Under the pieces are notes generated by a model. It was not told the origin of the DNA. It did not search any database and worked only from the letters and a program-made list of their open reading frames with translations. A stretch of DNA of 64,000 bases from Eublepharis macularius (Eukaryota > Chordata > Lepidosauria > Squamata > Eublepharidae): assembly GCF_028583425.1 (NCBI RefSeq), contig NC_072793.1:171035681-171099680 (forward strand). The letters are read 5' to 3'. Made by a program: the position numbers and the translations under genes. Below, piece after piece: positions 1 through 64,000 of this stretch; within the stretch, counting starts at the first letter, position 1, and each line of letters begins with the position of its first letter.

Positions 1-236
1 GATGGTGGAGTCGGCTGCATGTCTCTCGGGGCCCATCGGCCTCCTGGTAGCGGAACTGCCTGAAGTGTTGGTACTGGACATGCGAGCTGATGGTATCTTC
101 TGCCAAAAACTTCTGTCTGGCTCTTTCCCAGAATTCTCCCTGGCTTCCACGCTCCACGACTTCAGGACTGTGCCCATTCATCTTCAGTCTCTTCTAAAAG
201 ATCCCCCTTTGTTCTTCTGCAGTCTCTTTTAAGAAA
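1..236 (-). pseudogene. SCAN-domain exon remnant at left edge (fourth paralogue)
   Basis: Read on the minus strand this contains the first half of a SCAN domain (HFRQFRYQEADGPRETC, followed by SRLHH at the window edge), closely matching the SCAN exons of genes A and B. In the intact paralogues the exon starts MAEEQGGFW or MAEDQGGFW. Here the ATG position reads ACT and the Trp codon after GGIF reads TAG, so the N-terminal coding part is broken. A downstream in-frame ATG could in principle still start a shorter product. The exon is cut by the window edge, so the second half of SCAN and any finger exon are not visible. I read it as a decayed or 5'-damaged member of the same tandem family. Confidence 0.75.
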
Positions 237-423
237 GGGGCTGCTTTAAAGACACATCAGGGTCCAAGGAAGGCCGGCAAAGTCAGCACATCGTTCTACA
301 TTCAACTTCTTGCCCTCAAATCAGGAATTTCAATCAAAGTAAAAGATGCCAATTAGCATCTCTGGCTTCTTCAGGAAGAAGAGAAAGGAAATGAAGAAAG
401 TTTTGATTAAGAAAGAAATTGGA

Positions 424-452
424 GATGTGTGTGTGTGCGTGTGCATGCACAT
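424..452. repeat. (GT)n microsatellite
   Basis: Short GT-rich run interrupted by GC steps. Nothing else is recognised between the SCAN remnant and the SINE at 505. Confidence 0.7.
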
Positions 453-504
453 TTGCCTTTCACTGCCCAGAGATCAAAGCCTTCATGTGGTTAAGTTCAA
501 TGTT

Positions 505-759
505 AATAATAATAGTAACATTCGATTTATATACCGCCCTTCAGGGCAACTTAATGCCCACTCAGAGCGGTTTACAAAGTATGTCATTATTATCTCCACA
601 ACAATAATCACCCTGTGAGGTGGGTGGGGCTGAGAGAGCTCTGAGAGAGCTGTGACTAGCCCAAGGTCACCCAGCTGGCTTCAAGTGGAGAAGTGGGGAA
701 TCAAACCTGGCTCTCCAGATTACAGTCCCGTGCTCTTAACCACTACACCAAACTGGCAC
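505..759 (-). mobile_element. tRNA-derived SINE, Sauria-like, near full length
   Basis: On the minus strand the element starts with the tRNA-like head containing TGTAGTGGTTAAGAGC and a B-box-like GGTTTGATTCCCC. It continues with the body (GGTGACCTTGGGCTAGTCAC) and ends in a tail giving GGGCGGTATATAAATCGAAT followed by TTA repeats. The same head recurs many times in the window with different tails, as in squamate Sauria SINEs. The family name is from memory. Confidence 0.8.
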
Positions 760-801
760 CAAGATCCCTCACCAGCACCCCTAGCGTTGCCAACATCCAT
801 G

Positions 802-990
802 TGTCCAGAGGAGTTAGTCTGTAGTTGCAAAATAGTAAAAAGTCCAGTAGCACCTTTAAGACTAATCAACTTTATTAAGGCATCAGCTTTTGAGAACCAC
901 AGCTCAACAAAGTTGGTTAGTCTTAAAGGTGCTACTGGACTTTTTACTATTTTGCACCTACAGACTAACACAGCTAACTCCTCTGGATCT
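802..990. repeat. Palindromic short element, two diverged arms
   Basis: Two arms in inverted orientation (802-893 and about 905-990) share the segment GTCTTAAAGGTGCTACTGG and its complement, and both outer ends read CCAGAGGAGTTAG or its complement. This is the same family as 38181-38390, but the central hammerhead-like part has decayed here. No target duplication was found. Confidence 0.7.
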
Positions 991-1061
991 ATGACCATGG
1001 AAAGCACCACATTCAGCCGAATGGAGAGGAACTCCATCAGTCTAATGAAGAAACCTCCTTG

Positions 1062-1180
1062 TGGTGGCTGGAGTTCTCCCAGAATTACAGCTGATCTCCA
1101 GAAGTCAGTTCTCCTGGAGAAAATGGCACCTTCAGAGGACTCTTTGGAATTACATCCGGGCTGAGCTCCCTCCCTTGCCA
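1062..1180 (-). mobile_element. Fragment of the GGTTGCCAACTCC MITE family
   Basis: Carries the internal blocks GAGTTCTCCCAGAATTACAG and TCTCCTGGAGAAAATGGC of the MITE best seen at 4663-4890, in reverse orientation. The terminal inverted repeats are eroded. Confidence 0.6.
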
Positions 1181-1189
1181 AAACGTTTG

Positions 1190-2250
1190 CCTTCCCCAGG
1201 CACTGCCTACAAACTTCCAGGACTTTCTAAGCTGTAGCGGGCCATCCCCCCATCCCCATTGCTATGTCCTGAAAATACTTCCCCCTCCAGTCTCCTGCTT
1301 TCTGCGTAATTGGGGTGGGGAATGTCCGGCCTGCACCAGTGCCGCGGAGAGAAACGAGTGGCGGTGCTGCTGCGCTGCAGGCAGTTCCCCCGATCCCCCT
1401 CCCCTCCCCTCCCCCTCCCCCACTTGGTGGGGACCGTACGCGATGATGTCATTTCTGGGAGTGATGTTGTCACGCTCAGGGGAGAAAGGGCGCTCCCCAC
1501 GCGGGACAGAACACAAGATCAAGGAAAAGGCTTTCTGCCACCTTAAGGATATGGCCCGTGAATGATGTTATAAATATCCCAATTGGCCCTCGGCAGAAAA
1601 AAGGTTCCCCACCCCTTGTCCACCCATAAGACCTGCCTCTGATTGAATCACATCTGACCTTTCCCCTTTTCTCCACGATAATCTAGGCTAATACAAACCA
1701 GTCTGAAACCGAGTCTAGTCAATCCACATTCCAAAGGGTGAAATTCAAATTCTCCACCCATCAGCAACATGTCATAGGGATTCTTCCGGCTTTGCAGAGA
1801 GGAGGAAGGGAGACGCTCCCTATATGACGACACCTGTTCCAAATACACCAGATCCCCTGATTTGTCCCTGGGTTGGATTCAAATTGAATTTTACACCCAT
1901 GCAAGATCCTTTCTTTAGTGGAAGAGAATGTTCGTGCTTTAGTACAGATCAACCTCCTGTTTCTATGTTGTTAAGATGCCTTGCTAAACTTTTGCTAGGG
2001 TGAGTTGCTAGATTTGCCCTTCTTCACATTCCAGCACCTCATCTTAACTCTATAGGAGTAAAACCTCCAATTTGGGGTGCTGGTGGGCACAGCTTATCTC
2101 TAATGTGTGGGTCCACCCAAACTAGGGGCCCGTTAACTTTGGGGACTCCTGGAGACAGGCAAGTCCTGTGCGATGATTTCCTGTGATGTCTCAATTAGAA
2201 GATGTCGGTGATGTGAGGGTGGGGGTGGGAACAGAGGGACTCTTCCATTT
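1190..2250. other. No gene recognised
   Basis: Unassigned stretch. It holds a C-rich tract (about 1388-1420) and a motif-rich patch at 1435-1480 with ATGATGTCATTTCTGGGAG, which looks like an old dispersed repeat. Open frames here are short and show no domain. Confidence 0.5.
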
Positions 2251-2251
2251 A

Positions 2252-2440
2252 GGGTTGCCAGCTCCAGCTTGCGAAATTCCTGGAGATTTGAGGTGGTGTC
2301 TAAGGAGGGGTGTTTGGGGAGGGGCCTCAGCAGGGTATAATGCCACAGAACCCACCTACCAAAGCTGCCATTTCCTCCAGGGGAACTGATCTCCGAACCC
2401 TGGAGATCGGTTGTAATTCCAGGTTGTGCAAGGAGGATGG
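2252..2440 (+). mobile_element. MITE of the GGTTGCCAACTCC family
   Basis: Starts GGGTTGCCAGCTCCAG and carries the family blocks CAGGGTATAATGCCACAGA and TCCAGGGGAACTGATCTC. The 3' terminus is eroded and no clean target duplication is seen. Confidence 0.75.
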
Positions 2441-2910
2441 CCACCCAGAGTCCCTCGACACCCCTACTGATGCACTTCCAGCCATGTCAATGTGCACATG
2501 TGAATATTAAGGTGGCAAGCCCACCCAGTGGTGGCTTCCCCACAGCCCTGCTGGTGCGCCTACAGACACCTGAATGTGTGCCTGGGAATATTAAGTGCGA
2601 TGAGCTGTCTGAAAATTCATCTGCCGGTAAAGCTCATTGGCAGCTAGGCGTGTGTGGGCCACCAGATCAATTCAGCATCTTCCCCAAAAGCAAACCAAAC
2701 CTGTGGAACTGGTAGCGTAGAGCGAATGAACACCGCAGGGAGAGAAAAGCCTTGAGCAAGAGAGGAGGAAGGAGGCAATGATCCTGAATAGGAGAAGCTC
2801 CCAGGTGCGGCTCTTCTGGAGGAATTCCGGATGGGGCAGCTGTACAGGCTGTTGGGTGGGTGAGTGGATTGGCGGGGCTCTGTCTCCCCTTCTTTTTGTC
2901 TCCATTGACG

Positions 2911-2937
2911 GCTGGGCTGGGCTGGGCTGGGCTGGGG
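2911..2937. repeat. (GCTGG)n short tandem repeat
   Basis: Five tandem GCTGG units run into a G-rich patch. The surrounding 2441-3040 has no recognised gene. Confidence 0.8.
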
Positions 2938-3041
2938 AGGGGAGGGGTCTTCCCACCTTACCCTTCATTTCTCTGCTTCTCTGCCGCTTCCATTAACCCT
3001 CTGTTGCAGATCCCGCCCCCCAACCGCATTTTGCAACTCAC

Positions 3042-3200
3042 CAGATCCTGAATGGGGCGGGGAATCAAAAAGGGAAGTGGGAGGGCAAGGAAAAGCCTCT
3101 CTAGGAATAGGACTCTCTTTGTTTAACTCTTAAACTGAGAGCACCGCAAGATGCTTTTTGAGACAGAGTATAGGGAGGTGTTTGCGTTCAGACTCCCAGT
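3042..3200 (-). promoter_or_regulatory. Probable non-coding first exon/promoter of the left-edge paralogue
   Basis: On the minus strand a splice donor (GGATCTG|GTGAGTTGC) ends here. The sequence to its right contains AAAGCCTCTCTAGGAA, as do the first-exon regions of gene A (19547 and 19590) and gene B (about 56090). Position and orientation fit the non-coding exon 1 of the gene whose broken SCAN exon lies at 1-236. The transcription start is inferred, not seen. Confidence 0.5.
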
Positions 3201-3239
3201 TAAAAGTGGATCATTTATTTACTTCATTATTACCTCCCC

Positions 3240-3439
3240 CCCAGCCTAATCCATCTTGGGCTGCACTTGTCAGGGCTAGGAAGCTAAGCAGGGTCAGACT
3301 TGGTTAGTAATTCAATGGGAGACCTCCAAAGAAGACCAGAGTTGCAGAGGCAGGCAATGGCAAACCACCTTTGTTAATATCTTGCCTTGAAAAATCCCAT
3401 GACTGAATGCCACAAGTCTGTTGCAACATGATGGCATTT
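3240..3439 (+). mobile_element. 5S-rRNA-derived SINE
   Basis: Contains the 5S rRNA internal-promoter-like segment GGAAGCTAAGCAGGGTCAGA and GGTTAGTAATTCAATGGGAGA, followed by the tail GGCAATGGCAAACCACC. It lacks the flanking halves of a real 5S gene. Its 3' end was the target of the palindromic insertion at 3440. Confidence 0.85.
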
Positions 3440-3745
3440 GGTTGTTGTGGGTTTTCCGGGCTGTATTGCCGTGGTCTTGGCATTGTAGTTCCTGACGTTT
3501 CGCCAGCAGCTGTGGCTGGCATCTTCAGAGGTGTAGCACCAAAAGACAGAGATCTCTCAGTGTCACAGTGTGGAAAAGATGTTGGCAGGTCACTGAGAGA
3601 TCTCTGTCTTTTGGTGCTACACCTCTGAAGATGCCAGCCACAGCTGCTGGCGAAACGTCAGGAACTACAATGCCAAGACCACGGCAATACAGCCCGGAAA
3701 ACCCACAACAACCATCGTTCTCCGGCCGTGAAAGCCTTCGACAAT
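3440..3745. mobile_element. Palindromic Penelope-like terminal-repeat insertion, 14-bp TSD
   Basis: Two near-perfect inverted arms each contain GACGTTTCGCCAGCAGCTG or its complement. The whole 306-bp unit is bounded by an exact duplication ACATGATGGCATTT at 3426-3439 and 3746-3759. One arm extends to the terminal TTGTCGAAGGCTTTCAC (complement at the right end) and the other stops near GGTTGTTG. The arms match the terminal repeats of the longer copy at 47234-48334, which holds GIY-YIG coding sequence, so this is assigned to Penelope-like elements. Confidence 0.8.
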
Positions 3746-3761
3746 ACATGATGGCATTTAA

Positions 3762-3958
3762 TTATTATTATTTCCTTCCAAATGAAGCTACATCGTTTCC
3801 ATCTTCTCCAATTATCCTCCCAACAACCCTGTGAGGTAGGTTAAACAGAGCGTCTGTCAGCCCATGTACTCCAGGAATCTTTTATGGCAGAGTTGGGAGT
3901 CAAACCTGGGTTTCTCAGATCCTGTTCTGGCACTTTAACGACTACACCACATCAACCC
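3762..3958 (-). mobile_element. Sauria-like SINE copy
   Basis: Reverse-oriented copy: CCTCCCAACAACCCTGTGAG marks the body and ACGACTACACCACA the tRNA-like head. Confidence 0.7.
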
Positions 3959-4094
3959 TCTAGAGAATGTTTTAGTCTTCTGTGTAATGGTGGATTTTGT
4001 GTGCAGGGCAGGGGGAGCTCTTGAATGTTTCTAAAGTAGTGTATCGATATATCATAAAGTATACTGTCCACCAGAGAAAAATGCCTGGAATGAA

Positions 4095-4186
4095 ACAAAT
4101 TTCATACAAATTTCATGCTATAATCTGCCCTGAGACCATTTGTGGGGAGGGCGGGATATAAATAAAATAAAATAAATAAAAACTAC
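4095..4186 (+). mobile_element. L2-type LINE 3' tail
   Basis: Ends in AATCTGCCCTGAGACCAT, GGGAGGGCGGGATATAAAT and a run of AAATAAA-type repeats, typical of reptile L2-type 3' ends. No coding part remains. Confidence 0.6.
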
Positions 4187-4283
4187 AGCATAGAGGAGGA
4201 ATATCAAAGGAAGCATCAAATAAATATATCTTCTTTTTAAAAAAGGTTGGAGATATTGCAATTCAGCACAACTATGCAATTCA

Positions 4284-4520
4284 GTGGGATGTAGTGGTTA
4301 GTGTGGGGTCTGGGGGAATCGCGTTTTAATCCCCACTGTGCCACAGAAGCTTTCTGGGTGACCTTGAGCCAGTCACATACTCTCCTTATAACCTACTTCA
4401 CTAGGTTGTTGTGAGGAGAAAATGGAGAAGAGAAAGATGTAAGCTGTTTTGTGTTCCTTTGGGGATAAAAGAGGGGAGATATAATAGAAGCAAATGAAAT
4501 GAAATAAATAAATAATAAAC
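4284..4520 (+). mobile_element. Sauria-like SINE copy
   Basis: Head GATGTAGTGGTTAGTG, then GGGTGACCTTGAGCCAGTC, then GAGGAGAAAATGGAGAAGAG and an AAATAAATAAA tail. Confidence 0.75.
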
Positions 4521-4662
4521 AGGAGACTTGTAGCGCCTGAAACACTTGCAGACGCTTGAGTGAACTACAGCCCATCTGGAAGTGGTCATTATTGTAAACA
4601 AAAAACACATACCCAAAGAAGAAAGCAAACATTCCAGTTTATTTCAAATTAAGACACAAGGC

Positions 4663-4890
4663 CAGGGTTGCCAGCTCCAAGTTGGGAAATTCCTGGAGAT
4701 CTGGGGGGTGAAACCTGGAGAAACCTGGAGAAAGTGGGGTTTGGGGAGGGAAAGGACATTGGCATGGCATAAATCCATAGAGTCCACCTCCCAAATTAGC
4801 CATTTTCTCTAGGTGAACTAATCTCTGTGGCCTGGAGACCAGTTGTAATTCCAGGAGATCTCCAGCCACTACCTGGAGGCTGGCAACCTG
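4663..4890 (+). mobile_element. Complete MITE with inverted termini and 9-bp TSD
   Basis: Best-preserved copy of an abundant short DNA element of 228 bp. It starts CAGGGTTGCCAGCTCC and ends GGAGGCTGGCAACCTG, forming imperfect terminal inverted repeats of about 20 bp. It is flanked by an exact ACACAAGGC at 4654-4662 and 4891-4899. The CAGGG terminus resembles hAT elements, whose usual duplication is 8 bp; 9 (or 10 with an ambiguous G) leaves the superfamily open. No coding capacity. Confidence 0.85.
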
Positions 4891-5141
4891 ACACAAGGCT
4901 TTAATAGAAATCCAAACAGAATGACATAGAAATGGGGAGGGACACCTGAGAAAAGGTTCTAAAGTATACTGAAGAAGAAATTAAAACCATATTGTCACAT
5001 AGCTCATTACACCTGAGTGTCACTGAGAAAGCTGAGGCGGCTTATACTCAGAAAGTGTGATGTTTAAAAAGATGAGGAAAGAAAGGTGTGTACATTAACA
5101 AAGAGAGCACAGCACAAAAGAAACAGTGGAAAACAAGTAGA

Positions 5142-5234
5142 AAAGAGCAATAGTCCAGTAGCACCTATAAGACTAACAAAATTTGTGGTAGGGTATGAGT
5201 TTTCATGAGCCACAGCTCACTTCTTCAGTGGAAA
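5142..5234 (-). mobile_element. Single arm of the hammerhead-like short element
   Basis: On the minus strand it reads CTGAAGA, A, then a stem GTGAGC/GCTCAT, then GAAA, and later GGTGCTACTGGACTATTGC. This is the conserved order of the family seen at 38181-38390. Confidence 0.65.
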
Positions 5235-6535
5235 ACAAATTATTACAGAACAGAGTATCAAAGGGGGAAATGTTAAATAGCTATTAATTTAACCAGTGGA
5301 AATAAGAAGCCGAACAGTCAAAAGTAGCACAGCTGAGTGTTGCCCAAATACGCAATATGCCTTTCTGTGTGAAAAGATACCCGAATGCCCTCAGAGCACC
5401 AAATGCTCCACCAGTTTTGAGACAGGCTGTTTGATGAGTGTCAATATTCCCTGCGAGGTATTTCGTGTGTCGGGATTGTTACCTAACAAGCAGTCACAAT
5501 GGAAAAGTGGTATCTTCACCTTTTATTTAAAGTGTGCTGCATTTCCATCCATATAAGGTTCCTAAGGTCTCCCCCAGTAGGTCCAAAATATTTATAAAAC
5601 CATTTTTCACTAGTGAGCAGACGCCTTCATGGCATCTCTGAGGGAATGTTCATTTTGCATATGTGGAAACATCCATTTAAAAATCCCACCCAGACCTGGA
5701 GTATATTGTTTTTATATGCAGGGAAGAGGGTACCTCAGAAAGATACAGCCTGAGGCACAATGTTTTTTTTAAAAAATGTCCTATTTAATGTATACTTTTA
5801 AAAAGGAGTGGGGGGAGTGGAAGGGTTGTAACCAAACAAGGATACATGCCAAATAATCGAACTGTAAGATTTTTGCAAGTACCTGCTTGAAACCCTGTTC
5901 AAGGATGGCTCTCTTGGCATAAGTTGAACAATTTGCCTGTTTCTGGGCAGAACAAACTGGGGCTCGATGGTGAATTCAGACCTGGGTCTGAATCCGTAAG
6001 ATGTCCCTAAACCAAGCTTCAGCCAGGTGCTCCCTGCAGCCTAGGACCTCTTGGCCTGGCTTGACCTGGTTGAAAGGGGACCTCCAAGTCAATGGCCCTT
6101 TGGAAATTTCCCCACCAAATTCAATAATCAGTCCCTCCCACTCCAGTACAAAAATACCCCACCCTTTCACCAGAGGGAAGATGTTCCATCTTGTTTATCA
6201 TATCGGTTGTCCCTTTTCTGTATCATTCCTAATGCCAGGATACCCTCTTTGAGAAGAAGCAACCCAAACTACACTCACTGTTCCCCATGTGGCCATATCA
6301 TAATCATATGCTTTATTACATGCCTGTATCATAGGCATGGGCAACAGGGAACACAATTCAGATTGTTTTTTCTCAGAGGTGTGTGTGTGTGTATGTATAG
6401 TCCACCTTTCTCACTGGGCTTACAAATATGATTTTTATATGTGTACATATGGTTGCTAAGCAAGCATCTTTTGCATCCTTTTTTGCAAATGGCCAGCAAT
6501 GATCAGCTAGAGGAGGACTCTCGCCCAGTAGCCTT
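5235..6535. other. No gene recognised
   Basis: AT-moderate sequence with an 86-codon open frame (5296-5556) that shows no recognisable domain. A (GT)n run lies at 6381-6394 beside a SINE-like scrap. I see no supported gene. Confidence 0.5.
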
Positions 6536-6540
6536 CAGGG

Positions 6541-6735
6541 AGGAGCCATGGCTCAGTGGAAGAGCCTCTGCTTTGCATGCAAAAGGCCACAGGTTCAACC
6601 CCCAGCACCTCAGATTTTAAAAATATCAGGTAGCAGGTGATGTGAAAGCCCTCTGCCTAAAACCCTGGGGAGCTGCTGTCAGACAAGATTGACTTGGGTA
6701 GACCGATGGTCTGATACAAGCTTTGTGTGTGTTGG
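6541..6735 (+). mobile_element. tRNA-Ala-like SINE
   Basis: Starts with ATGGCTCAGTGGAAGAGCC and GCTTTGCATGC (anticodon-arm-like with TGC), then a B-box-like AGGTTCAACCCCC, like tRNA-Ala. It continues into a non-tRNA body (GGTGATGTGAAAGCCCTCTG) ending near TCTGATACAAGC. The extra body marks it as a SINE and not a tRNA gene. Confidence 0.8.
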
Positions 6736-7129
6736 TGGGTGAAAAGAGACACCCACTGATGAGCCAAGACAGTTCAGAGCAGAAGCACGTCTTGTCCTGT
6801 GCCTTTTTATCCCCTTCCCCAAGAATAACCAATCAGATGCTTCCTTAAAACCCACAAGCAGGTTGAGAAGGCAGCAACCTTCTTTAGTCTCACCCCCCAA
6901 CCCCACAATTGGTATTCTGAACATGGAGTTTTCATTTAGCCATCTCTGCACACGGCCCTCGATGGACCTCTTCTCTGTGAATTTGGCTAGCCCTCTTTCA
7001 AAGCCTCGTAACCTAGTGGCTACTCTTACCGCTTGCAGTAGTGTACTCTGTAAGTAAATTCACGACACATTGGAAGACAAAGTGTTTTATTTATCTGCCC
7101 TGAATTTCTTGTCTGTCAGATTGACATTG

Positions 7130-7315
7130 ACTTCAGGTTCGGCAATTGCTGGAAATCTGAGGGTGGAGCCTGGGTTTGAGAAAGGAGCTCAATACGGATG
7201 TGATGCTACAGAGTCCACACTCCAAAGCGGTTACCTTTCCAGGGGAACTGATCTCTGTAGTCTGAGGAGATCTGTAATTCTGGGAGATCTCAGGCCCCAC
7301 TGGCAACCTTACAAC
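7130..7315 (+). mobile_element. MITE of the GGTTGCCAACTCC family, diverged
   Basis: Family blocks GGTGGAGCCTGGGTT, AGAGTCCACACTCCAAAGC and AGGGGAACTGATCTCTGTAG are present; the termini are worn. Confidence 0.7.
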
Positions 7316-7549
7316 ACCCCCACATGCCCAGGCTGAAGACACTGAGGGGATATGCGAGGGGAGGGGAGGAGAAACAGCAGGGGAGAAACGGGTCAAAGAT
7401 TAGAAGATGCTAAGGCCCAGGCTCCCTGGAATATTGTACCCCTGGCTCTGCCCTGACAATCCTAGTAGGTGGGCAAAGTGTTTTGTTCGTTTTGCATTTT
7501 GTTGACTAGCAAAGTGAGGGGCATTTCCCTCAAGATCAGACACTGGGTT

Positions 7550-7705
7550 CGTCACAGCTTCTAGGAGCTCTCTCAGCCCCACCCACCTCACAGGGTGTTT
7601 TTTGTGGGGATAATAATAGCATACTTCGTAAACCACTTGGAGTGGGCATTAAGTTGTCGTGAAGGGCGGTATACAAATCGAATGTTGTTGTTATCATTAT
7701 TAAAA
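7550..7705 (+). mobile_element. 5'-truncated Sauria-like SINE
   Basis: Lacks the tRNA head. It keeps CTCTCAGCCCCACCCACCTC and GGGCATTAAGTTG, with the tail GGGCGGTATACAAATCGAAT and TTG repeats. Confidence 0.75.
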
Positions 7706-7726
7706 ATTCCAGAAGCGCTCAAGTGT

Positions 7727-7915
7727 AGGATTGCCAACTCCTGGATGGGAAACTCCCAGAGAAAGTGGGATTTAGGGAAAGGAGGGACTTCAGCAGAGTA
7801 CAGTGCCATCGACTCTGCCTCTTGAAGCTGCCGTTTTCATCAGGGGAAGCGTTCTCTGGGGATCAGCAGGAATTCCAGGAGATCTCCAGGCCTCACCTGG
7901 AGGCTGGCAACACGC
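7727..7915 (+). mobile_element. MITE of the GGTTGCCAACTCC family
   Basis: Starts GGATTGCCAACTCCTGG and ends CACCTGGAGGCTGGCAAC. The internal deletions are typical of the family. Confidence 0.75.
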
Positions 7916-8227
7916 TGTCTTACCCAGTAGGAAACGATATCCTGAAGCAAGACCCATGGAAATTCTCTCGAGGGAGACGCAACAACAGCACCAGGGTTGC
8001 AATGCTCACTGTTGACCCTGCTGAACATTTTATGATGTTTGTATGCTCTGGCTGGGTTTTTAATAGCTAGGGATTGAATCCTTATGACCCCCTTCCACCA
8101 AGTAAGAGGGAATGACTTCCTTCAAGGAAGAGTTTCCCCCCACCTTTCCTTCCTCCAAAAAAATTCTCTTTCACTTCAAGGAAGACTTAGCAGAAATGAG
8201 TCATAAGAATCCAGCCAAGTTTTTTAA

Positions 8228-8365
8228 TGGTTGGGCTTTGAATAGGGTTATTAAAAATTATTTTGATGCCCTTTTCATGATCCTATCATGTTTTATTTTG
8301 TGAGCTGCCTCGAGCAGGTTAGCCAGCAAGAGAGGCAGCAGAAAGCTTTGTTAAATATATAAATC
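8228..8365 (+). mobile_element. Possible L2-type 3' tail
   Basis: AT-rich run leading to GTGAGCTGCCTCGAGCAGG and TAAATATATAAAT, reminiscent of L2-type 3' ends. Weak. Confidence 0.35.
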
Positions 8366-8499
8366 AATGTTGCTGAATTGTGCCATGAGTTTCATGCGCT
8401 TATGGGGAGGAAGCCGCTTGGATCCCTAAACTCTTTTGAAAAAAATTCCTCCCCCCAAATTCCTTAAAGACCAAGAAGATTCCCAGATTTCATCTGATA

Positions 8500-8605
8500 T
8501 CAAGACAGGGCATCTGACGAGGGGAACTTGGAAAGCTTATACCCTGGAAATCTTGTGTTGGTCTTTAAGGAGCTACTAGACTCAAATTTTGCTCAATCTG
8601 AGGAA
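8500..8605 (+). mobile_element. Single arm of the hammerhead-like short element (second subfamily)
   Basis: CATCTGACGAGG, then AAAGCTTATACCCTGG, then TTGGTCTTTAAGGAGCTAC. The CTGACGA core is kept but stem II is decayed. Confidence 0.6.
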
Positions 8606-8949
8606 GGAAATCAGAGAGAAAAGGCAGACAGAGACTATGGCCCCCCTGTGATAAGGAAATGCTGAAGCAGTATAGACTTCATAGTTTAGAAGAGTGAATG
8701 GAATAGGATAAAGGGTTTACAAAAAATATTAATGACATAGAGAAAGCAGGCAAATTTACTAATACAGCTGGGCTAGGTAGACTAAAGAAACCGAATTGGA
8801 CTTGACACTAAAGAAGGCATGCTCCTTCACCAAAAGGATCATTCATTGATAGAATTCACAGCAAGGGCTGGTGATGGCTGGGGTTTCAACAGGTAGACAC
8901 GTTCACTGATCATAGGCAGATCCAAAAGCTCTTAAGCCCAAGACTAACA

Positions 8950-9112
8950 GCCTTCCACGCACGCTGAATAATGCTCTTTCAATCCACTTTTGATGCACTT
9001 TGCAACTGGATTTTCCTGTGTGAAACAGCAAAATCAACTCGCACAGGATCTCTAAAGTGCATTGGAAGTGGATTGAAAGCGCATTATTTAGCATGCTTCA
9101 AAGTGTTTAGGT
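8950..9112. mobile_element. Foldback MITE (TAATGC family), diverged
   Basis: Imperfect inverted arms: GAATAATGCTCTTTCAATCC at the left and the complement of GCTAAATAATGCGCTTTCAA at the right. Same family as 9989-10133. Confidence 0.65.
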
Positions 9113-9779
9113 CACATAAAGGTGGCAAAATTGCACAGGGGGGATTCAAGTCCCAAAGGGAAGGTGTTCTCGAGGTAGAAAGCCTAGGTAAAGTAGAGAA
9201 CACCTGTAGCTCTGTGTGCTTAGGAGAAAAAAACAAGTGTAGGTTGTGATCAGGGCCCTTCCGAAGTAAAAGTTTAAGGTAATGTACCAATTGTTGGGAA
9301 CAATGGAGGAAGGATATTGCTTCTGTTGAACACCCCCCCCCCCAATGTGGGTTTCAAGGAGGCATCTGGTCGGCTGCTGTGAAAATAAGATGTTGAACGG
9401 GAAGGATTTGGGGCCTCACCCATGAAGTTCAATAATGTTTCTTCCTTCCTCAAGGCAGCAATACGCATGATCAATCCTTGCAAACTCATCCGGTCACTAG
9501 TAAGCTAGGCTTCTTCTCTCAAGTCAACCAAAAAAACATCTCATCCCAAGACTCCTTTGACACCTGGGAAGAAGCAGGATCCAGTTGAATTCTGTTTTCC
9601 CAGACTCCCATCATTCTCTTGGGATTAACGATTTGCACATTAGCAGAAATCCTAACACTCACAGTGTCTCTCTCCCACACGAGGAAACTTCATTGATTAT
9701 GAAGGTCTGGGTCATTCATGGAAGCTTTAATATTAATATTTATGTTCTTTCACTTAAGGGTGAATCTTCTAATGTGAGC

Positions 9780-10190
9780 GCCACCTGAAAATTCTTTCCA
9801 CGTTCTGAGCATTCTCTCAGGTGTGGATTCTCTGAGGTTAGCCTGCTCCTCCCACTGAATCTCTTTTCTCACTCCAAATCTGACCATGGGTTCTGCCCTG
9901 TGTGAACTCACTAATGAGCAGGACAGAATTTTTACATAATAAAGTCTGAGTATTTACATGGTTTCCTCCCTGTACATATTACTTGATGGCTGATTCCGCA
10001 CACGTTGGATAATGCACTTTCAATGCACTTTATCAATTGTTTGAGGTGGATTTTTTGTTCTGCACATGAAAAAATCCGTTCCAAATGATCTATAAAGAGG
10101 ATTGGGAGTGCATTATCCAACGTGTGCGGAATCACTCGATGTCTTACTGGATCTCTGGACTTACTAAAGCTTTCCCTGCACTCTGAACAT
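9780..10190 (-). pseudogene. Eroded zinc fingers 3' of the gene A stop codon
   Basis: Directly beyond the gene A stop, the minus strand still encodes finger-like pieces in shifted frames: [18 protein letters not shown], then further out CTGRKPCKYSDF and VHTGQNP. The gene A frame enters a TAA where an HTGEQPYKC linker is expected, so a small deletion there probably shortened a once longer array. The relic is split by a foldback MITE at 9989-10133. Confidence 0.65.
9989..10133. mobile_element. Foldback MITE inside the eroded finger array
   Basis: Near-perfect terminal inverted repeats (TGATTCCGCACACGTTGGAT and its complement) lie around a short centre. The flanking octamers ACTTGATG (9981-9988) and ACTCGATG (10134-10141) match 7 of 8, which suggests an 8-bp duplication of hAT type. 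Inserted after this part of the finger array had stopped being useful or as part of its loss. Confidence 0.75.
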
Positions 10191-11146
10191 TTATATGGTT
10201 GCTCCTGTATGTGTTCTTTGATGTGAATTTAGGGTGGTGCTCCAAATGAAGTTCTTTCCACAATCCAAGCATTTGAATGTTTTCTCCGCTGCATGAGCAC
10301 GCTGATGCTTAATGAGAGTTGATCGATCGCAGAAACTCTTGGGACAATCTGAGCATTTAAATGGTTTCTCTCCAGTGTGAACTCTTTGGTGTCTTTTAAG
10401 GTTTGAGTTTTTACTGAAGTTCTTTCCACACTCGGAGCAGGTATATGGTTTCTCGCCCGTGTGCATTCTCTGATGGGAAGTAAGATCTATCCTCTGGATA
10501 AAGCTCTTTCCACACTCCAAGCAAGTATACGGTTTCTCCCCCGTGTGGATTCTTTGATGGCGAATAAGCTTTGCCCGCTGGAAGAATCTCTTTCCGCACT
10601 CGGAGCATTTAAACGGTTTGTCTCCAGTGTGGATTCTCTGATGACCAATCAGTTCCGTTTTGTCTCTACATCCTTTCCCACACTCCAAGCAAATATATGG
10701 TTTCTCCCCTGTGTGGACTGCTTGGTGTCTGCTCAGTTTTTCCCTTTGACTGAAGCTCTTTCCACACTCCAGGCAAGCATACGGTTTCTCCCCTGTGTGA
10801 ATTACCTGATGCCTGATCAGGTTTGCCTTCTGGCAGAAACTCTTCCCGCACTCAGAGCATTTAAAAGGTTTTTCCCCTGTGTGGATTATCCAGTGGAGAT
10901 AAAGGCTTGATTTACGAAGGAAGACTTTCCCACACACAGGGCACTGACTCCGTTCTTTACCTGCAACCGTTTTGCCTTGCAATGGGATTTCACGGAAGTC
11001 CCCACCTGGAGAAATGGAGGATTCATTCCCCCTTTCCTGCTTTATTTTCATTTTTCTCCTCTGTCGTTCCCCCGCTTCAGATCTGCCTCTTCTCAACATC
11101 TCCCTAAGTGGCTCCCCCTCGTTCTCACTCTTCCAACCATCTCCCA
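10191..11146 (-). CDS. Gene A exon 5: nine-finger exon
   Basis: The acceptor is TTTTGTTGCAG followed by TGGGAGATGG; the leading TG completes a codon begun by the KRAB exon. After a charged spacer come nine C2H2 units with HTGEKP-type linkers. Apparent helix positions -1, 2, 3, 6 are RSSL, QANR, QEKR, DTEG, QAKR, QIDS, KSNR, DSTK and WTTS. The eighth linker is unusual (HAAEKTFKC). All Cys and His ligands are present in all nine. The exon stops at THTGATI, just where a tenth finger would begin; relics of further fingers lie downstream. Confidence 0.9.
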
Positions 11147-12126
11147 CTGCAACAAAAGAAAAAACTAGTAAGAATCCAGAGGAGAAATGAAATCTGAAGT
11201 CATGAAATAGAAATAAATCTATTAGTTCCTGCTGCAGGCGACACACAGACTAGACATTTCCATAGGTACAAGGATTTCCACTCACAGAGTGCAAGCTTCA
11301 CACCTTCGCTCCTTCCTGAAGGCCCAAAAGCCTCCCTGAAATTCTGAGAAGGTTCCCCCAGAAAAAGATGGGGGGGGGCATTTCAGGCTGCCCCAGGAGG
11401 AAAGAAGAAAGGAAATTAGCCACCAGCGAGCAGGAATCCTTGTGTCTGTGGAAATGTTGGTTCAGATCCAACCCAATTCATTGATTTGTTTTTCCATTTA
11501 TACCCAGACACTCTTTGAAAGAGCCTCAAAAATGGAAAAAGAAATCTTGCCACGTATCATGGCAGGTTCCTGGAGAGGCAGCATAAATATTTACAAAACA
11601 AATAAACTTGCTAAACAACAATATACTTTTTATTCATGCTATTCAGACAGACGGCGCGGTGCAATCTATAAAGCACCGGACTTAGACTGTAATGGATTCA
11701 AGTTCAGCTTAGCTTTGCATCTAACATCTCTTCTTAACAGGAAGTAGAGCTGCAGAGACCACGGAAAGCCACGGCTAACCAAAGAAGACTACATTGGGCT
11801 CTGTAGACCCTGAGCAACTTCTTGTGTTAAGTAAGTTCTGCTCATCCATAGACATCCCCGTTTGGGCCTAGTGAAGCTTAAGACACCACTCTGTAACTTC
11901 TAAACAAAACTTCCAAAGCAGTTCACTATTCGCCAGCAATCATCTAAACATCTTAACTGAAAATGTTAAAATACAAATCCAGATCCTAAGTAAACAAAAG
12001 CGCAAAAGAAAACCGCACTCCAGTAGTGCCTTAAAGACTAATAAAATTTAAGAACTGATTTTGTTCATCTTTGAGATGCCACTGGACTCCTGATTCATTT
12101 TCTGGCTACAGATCAGTAATAATAGT

Positions 12127-12178
<52 letters not shown>

Positions 12179-15100
12179 GTGTGCTTATATTCTGCCCTTC
12201 TGGACAGATTAGTGCCTACTCAGAGCAGCGAACAAAATCAGTGTTGTTATTATCACCTTGAATAGAGGCTTAGAAAACAATCTTAAGCGGGTCTACTCAG
12301 AAGCGGTCTGATGTTAATCAATGGGGCATACTCCCAAGAAAGTGTTTTCAGGATTGCAGCCTTAGTATGCGGAAGTGGGCAGCTAATGCTTTCAAGGCAG
12401 GAAGGGAAATCACATCGCTGGGTAAATAACATCCCACCAAGCCTCTGTCGAGAGATCTGAATGGCCCAGACTAGCTTAAACTTGTCTGGAAGTGAAGCAG
12501 GGTTGGCCCTGGTGAGTACTTGGGTGGGAAACCACCAAGGGAGACAGGGGTTGCTCTGCAAAGACAAGCAATGGCAAACCACCTCTGCCCATCTCTGGCC
12601 TTGAAAACCCTTCAGGGGTTGTCATAAGTCAGTTGCACATTTATGGTAATAATTAAGTCACGATCAAAGGGAAAATAATAATTCAGACTCTATCAAAGGG
12701 TCAGAACATGGAGCACTGTGTGCAGTTCTGGAGGCCTGTCTAGAGGAGCCACATTGACCCCAATTGCCTACATTGGTTCAGGTTTCCAAGATCCTACAGG
12801 CCTAGATTTGGCCTGACACCCTGGGAGTGGAACGTGCAGCTCAGTTAATTAATTGCACCTGTGAGCTGTTGCCCAGGGAAGGCGACCTTGAGTGACGAGG
12901 GAGTCTTGGCTCCGCAGGCGCTCCTCCTCAGTTCTCAGGCTAGTGACGCTGATTGCAAGTGTGCCTTTGATTGGCTGACAATCATAGAAAAGACGGCTCC
13001 TCTCTGTTCTGACCACCACGCTTCACGCTCTCACTGAGACTTCGTTGGACGATCCTATGCTATTCCATCAGCATGTGAGAGACTTTGCTCCATGCCAGGC
13101 CTGAGATGCTTGTACCTGCCTGGCATGGTTTATGGACTTTGTGAGTATGAGCCTCAAGCCTCTTCAGAGAAATGCAAGTTAGCAAGCTTATGTTTTTAGT
13201 CAGTTAGCTTTATTAAAGAATAGGCAAGCTTTGTTATTTTAATGCCTTTTGCTTGTGCCTTAACAGAGTGGTTCCTGCACCCTGCACGCACTCTTCCAAG
13301 TTAATAAAACGTCTATTATATATAAGCCTTGTGTCTTGAGTGTCTGACCAACTGTGTGCAAGATTCCCCCAGAGAAAAGAACCCGGAGACTAGTGAGTCA
13401 CAAAGTAAAACGGGCAGTTCACCCTCCCAGGAGGCCTGCTAGGAGTCTGGGCGGCTGTTATCAGCACTTGGAACGGTGGGCAGGAGGGTGGCAACCCCCT
13501 AGACAAGGCCCCGCTTCAAAAAGGATGTGGACAAGGATGATCAGGGGTCTGGAGACTCAGCCCTACGAGGAAAGGCTGAGGGCCTTGGGAATGTTTAGTT
13601 TGGAGGAGGTTGAGGGGGGGGACATGAATATTTGAAAGGCTGTCATTTGGAGGAGGGCAAGGAGCTGTTCCAGTTGGCAGCAGAAGGTAGGACCCGAAGC
13701 AACGGGCTTCAATTACATGCAGAAAGGTACCGGCTGGATATCAGGAAGAACTTTTTCACAGTCAGAGTAGTTCAAAGGTGGAATCAGCTGCCTAGGGAGG
13801 TGGTGAGCTCCCCTTCGATGAGAGTTTTCAAAAAGAATCTGGATGAATACTTGTCAGAGATGCTTTAGGCTGATCCTGCACTGGGCAGGGGGTTGGACTA
13901 GATGGTCTGTACGGCCCCCTTCCAACTCTGTGATTCTGTGACTGTAGCCCTTGTGGCTTGAGGGTAGTGCACAAGCTAAACGTGTGGCCAAACTCAAAGA
14001 AGGCCACATGTGCAAGGACAAGGCCTCACAGAAGAGTCCTTTTGCCACACTGGTGTCATTTTGAAATGTTCTAATGGGCGACGATTCATTCATTGCATTT
14101 AGAGAATGCCTTTCTTCCACCATGCATGGAGCTGAGCATTCCCATTCAGACTGGCTTAGCTTCAGCAGGGTGGCCACATCATTTGCCTTCAGGTGTCTGA
14201 GCAAGGAACACATGTGCCTTCTGCTGCGCCAGACCCTTGGTCTAGAAGGGTTAGAACACTGTTGTCTCCTGCTAGAGGCTTTCTGGGCGTCTCGTTCATT
14301 CACATCACCTAATACCTGGGGACCGAACCAAAGCCCCCTACTTAAATGAACCTGCCTTTTTTATTTTTCATCTTTTCAAGTAGAGATGCTGGGAATTGGA
14401 CGTGGGACATGTTCTGCCATGAAGCCACAACTCATTTGTAGCCCTAGAGAGGTTCCATCCCCAACCAACAGCACCTCTGATTCACTTTGACAGCCTGCAT
14501 AGAGTCCTTCCTTGATCAGAGGAACCATCTCTCCGAGATCTACTTTCTGGATATTTTAAAGGTGCACATTGTTTTATGCCATCTTAAAAGGCTTGTTTTG
14601 TTTTTATAATGATGACTGAAGATCCTATGGGATTAGTTTTACTTGGAAGACCCTTTAAGCAGGACTTTGGAAAAGCAGCATATAAATTTTCTAACACTGC
14701 CCCAATGGACTTAGACTGGAGTAACTCTGCTTAGCATTATACAGTAAATAATAACTTCTTCACCAACTACAACTACTGAGGGGAAGACAGTCAGTGTGGT
14801 GTAGTGGTTAGAGCGTCAGATTAGATCTGAACAATCCAGGATCAATTTACCGCTCTTTCATGAAAACTCGCTAGGTGACCTTGGGGCAATCGCACCTTCT
14901 CTGTCTAACCTACATCACAAGGTTGTTGTGAGTATAAAATGGAGGAGAGGAAAACGAAGGAAGCCACTTTGGGTGCCCGTTTTAGGGGAAGGCAGGAAAT
15001 GAATAAAGTAAATACATAAGATGGAGCCTCACCTTGGCAGGACAAATTTGCAAAATTCTCCAGCATGACCTCCCAGTGCAGGTCCTTTTGGCCCGGATCC

Positions 15101-18100
15101 AGAAGAGCCCACTCCTCCTCCGTGAAATCCACAGACACCTCTTCAAACGTAACCAGACCCTGAAAGAAAGCATTCCCTTCCTCAGCGGTGATACCAAAAT
15201 TCTTCCCCTTCCAATTGTGTGCGTTTTCAAGGATGGCCGCCATCCCCTTCGGAACAGCCTCCAGAAAGAAGTGCGCAAGACTCCCAGCAGCTGGAAGAAC
15301 TGCAGTCTTGTACTCTTTCTAAAGGCTGTAGATGAAAGCTAATCTGTATCACCCCTGCTGCTTTTGGGAAGTAGCAGCTATAAGATGGGCAGCCGCCTGC
15401 TACTCTGCAGATTCCAGTGGAAGGGTCTGCCTGAGGAGGTCACGCAGGTTCCCACGCTTATTTGGGAGGGAATTTTTATAAAGGGGACTGCAGTAAAATG
15501 GAATGGCTCCGGAAGACACTTTTACAGTGCCACAAGGGCTATTATTTATGGCACTCCTTATTGTAGGCATTCTCTCATTCTTACTAAACTGGTTCCTGAT
15601 TTCTGTAATCTAATTGGTGCATTGCTTATGCTTGGCTATGCTTTATCCTTTTTTCATTGCACCGTTTCCTGACTTTGTAATCCAACGTCTCATACTCTTC
15701 CTATTGCATTGGCTTTAAATTTTGTAATCTGCCCAGTGAGATGTGTGGAAAATTTTCCAGAACAGAATATTTTCTGATACTATGCTTTTCCACGGTAAAT
15801 CCCCCCCCCCCCCCGGCCATGTAAATATTGTCTGTTTATCTATAGTTCTCAGGGCTGTTGTGCTGCCATCAATTATCTGGATGGGCCAAATGTAGGAAAT
15901 GAAGCATGGGCAAAACCCCCCTGTGCTTGTACATGGTTCAGGCTTGCACATGATGTGCTTGCTTCTTCTGCCAGCATTATTTAAACATTCAATTTATTTA
16001 TTTAAATTCTCCAATTTGAATTTCCTTGGAAAACCCACATCACCAAATTTGCTCGGAGCCTCGGTGAGTAAGGTAGCTAAATACAGTACATAAATCATAT
16101 AAAGATTTTCTAACAGCGTTCTGGTTTTAGTGGCTTTGTCTGTGTCCTGTTTTGGTGCCTGCTGGTTTCATAGAATCACAGAGCTGGAAGGGGCCGTACA
16201 GACCATCTAGTCCAACCCCCTGCCCAATGCAGGCACAGCCTAAAGCATCCCAGACAATTATTCGCCCAGCTGCTCATTCCCTAAGAAGCCTATTCCATGG
16301 CTGAATTACTCTAAACATGAAGAAGTTTTTCCTAATGTCCAGCCAGTACCTTCCCTCCTGTAGTTTAAACCCCTTGTTTCCAGTTCTATCCTCTTTTGCC
16401 AACAGAAGCTCCCGTCCCTCCTCTAAGGGACAGCATTTTAAATATTTAAAGAAAGCCTCACTGAATGATGGAAAAGGCGGGGATATCAATACATGAAGGA
16501 AGAAATAAAGAAACGGTCATGAAGGCATGGTTATTGTGGGTTGTCTGAAAACATGCAATCCGTCATGGATAGCATGGGAAGCAAAGGGCAGATTTTTGCC
16601 AGGCCAAGGGACATAAGGGTGGGGACAGAGGCACCCAGACTAGCTAGCTGCTGTACTTCCTCTCCCCAGTGATTCCCCTGCCCCTTACCTGATCTGTTTG
16701 CACAGAAGATGTGTCCATGAGACCACCAAGAAGGGGGGGCGTTGTATGTTTTTCGGACATCATACCACTGCCTGTGAGGGACACAAGGATACTTAAATAT
16801 AAGTTTAAACTGTAAGTTCTTTCTCTGAAAAAAATCCCTTCACTCTCTCTCTCTGTTTGTTGGCTCTTGGGTATAACATAGGAAAAGGCATTCTTGCCAG
16901 CTTGTGTATCTGTTTCAAAAGCCTTCAAACCACACGGCTGTCCTCGCATCCTGTGGCTGCAAATGACACAGTGATCAGCAGCCAGGATTAGACGCAAGTG
17001 TAAAGGAGAAGCAGCATTGTGTAGTGGTTAGAGTGGCAGACTAGGATCTGGGCGACCCAGGTTTGAACTCCACTTCGGAAGCTTGTGGTTAACCGAGGTC
17101 TAGTCACACTTTTGTAGCCTAAGCTACCTCACAGGGTTGTTGTAAGGCTAAAACGAAGGAGAAGAGAATGATATCAGCCCCTTTGGGAAGAAAGTCAGAG
17201 AATAAAACAAGAACGTAAATAAACAACTTCAAATCCCATTAATCTATCTGTGAAATTAGGAATTGTTTTGCCATAATGTACATAAACTAGACTGGTCTTT
17301 CAGAGGAACAAAATATTTTGATAAAGTGTGAGAAGATTCCCCCTCACACTGAAATGGGGTGGGGGACATAAAAGCTGGCCATGAATTTTAGGCACAAAAG
17401 ACAAACAAACCAAGTGGAAACATCCTATTAATCCTTACCCAGAGAGGCATCCCCATGGTCACCCTCGGGCACGACGGCTCTGGAAATCAACTTCTGCCTG
17501 GTGTCTACCACGCCCGCCTCTGCCACAATGGAATGAGTGGCCCCTTCCACTAATAGGCCCTGCACCTGAAACAAAAGCAGGGTTTCCATGTAGGGCATGG
17601 ATTAGAAAAGAAGTGGTAGGAGGTTTGGAGTGTCTCCTCAGGTGATTTCAAGAAAGAAACTGGGAACTGATAGGAATTTTCAAGGTCTCCTCTCACATCT
17701 ATTCTGCTTTTTAGATAAAAATGTCCTCACCTGCTCTTCCTTCTTCTTGTCCTGTGCCTGACTCAAGAGGAAGCCTTCAGCCAGGGCCACGGCCTGGGAA
17801 CTGGTCTCTGGGCTGCAATCCCTGACCCAGCTCTCCATCTCCAGGGGCAGAATGGCCAGGAACTGCTCCAGAATCACCAGGTCCAGGATCTGCTTCTTGG
17901 TGCTTTGTTCCGGCTTCAGCCACTGACGGCAAAGTGTGTGGAGCTGGTTGCAAACCTTGCGGGGACCCTCAGCTTCCTCGTAACGGAATTGCCTAAAATT
18001 CTGGCACTGTACGTTGGAGCTAGTGTGGTCCTCTGCCGGCAATGTCTGCGGAGGGCTTTTGGCAAATTCATCATTGCTTCCAGCTCCGGTGGGATTGGGC

Positions 18101-18204
18101 CCTTTGCCTTCTTCAGGGCCACCCAAGTGTTTCTTTTCCATTTTCCATTCATGGTCCACAGCAGCCTCCAAAAGTGTCCAAAACCCGCCTTGATCTTCTG
18201 CCAT
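10191..18204 (-). CDS. Gene A: SCAN-KRAB-C2H2 zinc-finger protein, 9 fingers, five coding exons
   Basis: Predicted exons on the minus strand are 18204-17731, 17565-17439, 16771-16689, 15159-15033 and 11146-10191. Each intron has GT donor and AG acceptor and the phases (0, 1, 0, 1) join without a stop, giving 588 aa. Order: SCAN (about residues 69-152), a linker, KRAB-A box (229-270), a basic spacer, and nine C2H2 fingers (about 339-582). The protein should be a nuclear DNA-binding regulator: SCAN dimerises with other SCAN proteins, KRAB usually recruits the TRIM28 repressor complex, and the fingers read DNA. The KRAB-finger intron is 3.9 kb and full of repeats. No symbol is given because such genes turn over quickly and orthology cannot be read from sequence alone. 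Confidence 0.88.
12005..12112. repeat. Decayed palindromic short element
   Basis: Two short inverted arms, CCAGTAGTGCCTTAAAGAC and CATCTTTGAGATGCCACTGG, of the family seen at 38181. The hammerhead-like core is not recognisable. Confidence 0.5.
12115..12265 (-). mobile_element. SINE 3' fragment with (CAA)n tail
   Basis: The minus strand shows the SINE tail (GAGTAGGCACTAATC, then GAAGGGCAGAATATAAGC) ending in a run of TTG triplets (about 12130-12178 as CAA on the plus strand). Confidence 0.65.
12457..12650 (+). mobile_element. 5S-rRNA-derived SINE
   Basis: GGAAGTGAAGCAGGGTTGGC and GTGAGTACTTGGGTGGGAAA match the 5S internal control region, followed by GCAATGGCAAACCACCTCTG and TTGTCATAAGTCAGTTGC. 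Confidence 0.8.
12700..13935 (+). mobile_element. CR1 LINE 3' part, interrupted by a solo LTR
   Basis: CR1 ORF2 C-terminal coding and 3' end. Before the insertion it reads GTGTGCAGTTCTGGAGGCC; after it come CCGCTTCAAAAAGGATGTGG and the coding relics [15 protein letters not shown] and [19 protein letters not shown]. It ends with GGACTAGATGGTCTGTACGG and GATTCTGTGA, the usual CR1 3' end. Coding is broken. The middle 769 bp are a separate insertion. Confidence 0.85.
12737..13505 (+). mobile_element. Solo LTR inserted in CR1, 5-bp TSD (fossil)
   Basis: A 769-bp block with ends TGTCTAG and CTAGACA is flanked by AGGCC at 12732-12736 and 13506-13510 and cleanly interrupts a CR1 copy. It carries an AATAAA signal near its 3' part, as an LTR would, and no internal coding region. 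The 5-bp duplication and TG...CA ends fit an LTR element of Ty3/gypsy or ERV kind; the family is not assigned. It is younger than the CR1 copy that holds it. Confidence 0.75.
13936..14790. other. No gene recognised (gene A intron)
   Basis: Within the 3.9-kb intron between the KRAB and finger exons. Around 14380-14440 there is a SINE-like scrap (GAGATGCTGGGAATTGGAC); otherwise nothing is identified. Confidence 0.4.
14792..15018 (+). mobile_element. Sauria-like SINE next to the KRAB exon
   Basis: Head GTGTGGTGTAGTGGTTAGAG, body GGTGACCTTGGGGCAATC, then GAGTATAAAATGGAGGAGAG and tail AATAAAGTAAATA. Its end lies about 15 bp from the KRAB exon donor, in opposite orientation to the gene. Confidence 0.8.
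15033..15159 (-). CDS. Gene A exon 4: KRAB-A box
   Basis: Exactly 127 nt, the usual KRAB-A exon length, with acceptor CTTTCTTTCAG and donor CCAAG|GTGAGG. It reads [16 protein letters not shown], then [22 protein letters not shown] and MLEN, needed for TRIM28 binding in mammalian KRABs, are present. The usual LYR before the VM is LHW here, so co-repressor binding may be altered (inference). No KRAB-B box is seen. Confidence 0.9.
16165..16490 (-). mobile_element. CR1 LINE 3' end
   Basis: The left end reads CATAGAATCACAGAGCTGG and GACCATCTAGTCCAACCCCC, the reverse of a CR1 3' end. The minus strand encodes [20 protein letters not shown], a CR1 ORF2 C-terminal relic. 5'-truncated. Confidence 0.85.
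16689..16771 (-). CDS. Gene A exon 3: short linker exon
   Basis: 83 nt between CCCTCACAG acceptor and CAGATCAG|GTAAGG donor, encoding about 28 residues ending SSVQTDQ. Gene B has a homologous 80-nt exon ending TRQPDQ at the same place, which supports both. No domain is known to me. Confidence 0.75.
17008..17225 (+). mobile_element. Sauria-like SINE copy
   Basis: GCATTGTGTAGTGGTTAGAG head, GGGTTGTTGTAAGGCTAAAA body and an AATAAA-rich tail. Confidence 0.75.
17439..17565 (-). CDS. Gene A exon 2: linker exon after SCAN
   Basis: 127 nt with acceptor TTTTGTTTCAG and donor CTCTGG|GTAAGG, encoding [16 protein letters not shown] and ending [10 protein letters not shown]. Gene B has a homologous exon (115 nt, starting VQGALAGVALD). 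It is a low-complexity spacer between SCAN and KRAB. Confidence 0.75.
17731..18204 (-). CDS. Gene A exon 1 (coding): SCAN domain
   Basis: Starts ATGGCAGAAGATCAAGG and ends GAGCAG|GTGAGG, 158 codons, phase 0. SCAN runs from [17 protein letters not shown] through [16 protein letters not shown] to [15 protein letters not shown], the full helical dimerisation domain (about 84 aa). An acceptor TTTCTTGTAG lies 5 nt before the ATG, so a non-coding exon precedes it. The SCAN domain is an old domesticated retroelement capsid domain (established knowledge); here it is an ordinary host exon. Confidence 0.9.
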
Positions 18205-18389
18205 GGTCTCTACAAGAAAGCCCAGCTCAAGATTACATTGGTATGTAAGAAAGCATGAAAATACTGGTTAAAATATATATGAAGAGATGCAGAAGATTTT
18301 CAGACTTAGATCTGAGCTAAATTCAAAAAGCATGTTATTAAATATCCTATCAAATAATCTCAGAAAAAGAATAAGGAGACCTTTTCCGT

Positions 18390-18605
18390 TACATGGTGAC
18401 AGCAGCAAGAGCGCTATACGCAGTGAAATGGAAAGCAGATATGAGCCCTGATGTGTCAGAGTGGATAGATAAGATTCTTGAATATGCATCAATGGCCAAA
18501 TTGACTACTTATGTACATAATATACCAATAGCTGTATTCTGGGGGAAATGGAAGGATTTTTTTTACTACTTAGGCAAAAATGAAGAAGAATTATAAGGTA
18601 ACTTA
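18390..18605 (+). mobile_element. Old L1 LINE ORF2 C-terminal fragment
   Basis: Encodes TAARALYAVKWKADM and SEWIDKILEYASMAKLT, homologous to the end of the intact L1 ORF2 at 36000-36170 (TAAARLLYAQKWKVQ and YKLLYMAEMDKMT). 5'-truncated and from a different, older subfamily. Confidence 0.75.
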
Positions 18606-18926
18606 GTACAAAAATAAGATGATCAAACACAAGGAAATGACTAACCAAAGCAGTTGACATTAAAGTTTGTACAAGTATCCAAGGAGAGGGAAGAAGAGCT
18701 ATTACATAATTAAGCTTTGTTAATTACATAATTAAGCTTTGAGTTTCAACTTTAGGAGATGGAATATTGGTTTTATGTGTGTGTGTGTGTGGGGGGGGAC
18801 ACCTAATGCAGCCTCCCTGCTGGGGACGGTCCCCCTTTTCACCCATTCTTGGGTTCCCTTCCACAACAGCTTCTGCAACACCCCCAACCAGCCCCACTCT
18901 CCCCCTCCTTCATCCACTCACTGACA

Positions 18927-19120
18927 GGTTTGCCAACTCCCAAGTGGGGCCAAGGGATTTCCGAAATGATCTCCAGATGACAGAGATGAGTTCCTCTGGA
19001 GAAAATGCCTACTTTGGGCTCTGTGGCATTGTAACCCACTGAGGTCCCTGCCCTGTCCAAGCCTTCCCTTCCCTAGTTTTCATGGCCAAATCTCCAGGAA
19101 TGTCTCAACCCTATGACTGG
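18927..19120 (-). mobile_element. MITE of the GGTTGCCAACTCC family, reversed
   Basis: TTTGCCAACTCCCAAGTGGG at the left, TTCCTCTGGAGAAAATGCC inside and AAATCTCCAGGAATGTCTC near the right end. Confidence 0.7.
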
Positions 19121-19479
19121 CCACTCTCCATGCAAACCAGTTTGAAAACATTTCTGTTCTCTTCTAACTAAAAAGCCACCCCTTCCATTCAATCCTCCAT
19201 AAACAGACTGTAAGGATCGTCTAGCTTTGGAGAGAGAAGACTCCCTGACCTGTGTCTTTTGGAATAATATTGATGCGTTAACTGCACATGCCTTCTTCCT
19301 AACAGAGAAAATGGGAAGGGGCCCCATTTCCCCTTCCAGCCTGCACAAGCTTCCCTGCTTCGCCCTTTGTCTCCATGCACTGTCTGACCATCTCTCCAAC
19401 TGGGGGGGGGTCTCCCCTTCTTTTATTTTCCACCCACCCCCAGAGACTTCTCTGCATCCCAAAAGCACTTGTCACTCAC

Positions 19480-19700
19480 CAGAACCTGCATGCAAAGATC
19501 TCTTTTTCCCTCTAACTGGGGGGCGGGGAGAGCACCCCTTAAAAAGCCTCTCTAGGAACCCAGACTCGCTGGATAGCAGCCCCTTAAGAAGCCTCTCTAG
19601 GAACCCGAGCTCACTGGCTTTAACCGTTACGGCGGTTATCTCTGGAAAACCAAGAGCCTCTTGCCGGCGGTAGGAAGAGGCTGTGCGTGGAGCTGTTTTT
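19480..19700 (-). promoter_or_regulatory. Probable non-coding exon 1 and promoter of gene A
   Basis: The minus strand has a donor GGTTCTG|GTGAGTGACAAGTG at 19480, identical in context to gene B at 56012. The block upstream of it (GAAGCCTCTCTAGGAACCC twice, GGCTTTAACCGTTACG, AAAACCAAGAG) is also shared with gene B. I infer a short untranslated first exon. Start site and TATA are not identified. Confidence 0.6.
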
Positions 19701-19827
19701 GCACTTAGGCTCTCTCAGTTCAGATTGACTTTGTTGGATGAACTTTCTGTAACCTGGCAAAGCAAGAAAAATATACTATACCTGAAAAAAAATATACAAC
19801 TTGTAAAAGAAGGGGGAGATTCAGTAG

Positions 19828-19996
19828 TAGGGCTGCAAACTCTGGGGAGAGCAGGGTTTAGAGAGGGGAGGGACTTTAGCGAGCCCACCCTGCAAAGCAA
19901 CCATTTTCTCCAGGGGAACTGATCTCTCTCGTCTGGAGATCAGTCGTAATACCAGGGGGTGTCCAGGCCCCACCTGGTGGTTGGCAACCCTATGTG
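19828..19996 (+). mobile_element. MITE of the GGTTGCCAACTCC family
   Basis: TAGGGCTGCAAACTCTGGGG to CACCTGGTGGTTGGCAACCC, internally shortened. It sits just upstream of the gene A promoter block. Confidence 0.75.
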
Positions 19997-20027
19997 CCAG
20001 CAATTCAGCCTTGCTTAGACCCGCACT

Positions 20028-20165
20028 TCATAGAATCCTAGAGTTGGAAGGGGCCTTAAAGAGCATCTAGCCCAACCCCTACCCAATGAAGGAACAGCCT
20101 AAAAGCATCTCGTCCATCTGCTCCTTGAAGACTGTCAGCAAGGGGGAACCCACCACAGCCCTTGG
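20028..20165 (-). mobile_element. CR1 LINE 3' end fragment
   Basis: CATAGAATCCTAGAGTTGG and CATCTAGCCCAACCCCTACC are the reverse complement of a CR1 3' terminus. Confidence 0.75.
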
Positions 20166-20494
20166 CATCTGAGGGGAAAGCTAATATCTCTTCCCCAGGT
20201 ATTCAAGGAAGAAGTGCAAGGGAGTTCTCCAGAAGGTGGCATTCCTGACTGGGAGGTTCTCTCCTAACAAGACTCCCAATCTCAACTAGGGAAGGAATGC
20301 CTTGCGAAACCTCTCTGCTGCTGTCTCTCTTGGGAAAGGGGGCTACGTATGTATGGGTCTGTGCTATCATGCACTTTGCTGACATGAAGCGTCTGCTCGG
20401 ACTCTGAACCCACAGATGGGAATGGCAATACTTGGATTGACCCTGTAACTGATATTCAACTCCATGCTGCCCCTGGACAAGGAGGTTCCATTTA

Positions 20495-20745
20495 GCCAAA
20501 ATGGCTGCTAGTCACTGATGGATAGATCTATTCTTCATGGATCTGTGTAATCCCCCTAAGTCTCCTCTACTGAGCCTCCAGGACCTCATGGAGCAGTGCG
20601 TTCCACAAGCTAATCACACATTATATGGAGCAGTCCTTCCACAGGTCATGAGTGCTGATCAACGTTGGGGGTTCTAGTATTTTGGGTGCTGGAGAAAACA
20701 CCTCTCTATACTCACTTCCTCTATCTTCTCAGCCCTTCTTGTCCA
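20495..20745 (-). mobile_element. LINE 3' fragment, CR1/L3-like
   Basis: ATGGCTGCTAGTCACTGATG, GCGTTCCACAAGCTAATCAC and GGTTCTAGTATTTTGGGTGC form a familiar amniote LINE 3' block; a related copy lies at 41675-41840. The family is from memory. Confidence 0.5.
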
Positions 20746-20749
20746 ATTT

Positions 20750-21430
20750 TTTTTTAAAACTGTGAAGTCCCAAACTCTTCCAGCTAACCGGTCAGTTTTG
20801 CCCTCCTATTCATATGCCCCGGCAGCTATTAATCAAAGTACTCAAACCTTTTGTCCAGCCCAGGAACTAACCATTGGAGTCTTTGTCCTAACTGCTAGGA
20901 GGACTCTCCTCCACCTCAGGGCACATTTTTCCTATAAAGGTAGGGTCCTGGCCCCGTTCAAATCTGGCTTCTCCCTTAGGGTCACTTCTCTGAGTCTCTC
21001 TGTTCACGCTTGCTTACTCTCCTGGATCCACAAGCGCTGTTCCACATCTCTCTCTCTGGGCTGACGGCGTGGGACGTTGGAAGCTTCTCTCCTATGGACT
21101 GGACCTCTTTCCAGGATAGGTAGATATAATTATTCCCTCTTGCTCTATTCCCATACTTCTGGCTATTATTTCCTAGGACTCTCTCTTTCTCTCTCTCTAT
21201 GGTTATTTTCCCCCAGTAATTGGTGTGTATGTGTATAAAGTTCTGTTCTTTAATAAAAGTTATTGATTGATTTGAAGCACCAGACTCGCTTGGCTTATTG
21301 GGATTGGGACCCCATAGACACAGGTGATTCAATTCCAGTTACTGCCTCTCGTATAGCGGTCTTCCTTGCGAGCTAATTCCCCCCATAAATCATATTTATG
21401 CAAGGAGATCCCTTCAGGTAACAGGTGGGG
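20750..21430 (+). mobile_element. Possible LTR-like block (fossil, uncertain)
   Basis: Contains a TATA-like CCTATAAAGG near 20930 and an AATAAA signal near 21250 at LTR-like spacing. Ends and duplication could not be fixed, and no coding region accompanies it. Approximate bounds only. Confidence 0.3.
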
Positions 21431-21497
21431 GTGAGAGATCCCGCTAACCTCCTGTTTGTGATGATTCCTGAGGGAGGAAATTGTTTTCTACTTCCAG

Positions 21498-21623
21498 AGT
21501 CTGGTGACTTTTGAGGAGGTGGTTGCATACTTCACCGTGGGAGATGGGTCTTGCTGGACTTGTGCCAGAGAGCGCTGGACAGGGAGGTCATGCCTGAGGA
21601 TTGTGGGATGGTGTCCTCTCTAG
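21498..21623 (+). pseudogene. Decayed KRAB-A exon, plus strand
   Basis: Acceptor CTACTTCCAG and donor CTCTAG|GTAAGA survive. It reads SLVTFEEVVAYFTVG, and the last part continues in another frame as WVLLDLCQRALDREVM. Length is 126 nt against the standard 127, so one base is lost in the middle. Orientation is opposite to genes A-C. Confidence 0.8.
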
Positions 21624-22966
21624 GTAAGAATTCCATTTGTCAAAATACAAATTCCTATTGTTATTGCCTGAGAAAGAATCAGAAAAAAAAAGTTTGGAAA
21701 AGGTCCCGGACCCTACTGTCTCTGTTTCTTTTGGGCAGCCATTTTCTAAGGTCTCTTTGGAGAGGGGCCCCTGATCTGGCAGCTGTGTCAGATACAGGTG
21801 AGGAGGCCTAGAGCCTTGGGGGGGGTGTTGTGATATTTTCTATGTTGTGAGACACTTTTGAGAGTTCATAATGCATCACAATGATAAGGCAGTAATCCTT
21901 CTGAGAACCCTTGAGGGTAGGCCCAGTGTCGAAGGTGAAGGATTCTGGGTGTGATGATAGTAGGTTGGCTAAGGCCACCTGGTGAATAGAGTGAAGATAG
22001 ATGGTGCCCATCATACCCAGCACTATCTGCTTGGGGGCGGGGGGTAGCAACTCACCAGGATTTCAGGCTGAGGCCTTCCCTGGGGCTGGTTTCAGGACTC
22101 CTTTTACTGGAGTCCTGAAACCAGCAATAATTGAATCCAGGGCTTTGTATTCTTGCATTACTGCTCAGTTTTGTATTATGGTTTTTTATTATTAAATTTT
22201 ATTTTAAAAATATTAGAACCAAAAGATAAAAACAAGAGAACTGAAAAAAAGATAAAAATAAAAACTGCTTAAAATTACTCAGGCTGCACACAGCTTGCCT
22301 GCTTTCTCCCGACTCAATACTTTCTCTCCACTCTCAGTCTCAAACTGCATTCACTCTGCCCACACTCTCAGTCATCAACCAATCATATCACTCACTCATC
22401 CCTCTCTTTCACCCCACTCTTCACCTATATCACACCAAGCATTTAAAGACACATGCACACATTTACTTAAAAGGGACCCTTACACAGCTGTTCTGACTCT
22501 CCTTTCTGAACTATTTTTCCAGGCTTTTACCTAGCTGGCACCCATGTTGTGCCAGGCAGTGCCTTGCATTTATACTATAAGAGGAAGGGAGCTTATGATT
22601 TTATATCTATAAACTGCCCCTCAGCAGGAGGAGGGTCTGACTGCTAACACCCCTGCTCTATCTACTTACAGTTCCAGCAAAAGCCTGCATGAAGGAGGAG
22701 GGAGAGATTGTTGATATATTAGCTCTACAACCTGGCTTGTGCTATCTGGGCTTCCCAAGGCTGGGCTCCCCAAGGCTGCATCCATGTCCCCATTCACCCA
22801 AGTTGCTATTCATCTCTTTTCAGAATCTTCATGCTCCTCACTCCTTATAAGTAAACAAAGATAATTACCTTTAAAAAAAAAGCACTAAAGTTCTCTACGA
22901 TAACAAGTTCTTTTTTTCTTGGTTTTAACTTTTAATGTCTTAATTTGTCTCCTTTTATTCATGCAG

Positions 22967-23580
22967 ATGATGTTGGGGGCAAACAAGATTAAGGGGGACC
23001 TTCTACGGTTGTCACTGGAAGGAACAGAGAAAGAAGTTGGGCAGTGAAGATGGAGAAATGATCCATGAGGAGAAGCAGGTACATAAGGGGGAAGATTCAT
23101 CCAGAGCTTTTTAAAAGCGGAAAACAGAAATTCAATTAAAAATCTACAATGGAAAGAAAAGAAAGAAAAGTAACAAGTATGGGAATTATTTGAGATATCA
23201 TGGAATCCTCAGAGAAGAGAGACGTTACAAATGCTAGGAACGCAAGAAGAGTTCTAGTCGGAGCCCAAATTGTACTTCCTATCTAAGAATCCACACAGTG
23301 GAGAAACCATATCAATGCTCCAAGTGTGGAAAGCCCCTACCTTACTTCCTATCAAAGAATCCATACCAGAGAGAAACTGAATGCACAGAGTGTGGGAAGA
23401 GCTATAGTTGAAGCAATAGACGTAATCAACACCAAAGAATCTACACAGGCTAGAAACCGTATCAGTACTCAGAATGTGGAAAGAGTTTCAGTAGAAATGA
23501 TAGCTTCAGTCAACACCAAAGTATCTGCCACAAGGCTGTTCCTGTCTGTGGCAAGAGAATCAGCAAAACTACACTAAGAA
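22967..23580 (+). pseudogene. Decayed C2H2 finger exon, plus strand
   Basis: Follows an acceptor TTTATTCATGCAG 1.3 kb downstream of the KRAB relic. Four finger-like units are readable across frames ([45 protein letters not shown]), with lost ligands, stops and frame changes. With 21498-21623 it forms one dead KRAB-finger gene. Confidence 0.8.
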
Positions 23581-23685
23581 CATTCTGGGCAAGCCCTGGA
23601 TGCACCGAGATGGCCACAGCTGGTCTACGTCAGCCCAGGCTAAAGGTCTTTCTTCCTCAACAAGGAAGAGTCTCCTGGAGGCAGA

Positions 23686-23970
23686 GGTTTCTAGAGTGCC
23701 TCATGCAGAGAGGATGGTGGGCTAAAGTGCTGGTCTCTCTTCCCTGAGACTGGAGACCATTCTCCATATGGCAGCACAGCATGGTGGAGCCATATGTTTC
23801 TAGAGTGTCTCAGGCACAGAGGACGGTGGGATGAGGTGTTGGTCTCTCGGCTCAGGCTGGAGATTGTTCTTTCTACATCAGTGCAGTCTGATGGGGTCTG
23901 GTGTTGGTATAGTGTCTCAGGCAAGGAGGACAGTGGGCTGAGGTGCTGTCTCTCTTCACCCAGGCTGGTT
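23686..23970. repeat. Minisatellite, three units of about 107-112 bp
   Basis: Units begin near 23686 (TTTCTAGAGTGCCTCATGC), 23798 (TTTCTAGAGTGTCTCAGGC) and 23905 (TATAGTGTCTCAGGCAAGG). Each contains a GGACGGTGGG-like block and a GGTCTCTC-like block. It directly follows the dead finger exon. Confidence 0.75.
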
Positions 23971-24461
23971 TAGCCAGTTAGGGGCTACATTGTTGACCGT
24001 TGAAGTCGGTTTCAGCCATTGGGTAGAAATGAGGGAAGGGAGTTTTGTGCCTCCCCATGGACCAAGGAAAACTTCAAGATAGGACCTTGCAGGGGAGTAG
24101 GAGTCCTTTTGGTTCATTCCTTGCGTCTCAGGAGGGGGCTGTCTTCATAACCCCCACCCATTCTTTTGGGAAAAGGCATTACTTGCTGGTTAGAGAAGGA
24201 GTTGGATTTCAGGTGGGATCTCAGTGCCATTGCAATGCTGTACCTGAATTCATTTTTCTATAGCTGTGAACCAAAAAGACCCCAAATCATCCCAATTTTT
24301 CCATTTCCATCAGAGGAATAAGCCATCAGAAGCGCATTCCTTCCACCCAACCCAGTGCCCCTTGCCAGGTTGACCCCATTGCTCACCTCATCCTTGTCGT
24401 CTAGAACAGCGTGGGCCTAGCTGAGGAGGGATAAGACCACAAAAGCCGCTCTCTCCCTTAC

Positions 24462-24538
24462 CCAGTCTGGGCCCAGGCACGTGATGTTGTCCCAGAAGGC
24501 CTGGAGGCATTCCGAGAGCTGCTCCTCACTCAAGCAGG
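24462..24538 (-). CDS. Exon-like block of an unrecognised host gene
   Basis: 77 nt between CAGAACTTCTGAG acceptor and CCAGACTGG|GTAAGG donor, reading ACLSEEQLSECLQAFWDN and ITCLGPDW. It looks like real coding sequence, but I cannot name the family. It is on the same strand as the other blocks to 30.1 kb. Confidence 0.4.
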
Positions 24539-24699
24539 CTCAGAAGTTCTGAAAACAGAAGTCACCCTCAGTAGCAGCTCTATCCCGGACAAAAGGGAAG
24601 CTGCCCTGCCATCTGACCCTGTGGAGCCCCTGGCTTCTCCCTCCCTCCCACCACTGCGTAGCCCCCTTTCATCTGAGAAACAGGAAGCTCCTTGGGACA

Positions 24700-25381
24700 G
24701 GGACTCATCTGATCTTGCTATGCTCTTAAGGGCAAGGTAAGTGGATGATGGCTTGTCATCGAAACTCGAATAAGGACGTAGAGGGTGAGTCCTAACTGCA
24801 AACTGAGGAGAGTCCTGTGTCTTTTTGCACCACTTGTTAAAGAACTCCTGGGCGTGGCTGTCATGCTTCTTCCCTTCAACCGAGACCCTCCCTTCTAAGG
24901 TGAGCTGACTTGAAAAAAGATCCCCTGTCAGCACTGCCAGAATGTTCTCCTTACCTTTCCCATGCAGATTGCATTCTGGTACTGGGACTTTCAGGCCTGC
25001 CTGTTCTCTGCCTTCCACCTCAGGCGGTTGCCCCTCCTGCCCAGCCCCGGAAGTTAGAAAGCACAAGTTCAGGCGTGCTTGTCCTGACCAGCACAGCTTC
25101 CCATCATTCTCCAAGAAACTCTCTTGCGCACTCTTCCCTTGAGATAAGAACAGCTCTGGACACAGCAGTCTCTGAGCTCCTCTCCTCCAGCCCCCCCTCT
25201 TTCTCCCTGACCCCATCCTGAATAGCTGTGGCACTGCTCTGAGGCAAGACTTGAGAAATGAGGCATGGATGAGAGAAGGGCCACGGCTCTGGTGTGAATT
25301 AAGGTCCCACTTCCCTGTGGGCTGATGGGGTGGGGCCTTGGGAAGAAGTACATCAGGGGAGGGGCCTGACTCTGTTGCCAT
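24700..25381 (-). CDS. Open frame with an exon-like core, unrecognised
   Basis: The frame stays open from 25381 to 24530 (283 codons). The most protein-like part is about 24700-24905: GKKHDSHAQEFFNKWCKK, SPQFAVRTHPLRPYSSFD and DKPSSTYLALKSIA. An acceptor (GCAGTGCTGACAG) precedes it. The upstream part looks intronic. Function unknown. Confidence 0.4.
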
Positions 25382-25627
25382 GGATTAAAAGAGCCAGATT
25401 TTCACAGAAAGTAGAAAGGCTCATCCTGGGATTTTGTGCTCCAGCCAAGGAGAGGGCAGCAGAGCCCTCTCCCGGGAGGAGTCCAAAGGGGGCTCAGCAG
25501 GAGTACAGGCTGAGAGCCAGGTAAAGGGCGGCTCTACACTGACAGGTATCTTGGCAAGTGAAACCAGACCCCTGCCTGCTCCCTCCAAACCCCAGGCAGA
25601 GTGGGCGGGGTGGTCACACCTGAAATG

Positions 25628-25831
25628 GCAGGAGTAGGCAAGCATGGAGCTGTACAGAGAGAAAGCTCTGGCTCGCACCCCTGCCTGGTGGCTCTGCATC
25701 CAGTAGGACAGATGCTGTGGAAAAAAGCAGCGCTTCCGAATCAGACCCTGAGCTCCGTGCCAGGACTGTGCTCCTCTGCACAGAAGTCCCCTCAGGAACT
25801 CTTCTCCTGTGGGATAGCTGCTTGCATCCAT
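25628..25831 (-). CDS. HEAT-like exon, copy 1 of a tandem duplication
   Basis: Reads EEFLRGLLCRGAQSWHG, then LSYWMQSHQAGVRARAFSLY and SSMLAYSCHF, then a GT donor. The helical pattern with VRARAFSLYSSML recalls HEAT repeats as in maestro (MROH) proteins; that family is only a guess. A related copy lies at 26843-27060 and a third, shorter one at 26685-26760. Confidence 0.4.
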
Positions 25832-26492
25832 CCTGGGATTCTGACCTCATCTTTTGTTTTCTTCTCAACTGTTTCCAGTGCTTGCTGGATCTTCATGGCC
25901 TGGTCTTTCATTTAAGATGACCCTGAATGCCTAGGCCACTACTGACATCTCCAGTTCCCAGCTGAGTGCAGGCTGGAAGTTCCTGGCAAGACAGGAGAAA
26001 TTATGGTCATTTAAAAAAATTAGTTATTGTTTATTGTATTGTCTAAACACTGACTGTGGGGAACCAGCAGCAAAGCCCAAGACATTCCTGTTGGGAAAGA
26101 GAAAGAAAAGAGGCCATTGGGCTCCTCGCACCTCAAAGGGCTGGGCTGTCCTCCAGTTAGAAAGCTAGTGAGAATGTCTGCCAGGCCTTTCCTACCACCT
26201 GGCAGATTTTTTAAGCCATCAAGAACACCCCTTTCTCTAGGGCAACCCATTTTGTGCAGCCTGGATTTTGAGACATCTTTTCCCTCTTATGGTAGCAACC
26301 TTCTGAAGCCTCATTTCGGTTGCCGACCTGCCCTGGCTCAATCCACTCTTCTTGATTCTTCTACACTGCCCCCTCTCCCTTTGCCATTCCCCACCTTAAT
26401 CACAGCCTTGTCCTTTGCTCCAAAGTCTGCACACGGCAACCCCTGACCCTCTGCCACCACTCAGAATATGGATAAGTGTGCCCGGCAGAAAG

Positions 26493-27080
26493 GCTCTTCC
26501 TGGGATTCTGTGCTCCAGCCAAGGAGAAGAGTCCGAAGGGGGTGTGGCAGGAACAAGGGCTGAGAACCAGGTAAAGGGAGGCTCTGCACTGACAGGGACT
26601 TGGGCCAAGTGAGGCCAAGACCACTGTCTGCTCCCTCCAAACCCTAGGCAGGGTGGGGTGGGGACACTTACCTCAAAGGACAGGAGGTGGCAGGCGTAGG
26701 AGAGCAGAGAGCTGTACAGGGAGAGGGCTGTGGCTCGTACCCCTGCCTGCTGTCCTCATTTTTGCTGCCGGCCTGCCCTGTGGCCTTTGAGACCAGCATC
26801 TGCTCCCTCCAAACCCTAGGCAGGGTGGGGTGGGGACACACCTCACAGGACAGATGGTGGCAGGCGTAGGAGAGCAGGGAGCTGTATACGGAGAGGGCTG
26901 TGGCTCGCACTTCTGCCTCGTGGCTCTGCATCCAGTAGAACAGATGCTGTGGAAAGAAGCAGCGCTTCCGAATCAGACCCTGAGCTCTGTGCCAGGACTG
27001 GGCTCCTCTGCACAGAAGTCACCTCACGGACTCCGCTGCTGTGGGATAGCTGCGTGCATCCATCTTGAGATTGTGACCTG
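26493..27080 (-). pseudogene. Tandem copy of the HEAT-like exon region, broken
   Basis: The block at 25415-25860 is repeated here: GCTCTTCCTGGGATTCTGTG and CGCTTCCGAATCAGACCCTG occur in both. A nested repeat (26640-26760 against 26800-26900) also duplicates the end of the exon. The copy at 27060-26843 has an in-frame TGA (ESVR stop LLCRG) where copy 1 is open, so it is probably not functional. Confidence 0.6.
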
Positions 27081-27099
27081 AGTCTTTGGGGAGAAAGCA

Positions 27100-29100
27100 A
27101 GGTATTGCTTTCTGTTCCATGCCCAGAGATACGGGAGAATGATCCATTCTTCCACCTGCACCCCACAGAGGTCCAGTTCAGATACGGCTTAACTGTCCTT
27201 AGAAGCCACCCCTGAGATTCCAAGGGGCAACAGGAGCTGCCCCCAGGAATCTCCCCGGGGTAACATCTGGGGCATGTCATGAGCCGGGGAGCTCCAGAGC
27301 GGCCAGTGGGGAAGTGGGGACTGCCTCTCCCGCGCCTCGGGGGACCGTCTCTTCTCTGTGTGCTCCACCCCCCGCCACACATATCAAGGAGTCCCACCAG
27401 ATGCAGAGCAGTGTGCAGCCCCCTGTACCGTCCCTGCACTATTTTTGGTAGACCTTCCTGTGCCTTGCCCTGAAAGAGGCTGTTAGGAAACTCACTTCCT
27501 TGCTTTCCTGTGAAAAAGAGCTGTCAACGCAGTCAGTTGGAATTTGGCTTACGGCTGGCAGAGGCACTTCAATTGAGGCCTTTTTCCTTTTTTCTCTCAC
27601 TATGAGATCTGAGAAGCGAAAAAATTCATTTTGCTACCAAGGCTCCCAGGCTGACAAGGAACTGCCTGCCGCGGGAAGTGTGAGGCTCTCAAGGTCGAAG
27701 GCCTTGGACAAAACCAGGATTGTCTTTATGAGCAGCTCAGTGATTGAGGGAAGGAACTTGGTTGAGAACAAAGCTGGACAGAAACTTGAATGATCTTTAG
27801 CCCCTGAGAAAGTGGTTATGAAACAGGAGAATAGCTAGCATCCTGTCGGGATGGATTGGATCACCCCCGCTTTTTTGGGTTGAAGTAGAGTGGTTAGAGG
27901 TGGTTGGCATCTATACAGTGGAACAGAACGATATACCTTCCTCACTGGAGAGAGACAGTCATCGGAGGAATTTTGGACGGAGATAGTAACATATTACAAA
28001 GGAGGAATATTCGTTCCCAGTATACGTTACCACCACTTTGCCCAATGAGAATGAGTCGCAGCAAAACATAGCCTTTCAAAACATATTTATTTTTGTAAAT
28101 TTTACCTTATAACTTTGTATGTTATATTTATTGGATTATTTATTCTTGTGTTTATTGGTGAATTTATTGCAAATTGCCAATGTGCTTGAAATTTGTCAGA
28201 CCGTGTTGGTATGTATATGATCAATTTCAATTGCCTTTAGAATTGTATCAGTTACCTTTGACACGAATCAAACTACCAGGCGAGGATGTCTGGGAGAGGC
28301 ATGTCCATCCCAGAGATGCTGCCTCCCTTTCCCCCCCCCCGCCCAGTCCTTTCTCCCAGAGCTTCTGGCCTCCCTTCCCTGTGAAGAAGGTCTTCAGCAC
28401 AGCCTCATCACAATCAGGCAGGTTCGTATCCCAGTACGCAGTCCACAGGAGCTCCCAAGCTCACTTTGAAGTCCACCAGGAGGGAAACGTCCTGGTGGGC
28501 ATCGACCCTCACCTGTCCCAAGTGCAGCAAGACTTTCCTCCCTTAACGTGGCCCTGGGGGAGGTGGACACGTGCCCCCATCACACGCTGATTGCCCTTGC
28601 CATCCGAGAGGCAAGTTGCCACTCTGGGGAGACAGCAGCCTCCCCCACCTGAGCCAGTGGCCCTCGCCCTGCCCTTTCTCACTCCTTCCATGGGAGGTGC
28701 GGCCAGGCCCCTTTCCTGGGCTCTTTTGTCCTCCTGGTTTGCCCCTGGGAAGATTCACGGCACCTTCCCCCACCTTCTGTCTGGCCCAGCTACAAGCTTA
28801 AAGCAAGAAGAAAGAGTCGCAGTAAATGACCTAAACAAAAAGCCTTGGAGATATTGATAGGAAAGTGCCGATATTGGCATCTTCTGCCTCTTTAAAATCT
28901 GTGACGCTATAACGACTGTTAATGAAAGTATCACCAAATAAAACAGTTTTCAATGTACTTTATTGTGTCTAAAGATTTTTCTTAGTTAGTTTGTTATGGC
29001 GCTGTGTGCTTGTTTTCCAGCCACAAGCCTTGCCCCCGTCTTTCCCCCACTCCTCGTGACCTTCCAGCACCCTCTTCCCACTGCTCCTGGAATGCCACTC
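27100..29100. other. Mostly intron-like, no clear gene
   Basis: A possible short exon around 28500-28555 (minus) reads ATLREESLAALG before a GTGAGG donor. A (C)n tract lies at 28331-28342. AT-rich sequence at 28080-28200 may be a LINE tail. None is firm. Confidence 0.35.
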
Positions 29101-29102
29101 AC

Positions 29103-29192
29103 TTTAATCTTCTCCACCAACTCCTCCTTCGGGCAGGGGAGATGGTATGTCGCCTGCTGCTTCCTCAAGAACTCTGCCTGGCTGCCCTTTCC
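29103..29192 (-). CDS. Exon-like block of the unrecognised host gene
   Basis: 90 nt with acceptor GCTACTTCCAG and donor GATTAAA|GTGAGTG, reading GKGSQAEFLRKQQATYHLPC and PKEELVEKIK. Good splice sites and codon quality; family not recognised. Confidence 0.45.
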
Positions 29193-29826
29193 CTGGAAGT
29201 AGCAAGAGTCAGGCTGTTAGCAGGGCAGGGACCATCCTGGGACCCACCCTGAGGTGAGGGGGCAGGGGTGTCTCAACGTTTCCATCGAGAGTCACAAGGA
29301 GTCCATCTTGCTTGAGAGCAGTCAATCCCCTATCCCGAGAGGACCTCTGAAGAAGGGGTCTTCTACCACTCCTTGCCTTCCTGACCCAGGGAAGAACAGC
29401 AGGCTGATCCAGCCAGGATTGCTCCCTGGCCAAACATCCCTCCTGGCCACCCCGGAGGCCTCTGGGCATTACTTAGGAGGACACGGGGAGAAGACTGCAC
29501 CCTTCGAAGGCAGAAGCACTCCGGAAGCCAGCAAAGACGCTTTCTTCACCAAAGGGACCAGAATCTGGGGCTCCAAAACGGCCTTCTGCAAGCACCCTAC
29601 ATCCAGCAGTCCAATGGGCAGACAGGGCCCCTGTGTGTCTGGCCTGACCTCACTGCCAAGTGGCCTTTCCTTGAGGTTTAGGGCCTTCTACTCTTTGACG
29701 GAGAGGTTGCAGAAGACCAAAGGGCATGGAAGAAGCGGGGTGGCGTTGGGGGTCCCTGGAGACCCACCAAGGGAATGGAAATTGCCCAGGGCCTTCTGGA
29801 GGGGGCATGAATGCTGAGGGGTTTAC

Positions 29827-29900
29827 CTGACATTGTCCGCTGATATATTTTGCAACGTCTCTTGCCAGGTCTTTTCGACGTCTTGCTGGCTTACAGGCTT
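29827..29900 (-). CDS. Exon-like block of the unrecognised host gene
   Basis: 74 nt with acceptor CTAACTTGCAG and donor AATGTCAG|GTAAAC, reading KPVSQQDVEKTWQETLQNIS. Amphipathic helix-like. It may be the most 5' exon visible here; the L1 lies further upstream. Confidence 0.45.
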
Positions 29901-31692
29901 CTGCAAGTTAGGCAGAGATGGAGGAGAGAGTGAGACAGGGACAGATTGGTGTTTCCTTCCACCTTCCAAGCTGTCTTCTTTTTGACCCTTTTCAGTGGCG
30001 CTTCCACACAGAGTTGTTATATGACCCCTTGAGGGGTCGTAATGGATCACCTCCTGCAGGTCAGCAGGGGGGGATCCTCTTTGCTGACTTCATGGGCTCC
30101 CCCTGCAGTTTTTGGAACAGTAGAGCAGGCTACCCTTGGGGGTGATTTTAGGGATTTCACTCCCATTTGCCCCTCTGGACACAGAAGGGGGACATGGGCT
30201 GGGCTGGGGTTGGTAGCCTGTCAGGACTTCCTTGGGCCTGCTTCGGCAATGGAGACCTCCCCTTTCCCAGAAGAGAGGGGAAGTCTGGGGAAGAAGACTT
30301 CAGGAGGTTCTGGAATTTTGGGGTCAGGTGCCATCTTTCTTCAGTCTTTGGCATCTTTCTTTTGGTTCGGATGAGCCCTTCAGCCAGAGGAATGCATGCT
30401 GTGGCCTGGGCTGGGGGCCTCTGCACCAGGGGAGGTTTCCATCTGGCCCCTGAGTATTGGCTTCAGTATTGGCCTGATGGACTGCTGTATCAGCAATCTG
30501 GGTGAGGCTCCTAAGAGCTCCAGGGATGGCCTGCTCATGTACCTCTCTGCCTTGTGCAGCCCCCAGCAGGGCCAGGGCTCGGCAGTGTACACACAGGAGA
30601 GATGGAAGGGGCCCGGGATGGCTGGTGCTGGGCAGAGTGGGAACCTGAGACTTTTAGAGCGGGTGGGGAGGCCGCAAGGGGACCGAAACTTTCTCCCTCC
30701 CTGAGGCTGGCAGATGAGCCTGGTCCCCCAACACACACCCCAGGGGCCTGGAGCATCTCCTCATCAGGAGCTGCCTGCTGCGACTTCCTGTTTGGGATCC
30801 ATGGAGGTCTAACGCAGCTCCACTTGCGGAGCTGACCGGACTGCCGTTTTAACCGGCCGGCGGGGTGAAAATAGCCCGCGGCCGACTGCTCTCAGGCGGG
30901 GAGCAGGCAAAGAACGCTCAAGACCCTAGGGTGAGCTAGATCTCGGACGAGGGGGGGCTCTACACAACGAGTCTCCCCCCGATCCTTGAGGTCCCACCTT
31001 GCGACGGGTCGGCTATAATCTCTGCGGCAGTTTTGGGGCCAATTCGGCTGGCATAAGACCTACATACCCAAGCATCGATTGGGGGAAGAAGCTGAGAGGA
31101 GAACTTAAAATCGAAACAGCGATTATAACCCGAGAAAAGTGAAGAGAAGGTAAAGATCATTATCTTCTGAGACGGGACAGATTGATAAAAACAGAGAGGA
31201 AAAAAAGTAGATTTTTAAACTGCAACAGACTAGTGAAAAGGAGGGGAAGACTCGGCAGGAATCGAATTTAAAAAGAGACTAAGTTTAAAGAAGTTATTAA
31301 AGAAATGGGACTATTGTTTTGAATACCTGTGGCTTTGGAGCTGTGAGAAAAAGACACCATCGCGAGATCTGCTGTGGGAAGACGGGAGACAGGAAGTGCG
31401 TAATAACAATAGAGTGGCTGGAGAGAAGCGGCCCTTGCTGGAGGGCAGGAAGTAGGGAATCGCCATTTTTGAAAGGGGAAGGGTCGCAGCTTCAGCGGAA
31501 GAGGAAGTAGGCCATCTTGGATTACAAAATCATAGAGAAACCATAGAGAAAAGACGCCCGACATTTTGGACTCTTTAAAATTTAATTTCTATAAGAAGAC
31601 CGGGACATTTAAAATAGAAAAACGTTAAATTTTATGCCACGGAGTTAAAGAAGAGAGCGGATTCGTGGGAGCGAGCTAAAGCAAGCCCCACG

Positions 31693-32487
31693 ATGTCAAA
31701 AAAAGAGTGGCAATCGGCAATAGAAAACCTGGATAAAAACCTGGACAAAAAACTTTTAGATATGATTAAAGAACTTAAGGACACGAAATTGGAGCTGATA
31801 AAAGAGGTTAAAGAGGTTACACAGACAGTAAAATCGGAGCTGTCAGAAGTGAAAAAAGGTATGGAAACAATATGAAGTGAATTACAAGGAACGCAGCAGA
31901 GAGTTAAAACAGTAGAAGACGCGATGGAGAATTTAGCAGACACGCAACAAACAGAGATGAGATTGGTGAAGGGGAGAATGTCAGTTGCAGAAACTAAACA
32001 TATGGAGAAGCAGCTACGTTTTCGTGGCTTGCCAGAAGTGGAAGGAAAGTCAGCGCAAGAACAGATGACTGAGGTGTTGGCTGAGTACCTGGGGAAGGAG
32101 GAGGAGGAAGTTGTGGCTATCCTAGATGTGGCATACCGTGTGAATTCGAGAATAGCAACCCAGAGGAAACTACCAAGAGATGTGATTGTGCAGTTTACAA
32201 CACGAAATATGAAAGAGAGGATTGTGACAAAACAGTTTCAAGATCCATTGGAGATTGATGGCAAGACGATTATTATAATGAAGGAACTGCCCAGATCAGT
32301 GTTACTGGACCGGAAAAAATATAAAGTGCTAATTCAGATTTTGAAGGACATGAAAATCAGGTACAGATGGGAGTTACTGGAAGGAGTGTCCTTTGAGTTT
32401 GGAGGGGCCAAAAAACGCATCAGATCTGAGCGAGAGATGGAGCGATTTATTAAGGACAATGAAAAAGACTTACCAACAAGATCATGA
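31693..32487 (+). CDS. L1 ORF1 (RNA-binding protein), one in-frame stop
   Basis: A lysine-rich N-terminal coiled-coil segment (WQSAIENLDKNLDKKLLDM) is followed by the RRM and C-terminal domain (KQLRFRGLPEVEGKS, RKLPRDVIVQFTTRNMKER, RYRWELLEGVSFEF). The frame is continuous over 265 codons except for TGA at 31873-31875, after residue 60. An ATG at 31924 could restart the distal part. The ORF1 protein normally coats L1 RNA as a trimer; the stop removes most of the coiled coil unless read through. The gene ends ATGA, sharing bases with the ORF2 start. Confidence 0.88.
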
Positions 32488-35400
32488 GTATGGAGTGTAA
32501 AGTATTATCTTGGAATGTAAATGGACTAAACTCACCGAATAAGAGGAAAAATACTTTTCACTGGCTACTAAAACAAAAATGTGACATTGTTTGTTTGCAA
32601 GAGACCCATATCAGAAAGCAGGATGTTAAATATTTAAAATCTGGAAAATTGGGCAAAGAATATGTAGCGGCCTCCAACAAGAAAAAAAGAGGAGTGGTGT
32701 TGTACATAAAAGAAGAGCTACAGCCAAAATTTGTTATGAGAGATGTGGAAGCTAGATTTGTAGCAGTGGAATGTATTTGGAATTTAAAGAGAGTGTTGGT
32801 AGTCGGACTTTATGCACCTAACGGTGCAAAAGAAAGCTTCTTTGAGGATTTAAGGAAGCATTTAGACGATCTTGCATACGACCAGATAATTCTTGCTGGA
32901 GACTTCAATGGAGTGACAGACTTGGAACTAGACAAAAAGACTACAACGGCACAAAAGAAAAGAGGACTATTACCAAAGCTTTTTTTTGAGTTGATTCAAC
33001 AAGAGACTCTTGAAGATGTATGGAGGAGAGAATATCCTAAAAGCAGACAGTTTACTTTTTATTCTGCAAGGCATTCTACATTATCAAGAATTGATATGAT
33101 CTGGGCCTCAAAAGACTTAGCATTATGGACTAAGGAGGTAGAAATAATGCCTATGGTAGGCTCAGATCACAACCCAATTATGTGGAAATTTGGAAAAAAG
33201 AGAAAAAGGAAAGCATGGAGAATAAATGAGGACTTGTTACAGGAAAGAGAGAATATGGAAATACTGAGAAGAGAGACAAAGTTTTTTATACAATACAACG
33301 TGAATAAAGAAGTACCAACCAATAAAGTTTGGGATGCTTACAAGGCGGTTGTAAGGGGCATACTAATGGACTTAAATGGTAGAGCAAGAAAGAAGAAAGA
33401 GGAGAAAAGACAAGAGATTGAGGAGAAAATAAAAGCCAAAGAAATACAGCTAAAAAAGAGACCAGGGAAAAAGAAGGTACACCAGGAAATTAAAATACTT
33501 CAAGAACAGCTAACAGCAATGAGCAATAAAGAATTGGAGTGGAATCTCAAAAGACTGAATCAAAAAGCGTTTGAGGGTGCTAATAAACCTGGGAAGTACC
33601 TGGCATGGCAATTGAAGAAGAAAAGGGAAAAGAAGATAATAAATAAAATTTGCGAAGATAACAAAACGTATTTGGAGCAGGCTACCATTAGTAGAGCCTT
33701 TTATAAATTTTACGCTAAGCTGTATAATAAAAAAGAAGTAAACAAAGAATCAATAGCGTCATATTTGGAGAAAACCAAACTTCCAGAAATCTCGGAAGCT
33801 TGGAGAAATAAGTTGAATAGTGAAGTAACTGACGAGGAAATAAGTAAGGCAATACAATCTGCAAATCTAGGAAAGGCGCCAGGGCCAGATGGACTTACGG
33901 CTAAATTCTATAAGACAATGGCTAATGAACTGGCACCATTCCTAAAAGAGGTGATGAATGGGGTTTTAAGGGATCAAAGGATTCCAGAAACTTGGAGTGA
34001 AGCGAATATATCATTGATCCCAAAAGAGGGCCAAGACCTGACTAATGTGAAAAATTATAGACCTATATCGCTACTCAACAATGACTATAAAATTTTTGCG
34101 AAGATATTGGCGGAGAGATTGAAGGGGTGGCTCTCGGAAGTCATAGAGGAGGAACAAGCAGGCTTTTTGCCAGACAGACAAATAAGAGACAACTTAAGGA
34201 CAGTGATCAATGCTATTGAATATTATGACAAGCGTTGTGACAAAGAGGTTGGTTTCTTCTTTGTTGACGCTGAAAAAGCGTTTGACAATTTAAACTGGGA
34301 CTTTATGTTTGCCACTATGGAAAAGCTACAATTGGGAGAAAGATTCATCAGAGCAATTAAGGAAATTTATAGAGACCAGACTGCAGCAATTGTGGTGAAT
34401 GATGAATTGACCAAGAAATTGACGATAAGTAAAGGAACAAGACAAGGTTGCCCGTTATCTCCATTGTTGTTCATTTTAGTATTGGAGATTCTGATGATAC
34501 AAATACGTCAAGATGATGAAATTCGTGGATTAAAAATAAAGGACTATTCATACAAGGTCAGAGCATTTGCGGATGACATAATGTTAATTGTAGAGGACCC
34601 ATTGGAGAACATGCCAAGAGTGATAGATAAGATCAAGGAGTTTGGAGACTTGGCAGGTTTCTTCATTAACAAAAAGAAGTCAAAGATATTATGCAAAAAT
34701 ATGACTAAGCAGAAACAACAATTGTTAATGGAAACAACGGATTGTGAAGTAACAAGTAAAGTGAAATATTTGGGAGTCGAATTAACTGCAAAGAACATAG
34801 ATCTATTCAAAAACAATTATGAAAAACTATGGACTCAGATAGAGAGAGACTTGATTAAATGGAATAGATTGAATTTGTCATGGTTGGGCAGGATTGCAGC
34901 AGTTAAGATGAATGTGTTACCAAGAGTAATGTTTTTGCTACAGACAATACCAATCATCAGAGACTCCAAACAATTTGAAAAATGGCAGAGGAAAATATCA
35001 GATTTTGTTTGGGCAGGCAAGAAGCCTCGAGTGAAAGTGAAAGTTTTACAAGATGCAAAGGAAAGAGGCGGAATGCAACTGCCCAATCTGAGACTTTATC
35101 ATGATGCAATCTGCCTAGTTTGGTTGAAAGAATGGATGACATTAAAGAACAAGAAACTATTAGCCCTAGAGGGATATAAAAAAATATTTGGATGGCACGC
35201 ATATTTATGGCATGACAAAGTAAAGGTCAACTCGATGTTCCTGCATCACTTTGTTCGGAGAAGTCTATACATAATCTGGAAGAAGTACAGAATTTATCTA
35301 CAAGAAGGAACCCCTTTGTGGGTGGTTCCATATGAGGTGATAGACCCGAGAGCTGTTGATAATGAACAACAATGTTTAACGTATAAAGAAATAACTAAAA

Positions 35401-36245
35401 CTGAAGCATCCAAACTTAGAATAAAGACACAAGAGGAACTATCACCTAACTACGATTGGTTCCAGTATAGACAGATCAGAGACTTATATAATTCGGACTC
35501 TGTAAAGGGAGGTATACGAATAGAGAATTCGGAACTAGAGCAGACCCTTCTTAAAGAAGATAAGAAAAGAATATCCAAGGTATACCAAGTACTGTTGAAG
35601 TGGTATACCGAGGATGAGATAGTTAAAACACAAATGGTGAAATGGGCTATAAACTTTAATAAAGAAATAACAATGGAGGCATGGGAATACTTGTGGAAAA
35701 CTACAATGAAGACAACGACATGTATTAATATCAAAGAGAACATTTATAAAATGATCTATCGTTGGTACATGACACCAAAGAAGATTGCGCTAGGGAATTT
35801 GAATACTTCTAATAAATGCTGGAAATGTAAGAAGCATGAGGGCTCCCTCTATCATATGTGGTGGTCGTGTGAGGTAGCCAGGCAGTACTGGGGGGAAATA
35901 ATAAGAGAAATGAGTGAAATTTTACAATTTCAAATTAATAAGAACCCAGAACTCCTGCTACTGAACTTGGGAATGGAGGGAATTCCAGCCCAACACAGGA
36001 CGTTGATATTTTATATGACAGCAGCAGCTAGACTTTTGTATGCGCAAAAATGGAAAGTACAAGAAGTGCCAACTATTGAAGATTGGACTTACAAATTGCT
36101 GTATATGGCTGAAATGGACAAGATGACAAGAAAACTGAGAGATCTGGACTCAGGGCAGTTCAACACAGACTGGGAGAAGCTGAAACAATACCTGGAGAAG
36201 AAATGGGAGGTGGGAGGAAAACTGTGGCAGTTTGAGAACTACTGA
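32484..36245 (+). CDS. L1 ORF2: endonuclease and reverse transcriptase, 1253 aa, open
   Basis: N-terminal APE-like endonuclease with N11, E40 (QETH), Y110, D140 and N142 (GDFN), D204 and SDH at 227-229, all expected catalytic residues. Reverse transcriptase follows: KAPGPDGLTAKFYK, NYRPISLLNNDYKIFAKILA, VDAEKAFDNLNW, TRQGCPLSPLLF and the active-site FADD (about 695-698). A C-terminal Cys/His cluster (CWKCKKH, then HMWWSC) lies near 1112-1130. Length and order match full-length vertebrate L1 ORF2 and no break is seen. Nicks target DNA and copies L1 RNA in the nucleus. Confidence 0.95.
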   Translation: MSMECKVLSWNVNGLNSPNKRKNTFHWLLKQKCDIVCLQETHIRKQDVKYLKSGKLGKEYVAASNKKKRGVVLYIKEELQPKFVMRDVEARFVAVECIWNLKRVLVVGLYAPNGAKESFFEDLRKHLDDLAYDQIILAGDFNGVTDLELDKKTTTAQKKRGLLPKLFFELIQQETLEDVWRREYPKSRQFTFYSARHSTLSRIDMIWASKDLALWTKEVEIMPMVGSDHNPIMWKFGKKRKRKAWRINEDLLQERENMEILRRETKFFIQYNVNKEVPTNKVWDAYKAVVRGILMDLNGRARKKKEEKRQEIEEKIKAKEIQLKKRPGKKKVHQEIKILQEQLTAMSNKELEWNLKRLNQKAFEGANKPGKYLAWQLKKKREKKIINKICEDNKTYLEQATISRAFYKFYAKLYNKKEVNKESIASYLEKTKLPEISEAWRNKLNSEVTDEEISKAIQSANLGKAPGPDGLTAKFYKTMANELAPFLKEVMNGVLRDQRIPETWSEANISLIPKEGQDLTNVKNYRPISLLNNDYKIFAKILAERLKGWLSEVIEEEQAGFLPDRQIRDNLRTVINAIEYYDKRCDKEVGFFFVDAEKAFDNLNWDFMFATMEKLQLGERFIRAIKEIYRDQTAAIVVNDELTKKLTISKGTRQGCPLSPLLFILVLEILMIQIRQDDEIRGLKIKDYSYKVRAFADDIMLIVEDPLENMPRVIDKIKEFGDLAGFFINKKKSKILCKNMTKQKQQLLMETTDCEVTSKVKYLGVELTAKNIDLFKNNYEKLWTQIERDLIKWNRLNLSWLGRIAAVKMNVLPRVMFLLQTIPIIRDSKQFEKWQRKISDFVWAGKKPRVKVKVLQDAKERGGMQLPNLRLYHDAICLVWLKEWMTLKNKKLLALEGYKKIFGWHAYLWHDKVKVNSMFLHHFVRRSLYIIWKKYRIYLQEGTPLWVVPYEVIDPRAVDNEQQCLTYKEITKTEASKLRIKTQEELSPNYDWFQYRQIRDLYNSDSVKGGIRIENSELEQTLLKEDKKRISKVYQVLLKWYTEDEIVKTQMVKWAINFNKEITMEAWEYLWKTTMKTTTCINIKENIYKMIYRWYMTPKKIALGNLNTSNKCWKCKKHEGSLYHMWWSCEVARQYWGEIIREMSEILQFQINKNPELLLLNLGMEGIPAQHRTLIFYMTAAARLLYAQKWKVQEVPTIEDWTYKLLYMAEMDKMTRKLRDLDSGQFNTDWEKLKQYLEKKWEVGGKLWQFENY

Positions 36246-36934
36246 AGTATTGAAGTAGAGGGGGGAGACTTTACCGGGGGGAGAAGAGATAAATGTGAAT
36301 TAATAAGCAGTCAGATTAATAGATTGACATATATATAGATATATATAGGTTAACAAACAGAACATAGAGAAAATAATTAATTATAAGGACTAAATATAAG
36401 GAGCGATTAACAATATTTTCTTTTTTTTCTGATAAGTTTTGTACCAAACTGAATGTCTGAAGATATAGATGGGTCAAATTGATTGACTACGTGAGGATAG
36501 ATATATAGAACTATTATAAAAAGATAGAATGAGTAATATATATAGAGAATAAGTCAAATTGTTTGATATAAACGAATGTATGATCTATATGGTTTATGAT
36601 ATATAGAAATACCTGAAATTGAAAAATTGGGATAAATTGTTTATCTAAGATGGAAACAAAGGCTTACAGTTTGGGCATATAATGTTAAAAATAGTTAAGG
36701 ATGTACTGCTTAGAATAATGGAGAATATATATTTGTTTTAGATAGAGGAAGCTAATAAAAGTAAGGGAAAGGGGACAAAGGGTTGGAAAGCTGTTGGAAG
36801 TCAACAAAAAGGGGGGGGGAAGGGAGGGGGTTAGAGATGAAAAAATTGGGGAAAATTGAATGTAAATGTGGAAATAATGGATTCTAACCCAATAAAAATT
36901 TTTCAAAAAAAAAAAAAAAGGAGCTGCCTGCTGC

Positions 36935-37424
36935 TTCGTTTGGTCTTTTGTGGGCAGGGGGGGATTTTATTTTCTCCCCCACACTACCTTGCCGTGTGTC
37001 ATTGAAGCCTAGGAGACAGCAAGAAGGTGAGAAGCGGGTCTGGCAGCCTCCTCTTGCTCTATTTGGGCGCCTGCCTTGGCTTTGGGCCGCTAGAAGCTCT
37101 GGGCTTGGCAGGAACTGGCTGTCCCCTGGAAAGATCGTGTTGATGGGTATCTCAGGGACCCCTCGACTCTGGGCTTTCCCAGGCACTTCTGGGTGCCCTC
37201 TCTCTACACAGAGGGGGCCGCTGTCCCCTCCCGTGGGCAGGGAAGGGTGAAGCTTGGTTTCTACTTCTGCTGTGCTGTCCCCCCCCCCCTTCGCGTCCCC
37301 GGCTTGCTTGCAGCAGGTCCTGATGTCTCCTGCTGCTGCACCTCCCGTCTCTTCCTCCATTCCAATTCAGTGCAGAGGCTTTGAGGCATTCTAGATCACG
37401 GTTCAGTCAGTCATTATTCATTGA
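36935..37424. other. No gene recognised right of the L1
   Basis: Continuation of the pre-insertion sequence after the right target duplication. It contains a (C)n run near 37280 and no supported gene. Confidence 0.4.
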
Positions 37425-37615
37425 TTGATTTGCTTGGTTTATACTCCACCTTTCTATCCAGGGGGAATCTAAAGCGGCGTACATGTTTTCCGTTTTATGC
37501 TCACAACCTTCTGTGGTAGCTTAGGGTGAGAGGGTGTGACTGGTCCAATGGTACCCAGAACATGTGAGGGGCTGGTGAGCATTCAGGTGCTTCCCGGTCA
37601 GAGTTTCTAACATCA
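37425..37615 (-). mobile_element. Sauria-like SINE copy, worn
   Basis: TTTATACTCCACCTTTCTAT, GCTCACAACCTTCTGTGGTA and GGGTGAGAGGGTGTGACTGG match the reversed body of the family. Confidence 0.55.
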
Positions 37616-38277
37616 GCCCTGAAAGGTAGGCCCATATGAGTCATCCCCCTATTGCAGTGAAAGGCATGCCAAAGGGGAATCGGTGTCTGAAGAGGAACTT
37701 CAACCCTCTACCTCCCAGATCATGTCAGCTTTTCTGCTGCAGCAACTGCTTTGAGCATCTCAACTGTCTGGTTCAAGGTTTTGGTTTTGACATTTAAAGC
37801 CCTTTATGGACTGGGACCAGCATACTAACGGGACCATCTCTCCCCATATGTCCCTTGGAGGGCCTTGCACTTGGCGGACAAGCAGCTGCTGCTGGTCCCC
37901 GGCCCAAGGGACGTTTGCCTGGCCTTGACCAGGACCAGAGCTTTCTCAGCCCTGGCACCAGCCTGGTGGAATGCTCTTCTGGTTGAGATCCGGTCCCTGC
38001 AAGATCTGTTGCATTTCCACAGGGCCTGTGCAATGGAGCTGTTCTGCTGGGCCTATGGCTGAGGCAATTAGTCCCAACTGCCCGTTTCTCACCACCCTGC
38101 CCTGGTTATGAATTTATTTTGCCAGCTGCTCTTTACGGCTTTACCCAGCCCTTTATCTGGATTTGATAGTAGACGCCTCTATGATCCAGAGGAGTTAGCC
38201 ATGTTAGTGTGTAGTAGCAAAATAGAAAAGAGTCCAGTAGCACCTTTAAGACTAACCAACTTTACTGTAGCATAAGC

Positions 38278-38305
38278 TTTCGAGAACCACTGCTCTCTTC
38301 GTCAG
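38278..38305 (-). ncRNA. Hammerhead-ribozyme-like core, left arm
   Basis: On the minus strand: CTGACGA, one A, stem GAGAGC/GTTCTC (one G-U pair) with loop AGTG, then GAAA, then AGCTTATGCTA, which can close a short stem III before a UA cleavage dinucleotide. The order matches type I hammerheads. The extra base before stem II is known in a viroid hammerhead. Activity untested. Confidence 0.5.
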
Positions 38306-38307
38306 AT

Positions 38308-38346
38308 CTGATGAAGAGAACTATGGTTCTCGAAAGCTTATGCTAC
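38308..38346 (+). ncRNA. Hammerhead-ribozyme-like core, right arm
   Basis: CTGATGA (38308-38314), A, stem GAGAAC/GTTCTC with loop TATG, GAAA (38332-38335), then AGC-TTAT-GCT as stem III followed by A. Every core position of the hammerhead consensus that I can check is met except the extra A before stem II. Stem I pairing was not resolved. Confidence 0.5.
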
Positions 38347-38540
38347 AGTAAAGCTGGTTAGTCTTAAAGGTGCTACTGGACTCTTTTCTATAGACGCCTC
38401 TTTGTGATCATAATTTATTGATATGGTTGTGGTTTTATTATTCCAATATAAACTATAGTTATCTGTTTTAATATCCTGAGCCTGCTTGCAGGGAGGTCAG
38501 TCTATAAATGTAATAAATGAAGTGAAATGATTGGTCACAG

Positions 38541-39060
38541 AGAACTCTCTGAAACAAATCCAACTTTCCAGCAGCTGGCTGTCAGAAGTGAAGGGAGTTC
38601 TGGAGGGAAGGCAGCATGAGCCACCACATCTCATGGCTTGCCCCTGGGCAATGGGCCACCTGTGTGGAGGAGCATCACAACCACAGCTTTTCTCCCCTTC
38701 CTAGAAGAGCTGTTAGTTGCCTGGGCTGGAGGGCTGGGGGCCCCTTCTGGGCAGGTGGGAAAAGGAAAAGCCCCTTCCAGGGCTCTGGGGAGGAGACCCA
38801 GATGTCCTCCTGGGGGCCTGAAAAACCCTTTGCTGAGATCCCTCTCTGGCTGGAGGAGAAAGGAGGAGAGGAAGGAGACTTCCCTACCCAGAGGGGAGGG
38901 AGGAGGGAAGAGGGAAACAGAGAAAATCAACGTCTTGTTCCTCAAAGTCATCTTAGTACCAAACTGAAGAATGGCTGTTGAGCCACAGTCGCTAAATTAT
39001 AGCCACAAGCCATACAGAAGCAGAAACGAAACAGAATCAGCATTGCGGACAGATGGCCAT
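38541..39060. other. No gene recognised
   Basis: Purine-rich patch (about 38750-38930) with overlapping open frames on both strands, a sign of base bias and not coding. Confidence 0.45.
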
Positions 39061-39160
39061 CTAGTCTCTGCTTAAAATCCTCCAACGGAGGAAAGCCACC
39101 ACTTCCCGAGGAAGCCTGTTCCACTGAGGAACTGCTCTGACTGTCAGGAGGTTCTTCCTA

Positions 39161-39250
39161 GGAACTACAATGCCAAGACCACGGCAATACAGCCCGGAAA
39201 ACCCCCAACAACCATCGTTCTCCGGCCGTGAAAGCCTTCGACAATACATC
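39161..39250 (+). mobile_element. Single-arm Penelope terminal-repeat fragment, 10-bp TSD
   Basis: 90 bp from GGAACTACAATGCCAAGACC to CCTTCGACAATACATC, flanked by GTTCTTCCTA at 39151-39160 and 39251-39260. Truncated copy of the arms seen at 3440 and 39385. Confidence 0.75.
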
Positions 39251-39384
39251 GTTCTTCCTAATGTTTAGCTGAAAACTCTTGCTTTTATTTTAACCTCTTG
39301 TTTTAACCCACTGGTTCTGGTCCAGCCCTCTGGGGCAACAGAAAACAACTCCGCTCCTTCCTGTATGTGACAGCCCTTCAAATA

Positions 39385-39679
39385 TTGTCGAAGGCTTTCA
39401 CGGCCGGAGAACGATGGTTGTTGGGGGTTTTCCGGGCTGTATTGCCGTGGTCTTGGCATTGTAGTTCCTGACGTTTCGCCAGCAGCTGTGGCTGGCATCT
39501 TCAGAGGTGTAGCACCAAAAAGACACTGACAGCACCAAAGTGTAGCACCAAAGTGACACTGAGAGATCTCTGTCTTTTTGGTGCTACACCTCTGAAGATG
39601 CCAGCCACAGCTGCTGGCGAAACGTCAGGAACTACAATGCCAAGACCACGGCAATACAGCCCGGAAAACCCCCAACAAC
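39385..39679. mobile_element. Palindromic Penelope-like insertion, 14-bp TSD
   Basis: Inverted arms identical in layout to 3440-3745: the left arm complete from TTGTCGAAGGCTTTCACGG, the right arm ending at CCCAACAACC. CAGCCCTTCAAATA is repeated exactly at 39371-39384 and 39680-39693. It lies in CR1. Confidence 0.82.
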
Positions 39680-40699
39680 CAGCCCTTCAAATAGTTGAAG
39701 AGGGCTATCATATCACCTCTCAATCGTCTCCTCTCCAGGCTAAACATACCCAGCTCCTTCAACCTGTCCTCACAGGACTTGGTCTCCAGACCCCAGACCA
39801 TCTTTTTAGCCTCCTTCGGACACATGCTGGCTTGTCAACAGCCTTCTTGAACGGTGGTGCTCCAAATGGAACACAATACTCAAAATGAGGTCTACGCAGA
39901 GCAAAGGGACACCGTTACTCCACGTGATCGGGACAGCAGACGTGTGTTGATGCAACCCCAAACTGCATCTCCTTCTTAGCTGCCAGTCCTCACTGCTGAC
40001 TCATGTCTACTAAGGCCCCTCGATCCTTTTCATATACTACTGCCAAGACAAGCCTCATCCATTCTAGAACGATGCATTTAATTTTTTTCTGCTTAAATGC
40101 AGAACTTGACATTTATCTCCGTTGAAATTCATTTTGTTTGTTTTAGCCCAGCCTGCCAAGATCATCCTGAATCTTCTGCTGTATTAGCTGCCCCTCCCAA
40201 TCTAGTATCGTCTGTAAATTTTAATGAGCATCCCCTCTATTCCTTCATCCAAGTCATTTAAAAAGATGTTAAACAACACGGGGCCCAGGACAGATCCCCG
40301 AGGCCCTCCGCTTCTTACTCATCTCCAAGAGGATGAGGGCCCATACAAGCACTCTTGGGGCACGATCTGTCAACCAATGACAAATCCACCAAACAGTAGC
40401 CGCATCCGAACTACATTTTACCAACTTGTCAACAAGCATATCATGTGGAATCTCATTAAAAGCCTTACTGGAGTCCCAAGAAACTCTGTTCACAGCATTC
40501 CCCTGATCCACCAAAGGAGTAGAACTCTTATTAAAAAAAGAGATAGGGATAGTCTAACATGACTTGTTCTTGAGGGACCCACGCAGGCTTTTAGTAATCA
40601 AAGCCTTCTTTTCTAAATGCTCAAGGACTGACTGTTGGATTTGTTCTAAAACCTTTCCAGGTATGGATGCCAAGCTGACAGGTCGGTAGTGTTGTATCT

Positions 40700-41670
40700 T
40701 GAACACCAGGACATGCCAGCTTTATACACAAGAAACAGGTTTTTATTCAGCTCTCACTCTGGCTCAGCCTACATTTTAGTCAGCCTCTCAGCCCACCCTC
40801 AGCAACCACCAGTTTGCTGCAGAAGCCCTGAAGGGCCAAGACTGAAGACATGCAAAGCAGAAAGCTGTCCCCTAGAGGCTGCTTTTACACAACAGGAGCC
40901 TCCTTTTCCCCCTTCTTGAAGATGGAGATGACAGTAGAGTAGCTTTACTTAGCCCCACGGATTGTAAAAGGAGCAGGAAAATTCAAGAGAGATCAGCTTC
41001 CTGTCTACATGGTTAAGCAAAGTTGAACTTGAAGTACCTGCCATTAGGCTGTAAAGAAAATGACTCTGATCTCTCATGAACAGAAGCAAGATCCTACATC
41101 TCAAAGCTGCTAGCTAAACCAGATTTATGTCACCAAAGACCAGCTTCTAATTTGAAAGCCATAGGTAGTGCATGTCTCAGATACTTTGAGAATTGTTCTC
41201 AAAGATCTAGATTGGATTAATTCAATGAAAGAAGCAAGCATTTGTAACCAGACTGGTGTTGTGTATAAAATCTGGTTTACAATCTTAGTAGTAAATCGAA
41301 CAGCAGCAGGGATATACAGCACACCTGCCATGAAACAGAATTTTGCTATTGCTCCAATTTCCCTTTTATCCTTTGCTACAGTTGATTTAACATGCAATTT
41401 ACAGCATAATGTTTGTATCAACTCCCCCCCCCCAATATTTATATGACCAAACTTGTTCACTTTTATATTTCTCTATTTTCCCTATCATCCAACTCTATAG
41501 TGGATGACAGGTAGATCCAAAGGAAATGATTTTAGTTTTATCAATATAAACATTTCCTTTTCAGGGCAGTACTCAAAAAAATGTTCTCAAAGTTCTCTTT
41601 AGTCCCACTTAATGAAATAATTATCATATCATCTGCATAGAATAATGCAGACATTCTTTTGTTGCCCAAG
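40700..41670. other. No gene recognised
   Basis: 41130-41460 has a 111-codon minus-strand frame and looks like an old LINE piece, but I cannot place it. No supported gene. Confidence 0.4.
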
Positions 41671-41674
41671 CTCT

Positions 41675-41840
41675 TCTTGTCCAGCACCATGGCTAGTAGT
41701 CATTGATGGACTGCTCTCCTCCACGGGTCCCCCTTTAAAGCTTGCAAATGCTTGCAGCCATCGCTCTCTCCACTGGCAGAGCATTCCACGATCTACTTGT
41801 AAAGATGCCCTCCTTTTGGTCCATCCTAAATAATTCCATC
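41675..41840 (-). mobile_element. LINE 3' fragment, CR1/L3-like
   Basis: ACCATGGCTAGTAGTCATTG, CCCCCTTTAAAGCTTGCAAA and GGCAGAGCATTCCACGATCT, related to 20495-20745. Confidence 0.5.
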
Positions 41841-42439
41841 CAGAAGACGTGCACATAGACTTCCATTCCAGATCAGGCAGCCAACATCTCAACTGCCTGC
41901 CCCTCTTGCAAAGCCAGTCTGGAAATGAACAACTGAAGCTCACTGAAGTTCAGGCCAGGTCACAACTGAAAAGGCCCTCTTCTGCATCCCCACCTAGCTG
42001 GGGCTCACCCCAGCACATGAAAGGGCTGTTCACTTTTCCATCCAGTCTACCCAGCAGTTAAGATTGTTTGCAGAGGCCCTCTTTAGTGTGCTCCTACCTT
42101 CAGAGGTGGCTACCAGTTAGAGATTCTTTGCTCTCCTCCCTCAAGGTCAGCATGGACAGGGAGACCAAACAGCTTTGGAAAGGGCCCAGACCCTTCCCCC
42201 GCCTTTCATTGACAGAAACCAAGGCTTAAAGGTTGGCAATATTGTTGTGGTTACCTAGCAACCCCCAACATGGCCACTGAATCTCAGCGGGCATTCATTT
42301 TTGAAGCTACAGGTGATGCTTCTATTATTTGGGGAGGGAGGGCTTAACTACCCCACCTTTTTTTAAGATTTCAGGGGGTTTTAGCAAACTTAGGTCTTTT
42401 CTCAGGTTTGTGGAAATATCTACCCATTCATGGCCCTTA

Positions 42440-43813
42440 TCTGTAGATTTAAGGATCCATAGCCCAGAATTAGATATAATGATGATGAACAAGTAGAAAA
42501 CATGACAACATTGTTTAATAAAACATCACACAGAGCTAACACCAAGAAGAGAACCAAACATGCCCTCAATTCAAGGTCTGAAAGAATACACTGTAATAGC
42601 AATATTTACCATTTATATAGTGCTTTCAAAGCTCCTCATATATACCATAATCCTTACAACAGCCCTGTAAGGTAGGCCAGTATTATCCTCCCCATACAAC
42701 AGATGTGGGAGATGTCTAAGGACAACAGAGGGTAGTTTTCCCATGGCAAATGAGTGCATAGCTGAAGTGAAATTGAAACCGGGAAATCCTGGTTTACAGC
42801 TCTGCCTTTTTCCCACCATGTTATACTTGTTCTCAGTTTAGAGGCTTTCCTTGAGATGGAAAAAGAGAGCCAATCATTCTCTAGGAGTCTATATTTTTGG
42901 CACACCAAGAACTTGTCATTTGAGATGCCACTTAAAGTCTCTTTTCTATAAAACTTCTATTTTAGAACTAGCTAATTTGCATGGCAGAGAACTACATGAT
43001 TTCCACAAAGCATCGAGAAAATGCTGTCTTTTTAAACCAACAGCTAGATTTATAGCAGAGAATAGGACATCATTAAATCAAGGAAAGAAAACTCATTGCT
43101 GTATCCAGGCCCCAAAGCAACACAAGCAGATAGACAATGGGAATCCTTTTATGCAGAAAAATATGGCTTTGAAAATTAAGCAAGAGGGAAACTTAAATGC
43201 ACGATGCAGACTAAGTATGCCTCAACACCTGTGGAGGACTGAACAAGTTAAAGTCAATTCAAGGACAGAGAAAAAGCTGCTACGATGAAGCTGCAAGGAA
43301 ATTAAGAACCAAATTAAGAAGTAAACAAACAAAACTCTTCCCAAACAATTTATCAATCCTGTCCAATATTAAAATGAAGCTGGAATGAGTCACACAAGAC
43401 ACATTTTTGAGAATTTTTATCAAAATTTGAAGATTAGGCAAATATATATATAAAAAATTCTCATTCTTGACAATCTACTAGCTAAGGGTAAACTCTCTAA
43501 CAGGATATACACTCCAGTTTTGTAATATCTCTTTAGTGTGTGATGTCTCACATGCTCTCATTTCTGTTACCTAAAAACAGCATAGATCTTATCAAAATCC
43601 ATGTCTGGTGAACTGGCATGTTGCTGTTGTAACTTTCTCTCATTCACCCCACAAGATCTATTTGTTTCTAACTTAGAACAGAGAGTCTTTTCTTTTAGAG
43701 AGACACCTTACAATTGAGGGAAACTAGCAGTGGACTCCTCCCCCCCTCCTCCTCAGTCATGGCAATTAAGTTTTGACTGCTTAGAAAAACTTTAACTGCT
43801 TTTGTTGGGTTTT
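42440..43813 (-). repeat. 3' flank of gene B shared with gene C (segmental duplication)
   Basis: Blocks recur in order at 61270-62406: ATGAACAAGTAGAAAACATG (42487) against the same string near 61311; TTCAAGGTCTGAAAGAATAC against TTCAAGATCTGAAGGAACAC; TCTGGTGAACTGGCATGTTG against TCTGGTAAACTGGCACATTG. This shows that the duplication creating B and C included at least 1.1 kb beyond the stop codons. Confidence 0.75.
42600..42835 (-). mobile_element. MIR-like ancient SINE
   Basis: ACAACAGCCCTGTAAGGTAG and TATTATCCTCCCCATACAAC are the reverse of the MIR 3' half. A degraded counterpart sits at the matching place beside gene C, so it is older than the duplication. Confidence 0.65.
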
Positions 43814-55370
<11,557 letters not shown>

Positions 55371-56011
55371 AATCGTTACAGAAAGGGCTACCTCAAGATT
55401 AGCATGGCTACTAAGCCCTGCAATTCCACAAGTTCTGTGTGGAACTTTCCACTCTCTGATTAGGAATTACAATGAAAGTGGGTGATTCCAGGTAACATTC
55501 ATATCTTCTCCCTGTTGGAAAGGTAGGGAAATGCTAAATCTCAAAGCTAAACTTCCACACACATAGATTGGTTTGGGGAGGGGCTCAAGGGACCCCTCTC
55601 TCAGGTGTCTCCTCCTCTGTTGGGCTCCCCTCCGTGACAGCTTCTCCTTTTCTTCCCCTCCCACCCACACCCTCTATCCATTCAAGGCAATTTGAAACGG
55701 CGACTCTTCTCTCCAGATTTCTTTTACGTCTCCAGCAACAAACAGTAATGATCTTCTGGCTTTGCAGAGAGAAGAAAAGAGATCTGTGTGATCTGCAACA
55801 ATGGTTCAGTTGCACAGGCCTTCTTCCTATGAAGGAAAATGGGGAGGAGCCCCAATTTCCCCCTCCCAGTCAGCAGATGTCTTCTTGCCCTTTGTCCCCG
55901 TACACTGGCTGGGTGTCCCTCCAAATGGGGTCTCCCCTTTCTTTCCCCCCCATCCATCCTCCATTGAAGCCCCAGAGGCTTTTCTGCACCCCCAAAGCAC
56001 TTGTCACTCAC

Positions 56012-56215
56012 CAGAGCCTGGAAGCAAAGACCGTCTTGTCCCCCTGAGGGGGGAGGGGGGAGGAGAGCAGCCCACAAAGGAGCTTCTCTAGGAACCGGAC
56101 TCACTGCGGAGTAGCTAATTATGAAGCCTTTCTAGGAACCCACTCTCTGGCTTTAACCCTTACGTTGGTTCTTAACTGAAAACCAAGAGGCTCTACCCTG
56201 CAGTAGGAAGAGCCT
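56012..56215 (-). promoter_or_regulatory. Probable non-coding exon 1 and promoter of gene B
   Basis: Donor GGCTCTG|GTGAGTGACAAGTG at 56012 and the upstream blocks GAGCTTCTCTAGGAACCGG, AAGCCTTTCTAGGAACCC, GGCTTTAACCCTTACG and AAAACCAAGAGGCTCT match the gene A region. TTAGATTCTCTCAGTCCAGA and CAAAGCAAGAAAAAATATG further right are shared too, so about 1 kb of promoter was copied. Confidence 0.62.
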
Positions 56216-56374
56216 GAGAGTGAAGGTGTTTTTGCATTTAGATTCTCTCAGTCCAGATTTACTATGTTGGGTTAACGATTTGTAACCTGACAAAGCAAGA
56301 AAAAATATGCTTTACTTGTTAAACGTATAACTTCTAGAACAAGAGGGAAGTGTGCTAGCAAAATAGCCCTGTTT

Positions 56375-56560
56375 GAACACAAGAGGTTCCCAGGCCAGTG
56401 GTCTATCTAGTCCCGTATCCTGTTTCTCCCAGTGCCGTCTAGGCGGGTGATAAATGAACAGCCTTCCCTGGGATGTTGCCTTCTAGTGCTGGTATTCAGA
56501 GGCTGGCTGCCTCCGGCTGTGGAGGTTCCTTTTCATCATCTTTTGCCTTTTGGGGGCTGG
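56375..56560 (-). mobile_element. LINE 3' fragment, CR1-like
   Basis: CCAGTGGTCTATCTAGTCCC, GGTATTCAGAGGCTGGCTGC and TGTGGAGGTTCC match a common squamate CR1-like 3' block (family from memory). Confidence 0.5.
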
Positions 56561-56644
56561 AGCTCTCTGATTTCTCTGGCCTTTTGGCTTCCTGCATATA
56601 ATTTTTTCTCCCCTCTATACTCATGCCTATATGCCTGCATATCT

Positions 56645-56740
56645 ACTGACTGTGGGCAACACTTCATGCATCTGCGAAAGCTTCATGCCACAAAATCTTA
56701 TGCTGAATAAATCTATTGGTCTTTAGTAAGACTCTTGGTT
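56645..56740 (+). mobile_element. Worn arm of the hammerhead-like element
   Basis: ATGCATCTGCGAAAGCTTCA, AATCTTATGCTGAATAAATC and TTGGTCTTTAGTAAGACTC. Confidence 0.5.
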
Positions 56741-57069
56741 TTTTTCCTTGTCTTCAGTGAAAAATCCACCCCATCATTCCAGATGCATTAAGGTTGCCTG
56801 TCAAGGTGAATCAATAGACACTGCACCCATATTATTATTGCCACCATAAATAAGAAAGGGACCTTCCTGCTCCCCCTCTGTGACATCTACTGAGGCCCTG
56901 AATTGGGGGAGGGGACTGGATTTTCGAGAACGGCAGAGGGGCAAAATGGGGGAGGGTCTGCAGAAAGACTGGGGAACAGGCAGAAATCACAATCCATGCT
57001 AGAAATGCCATTCCGTCCAAGGAATCGCTTGCTCGGGGTCTTTGTTGGCACTTTCTAAAGTTTCCTAAG

Positions 57070-57412
57070 AGGCAGCGTGTGAAGTGATTAAAGACTGGGA
57101 TCCATAAGGGTTAGCCGTGTTGGTCTGTAGTAGCAAAATAGCAAAGAGTCCAGTAGCACCTTTAAGACTAACCAACTTTATTGTAGCATAAGCTTTTGAG
57201 ATCCATAGCTTTCTTCATCAGATGCATGGAGAACTGGGATGAGAGAGACCCAGGTTCGAGTCTCCACTCTGCCACAGAAGTTTGTTGGGTGACTTTGAGC
57301 TAGACACACACTCTCAGCCTAACCTACCGCACAGGGTTGTTGTGAGGATAAAATGGAGGAGAGAATGATGTAAGATATTTTGAGGGAAATAAAATATGAT
57401 AAATAAAATAAA
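57070..57412 (+). mobile_element. Sauria-like SINE split by a younger element
   Basis: The head is at 57070-57101 and the body from 57233 (GAGAGACCCAGGTTCGAGTC, GGGTTGTTGTGAGGATAAAA), ending in AAATAAAATAAAA. The element at 57102-57232 separates the two. Confidence 0.75.
57102..57232 (-). mobile_element. Single-arm hammerhead-like element inside a SINE, 8-bp TSD
   Basis: ACTGGGAT at 57094-57101 and 57233-57240. The minus strand reads CATCTGATGAAGAAAGC, AGCTTATGCTACAATAAAG, GGTGCTACTGGACTC and CAACACGGCTAACCC. Stem II is partly lost. Confidence 0.7.
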
Positions 57413-58690
57413 ACCGTTTTCTATTTAAAATTCTCTAACAGCAAATCCATCTCCCACCTTCAATATTGATAACAGGGAAGTAATATGGACTTCCTACGCA
57501 CTTGGGATCTGCCTAATATTTTATTCTCTTAAAAATGAGAGCCAAAAAGGGATCATAAGACCTCCTGGAGAGCTGTGCATGAAGGAAGCATTAGAAGGGG
57601 TTAAAATTCAGAACAGGATGGAAAGAGATGGGTAGGAATTGGCAGCTATGAGACAGTTGGCAATGCTTACAAATGACAGTTGGTCTGAAATACCGCAGCG
57701 AATTTTCTGGAACAATGGCCGGCTTTGTGAGAGAAAGGATAGACTGAAACTTTGGCCAATTTTGGGTATTGAAAGGGGGGAAAAAACCCAGCTACTTGAC
57801 AGCACAAAAGAATCATAGGCAGGGTAGAAGAAAAATCCTAAAAGGGGCAAAGATGAAAGCATTGTATATTTGGGGGGGGGGGGAATGGAGAAAACCAGGC
57901 ACAGGCAGCTGGATAACCATGTTAATTCTGGGCAACAGCAATCATTCCAGGTCAGACAATAAATAAATATGTCATTAAATAAAAATGTAAAATAAACCTG
58001 TGACTGCAGAAGCTGAGAATCCTGTGAGGAGACTATCCCCAGCAGGTAGGATGGGGTAGCGGGGAGAAATCTGAGGGGGGGGGGGAATAGCTGTCATAAT
58101 TTTTTAAAAGAAGCAATTAAAGAGGTAGTTCAATGTATATTGTCAAACAGAGAAAAATACCAATAATAGAAGAATATAGAAGAGGAAACAACGCAGAAGG
58201 AAAGATTATGCTAATACACAGAGAGAGAGAGAGACAGAAAGATTAGAGAGTTTTTTAAAAAAAGAGGGTGGAGATATTCATAGACAGCTTTTTATCATGA
58301 CTAAAATAAGGCAGAAATGGAGCATTAGTGATAAATAGAAGCAAAGAGGGGCATCATTTGTGAGATTCCAAAGGAAAAAAGGATAAAATTATGTAAGGAC
58401 AAAAATGAGACATAAAACCCTAGAGGAAGTCTGTAGAAGAGACCTAGAGTAGTTGAGGGAATTCAAGTGTGCCTTACATTCAGAAACCCTAAACAGGCAA
58501 GGAAATGCAAAAACCATGTTTACATGAACAGATTGAGTGTAATAGGGGGCATAACATAAAATATATCAGATTTATTACAGAAAACAGGAATAATGAAGAA
58601 AGAAAGGCAAACGGAATTGTGTTAATCAAGCCAAAACGAGAAGCAAAAATGTTCAGATGATAAGCAGAACAGTAGGGTCCATCGCAGTTG
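57413..58690. other. No gene recognised
   Basis: A-rich sequence with G runs (57871-57881, 58076-58084) and (GA)n at 58220-58233. No protein domain or named repeat is seen. Confidence 0.45.
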
Positions 58691-58694
58691 TGCA

Positions 58695-58697
<3 letters not shown>

Positions 58698-58740
<43 letters not shown>
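58698..58740. repeat. (CT)n(CA)n microsatellite
   Basis: A run of CT pairs passes directly into CA pairs. Confidence 0.9.
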
Positions 58741-58804
58741 TCAGAGGAACTGTTCAGAGTGCCAATCTCACCATCGGCTTTGATCCTGGCAATTTAATGT
58801 GTGT

Positions 58805-59040
58805 GTGTCAATATTTTATTTCTTCATTTATACCCTGCCTTTCTCCCCAGTAGGGGCCCAAAGTGCTTTACGTCACTCTCTTCTATTTTATCCTCCCAAC
58901 CACCACCCTGTGAGGAGGGTTAGGCTGAGAATGTGCGACTGGCCCACAGTCACCCAGCCAGCATTTGTGGCAGAGACAGGATTCAAAGCTGAGTCCCTCA
59001 GATCCTAGTCTGACACTCTAACCACTACGCATTGTTGGCC
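58805..59040 (-). mobile_element. Sauria-like SINE, near complete
   Basis: TTTATACCCTGCCTTTCTCC, CCACCACCCTGTGAGGAGGG, and the head complement ACACTCTAACCACTACGC. Confidence 0.8.
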
Positions 59041-59599
59041 CAGGTCAACATTTCAATTGTGAGAAAAGCGGAGATTGTTGCATAACTGGCTGTCCCAATG
59101 GGAAGGCCGCTGTCCCCATTGCAGAAGGCCCACAGTACGCTGTCCTCTGACAAGCACCCTCTTTCTCAGGAGGATATTCTCCAGTGTCACACTGCCTTCT
59201 TTTGTCTCTCTAGAAATCAACAGAGAAATCCTAACTGGGCTTGGATGAGTAAAAAGAACTGGAAAAAGTCGCAAACAAGCTGAGTCTCTGAGCCACAGCC
59301 TGTGAGAACCTACTTGATTTTTATACTTAGAATTCATTTGTTTTAGTGCGTTATTATTCAGCCTTTTCTCTAAGGAGCTCAGGGCAAGCCTTCATGTTCC
59401 TTCTCCCCTCTATTTTTATCTTCCCAACCAGCAAATGTGGGTCCTCTGGGGAAATTCAAAAGAAGATTTTTTTTCTGATTCAAATTTAAATATATAATGG
59501 TAGCACATTTAGTCCATCATAGGATTTATTTGCAGCGCACCAGCTGTAATAACTAGAGATGAACTGACTATATTTACATATGCGAGCCAGAAAAAGCAT

Positions 59600-59765
59600 C
59601 GCTTTGAAAAATTTTCTGCCCCCACATCACTGCTCCCAAGAACCCTGTGAGGCAGGCAAGGTGAGGAGACTAGCTAGCCCAAAGTAACCCATTGTTGTGG
59701 CAAATTGGGATTTGAACTGAGGTCTCTTGGGTCGTAGTCTAATCATTCTAATAGGGGAGGGGGTG
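59600..59765 (-). mobile_element. Sauria-like SINE, worn
   Basis: AAGAACCCTGTGAGGCAGGC, TGGGATTTGAACTGAGGTCT. Confidence 0.6.
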
Positions 59766-59865
59766 GGTGGATGTGACATAACAAAAATGGTACTTGCCAA
59801 ATAAAGAAGGAATCTTTTCGTCCTTTGCTATGTGTACACATCAGTGTTGAGAAAAGGGAACAAGT

Positions 59866-60086
59866 AGGGTTGCCAACTCCAGGTTGGAAAATTCCTGGAG
59901 ATTTTGGGTGTGGAGCTTGGAGTGGGTGGGGTTTGGGAGAGGAAAGGCCTCAGCAGAGTATAATGCCATAGAGTCCACCCTCCAAAGCAGCCATTTTCTC
60001 CAGGGGAACTAATCTGTGTCGGCGGGAGATCAGTTGTAATTCCAGAAGATCTCCAGCCACCACCTGGAGGATGGCAACACTAAGTA
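59866..60086 (+). mobile_element. MITE of the GGTTGCCAACTCC family, complete
   Basis: TAGGGTTGCCAACTCCAGGT to CACCTGGAGGATGGCAACAC with all internal blocks (CAGCAGAGTATAATGCCATA, TTTTCTCCAGGGGAACTAAT). Confidence 0.85.
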
Positions 60087-60185
60087 GAAGGCATCATGAA
60101 ATGTGCCTAGTTTGAGCCAATAGCAAGTGACACCATTACCGATGTCCCCAATTAGGCTAGGCCTTTATTCAATACTGAGTCCACA

Positions 60186-60348
60186 CTAGGGTGGCTTGAA
60201 GATCTCCTGGAGTTACAGCCAGTTTCCAGACTACAGAGATCAGTTTCTCTGCTTTGGAGGCTGGACTCCATGACATTATGACCTCCCCTCCCTAGGCTCC
60301 ACCTCCTACTCTCCAGAAATTTCCCAACCCAAAGTTGGCAACCCTAGT
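60186..60348 (-). mobile_element. MITE of the GGTTGCCAACTCC family, reversed
   Basis: CTACAGAGATCAGTTTCTCT inside and AACCCAAAGTTGGCAACCCT at the right end. It faces the copy at 59866 100 bp away. Confidence 0.78.
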
Positions 60349-60496
60349 CCAGAAATGGGTGAAATATTTTGATGGGCTTCTCGGTATCATTCAAAATAGT
60401 TGTCTTCAGGACAGATGGATGAAATGTAGCAATAAATGTTAAGGATTGGACAGGATTCCACTACTTTAGAATCCTGGCTACAAGCCACAGCTTATA

Positions 60497-60705
60497 TGAG
60501 AATGGCTCAGTGGAAGAGCCTCTGCTTTGTATGCAGAAGGTCCCAGGTTCAATCCTTGGCATCTCCAGCTAAAAAGATCAGGTAGTAGAGGATATGAAAG
60601 ACTGCTTCCTGAGCCCCTGGAGAGCTACTGAGTAGACTATACTGATCTTGATGGGCCAAACCGTCTGATTCAGTCTAAGATAACTTCATGTGTATGTGTG
60701 TTTGT
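60497..60705 (+). mobile_element. tRNA-Ala-like SINE
   Basis: ATGGCTCAGTGGAAGAGCC, GCTTTGTATGCAGAAGG, CAGGTTCAATCCTTGGCATC, then a body ending TCTGATTCAGTC. Confidence 0.8.
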
Positions 60706-60709
60706 GTGT

Positions 60710-61265
60710 AGAGAGGGGCTGAAACAAATTCTGGAGCAGGCCCAGTAACTGCTGGGCTTCTGAGCTGGCTCCAGAAATACATCACAGCAGGATGTCGAAC
60801 CACTGCTGGGTTCTAGACTGCACCCATCTCCTGGTGTTGGAGGCTTTCACATTCTGGGGGCAACCAGATTACTGCCTGCTCAGCATATTTGAGCCTTTGG
60901 ACCACAAGAGGCAACAGCCATTTGCTCAGCTGGAGACCTTGTGGCACATTGATCCTGCTGTGCCTCGGAAGAAGAATGTGGAAAACCTTATAAGGAGTTG
61001 CCTATAGGGTCAGTTTGGATCAGAAGTTTGAGCTGGGCATTGATGTAAGAAGCTGAGTTCCAACCAGTATAGATTTCTATTGGTTGCTTTGCTGCCAAAG
61101 TTCAGGATTATTCCCTCAGGGACCCAATAGGCTCTGTAACTACGGACTTTTCGATTGTCAAATTAACACTAAATTACTAAGAAATTACATTTTGTCCTAT
61201 TTATTATGTCTTACCAGGGCTGATTATTCAATACCATTTCTGAAACTCCAAACCAAGGGAAATTT
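60710..61265. other. No gene recognised
   Basis: A 71-codon frame at 60792 shows no domain. Nothing else supported. Confidence 0.4.
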
Positions 61266-61269
61266 TCGA

Positions 61270-62406
61270 TGATGGGTCTGCATTCAGGAATATTCAAGTT
61301 AAGCAATATATGAACAAGTAGAAAACATGGCAACGTGGATTGATAAAATTCTCGCAGTTGACACCAAAGGGAAGAGTTAAAGATGCCCAATTCAAGATCT
61401 GAAGGAACACTCAATAATAAGAGCATTTATATAGCACTTTCAAAGCAGTTATTATTTTAGTACAATAGTTATGAAACCCCTGTAAGATAGGTCACTATTA
61501 TCTGCCCCATATTGCAGACAAGATGTGTGCTAAGGCTAAAACAGGGGAGTCTGTTTGTATTTTTGGCCTAAAGAATGCATTGGTTGAGAAGCCTCTTGAT
61601 GTCTTTTTGTTGTTGTTGTAGAGCTGGTGAATTAGCACAGCAGAAACTGCATAGTTTTCATGAGAGAAAGATCTGTCCTCTTAAACCAGACACCCAATCT
61701 CCAGTGGAGAATCTAAGCTGCCATTAAATGAAGGGAAGTAAAACCATCCTAGATCCCATAGTCATATGGGTGCATCCAGCTGATCAGAAATCCAACCAAA
61801 CCAGGAAGACAAATGGGGACTCTCCACTTATGCTGAAAAATATGACTTTGAAAAATGACCGATGAACACTGAGCATGCTTCACAAAACATAAAGAATAGA
61901 GAGCTCATAAGAAGCCACAAGAAAATTAAGAAGCATCCAAATGTAGAGAATTCTAAAAAAAACTTCCCAAATAATTTACAATTCCTTGGAAATCGAAAAT
62001 TCTATCTCGAAATAAGTCATAGCAGATATTTTTGGGAGAATATTAAAGTCTGAAAATGAGGGGATGAAACTGAAAAAATTCTCATTCACAACAACCGACT
62101 AGCTAAAGATAAACCCTCTAACATGTCCTCTCTGTGTTTGTAATATCCGTTTAATGTGTGATGTCTGGCCATTTTCCTTTCTGTTCCCTAAATACAGTAA
62201 CAACATGCATTGTACGTCTGGTAAACTGGCACATTGCCATTGTAAGTTTCTGTCATTCAAACTGCAGTCCTTTTTTTTTTACTGTTTAGAATAGAAGAGA
62301 GGTTTCAAAGGAGAGACAGAGGGAAATAAGCAGTGCCCTCCCCAGAAATGCTGGCGATTAAGCTTTGATTGGGTGAAGAAACTGTTTTTGCTAGAATAGA
62401 AAGCCC
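61270..62406 (-). repeat. 3' flank of gene C shared with gene B
   Basis: Counterpart of 42440-43813. Contains a worn MIR-like piece at about 61420-61575 (TTTATATAGCACTTTCAAAG and CCCCTGTAAGATAGG). Shows the duplicated unit reached beyond the coding exon. Confidence 0.75.
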
Positions 62407-63579
<1,173 letters not shown>

Positions 63580-63599
63580 CTATCCTTAAGGTCCTGGTA

Positions 63600-64000
63600 A
63601 CATCTAGATGCAATGTGCTCTGTGTGGGGCTGCCCTTGAAGACTGTCTGGAAGCTACAGTTGGTACAGAGTACTGCAGCTAGAATGCTGACTAGAGTGAC
63701 AGTTAAGGATCATATCATTCCAGTCTTATTATACTTACACTGGTTCTGGACTCAATTCAATGGCTTCTGACCCCAATTCAAGATGCTGGTGTTGACTTAT
63801 AAATCCTGTACGGCTTGGGACTGGTATAACTTAAGAAAAACCTCCTCCCATACAAACCTATCCATCCACTCTGGTCATCTTCAGAGGCCTTGCTTCAGGT
63901 ACTCCAGCCATGTGAGACAAGATGGGTGGCAACTCAAGAAAGGGCTTTCTCACTCATGGTGCCAAATCTTTGGAAGTCCCTCCCCAGAAAGATATATTGG
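63600..64000 (+). mobile_element. L2-type LINE ORF2 fragment at right edge
   Basis: Reads VGLPLKTVWKLQLVQSTAAR and LTRVTVKDHIIPVLLYLHW, and later FKMLVLTYKSCTAW, in the order of the L2-type ORF2 region after the reverse transcriptase. Stops and frame changes show it is dead. It runs off the window. Confidence 0.75.

Follow-up and report, generated by a model that had tools for sequence, protein, structure and literature searches.

A palindrome in the Eublepharis macularius genome is apparently a head-to-head pair of Penelope-type element ends from a single insertion

The window, meaning the whole stretch of 64,000 nucleotides analysed from Eublepharis macularius, contains a short palindrome at 38183-38391. 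The palindrome, its two hammerhead-like cores and an exact 11-bp target-site duplication, all described in an earlier note on this DNA, were found when the sequence was read directly. The two arms are identical at 81 of 86 positions. Positions in the 129-nt family unit are designated q, and the parts of the insertion are as follows.

38170..38180, no strand: left copy of the target-site duplication, TAGACGCCTCT (exact 11-bp match)
38183..38307, minus strand: long arm, covering q5-q129 of the Penelope-like element (PLE) unit as far as the distal (long) site, ..CTCTGGATC (aligned with the 129-nt unit of the family)
38183..38221, minus strand: long-tail extension, unit q91-q129, missing from the short arm
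38268..38305, minus strand: hammerhead-like core of the long arm (sequence)
38304..38309, no strand: centre AGATCT, the putative joint of two cDNAs (sequence; centre classes across loci)
38306..38391, plus strand: short arm, covering q5-q90 of the unit as far as the proximal (short) site, ..CTTTTCTAT (aligned with the 129-nt unit of the family)
38308..38345, plus strand: hammerhead-like core of the short arm (sequence; fold)
38391..38401, no strand: right copy of the target-site duplication, TAGACGCCTCT (exact 11-bp match); its first base may instead be counted as the last base of the short arm

The core of the long arm is made up, in order, of CTGACGA, an extra A, GAGAGC/GTTCTC, GAA, AGC-TTAT-GCT and A. 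The short arm has CTGATGA (38308-38314), an extra A (38315) and GAGAAC/TATG/GTTCTC (38316-38331), followed by GAA, AGC-TTAT-GCT (38335-38344) and A (38345). The description of two opposed arms holds, but the arms are not equal, since the left one has an additional 39 bp on its outer side, the long tail. As RNA the palindrome folds into a single hairpin of -148.3 kcal/mol, compared with -56.7 +/- 4.8 for 200 shuffles (z -19), an energy far beyond chance. The palindrome consists of two Penelope-type element ends that were apparently copied onto both cut DNA strands in the course of one insertion and joined head to head.

Several other features were recorded in the window. A LINE-type frame of 1253 amino acids with endonuclease and reverse transcriptase domains lies at 32484-36245, preceded by a 187-aa frame without a Pfam match at 31924-32487. 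On the minus strand, three long frames encoding C2H2 zinc fingers (10191-11246, 43814-46024 and 62407-63453) suggest a zinc-finger gene cluster. A tRNA-like stretch at 60503-60559 (Rfam tRNA, 37.4 bits) is possibly the head of a SINE. Another short palindromic repeat, with sub-threshold MIR3440 matches at both places, is found at 8950-9103 and in one of the collected loci (L015:2328-2484); the window copy has inverted arms of 43 bp with 86% identity, and no clear target duplication was found for it.

The genome containing the window (2.24 Gb in 72 contigs) gave 2619 candidates at first look with a query that contained the palindrome centre and 1278 with another query confined to its outer part. 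The leader and part of the frame gave 1943 first-look candidates. Longer copies (L051, L053, L080 and L085) extend upstream of ATGCATCTGA into a common leader, in L085 by 28 bp only. In L053 a frame upstream of the unit, covered in its C-terminal part alone, contains a GIY-YIG endonuclease domain (Pfam PF01541) that scores just over the cut-off (22.8 against 22.6 bits, E 1.2e-4). Because the longer copies run into this leader and, in L053, into the GIY-YIG frame, the arms are identified on sequence grounds as the core-and-tail part of a Penelope-like element. Two further PLE features were found, a tail with an optional extension of 30-40 bp between two classes of insertion ends and an inverted pLTR arrangement with a target-site duplication. 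Inverted pLTRs, with a tail on one of them, were already known according to the available parts of two publications (PMC3846280, PMC8969392). The same family is represented in the window by two more copies.

813..989, no strand: older two-armed copy with the long tail on both arms (sequence reading), for which no clear target duplication was found
57099..57227, minus strand: single long arm, beginning at ATGCATCTGA

An older related family (CTGAAGAAGTGAGC..GCTCAC GAAAGCTCATACCCTACC) is found at 5136-5228 in the window and in L062:1698-1814, L051:135-229 and L015:2986-3077. The core and stem II are kept in it, and a stem III hairpin is not evident. At L017:246-474 three hammerhead-like units stand in direct tandem with a period of about 52 bp, and a single tail comes after them; the arrangement looks like the outcome of two jumps of the reverse transcriptase from the RNA 5' end back to an internal site.

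The hammerhead-like core belongs to a type that Penelope-like elements carry, as the earlier note had suggested. It contains CUGANGA ... GAAA and the cleavage site UH, with one extra base before stem II. Minimal hammerhead motifs in Penelope-like elements were reportedly described by Cervera and de la Pena in 2014. Five pairs of the proposed 6-bp stem II are borne out among 86 arm sequences (paired in 91-98%), and the sixth is not (58%). The changes in stem II respect pairing, as they should in a conserved helix, with the double changes A-T to T-A and A-T to G-C relative to the older related family, which is represented by 4 sequences only. In the available text of a review, PLE pLTRs carry minimal hammerhead cores from which helix III is usually missing (PMC6155905); the palindrome family has the same minimal core, but it can form a short stem III and has no stem I. 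No flush base pairs of stem I were found in four contexts of the palindrome family, against three pairs in the Poseidon family of the same genome and in PAc of Anolis. As a description of the core, a relic or variant of the minimal PLE hammerhead fits best.

The check with Rfam hammerhead models that had been proposed gave no match in the palindrome family, and the Poseidon core used as a control was missed too. This negative cannot decide, because the Poseidon core was also missed although its Anolis relative cleaves in the presence of PAc protein (PMC11167929, available text). The self-cleavage suspected for the 38183-38391 copy found no support. It would be unlikely, because there are no stem I pairs in the four contexts and the palindrome RNA is predicted to prefer one long hairpin. 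Rfam matches at lax thresholds (miRNA, plastid 3'-UTR and one snoRNA model) were all below gathering scores and were rejected as effects of the palindrome. A search for the core gave no matches in viral contigs and eight in prokaryote contigs, which were judged to be chance; seven of these match the arms for a length of only 21-29 bp, and the remaining one for 13 bp.

The Poseidon family has a two-armed design like that of the palindrome, with centres that differ from AGATCT. Three two-armed Poseidon insertions lie in the window.

3439..3749: two-armed insertion with target-site duplication ACATGATGGCATTT; short arm 3439-3528 (minus strand), long arm 3625-3749 (plus strand)
39383..39681: two-armed insertion with target-site duplication CAGCCCTTCAAATA; long arm 39383-39504 (minus strand), short arm 39592-39681 (plus strand)
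47234..48339: two-armed insertion with target-site duplication TGTGGTTTA; long arm on the minus strand, short arm on the plus strand; inverted repeat of 361 bp, 98.3%

Two further ones are located in L015 and at C1:60046453-60046768. In this count, drawn only from loci already collected, all five insertions pair one long with one short end, and the target duplications are 9-14 bp (that of L015 by reading). The single Poseidon pieces, as far as visible, are 39160-39249, L016/L094, L057/L095 and L072. The long ends correspond to PAc positions 116-119, on or within 1-2 bases of the published start at 111-118, and the short ends lie 30-40 nt earlier, at about PAc 75-84 to 90.

The comparison with PAc is based on the available text of Frangieh et al. 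2024 (PMC11167929). There, reverse transcription starts inside the tail at 111-118, two adjacent internal starts have 30-40 bp of tail between them, and the PAc protein acts in vitro on both strands, which it cuts and extends, with no difference in start site between them. In vitro insertion is independent of RNA cleavage, RNA-seq data showed no ends where the RNA would be cut, and the later steps of insertion were left unvalidated. The palindrome family resembles Poseidon_Ac/PAc in its core, which has one extra base before a 6-bp stem II (read from the printed sequence), and in its putative internal start in the tail, two putative starts 30-40 bp apart and presumed use of both strands. It differs in the sequence of the tail and in lacking the 3-bp stem I of PAc. 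No pairing of a long with a short end in each insertion is reported in the text available.

The regularity of the ends was surveyed in the best-scoring 40 of the 2619 candidates from the centre query and the best-scoring 40 of the 1278 from the outer query. These loci, 30 + 11 in the centre set and 30 + 9 in the tail set, were chosen by similarity and not at random, and the first query contained the palindrome centre. L028, L050, L052 and L059 were repeats of other loci and were dropped, leaving 76 distinct loci. A short end was defined in the script as unit position 80-100 and a long end as 118 or beyond. By script, 64 of the 76 similarity-chosen loci are head-to-head and two-armed and 12 are single arms, one of which, L053, proved two-armed on a wider view. 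Among the 20 distinct loci of the outer query tied at 56/60 matches, 19 are two-armed. Unselected copies with at least 86% identity comprise two two-armed and one single copy in the window and one single copy in an extra 50-kb block.

The script classed 56 of the 64 two-armed loci as long-short. Three of its exceptions are long-short by reading: L015, where a Poseidon copy sits within the short arm; L060, judged by its outer ends as a further arm lies inside; and L069, where the script was misled by a chance alignment into the target duplication. In the other five (L013, L016, L024, L025 and L029) an end lies at neither site; L013 is so classed since its short arm possibly reaches q106. Adding L053, L096, L097, L098 and window 813-989 gave 69 two-armed loci; L096-L098 had been picked for their head-to-head appearance, and they and L053 are each long-short. 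In total, 63 of the 69 loci are long-short, five have an end off both sites, one is long-long (window 813-989) and none is short-short. The short end lies about 38 nt before the long (distal) site. In a set of 63 mapped loci, short ends fall at q89-94 in 46 and long ends at q127-129 in 54, with a reference string that stops at 129. At the other extremity, 109 of 126 arm starts were mapped to unit positions 1-5, a class that includes arms extending further up, as the reference starts at 1.

The joints are more variable than the outer ends. The AGATCT centre recurs in many of the loci found with the centre-containing query. It was found in none of the 24 two-armed tail-query loci, six of which have a centre of the AGATGCATCT type and the remainder inserts, microhomology or unequal arm starts. 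In L062 (q12-97 and q106-129, 13-bp duplication) and L063 (q17-92 and q107-129, 11-bp duplication) there is no overlap between the two arms. In L053, L054, L065, L068, L074 and L082 the short arm extends further 5' than the long arm.

The target duplications are 8-16 bp long with a mode of 12 (from the 45 loci in which they reach 8 bp or more). Their edges are A/T-rich, the preceding base is C in 21 of 45 loci and the following base is G in 21 of 45. The apparent target is two-fold symmetric, C/WW..WW/G with slashes at the edges of the duplication, as would follow from cutting of both strands by a single enzyme. Terminal microhomology is 1.84 at short ends against 0.57 permuted and 1.2 at long ends against 0.41 permuted, an excess that stems partly from how the duplications were delimited.

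Arms of the same locus often share variants, though not in the tail set. In the centre set (39 loci) the arms within a locus are 95.1% alike, compared with 93.0% for long arms and 93.0% for short arms between loci, and 41 non-consensus cells are common to both arms against 11.5 +/- 3.0 permuted (0 of 5000 reaching). A rerun with 63 loci gave 52 common cells against 20.1 +/- 3.5 (0 of 5000). No excess was found in the tail set of 24 loci (8 common cells against 6.7 permuted, 1557 of 5000 reaching), in which short arms between loci are 96.3% alike and arms within a locus 95.3%; the tail query had selected one arm per locus for near identity, which makes this set a poor test of arm likeness. Of 21 doubleton alleles, only two are present in the two arms of a single locus, compared with an expectation of 0.2; a count of at least 2 arose in 51 of 3000 permutations. 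Source variants common to both arms over the longer copies number five in L096, one in L053 and none in L097 and L098, with a between-locus baseline of mean 0.19 and maximum 3 in 101 pairs. The arms of L097 are 93.6% alike, against 95.8% for arms of different loci. The non-overlapping arms, the short arms that extend further 5' and the sharing of variants together mean that the arms were started separately, on RNA of the same source often but not always. As to single variants in the arms of L009-L088, G25A is in both arms at 20 of the 29 loci carrying it; T53C, unlike G25A, is in both arms at only 5 of 28 loci (33 arms). G22A, in 13 arms (10 long and 3 short), is in both arms at 0 of 13.

The palindrome has been regarded as having moved as a unit, which for a MITE- or SINE-like element would mean that a hairpin RNA is copied across both arms, beginning at the long tail, and integrated in one piece. 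The recurring AGATCT centre and the target duplications around whole palindromes agree with this, as does the greater likeness of short arms between loci in the tail set, subject to the query's choice of one arm. The centre set has the opposite relation, the tail-query centres are irregular, the 5' extents of the arms differ, and the design recurs in Poseidon copies around other centres. Independent insertions thus differ in centre and in arm extent, some with arms that do not overlap, and the palindrome as a moving unit is rejected because the joints vary between loci, a stronger argument than that from arm likeness; such an origin is very improbable. Even less credence is given to a functional self-cleaving hammerhead that shapes the element, with cleaved or circular RNA as template and cleavage setting the ends of the arms. 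The core nucleotides and stem II are kept, and in both L057 and window 813-989 the right-hand piece starts close to where cleavage is predicted. These two are the only pieces seen to do so, and the clustering of arm starts at unit positions 1-5, the missing stem I and the cleavage-independent insertion of PAc all speak against it.

Self-priming, proposed for Adineta vaga (PMC3846280, available part), would have a fold-back strand, or an antisense RNA primed on itself, copied into the second arm. It fits the perfectly or nearly palindromic centres and the variants that the arms often share. In L062 and L063, however, the arms have no common unit sequence, and in the six loci named above the short arm extends further 5' while the long arm has extra tail; neither arm can be a copy of the other in such loci, so that self-priming is excluded for at least some events. 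Zero-loop centres cannot arise through intramolecular fold-back. The arms of L097 are less alike than those of different loci, and a stop of the second arm near one site is left unexplained. As a general account self-priming is improbable. In LINE-1 twin priming both ends of the target act as primers, and the resulting inverted segments lie within a single target duplication. A process of this type, with the second target end priming internally on one RNA upstream of the first cDNA, matches the geometry of L062 and L063 and the microhomology at the junctions, and it is unlikely rather than improbable. The two arms of most loci are copies of one and the same stretch as far as the RNA 5' end, which calls for one RNA copied twice or for two RNAs, and the second start is clustered at q89-94 and not at random internal positions. 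What sets the insertions examined here apart from LINE-1 twin priming is that one stretch of template is usually copied into both arms, whose ends lie close to two fixed sites.

The preferred reading, with a probability of roughly 0.78, is that the palindrome is a short PLE insertion made by dual target priming. The PLE protein would cut both target strands in a staggered manner, leaving 3' ends 8-16 bases past each other, and each 3' end would prime reverse transcription within the tail of a PLE RNA, one strand from the distal and the other from the proximal site. Both cDNAs would extend to the RNA 5' end, at about ATGCATCTGA, and their self-complementary 3' ends (ATGCAT, or AT) would anneal or be joined to give the head-to-head palindrome. 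The RNA 5' end is inferred to lie at ATGCAT; in L051 a TATATAT is found 33 nt upstream. The core would be inherited from the PLE leader and idle in the palindrome copy, and in the parent element it may serve in protein binding or as a protein-assisted ribozyme. Dual target priming is favoured by the long-short pairing in 63 of 69 loci here and in all five Poseidon insertions and by the arms of L062 and L063, which are unable to copy each other. The two-fold symmetry of the target and the action of PAc protein on both strands, from two adjacent starts, also speak for it. Against it stand the one long-long insertion, the five loci off both sites and the frequency of single arms, and a strict division between strands is not what the lack of a strand difference in start site for PAc in vitro would predict. 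More tentatively, at somewhat below even odds, the complex may be two-headed and asymmetric, with symmetric cuts and the DNA ends obligatorily assigned to different start sites in the tail, usually on RNA of the same source.

The origin of head-to-head PLE palindromes was left open in the available part of the study of Adineta vaga (Arkhipova et al. 2013; PMC3846280). The Penelope families with inverted pLTRs described there have few copies, mostly long elements; the palindromes were ascribed to self-priming on an antisense template, and further experiments were called for. Compared with those PLEs, the dozens of short insertions found here make self-priming testable. Neither the one-long-one-short regularity nor dual target priming as its cause was found in the available text of PMC11167929, PMC3846280, PMC6155905, PMC7229834, PMC8969392 and PMC12910113 or elsewhere in the literature searched, which mostly excluded subscription journals. 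A caution also follows from the locus, namely that palindromic repeats with hammerhead-like cores and sub-threshold matches to miRNA families need not be mobile units or hairpin genes.

The regularity of the ends suggests how Penelope-like elements insert. The short two-armed insertions are a natural record of single insertion events, of which the genome offers well over a thousand candidate copies. Those examined link the two start sites known in vitro to the two strands of the target, and the model can be tested with the existing purified protein. If the two-headed complex is true, the head-to-head inverted insertion would be the normal product of a PLE and not an accident, and the optional tail, long known, would simply mark which strand started where.
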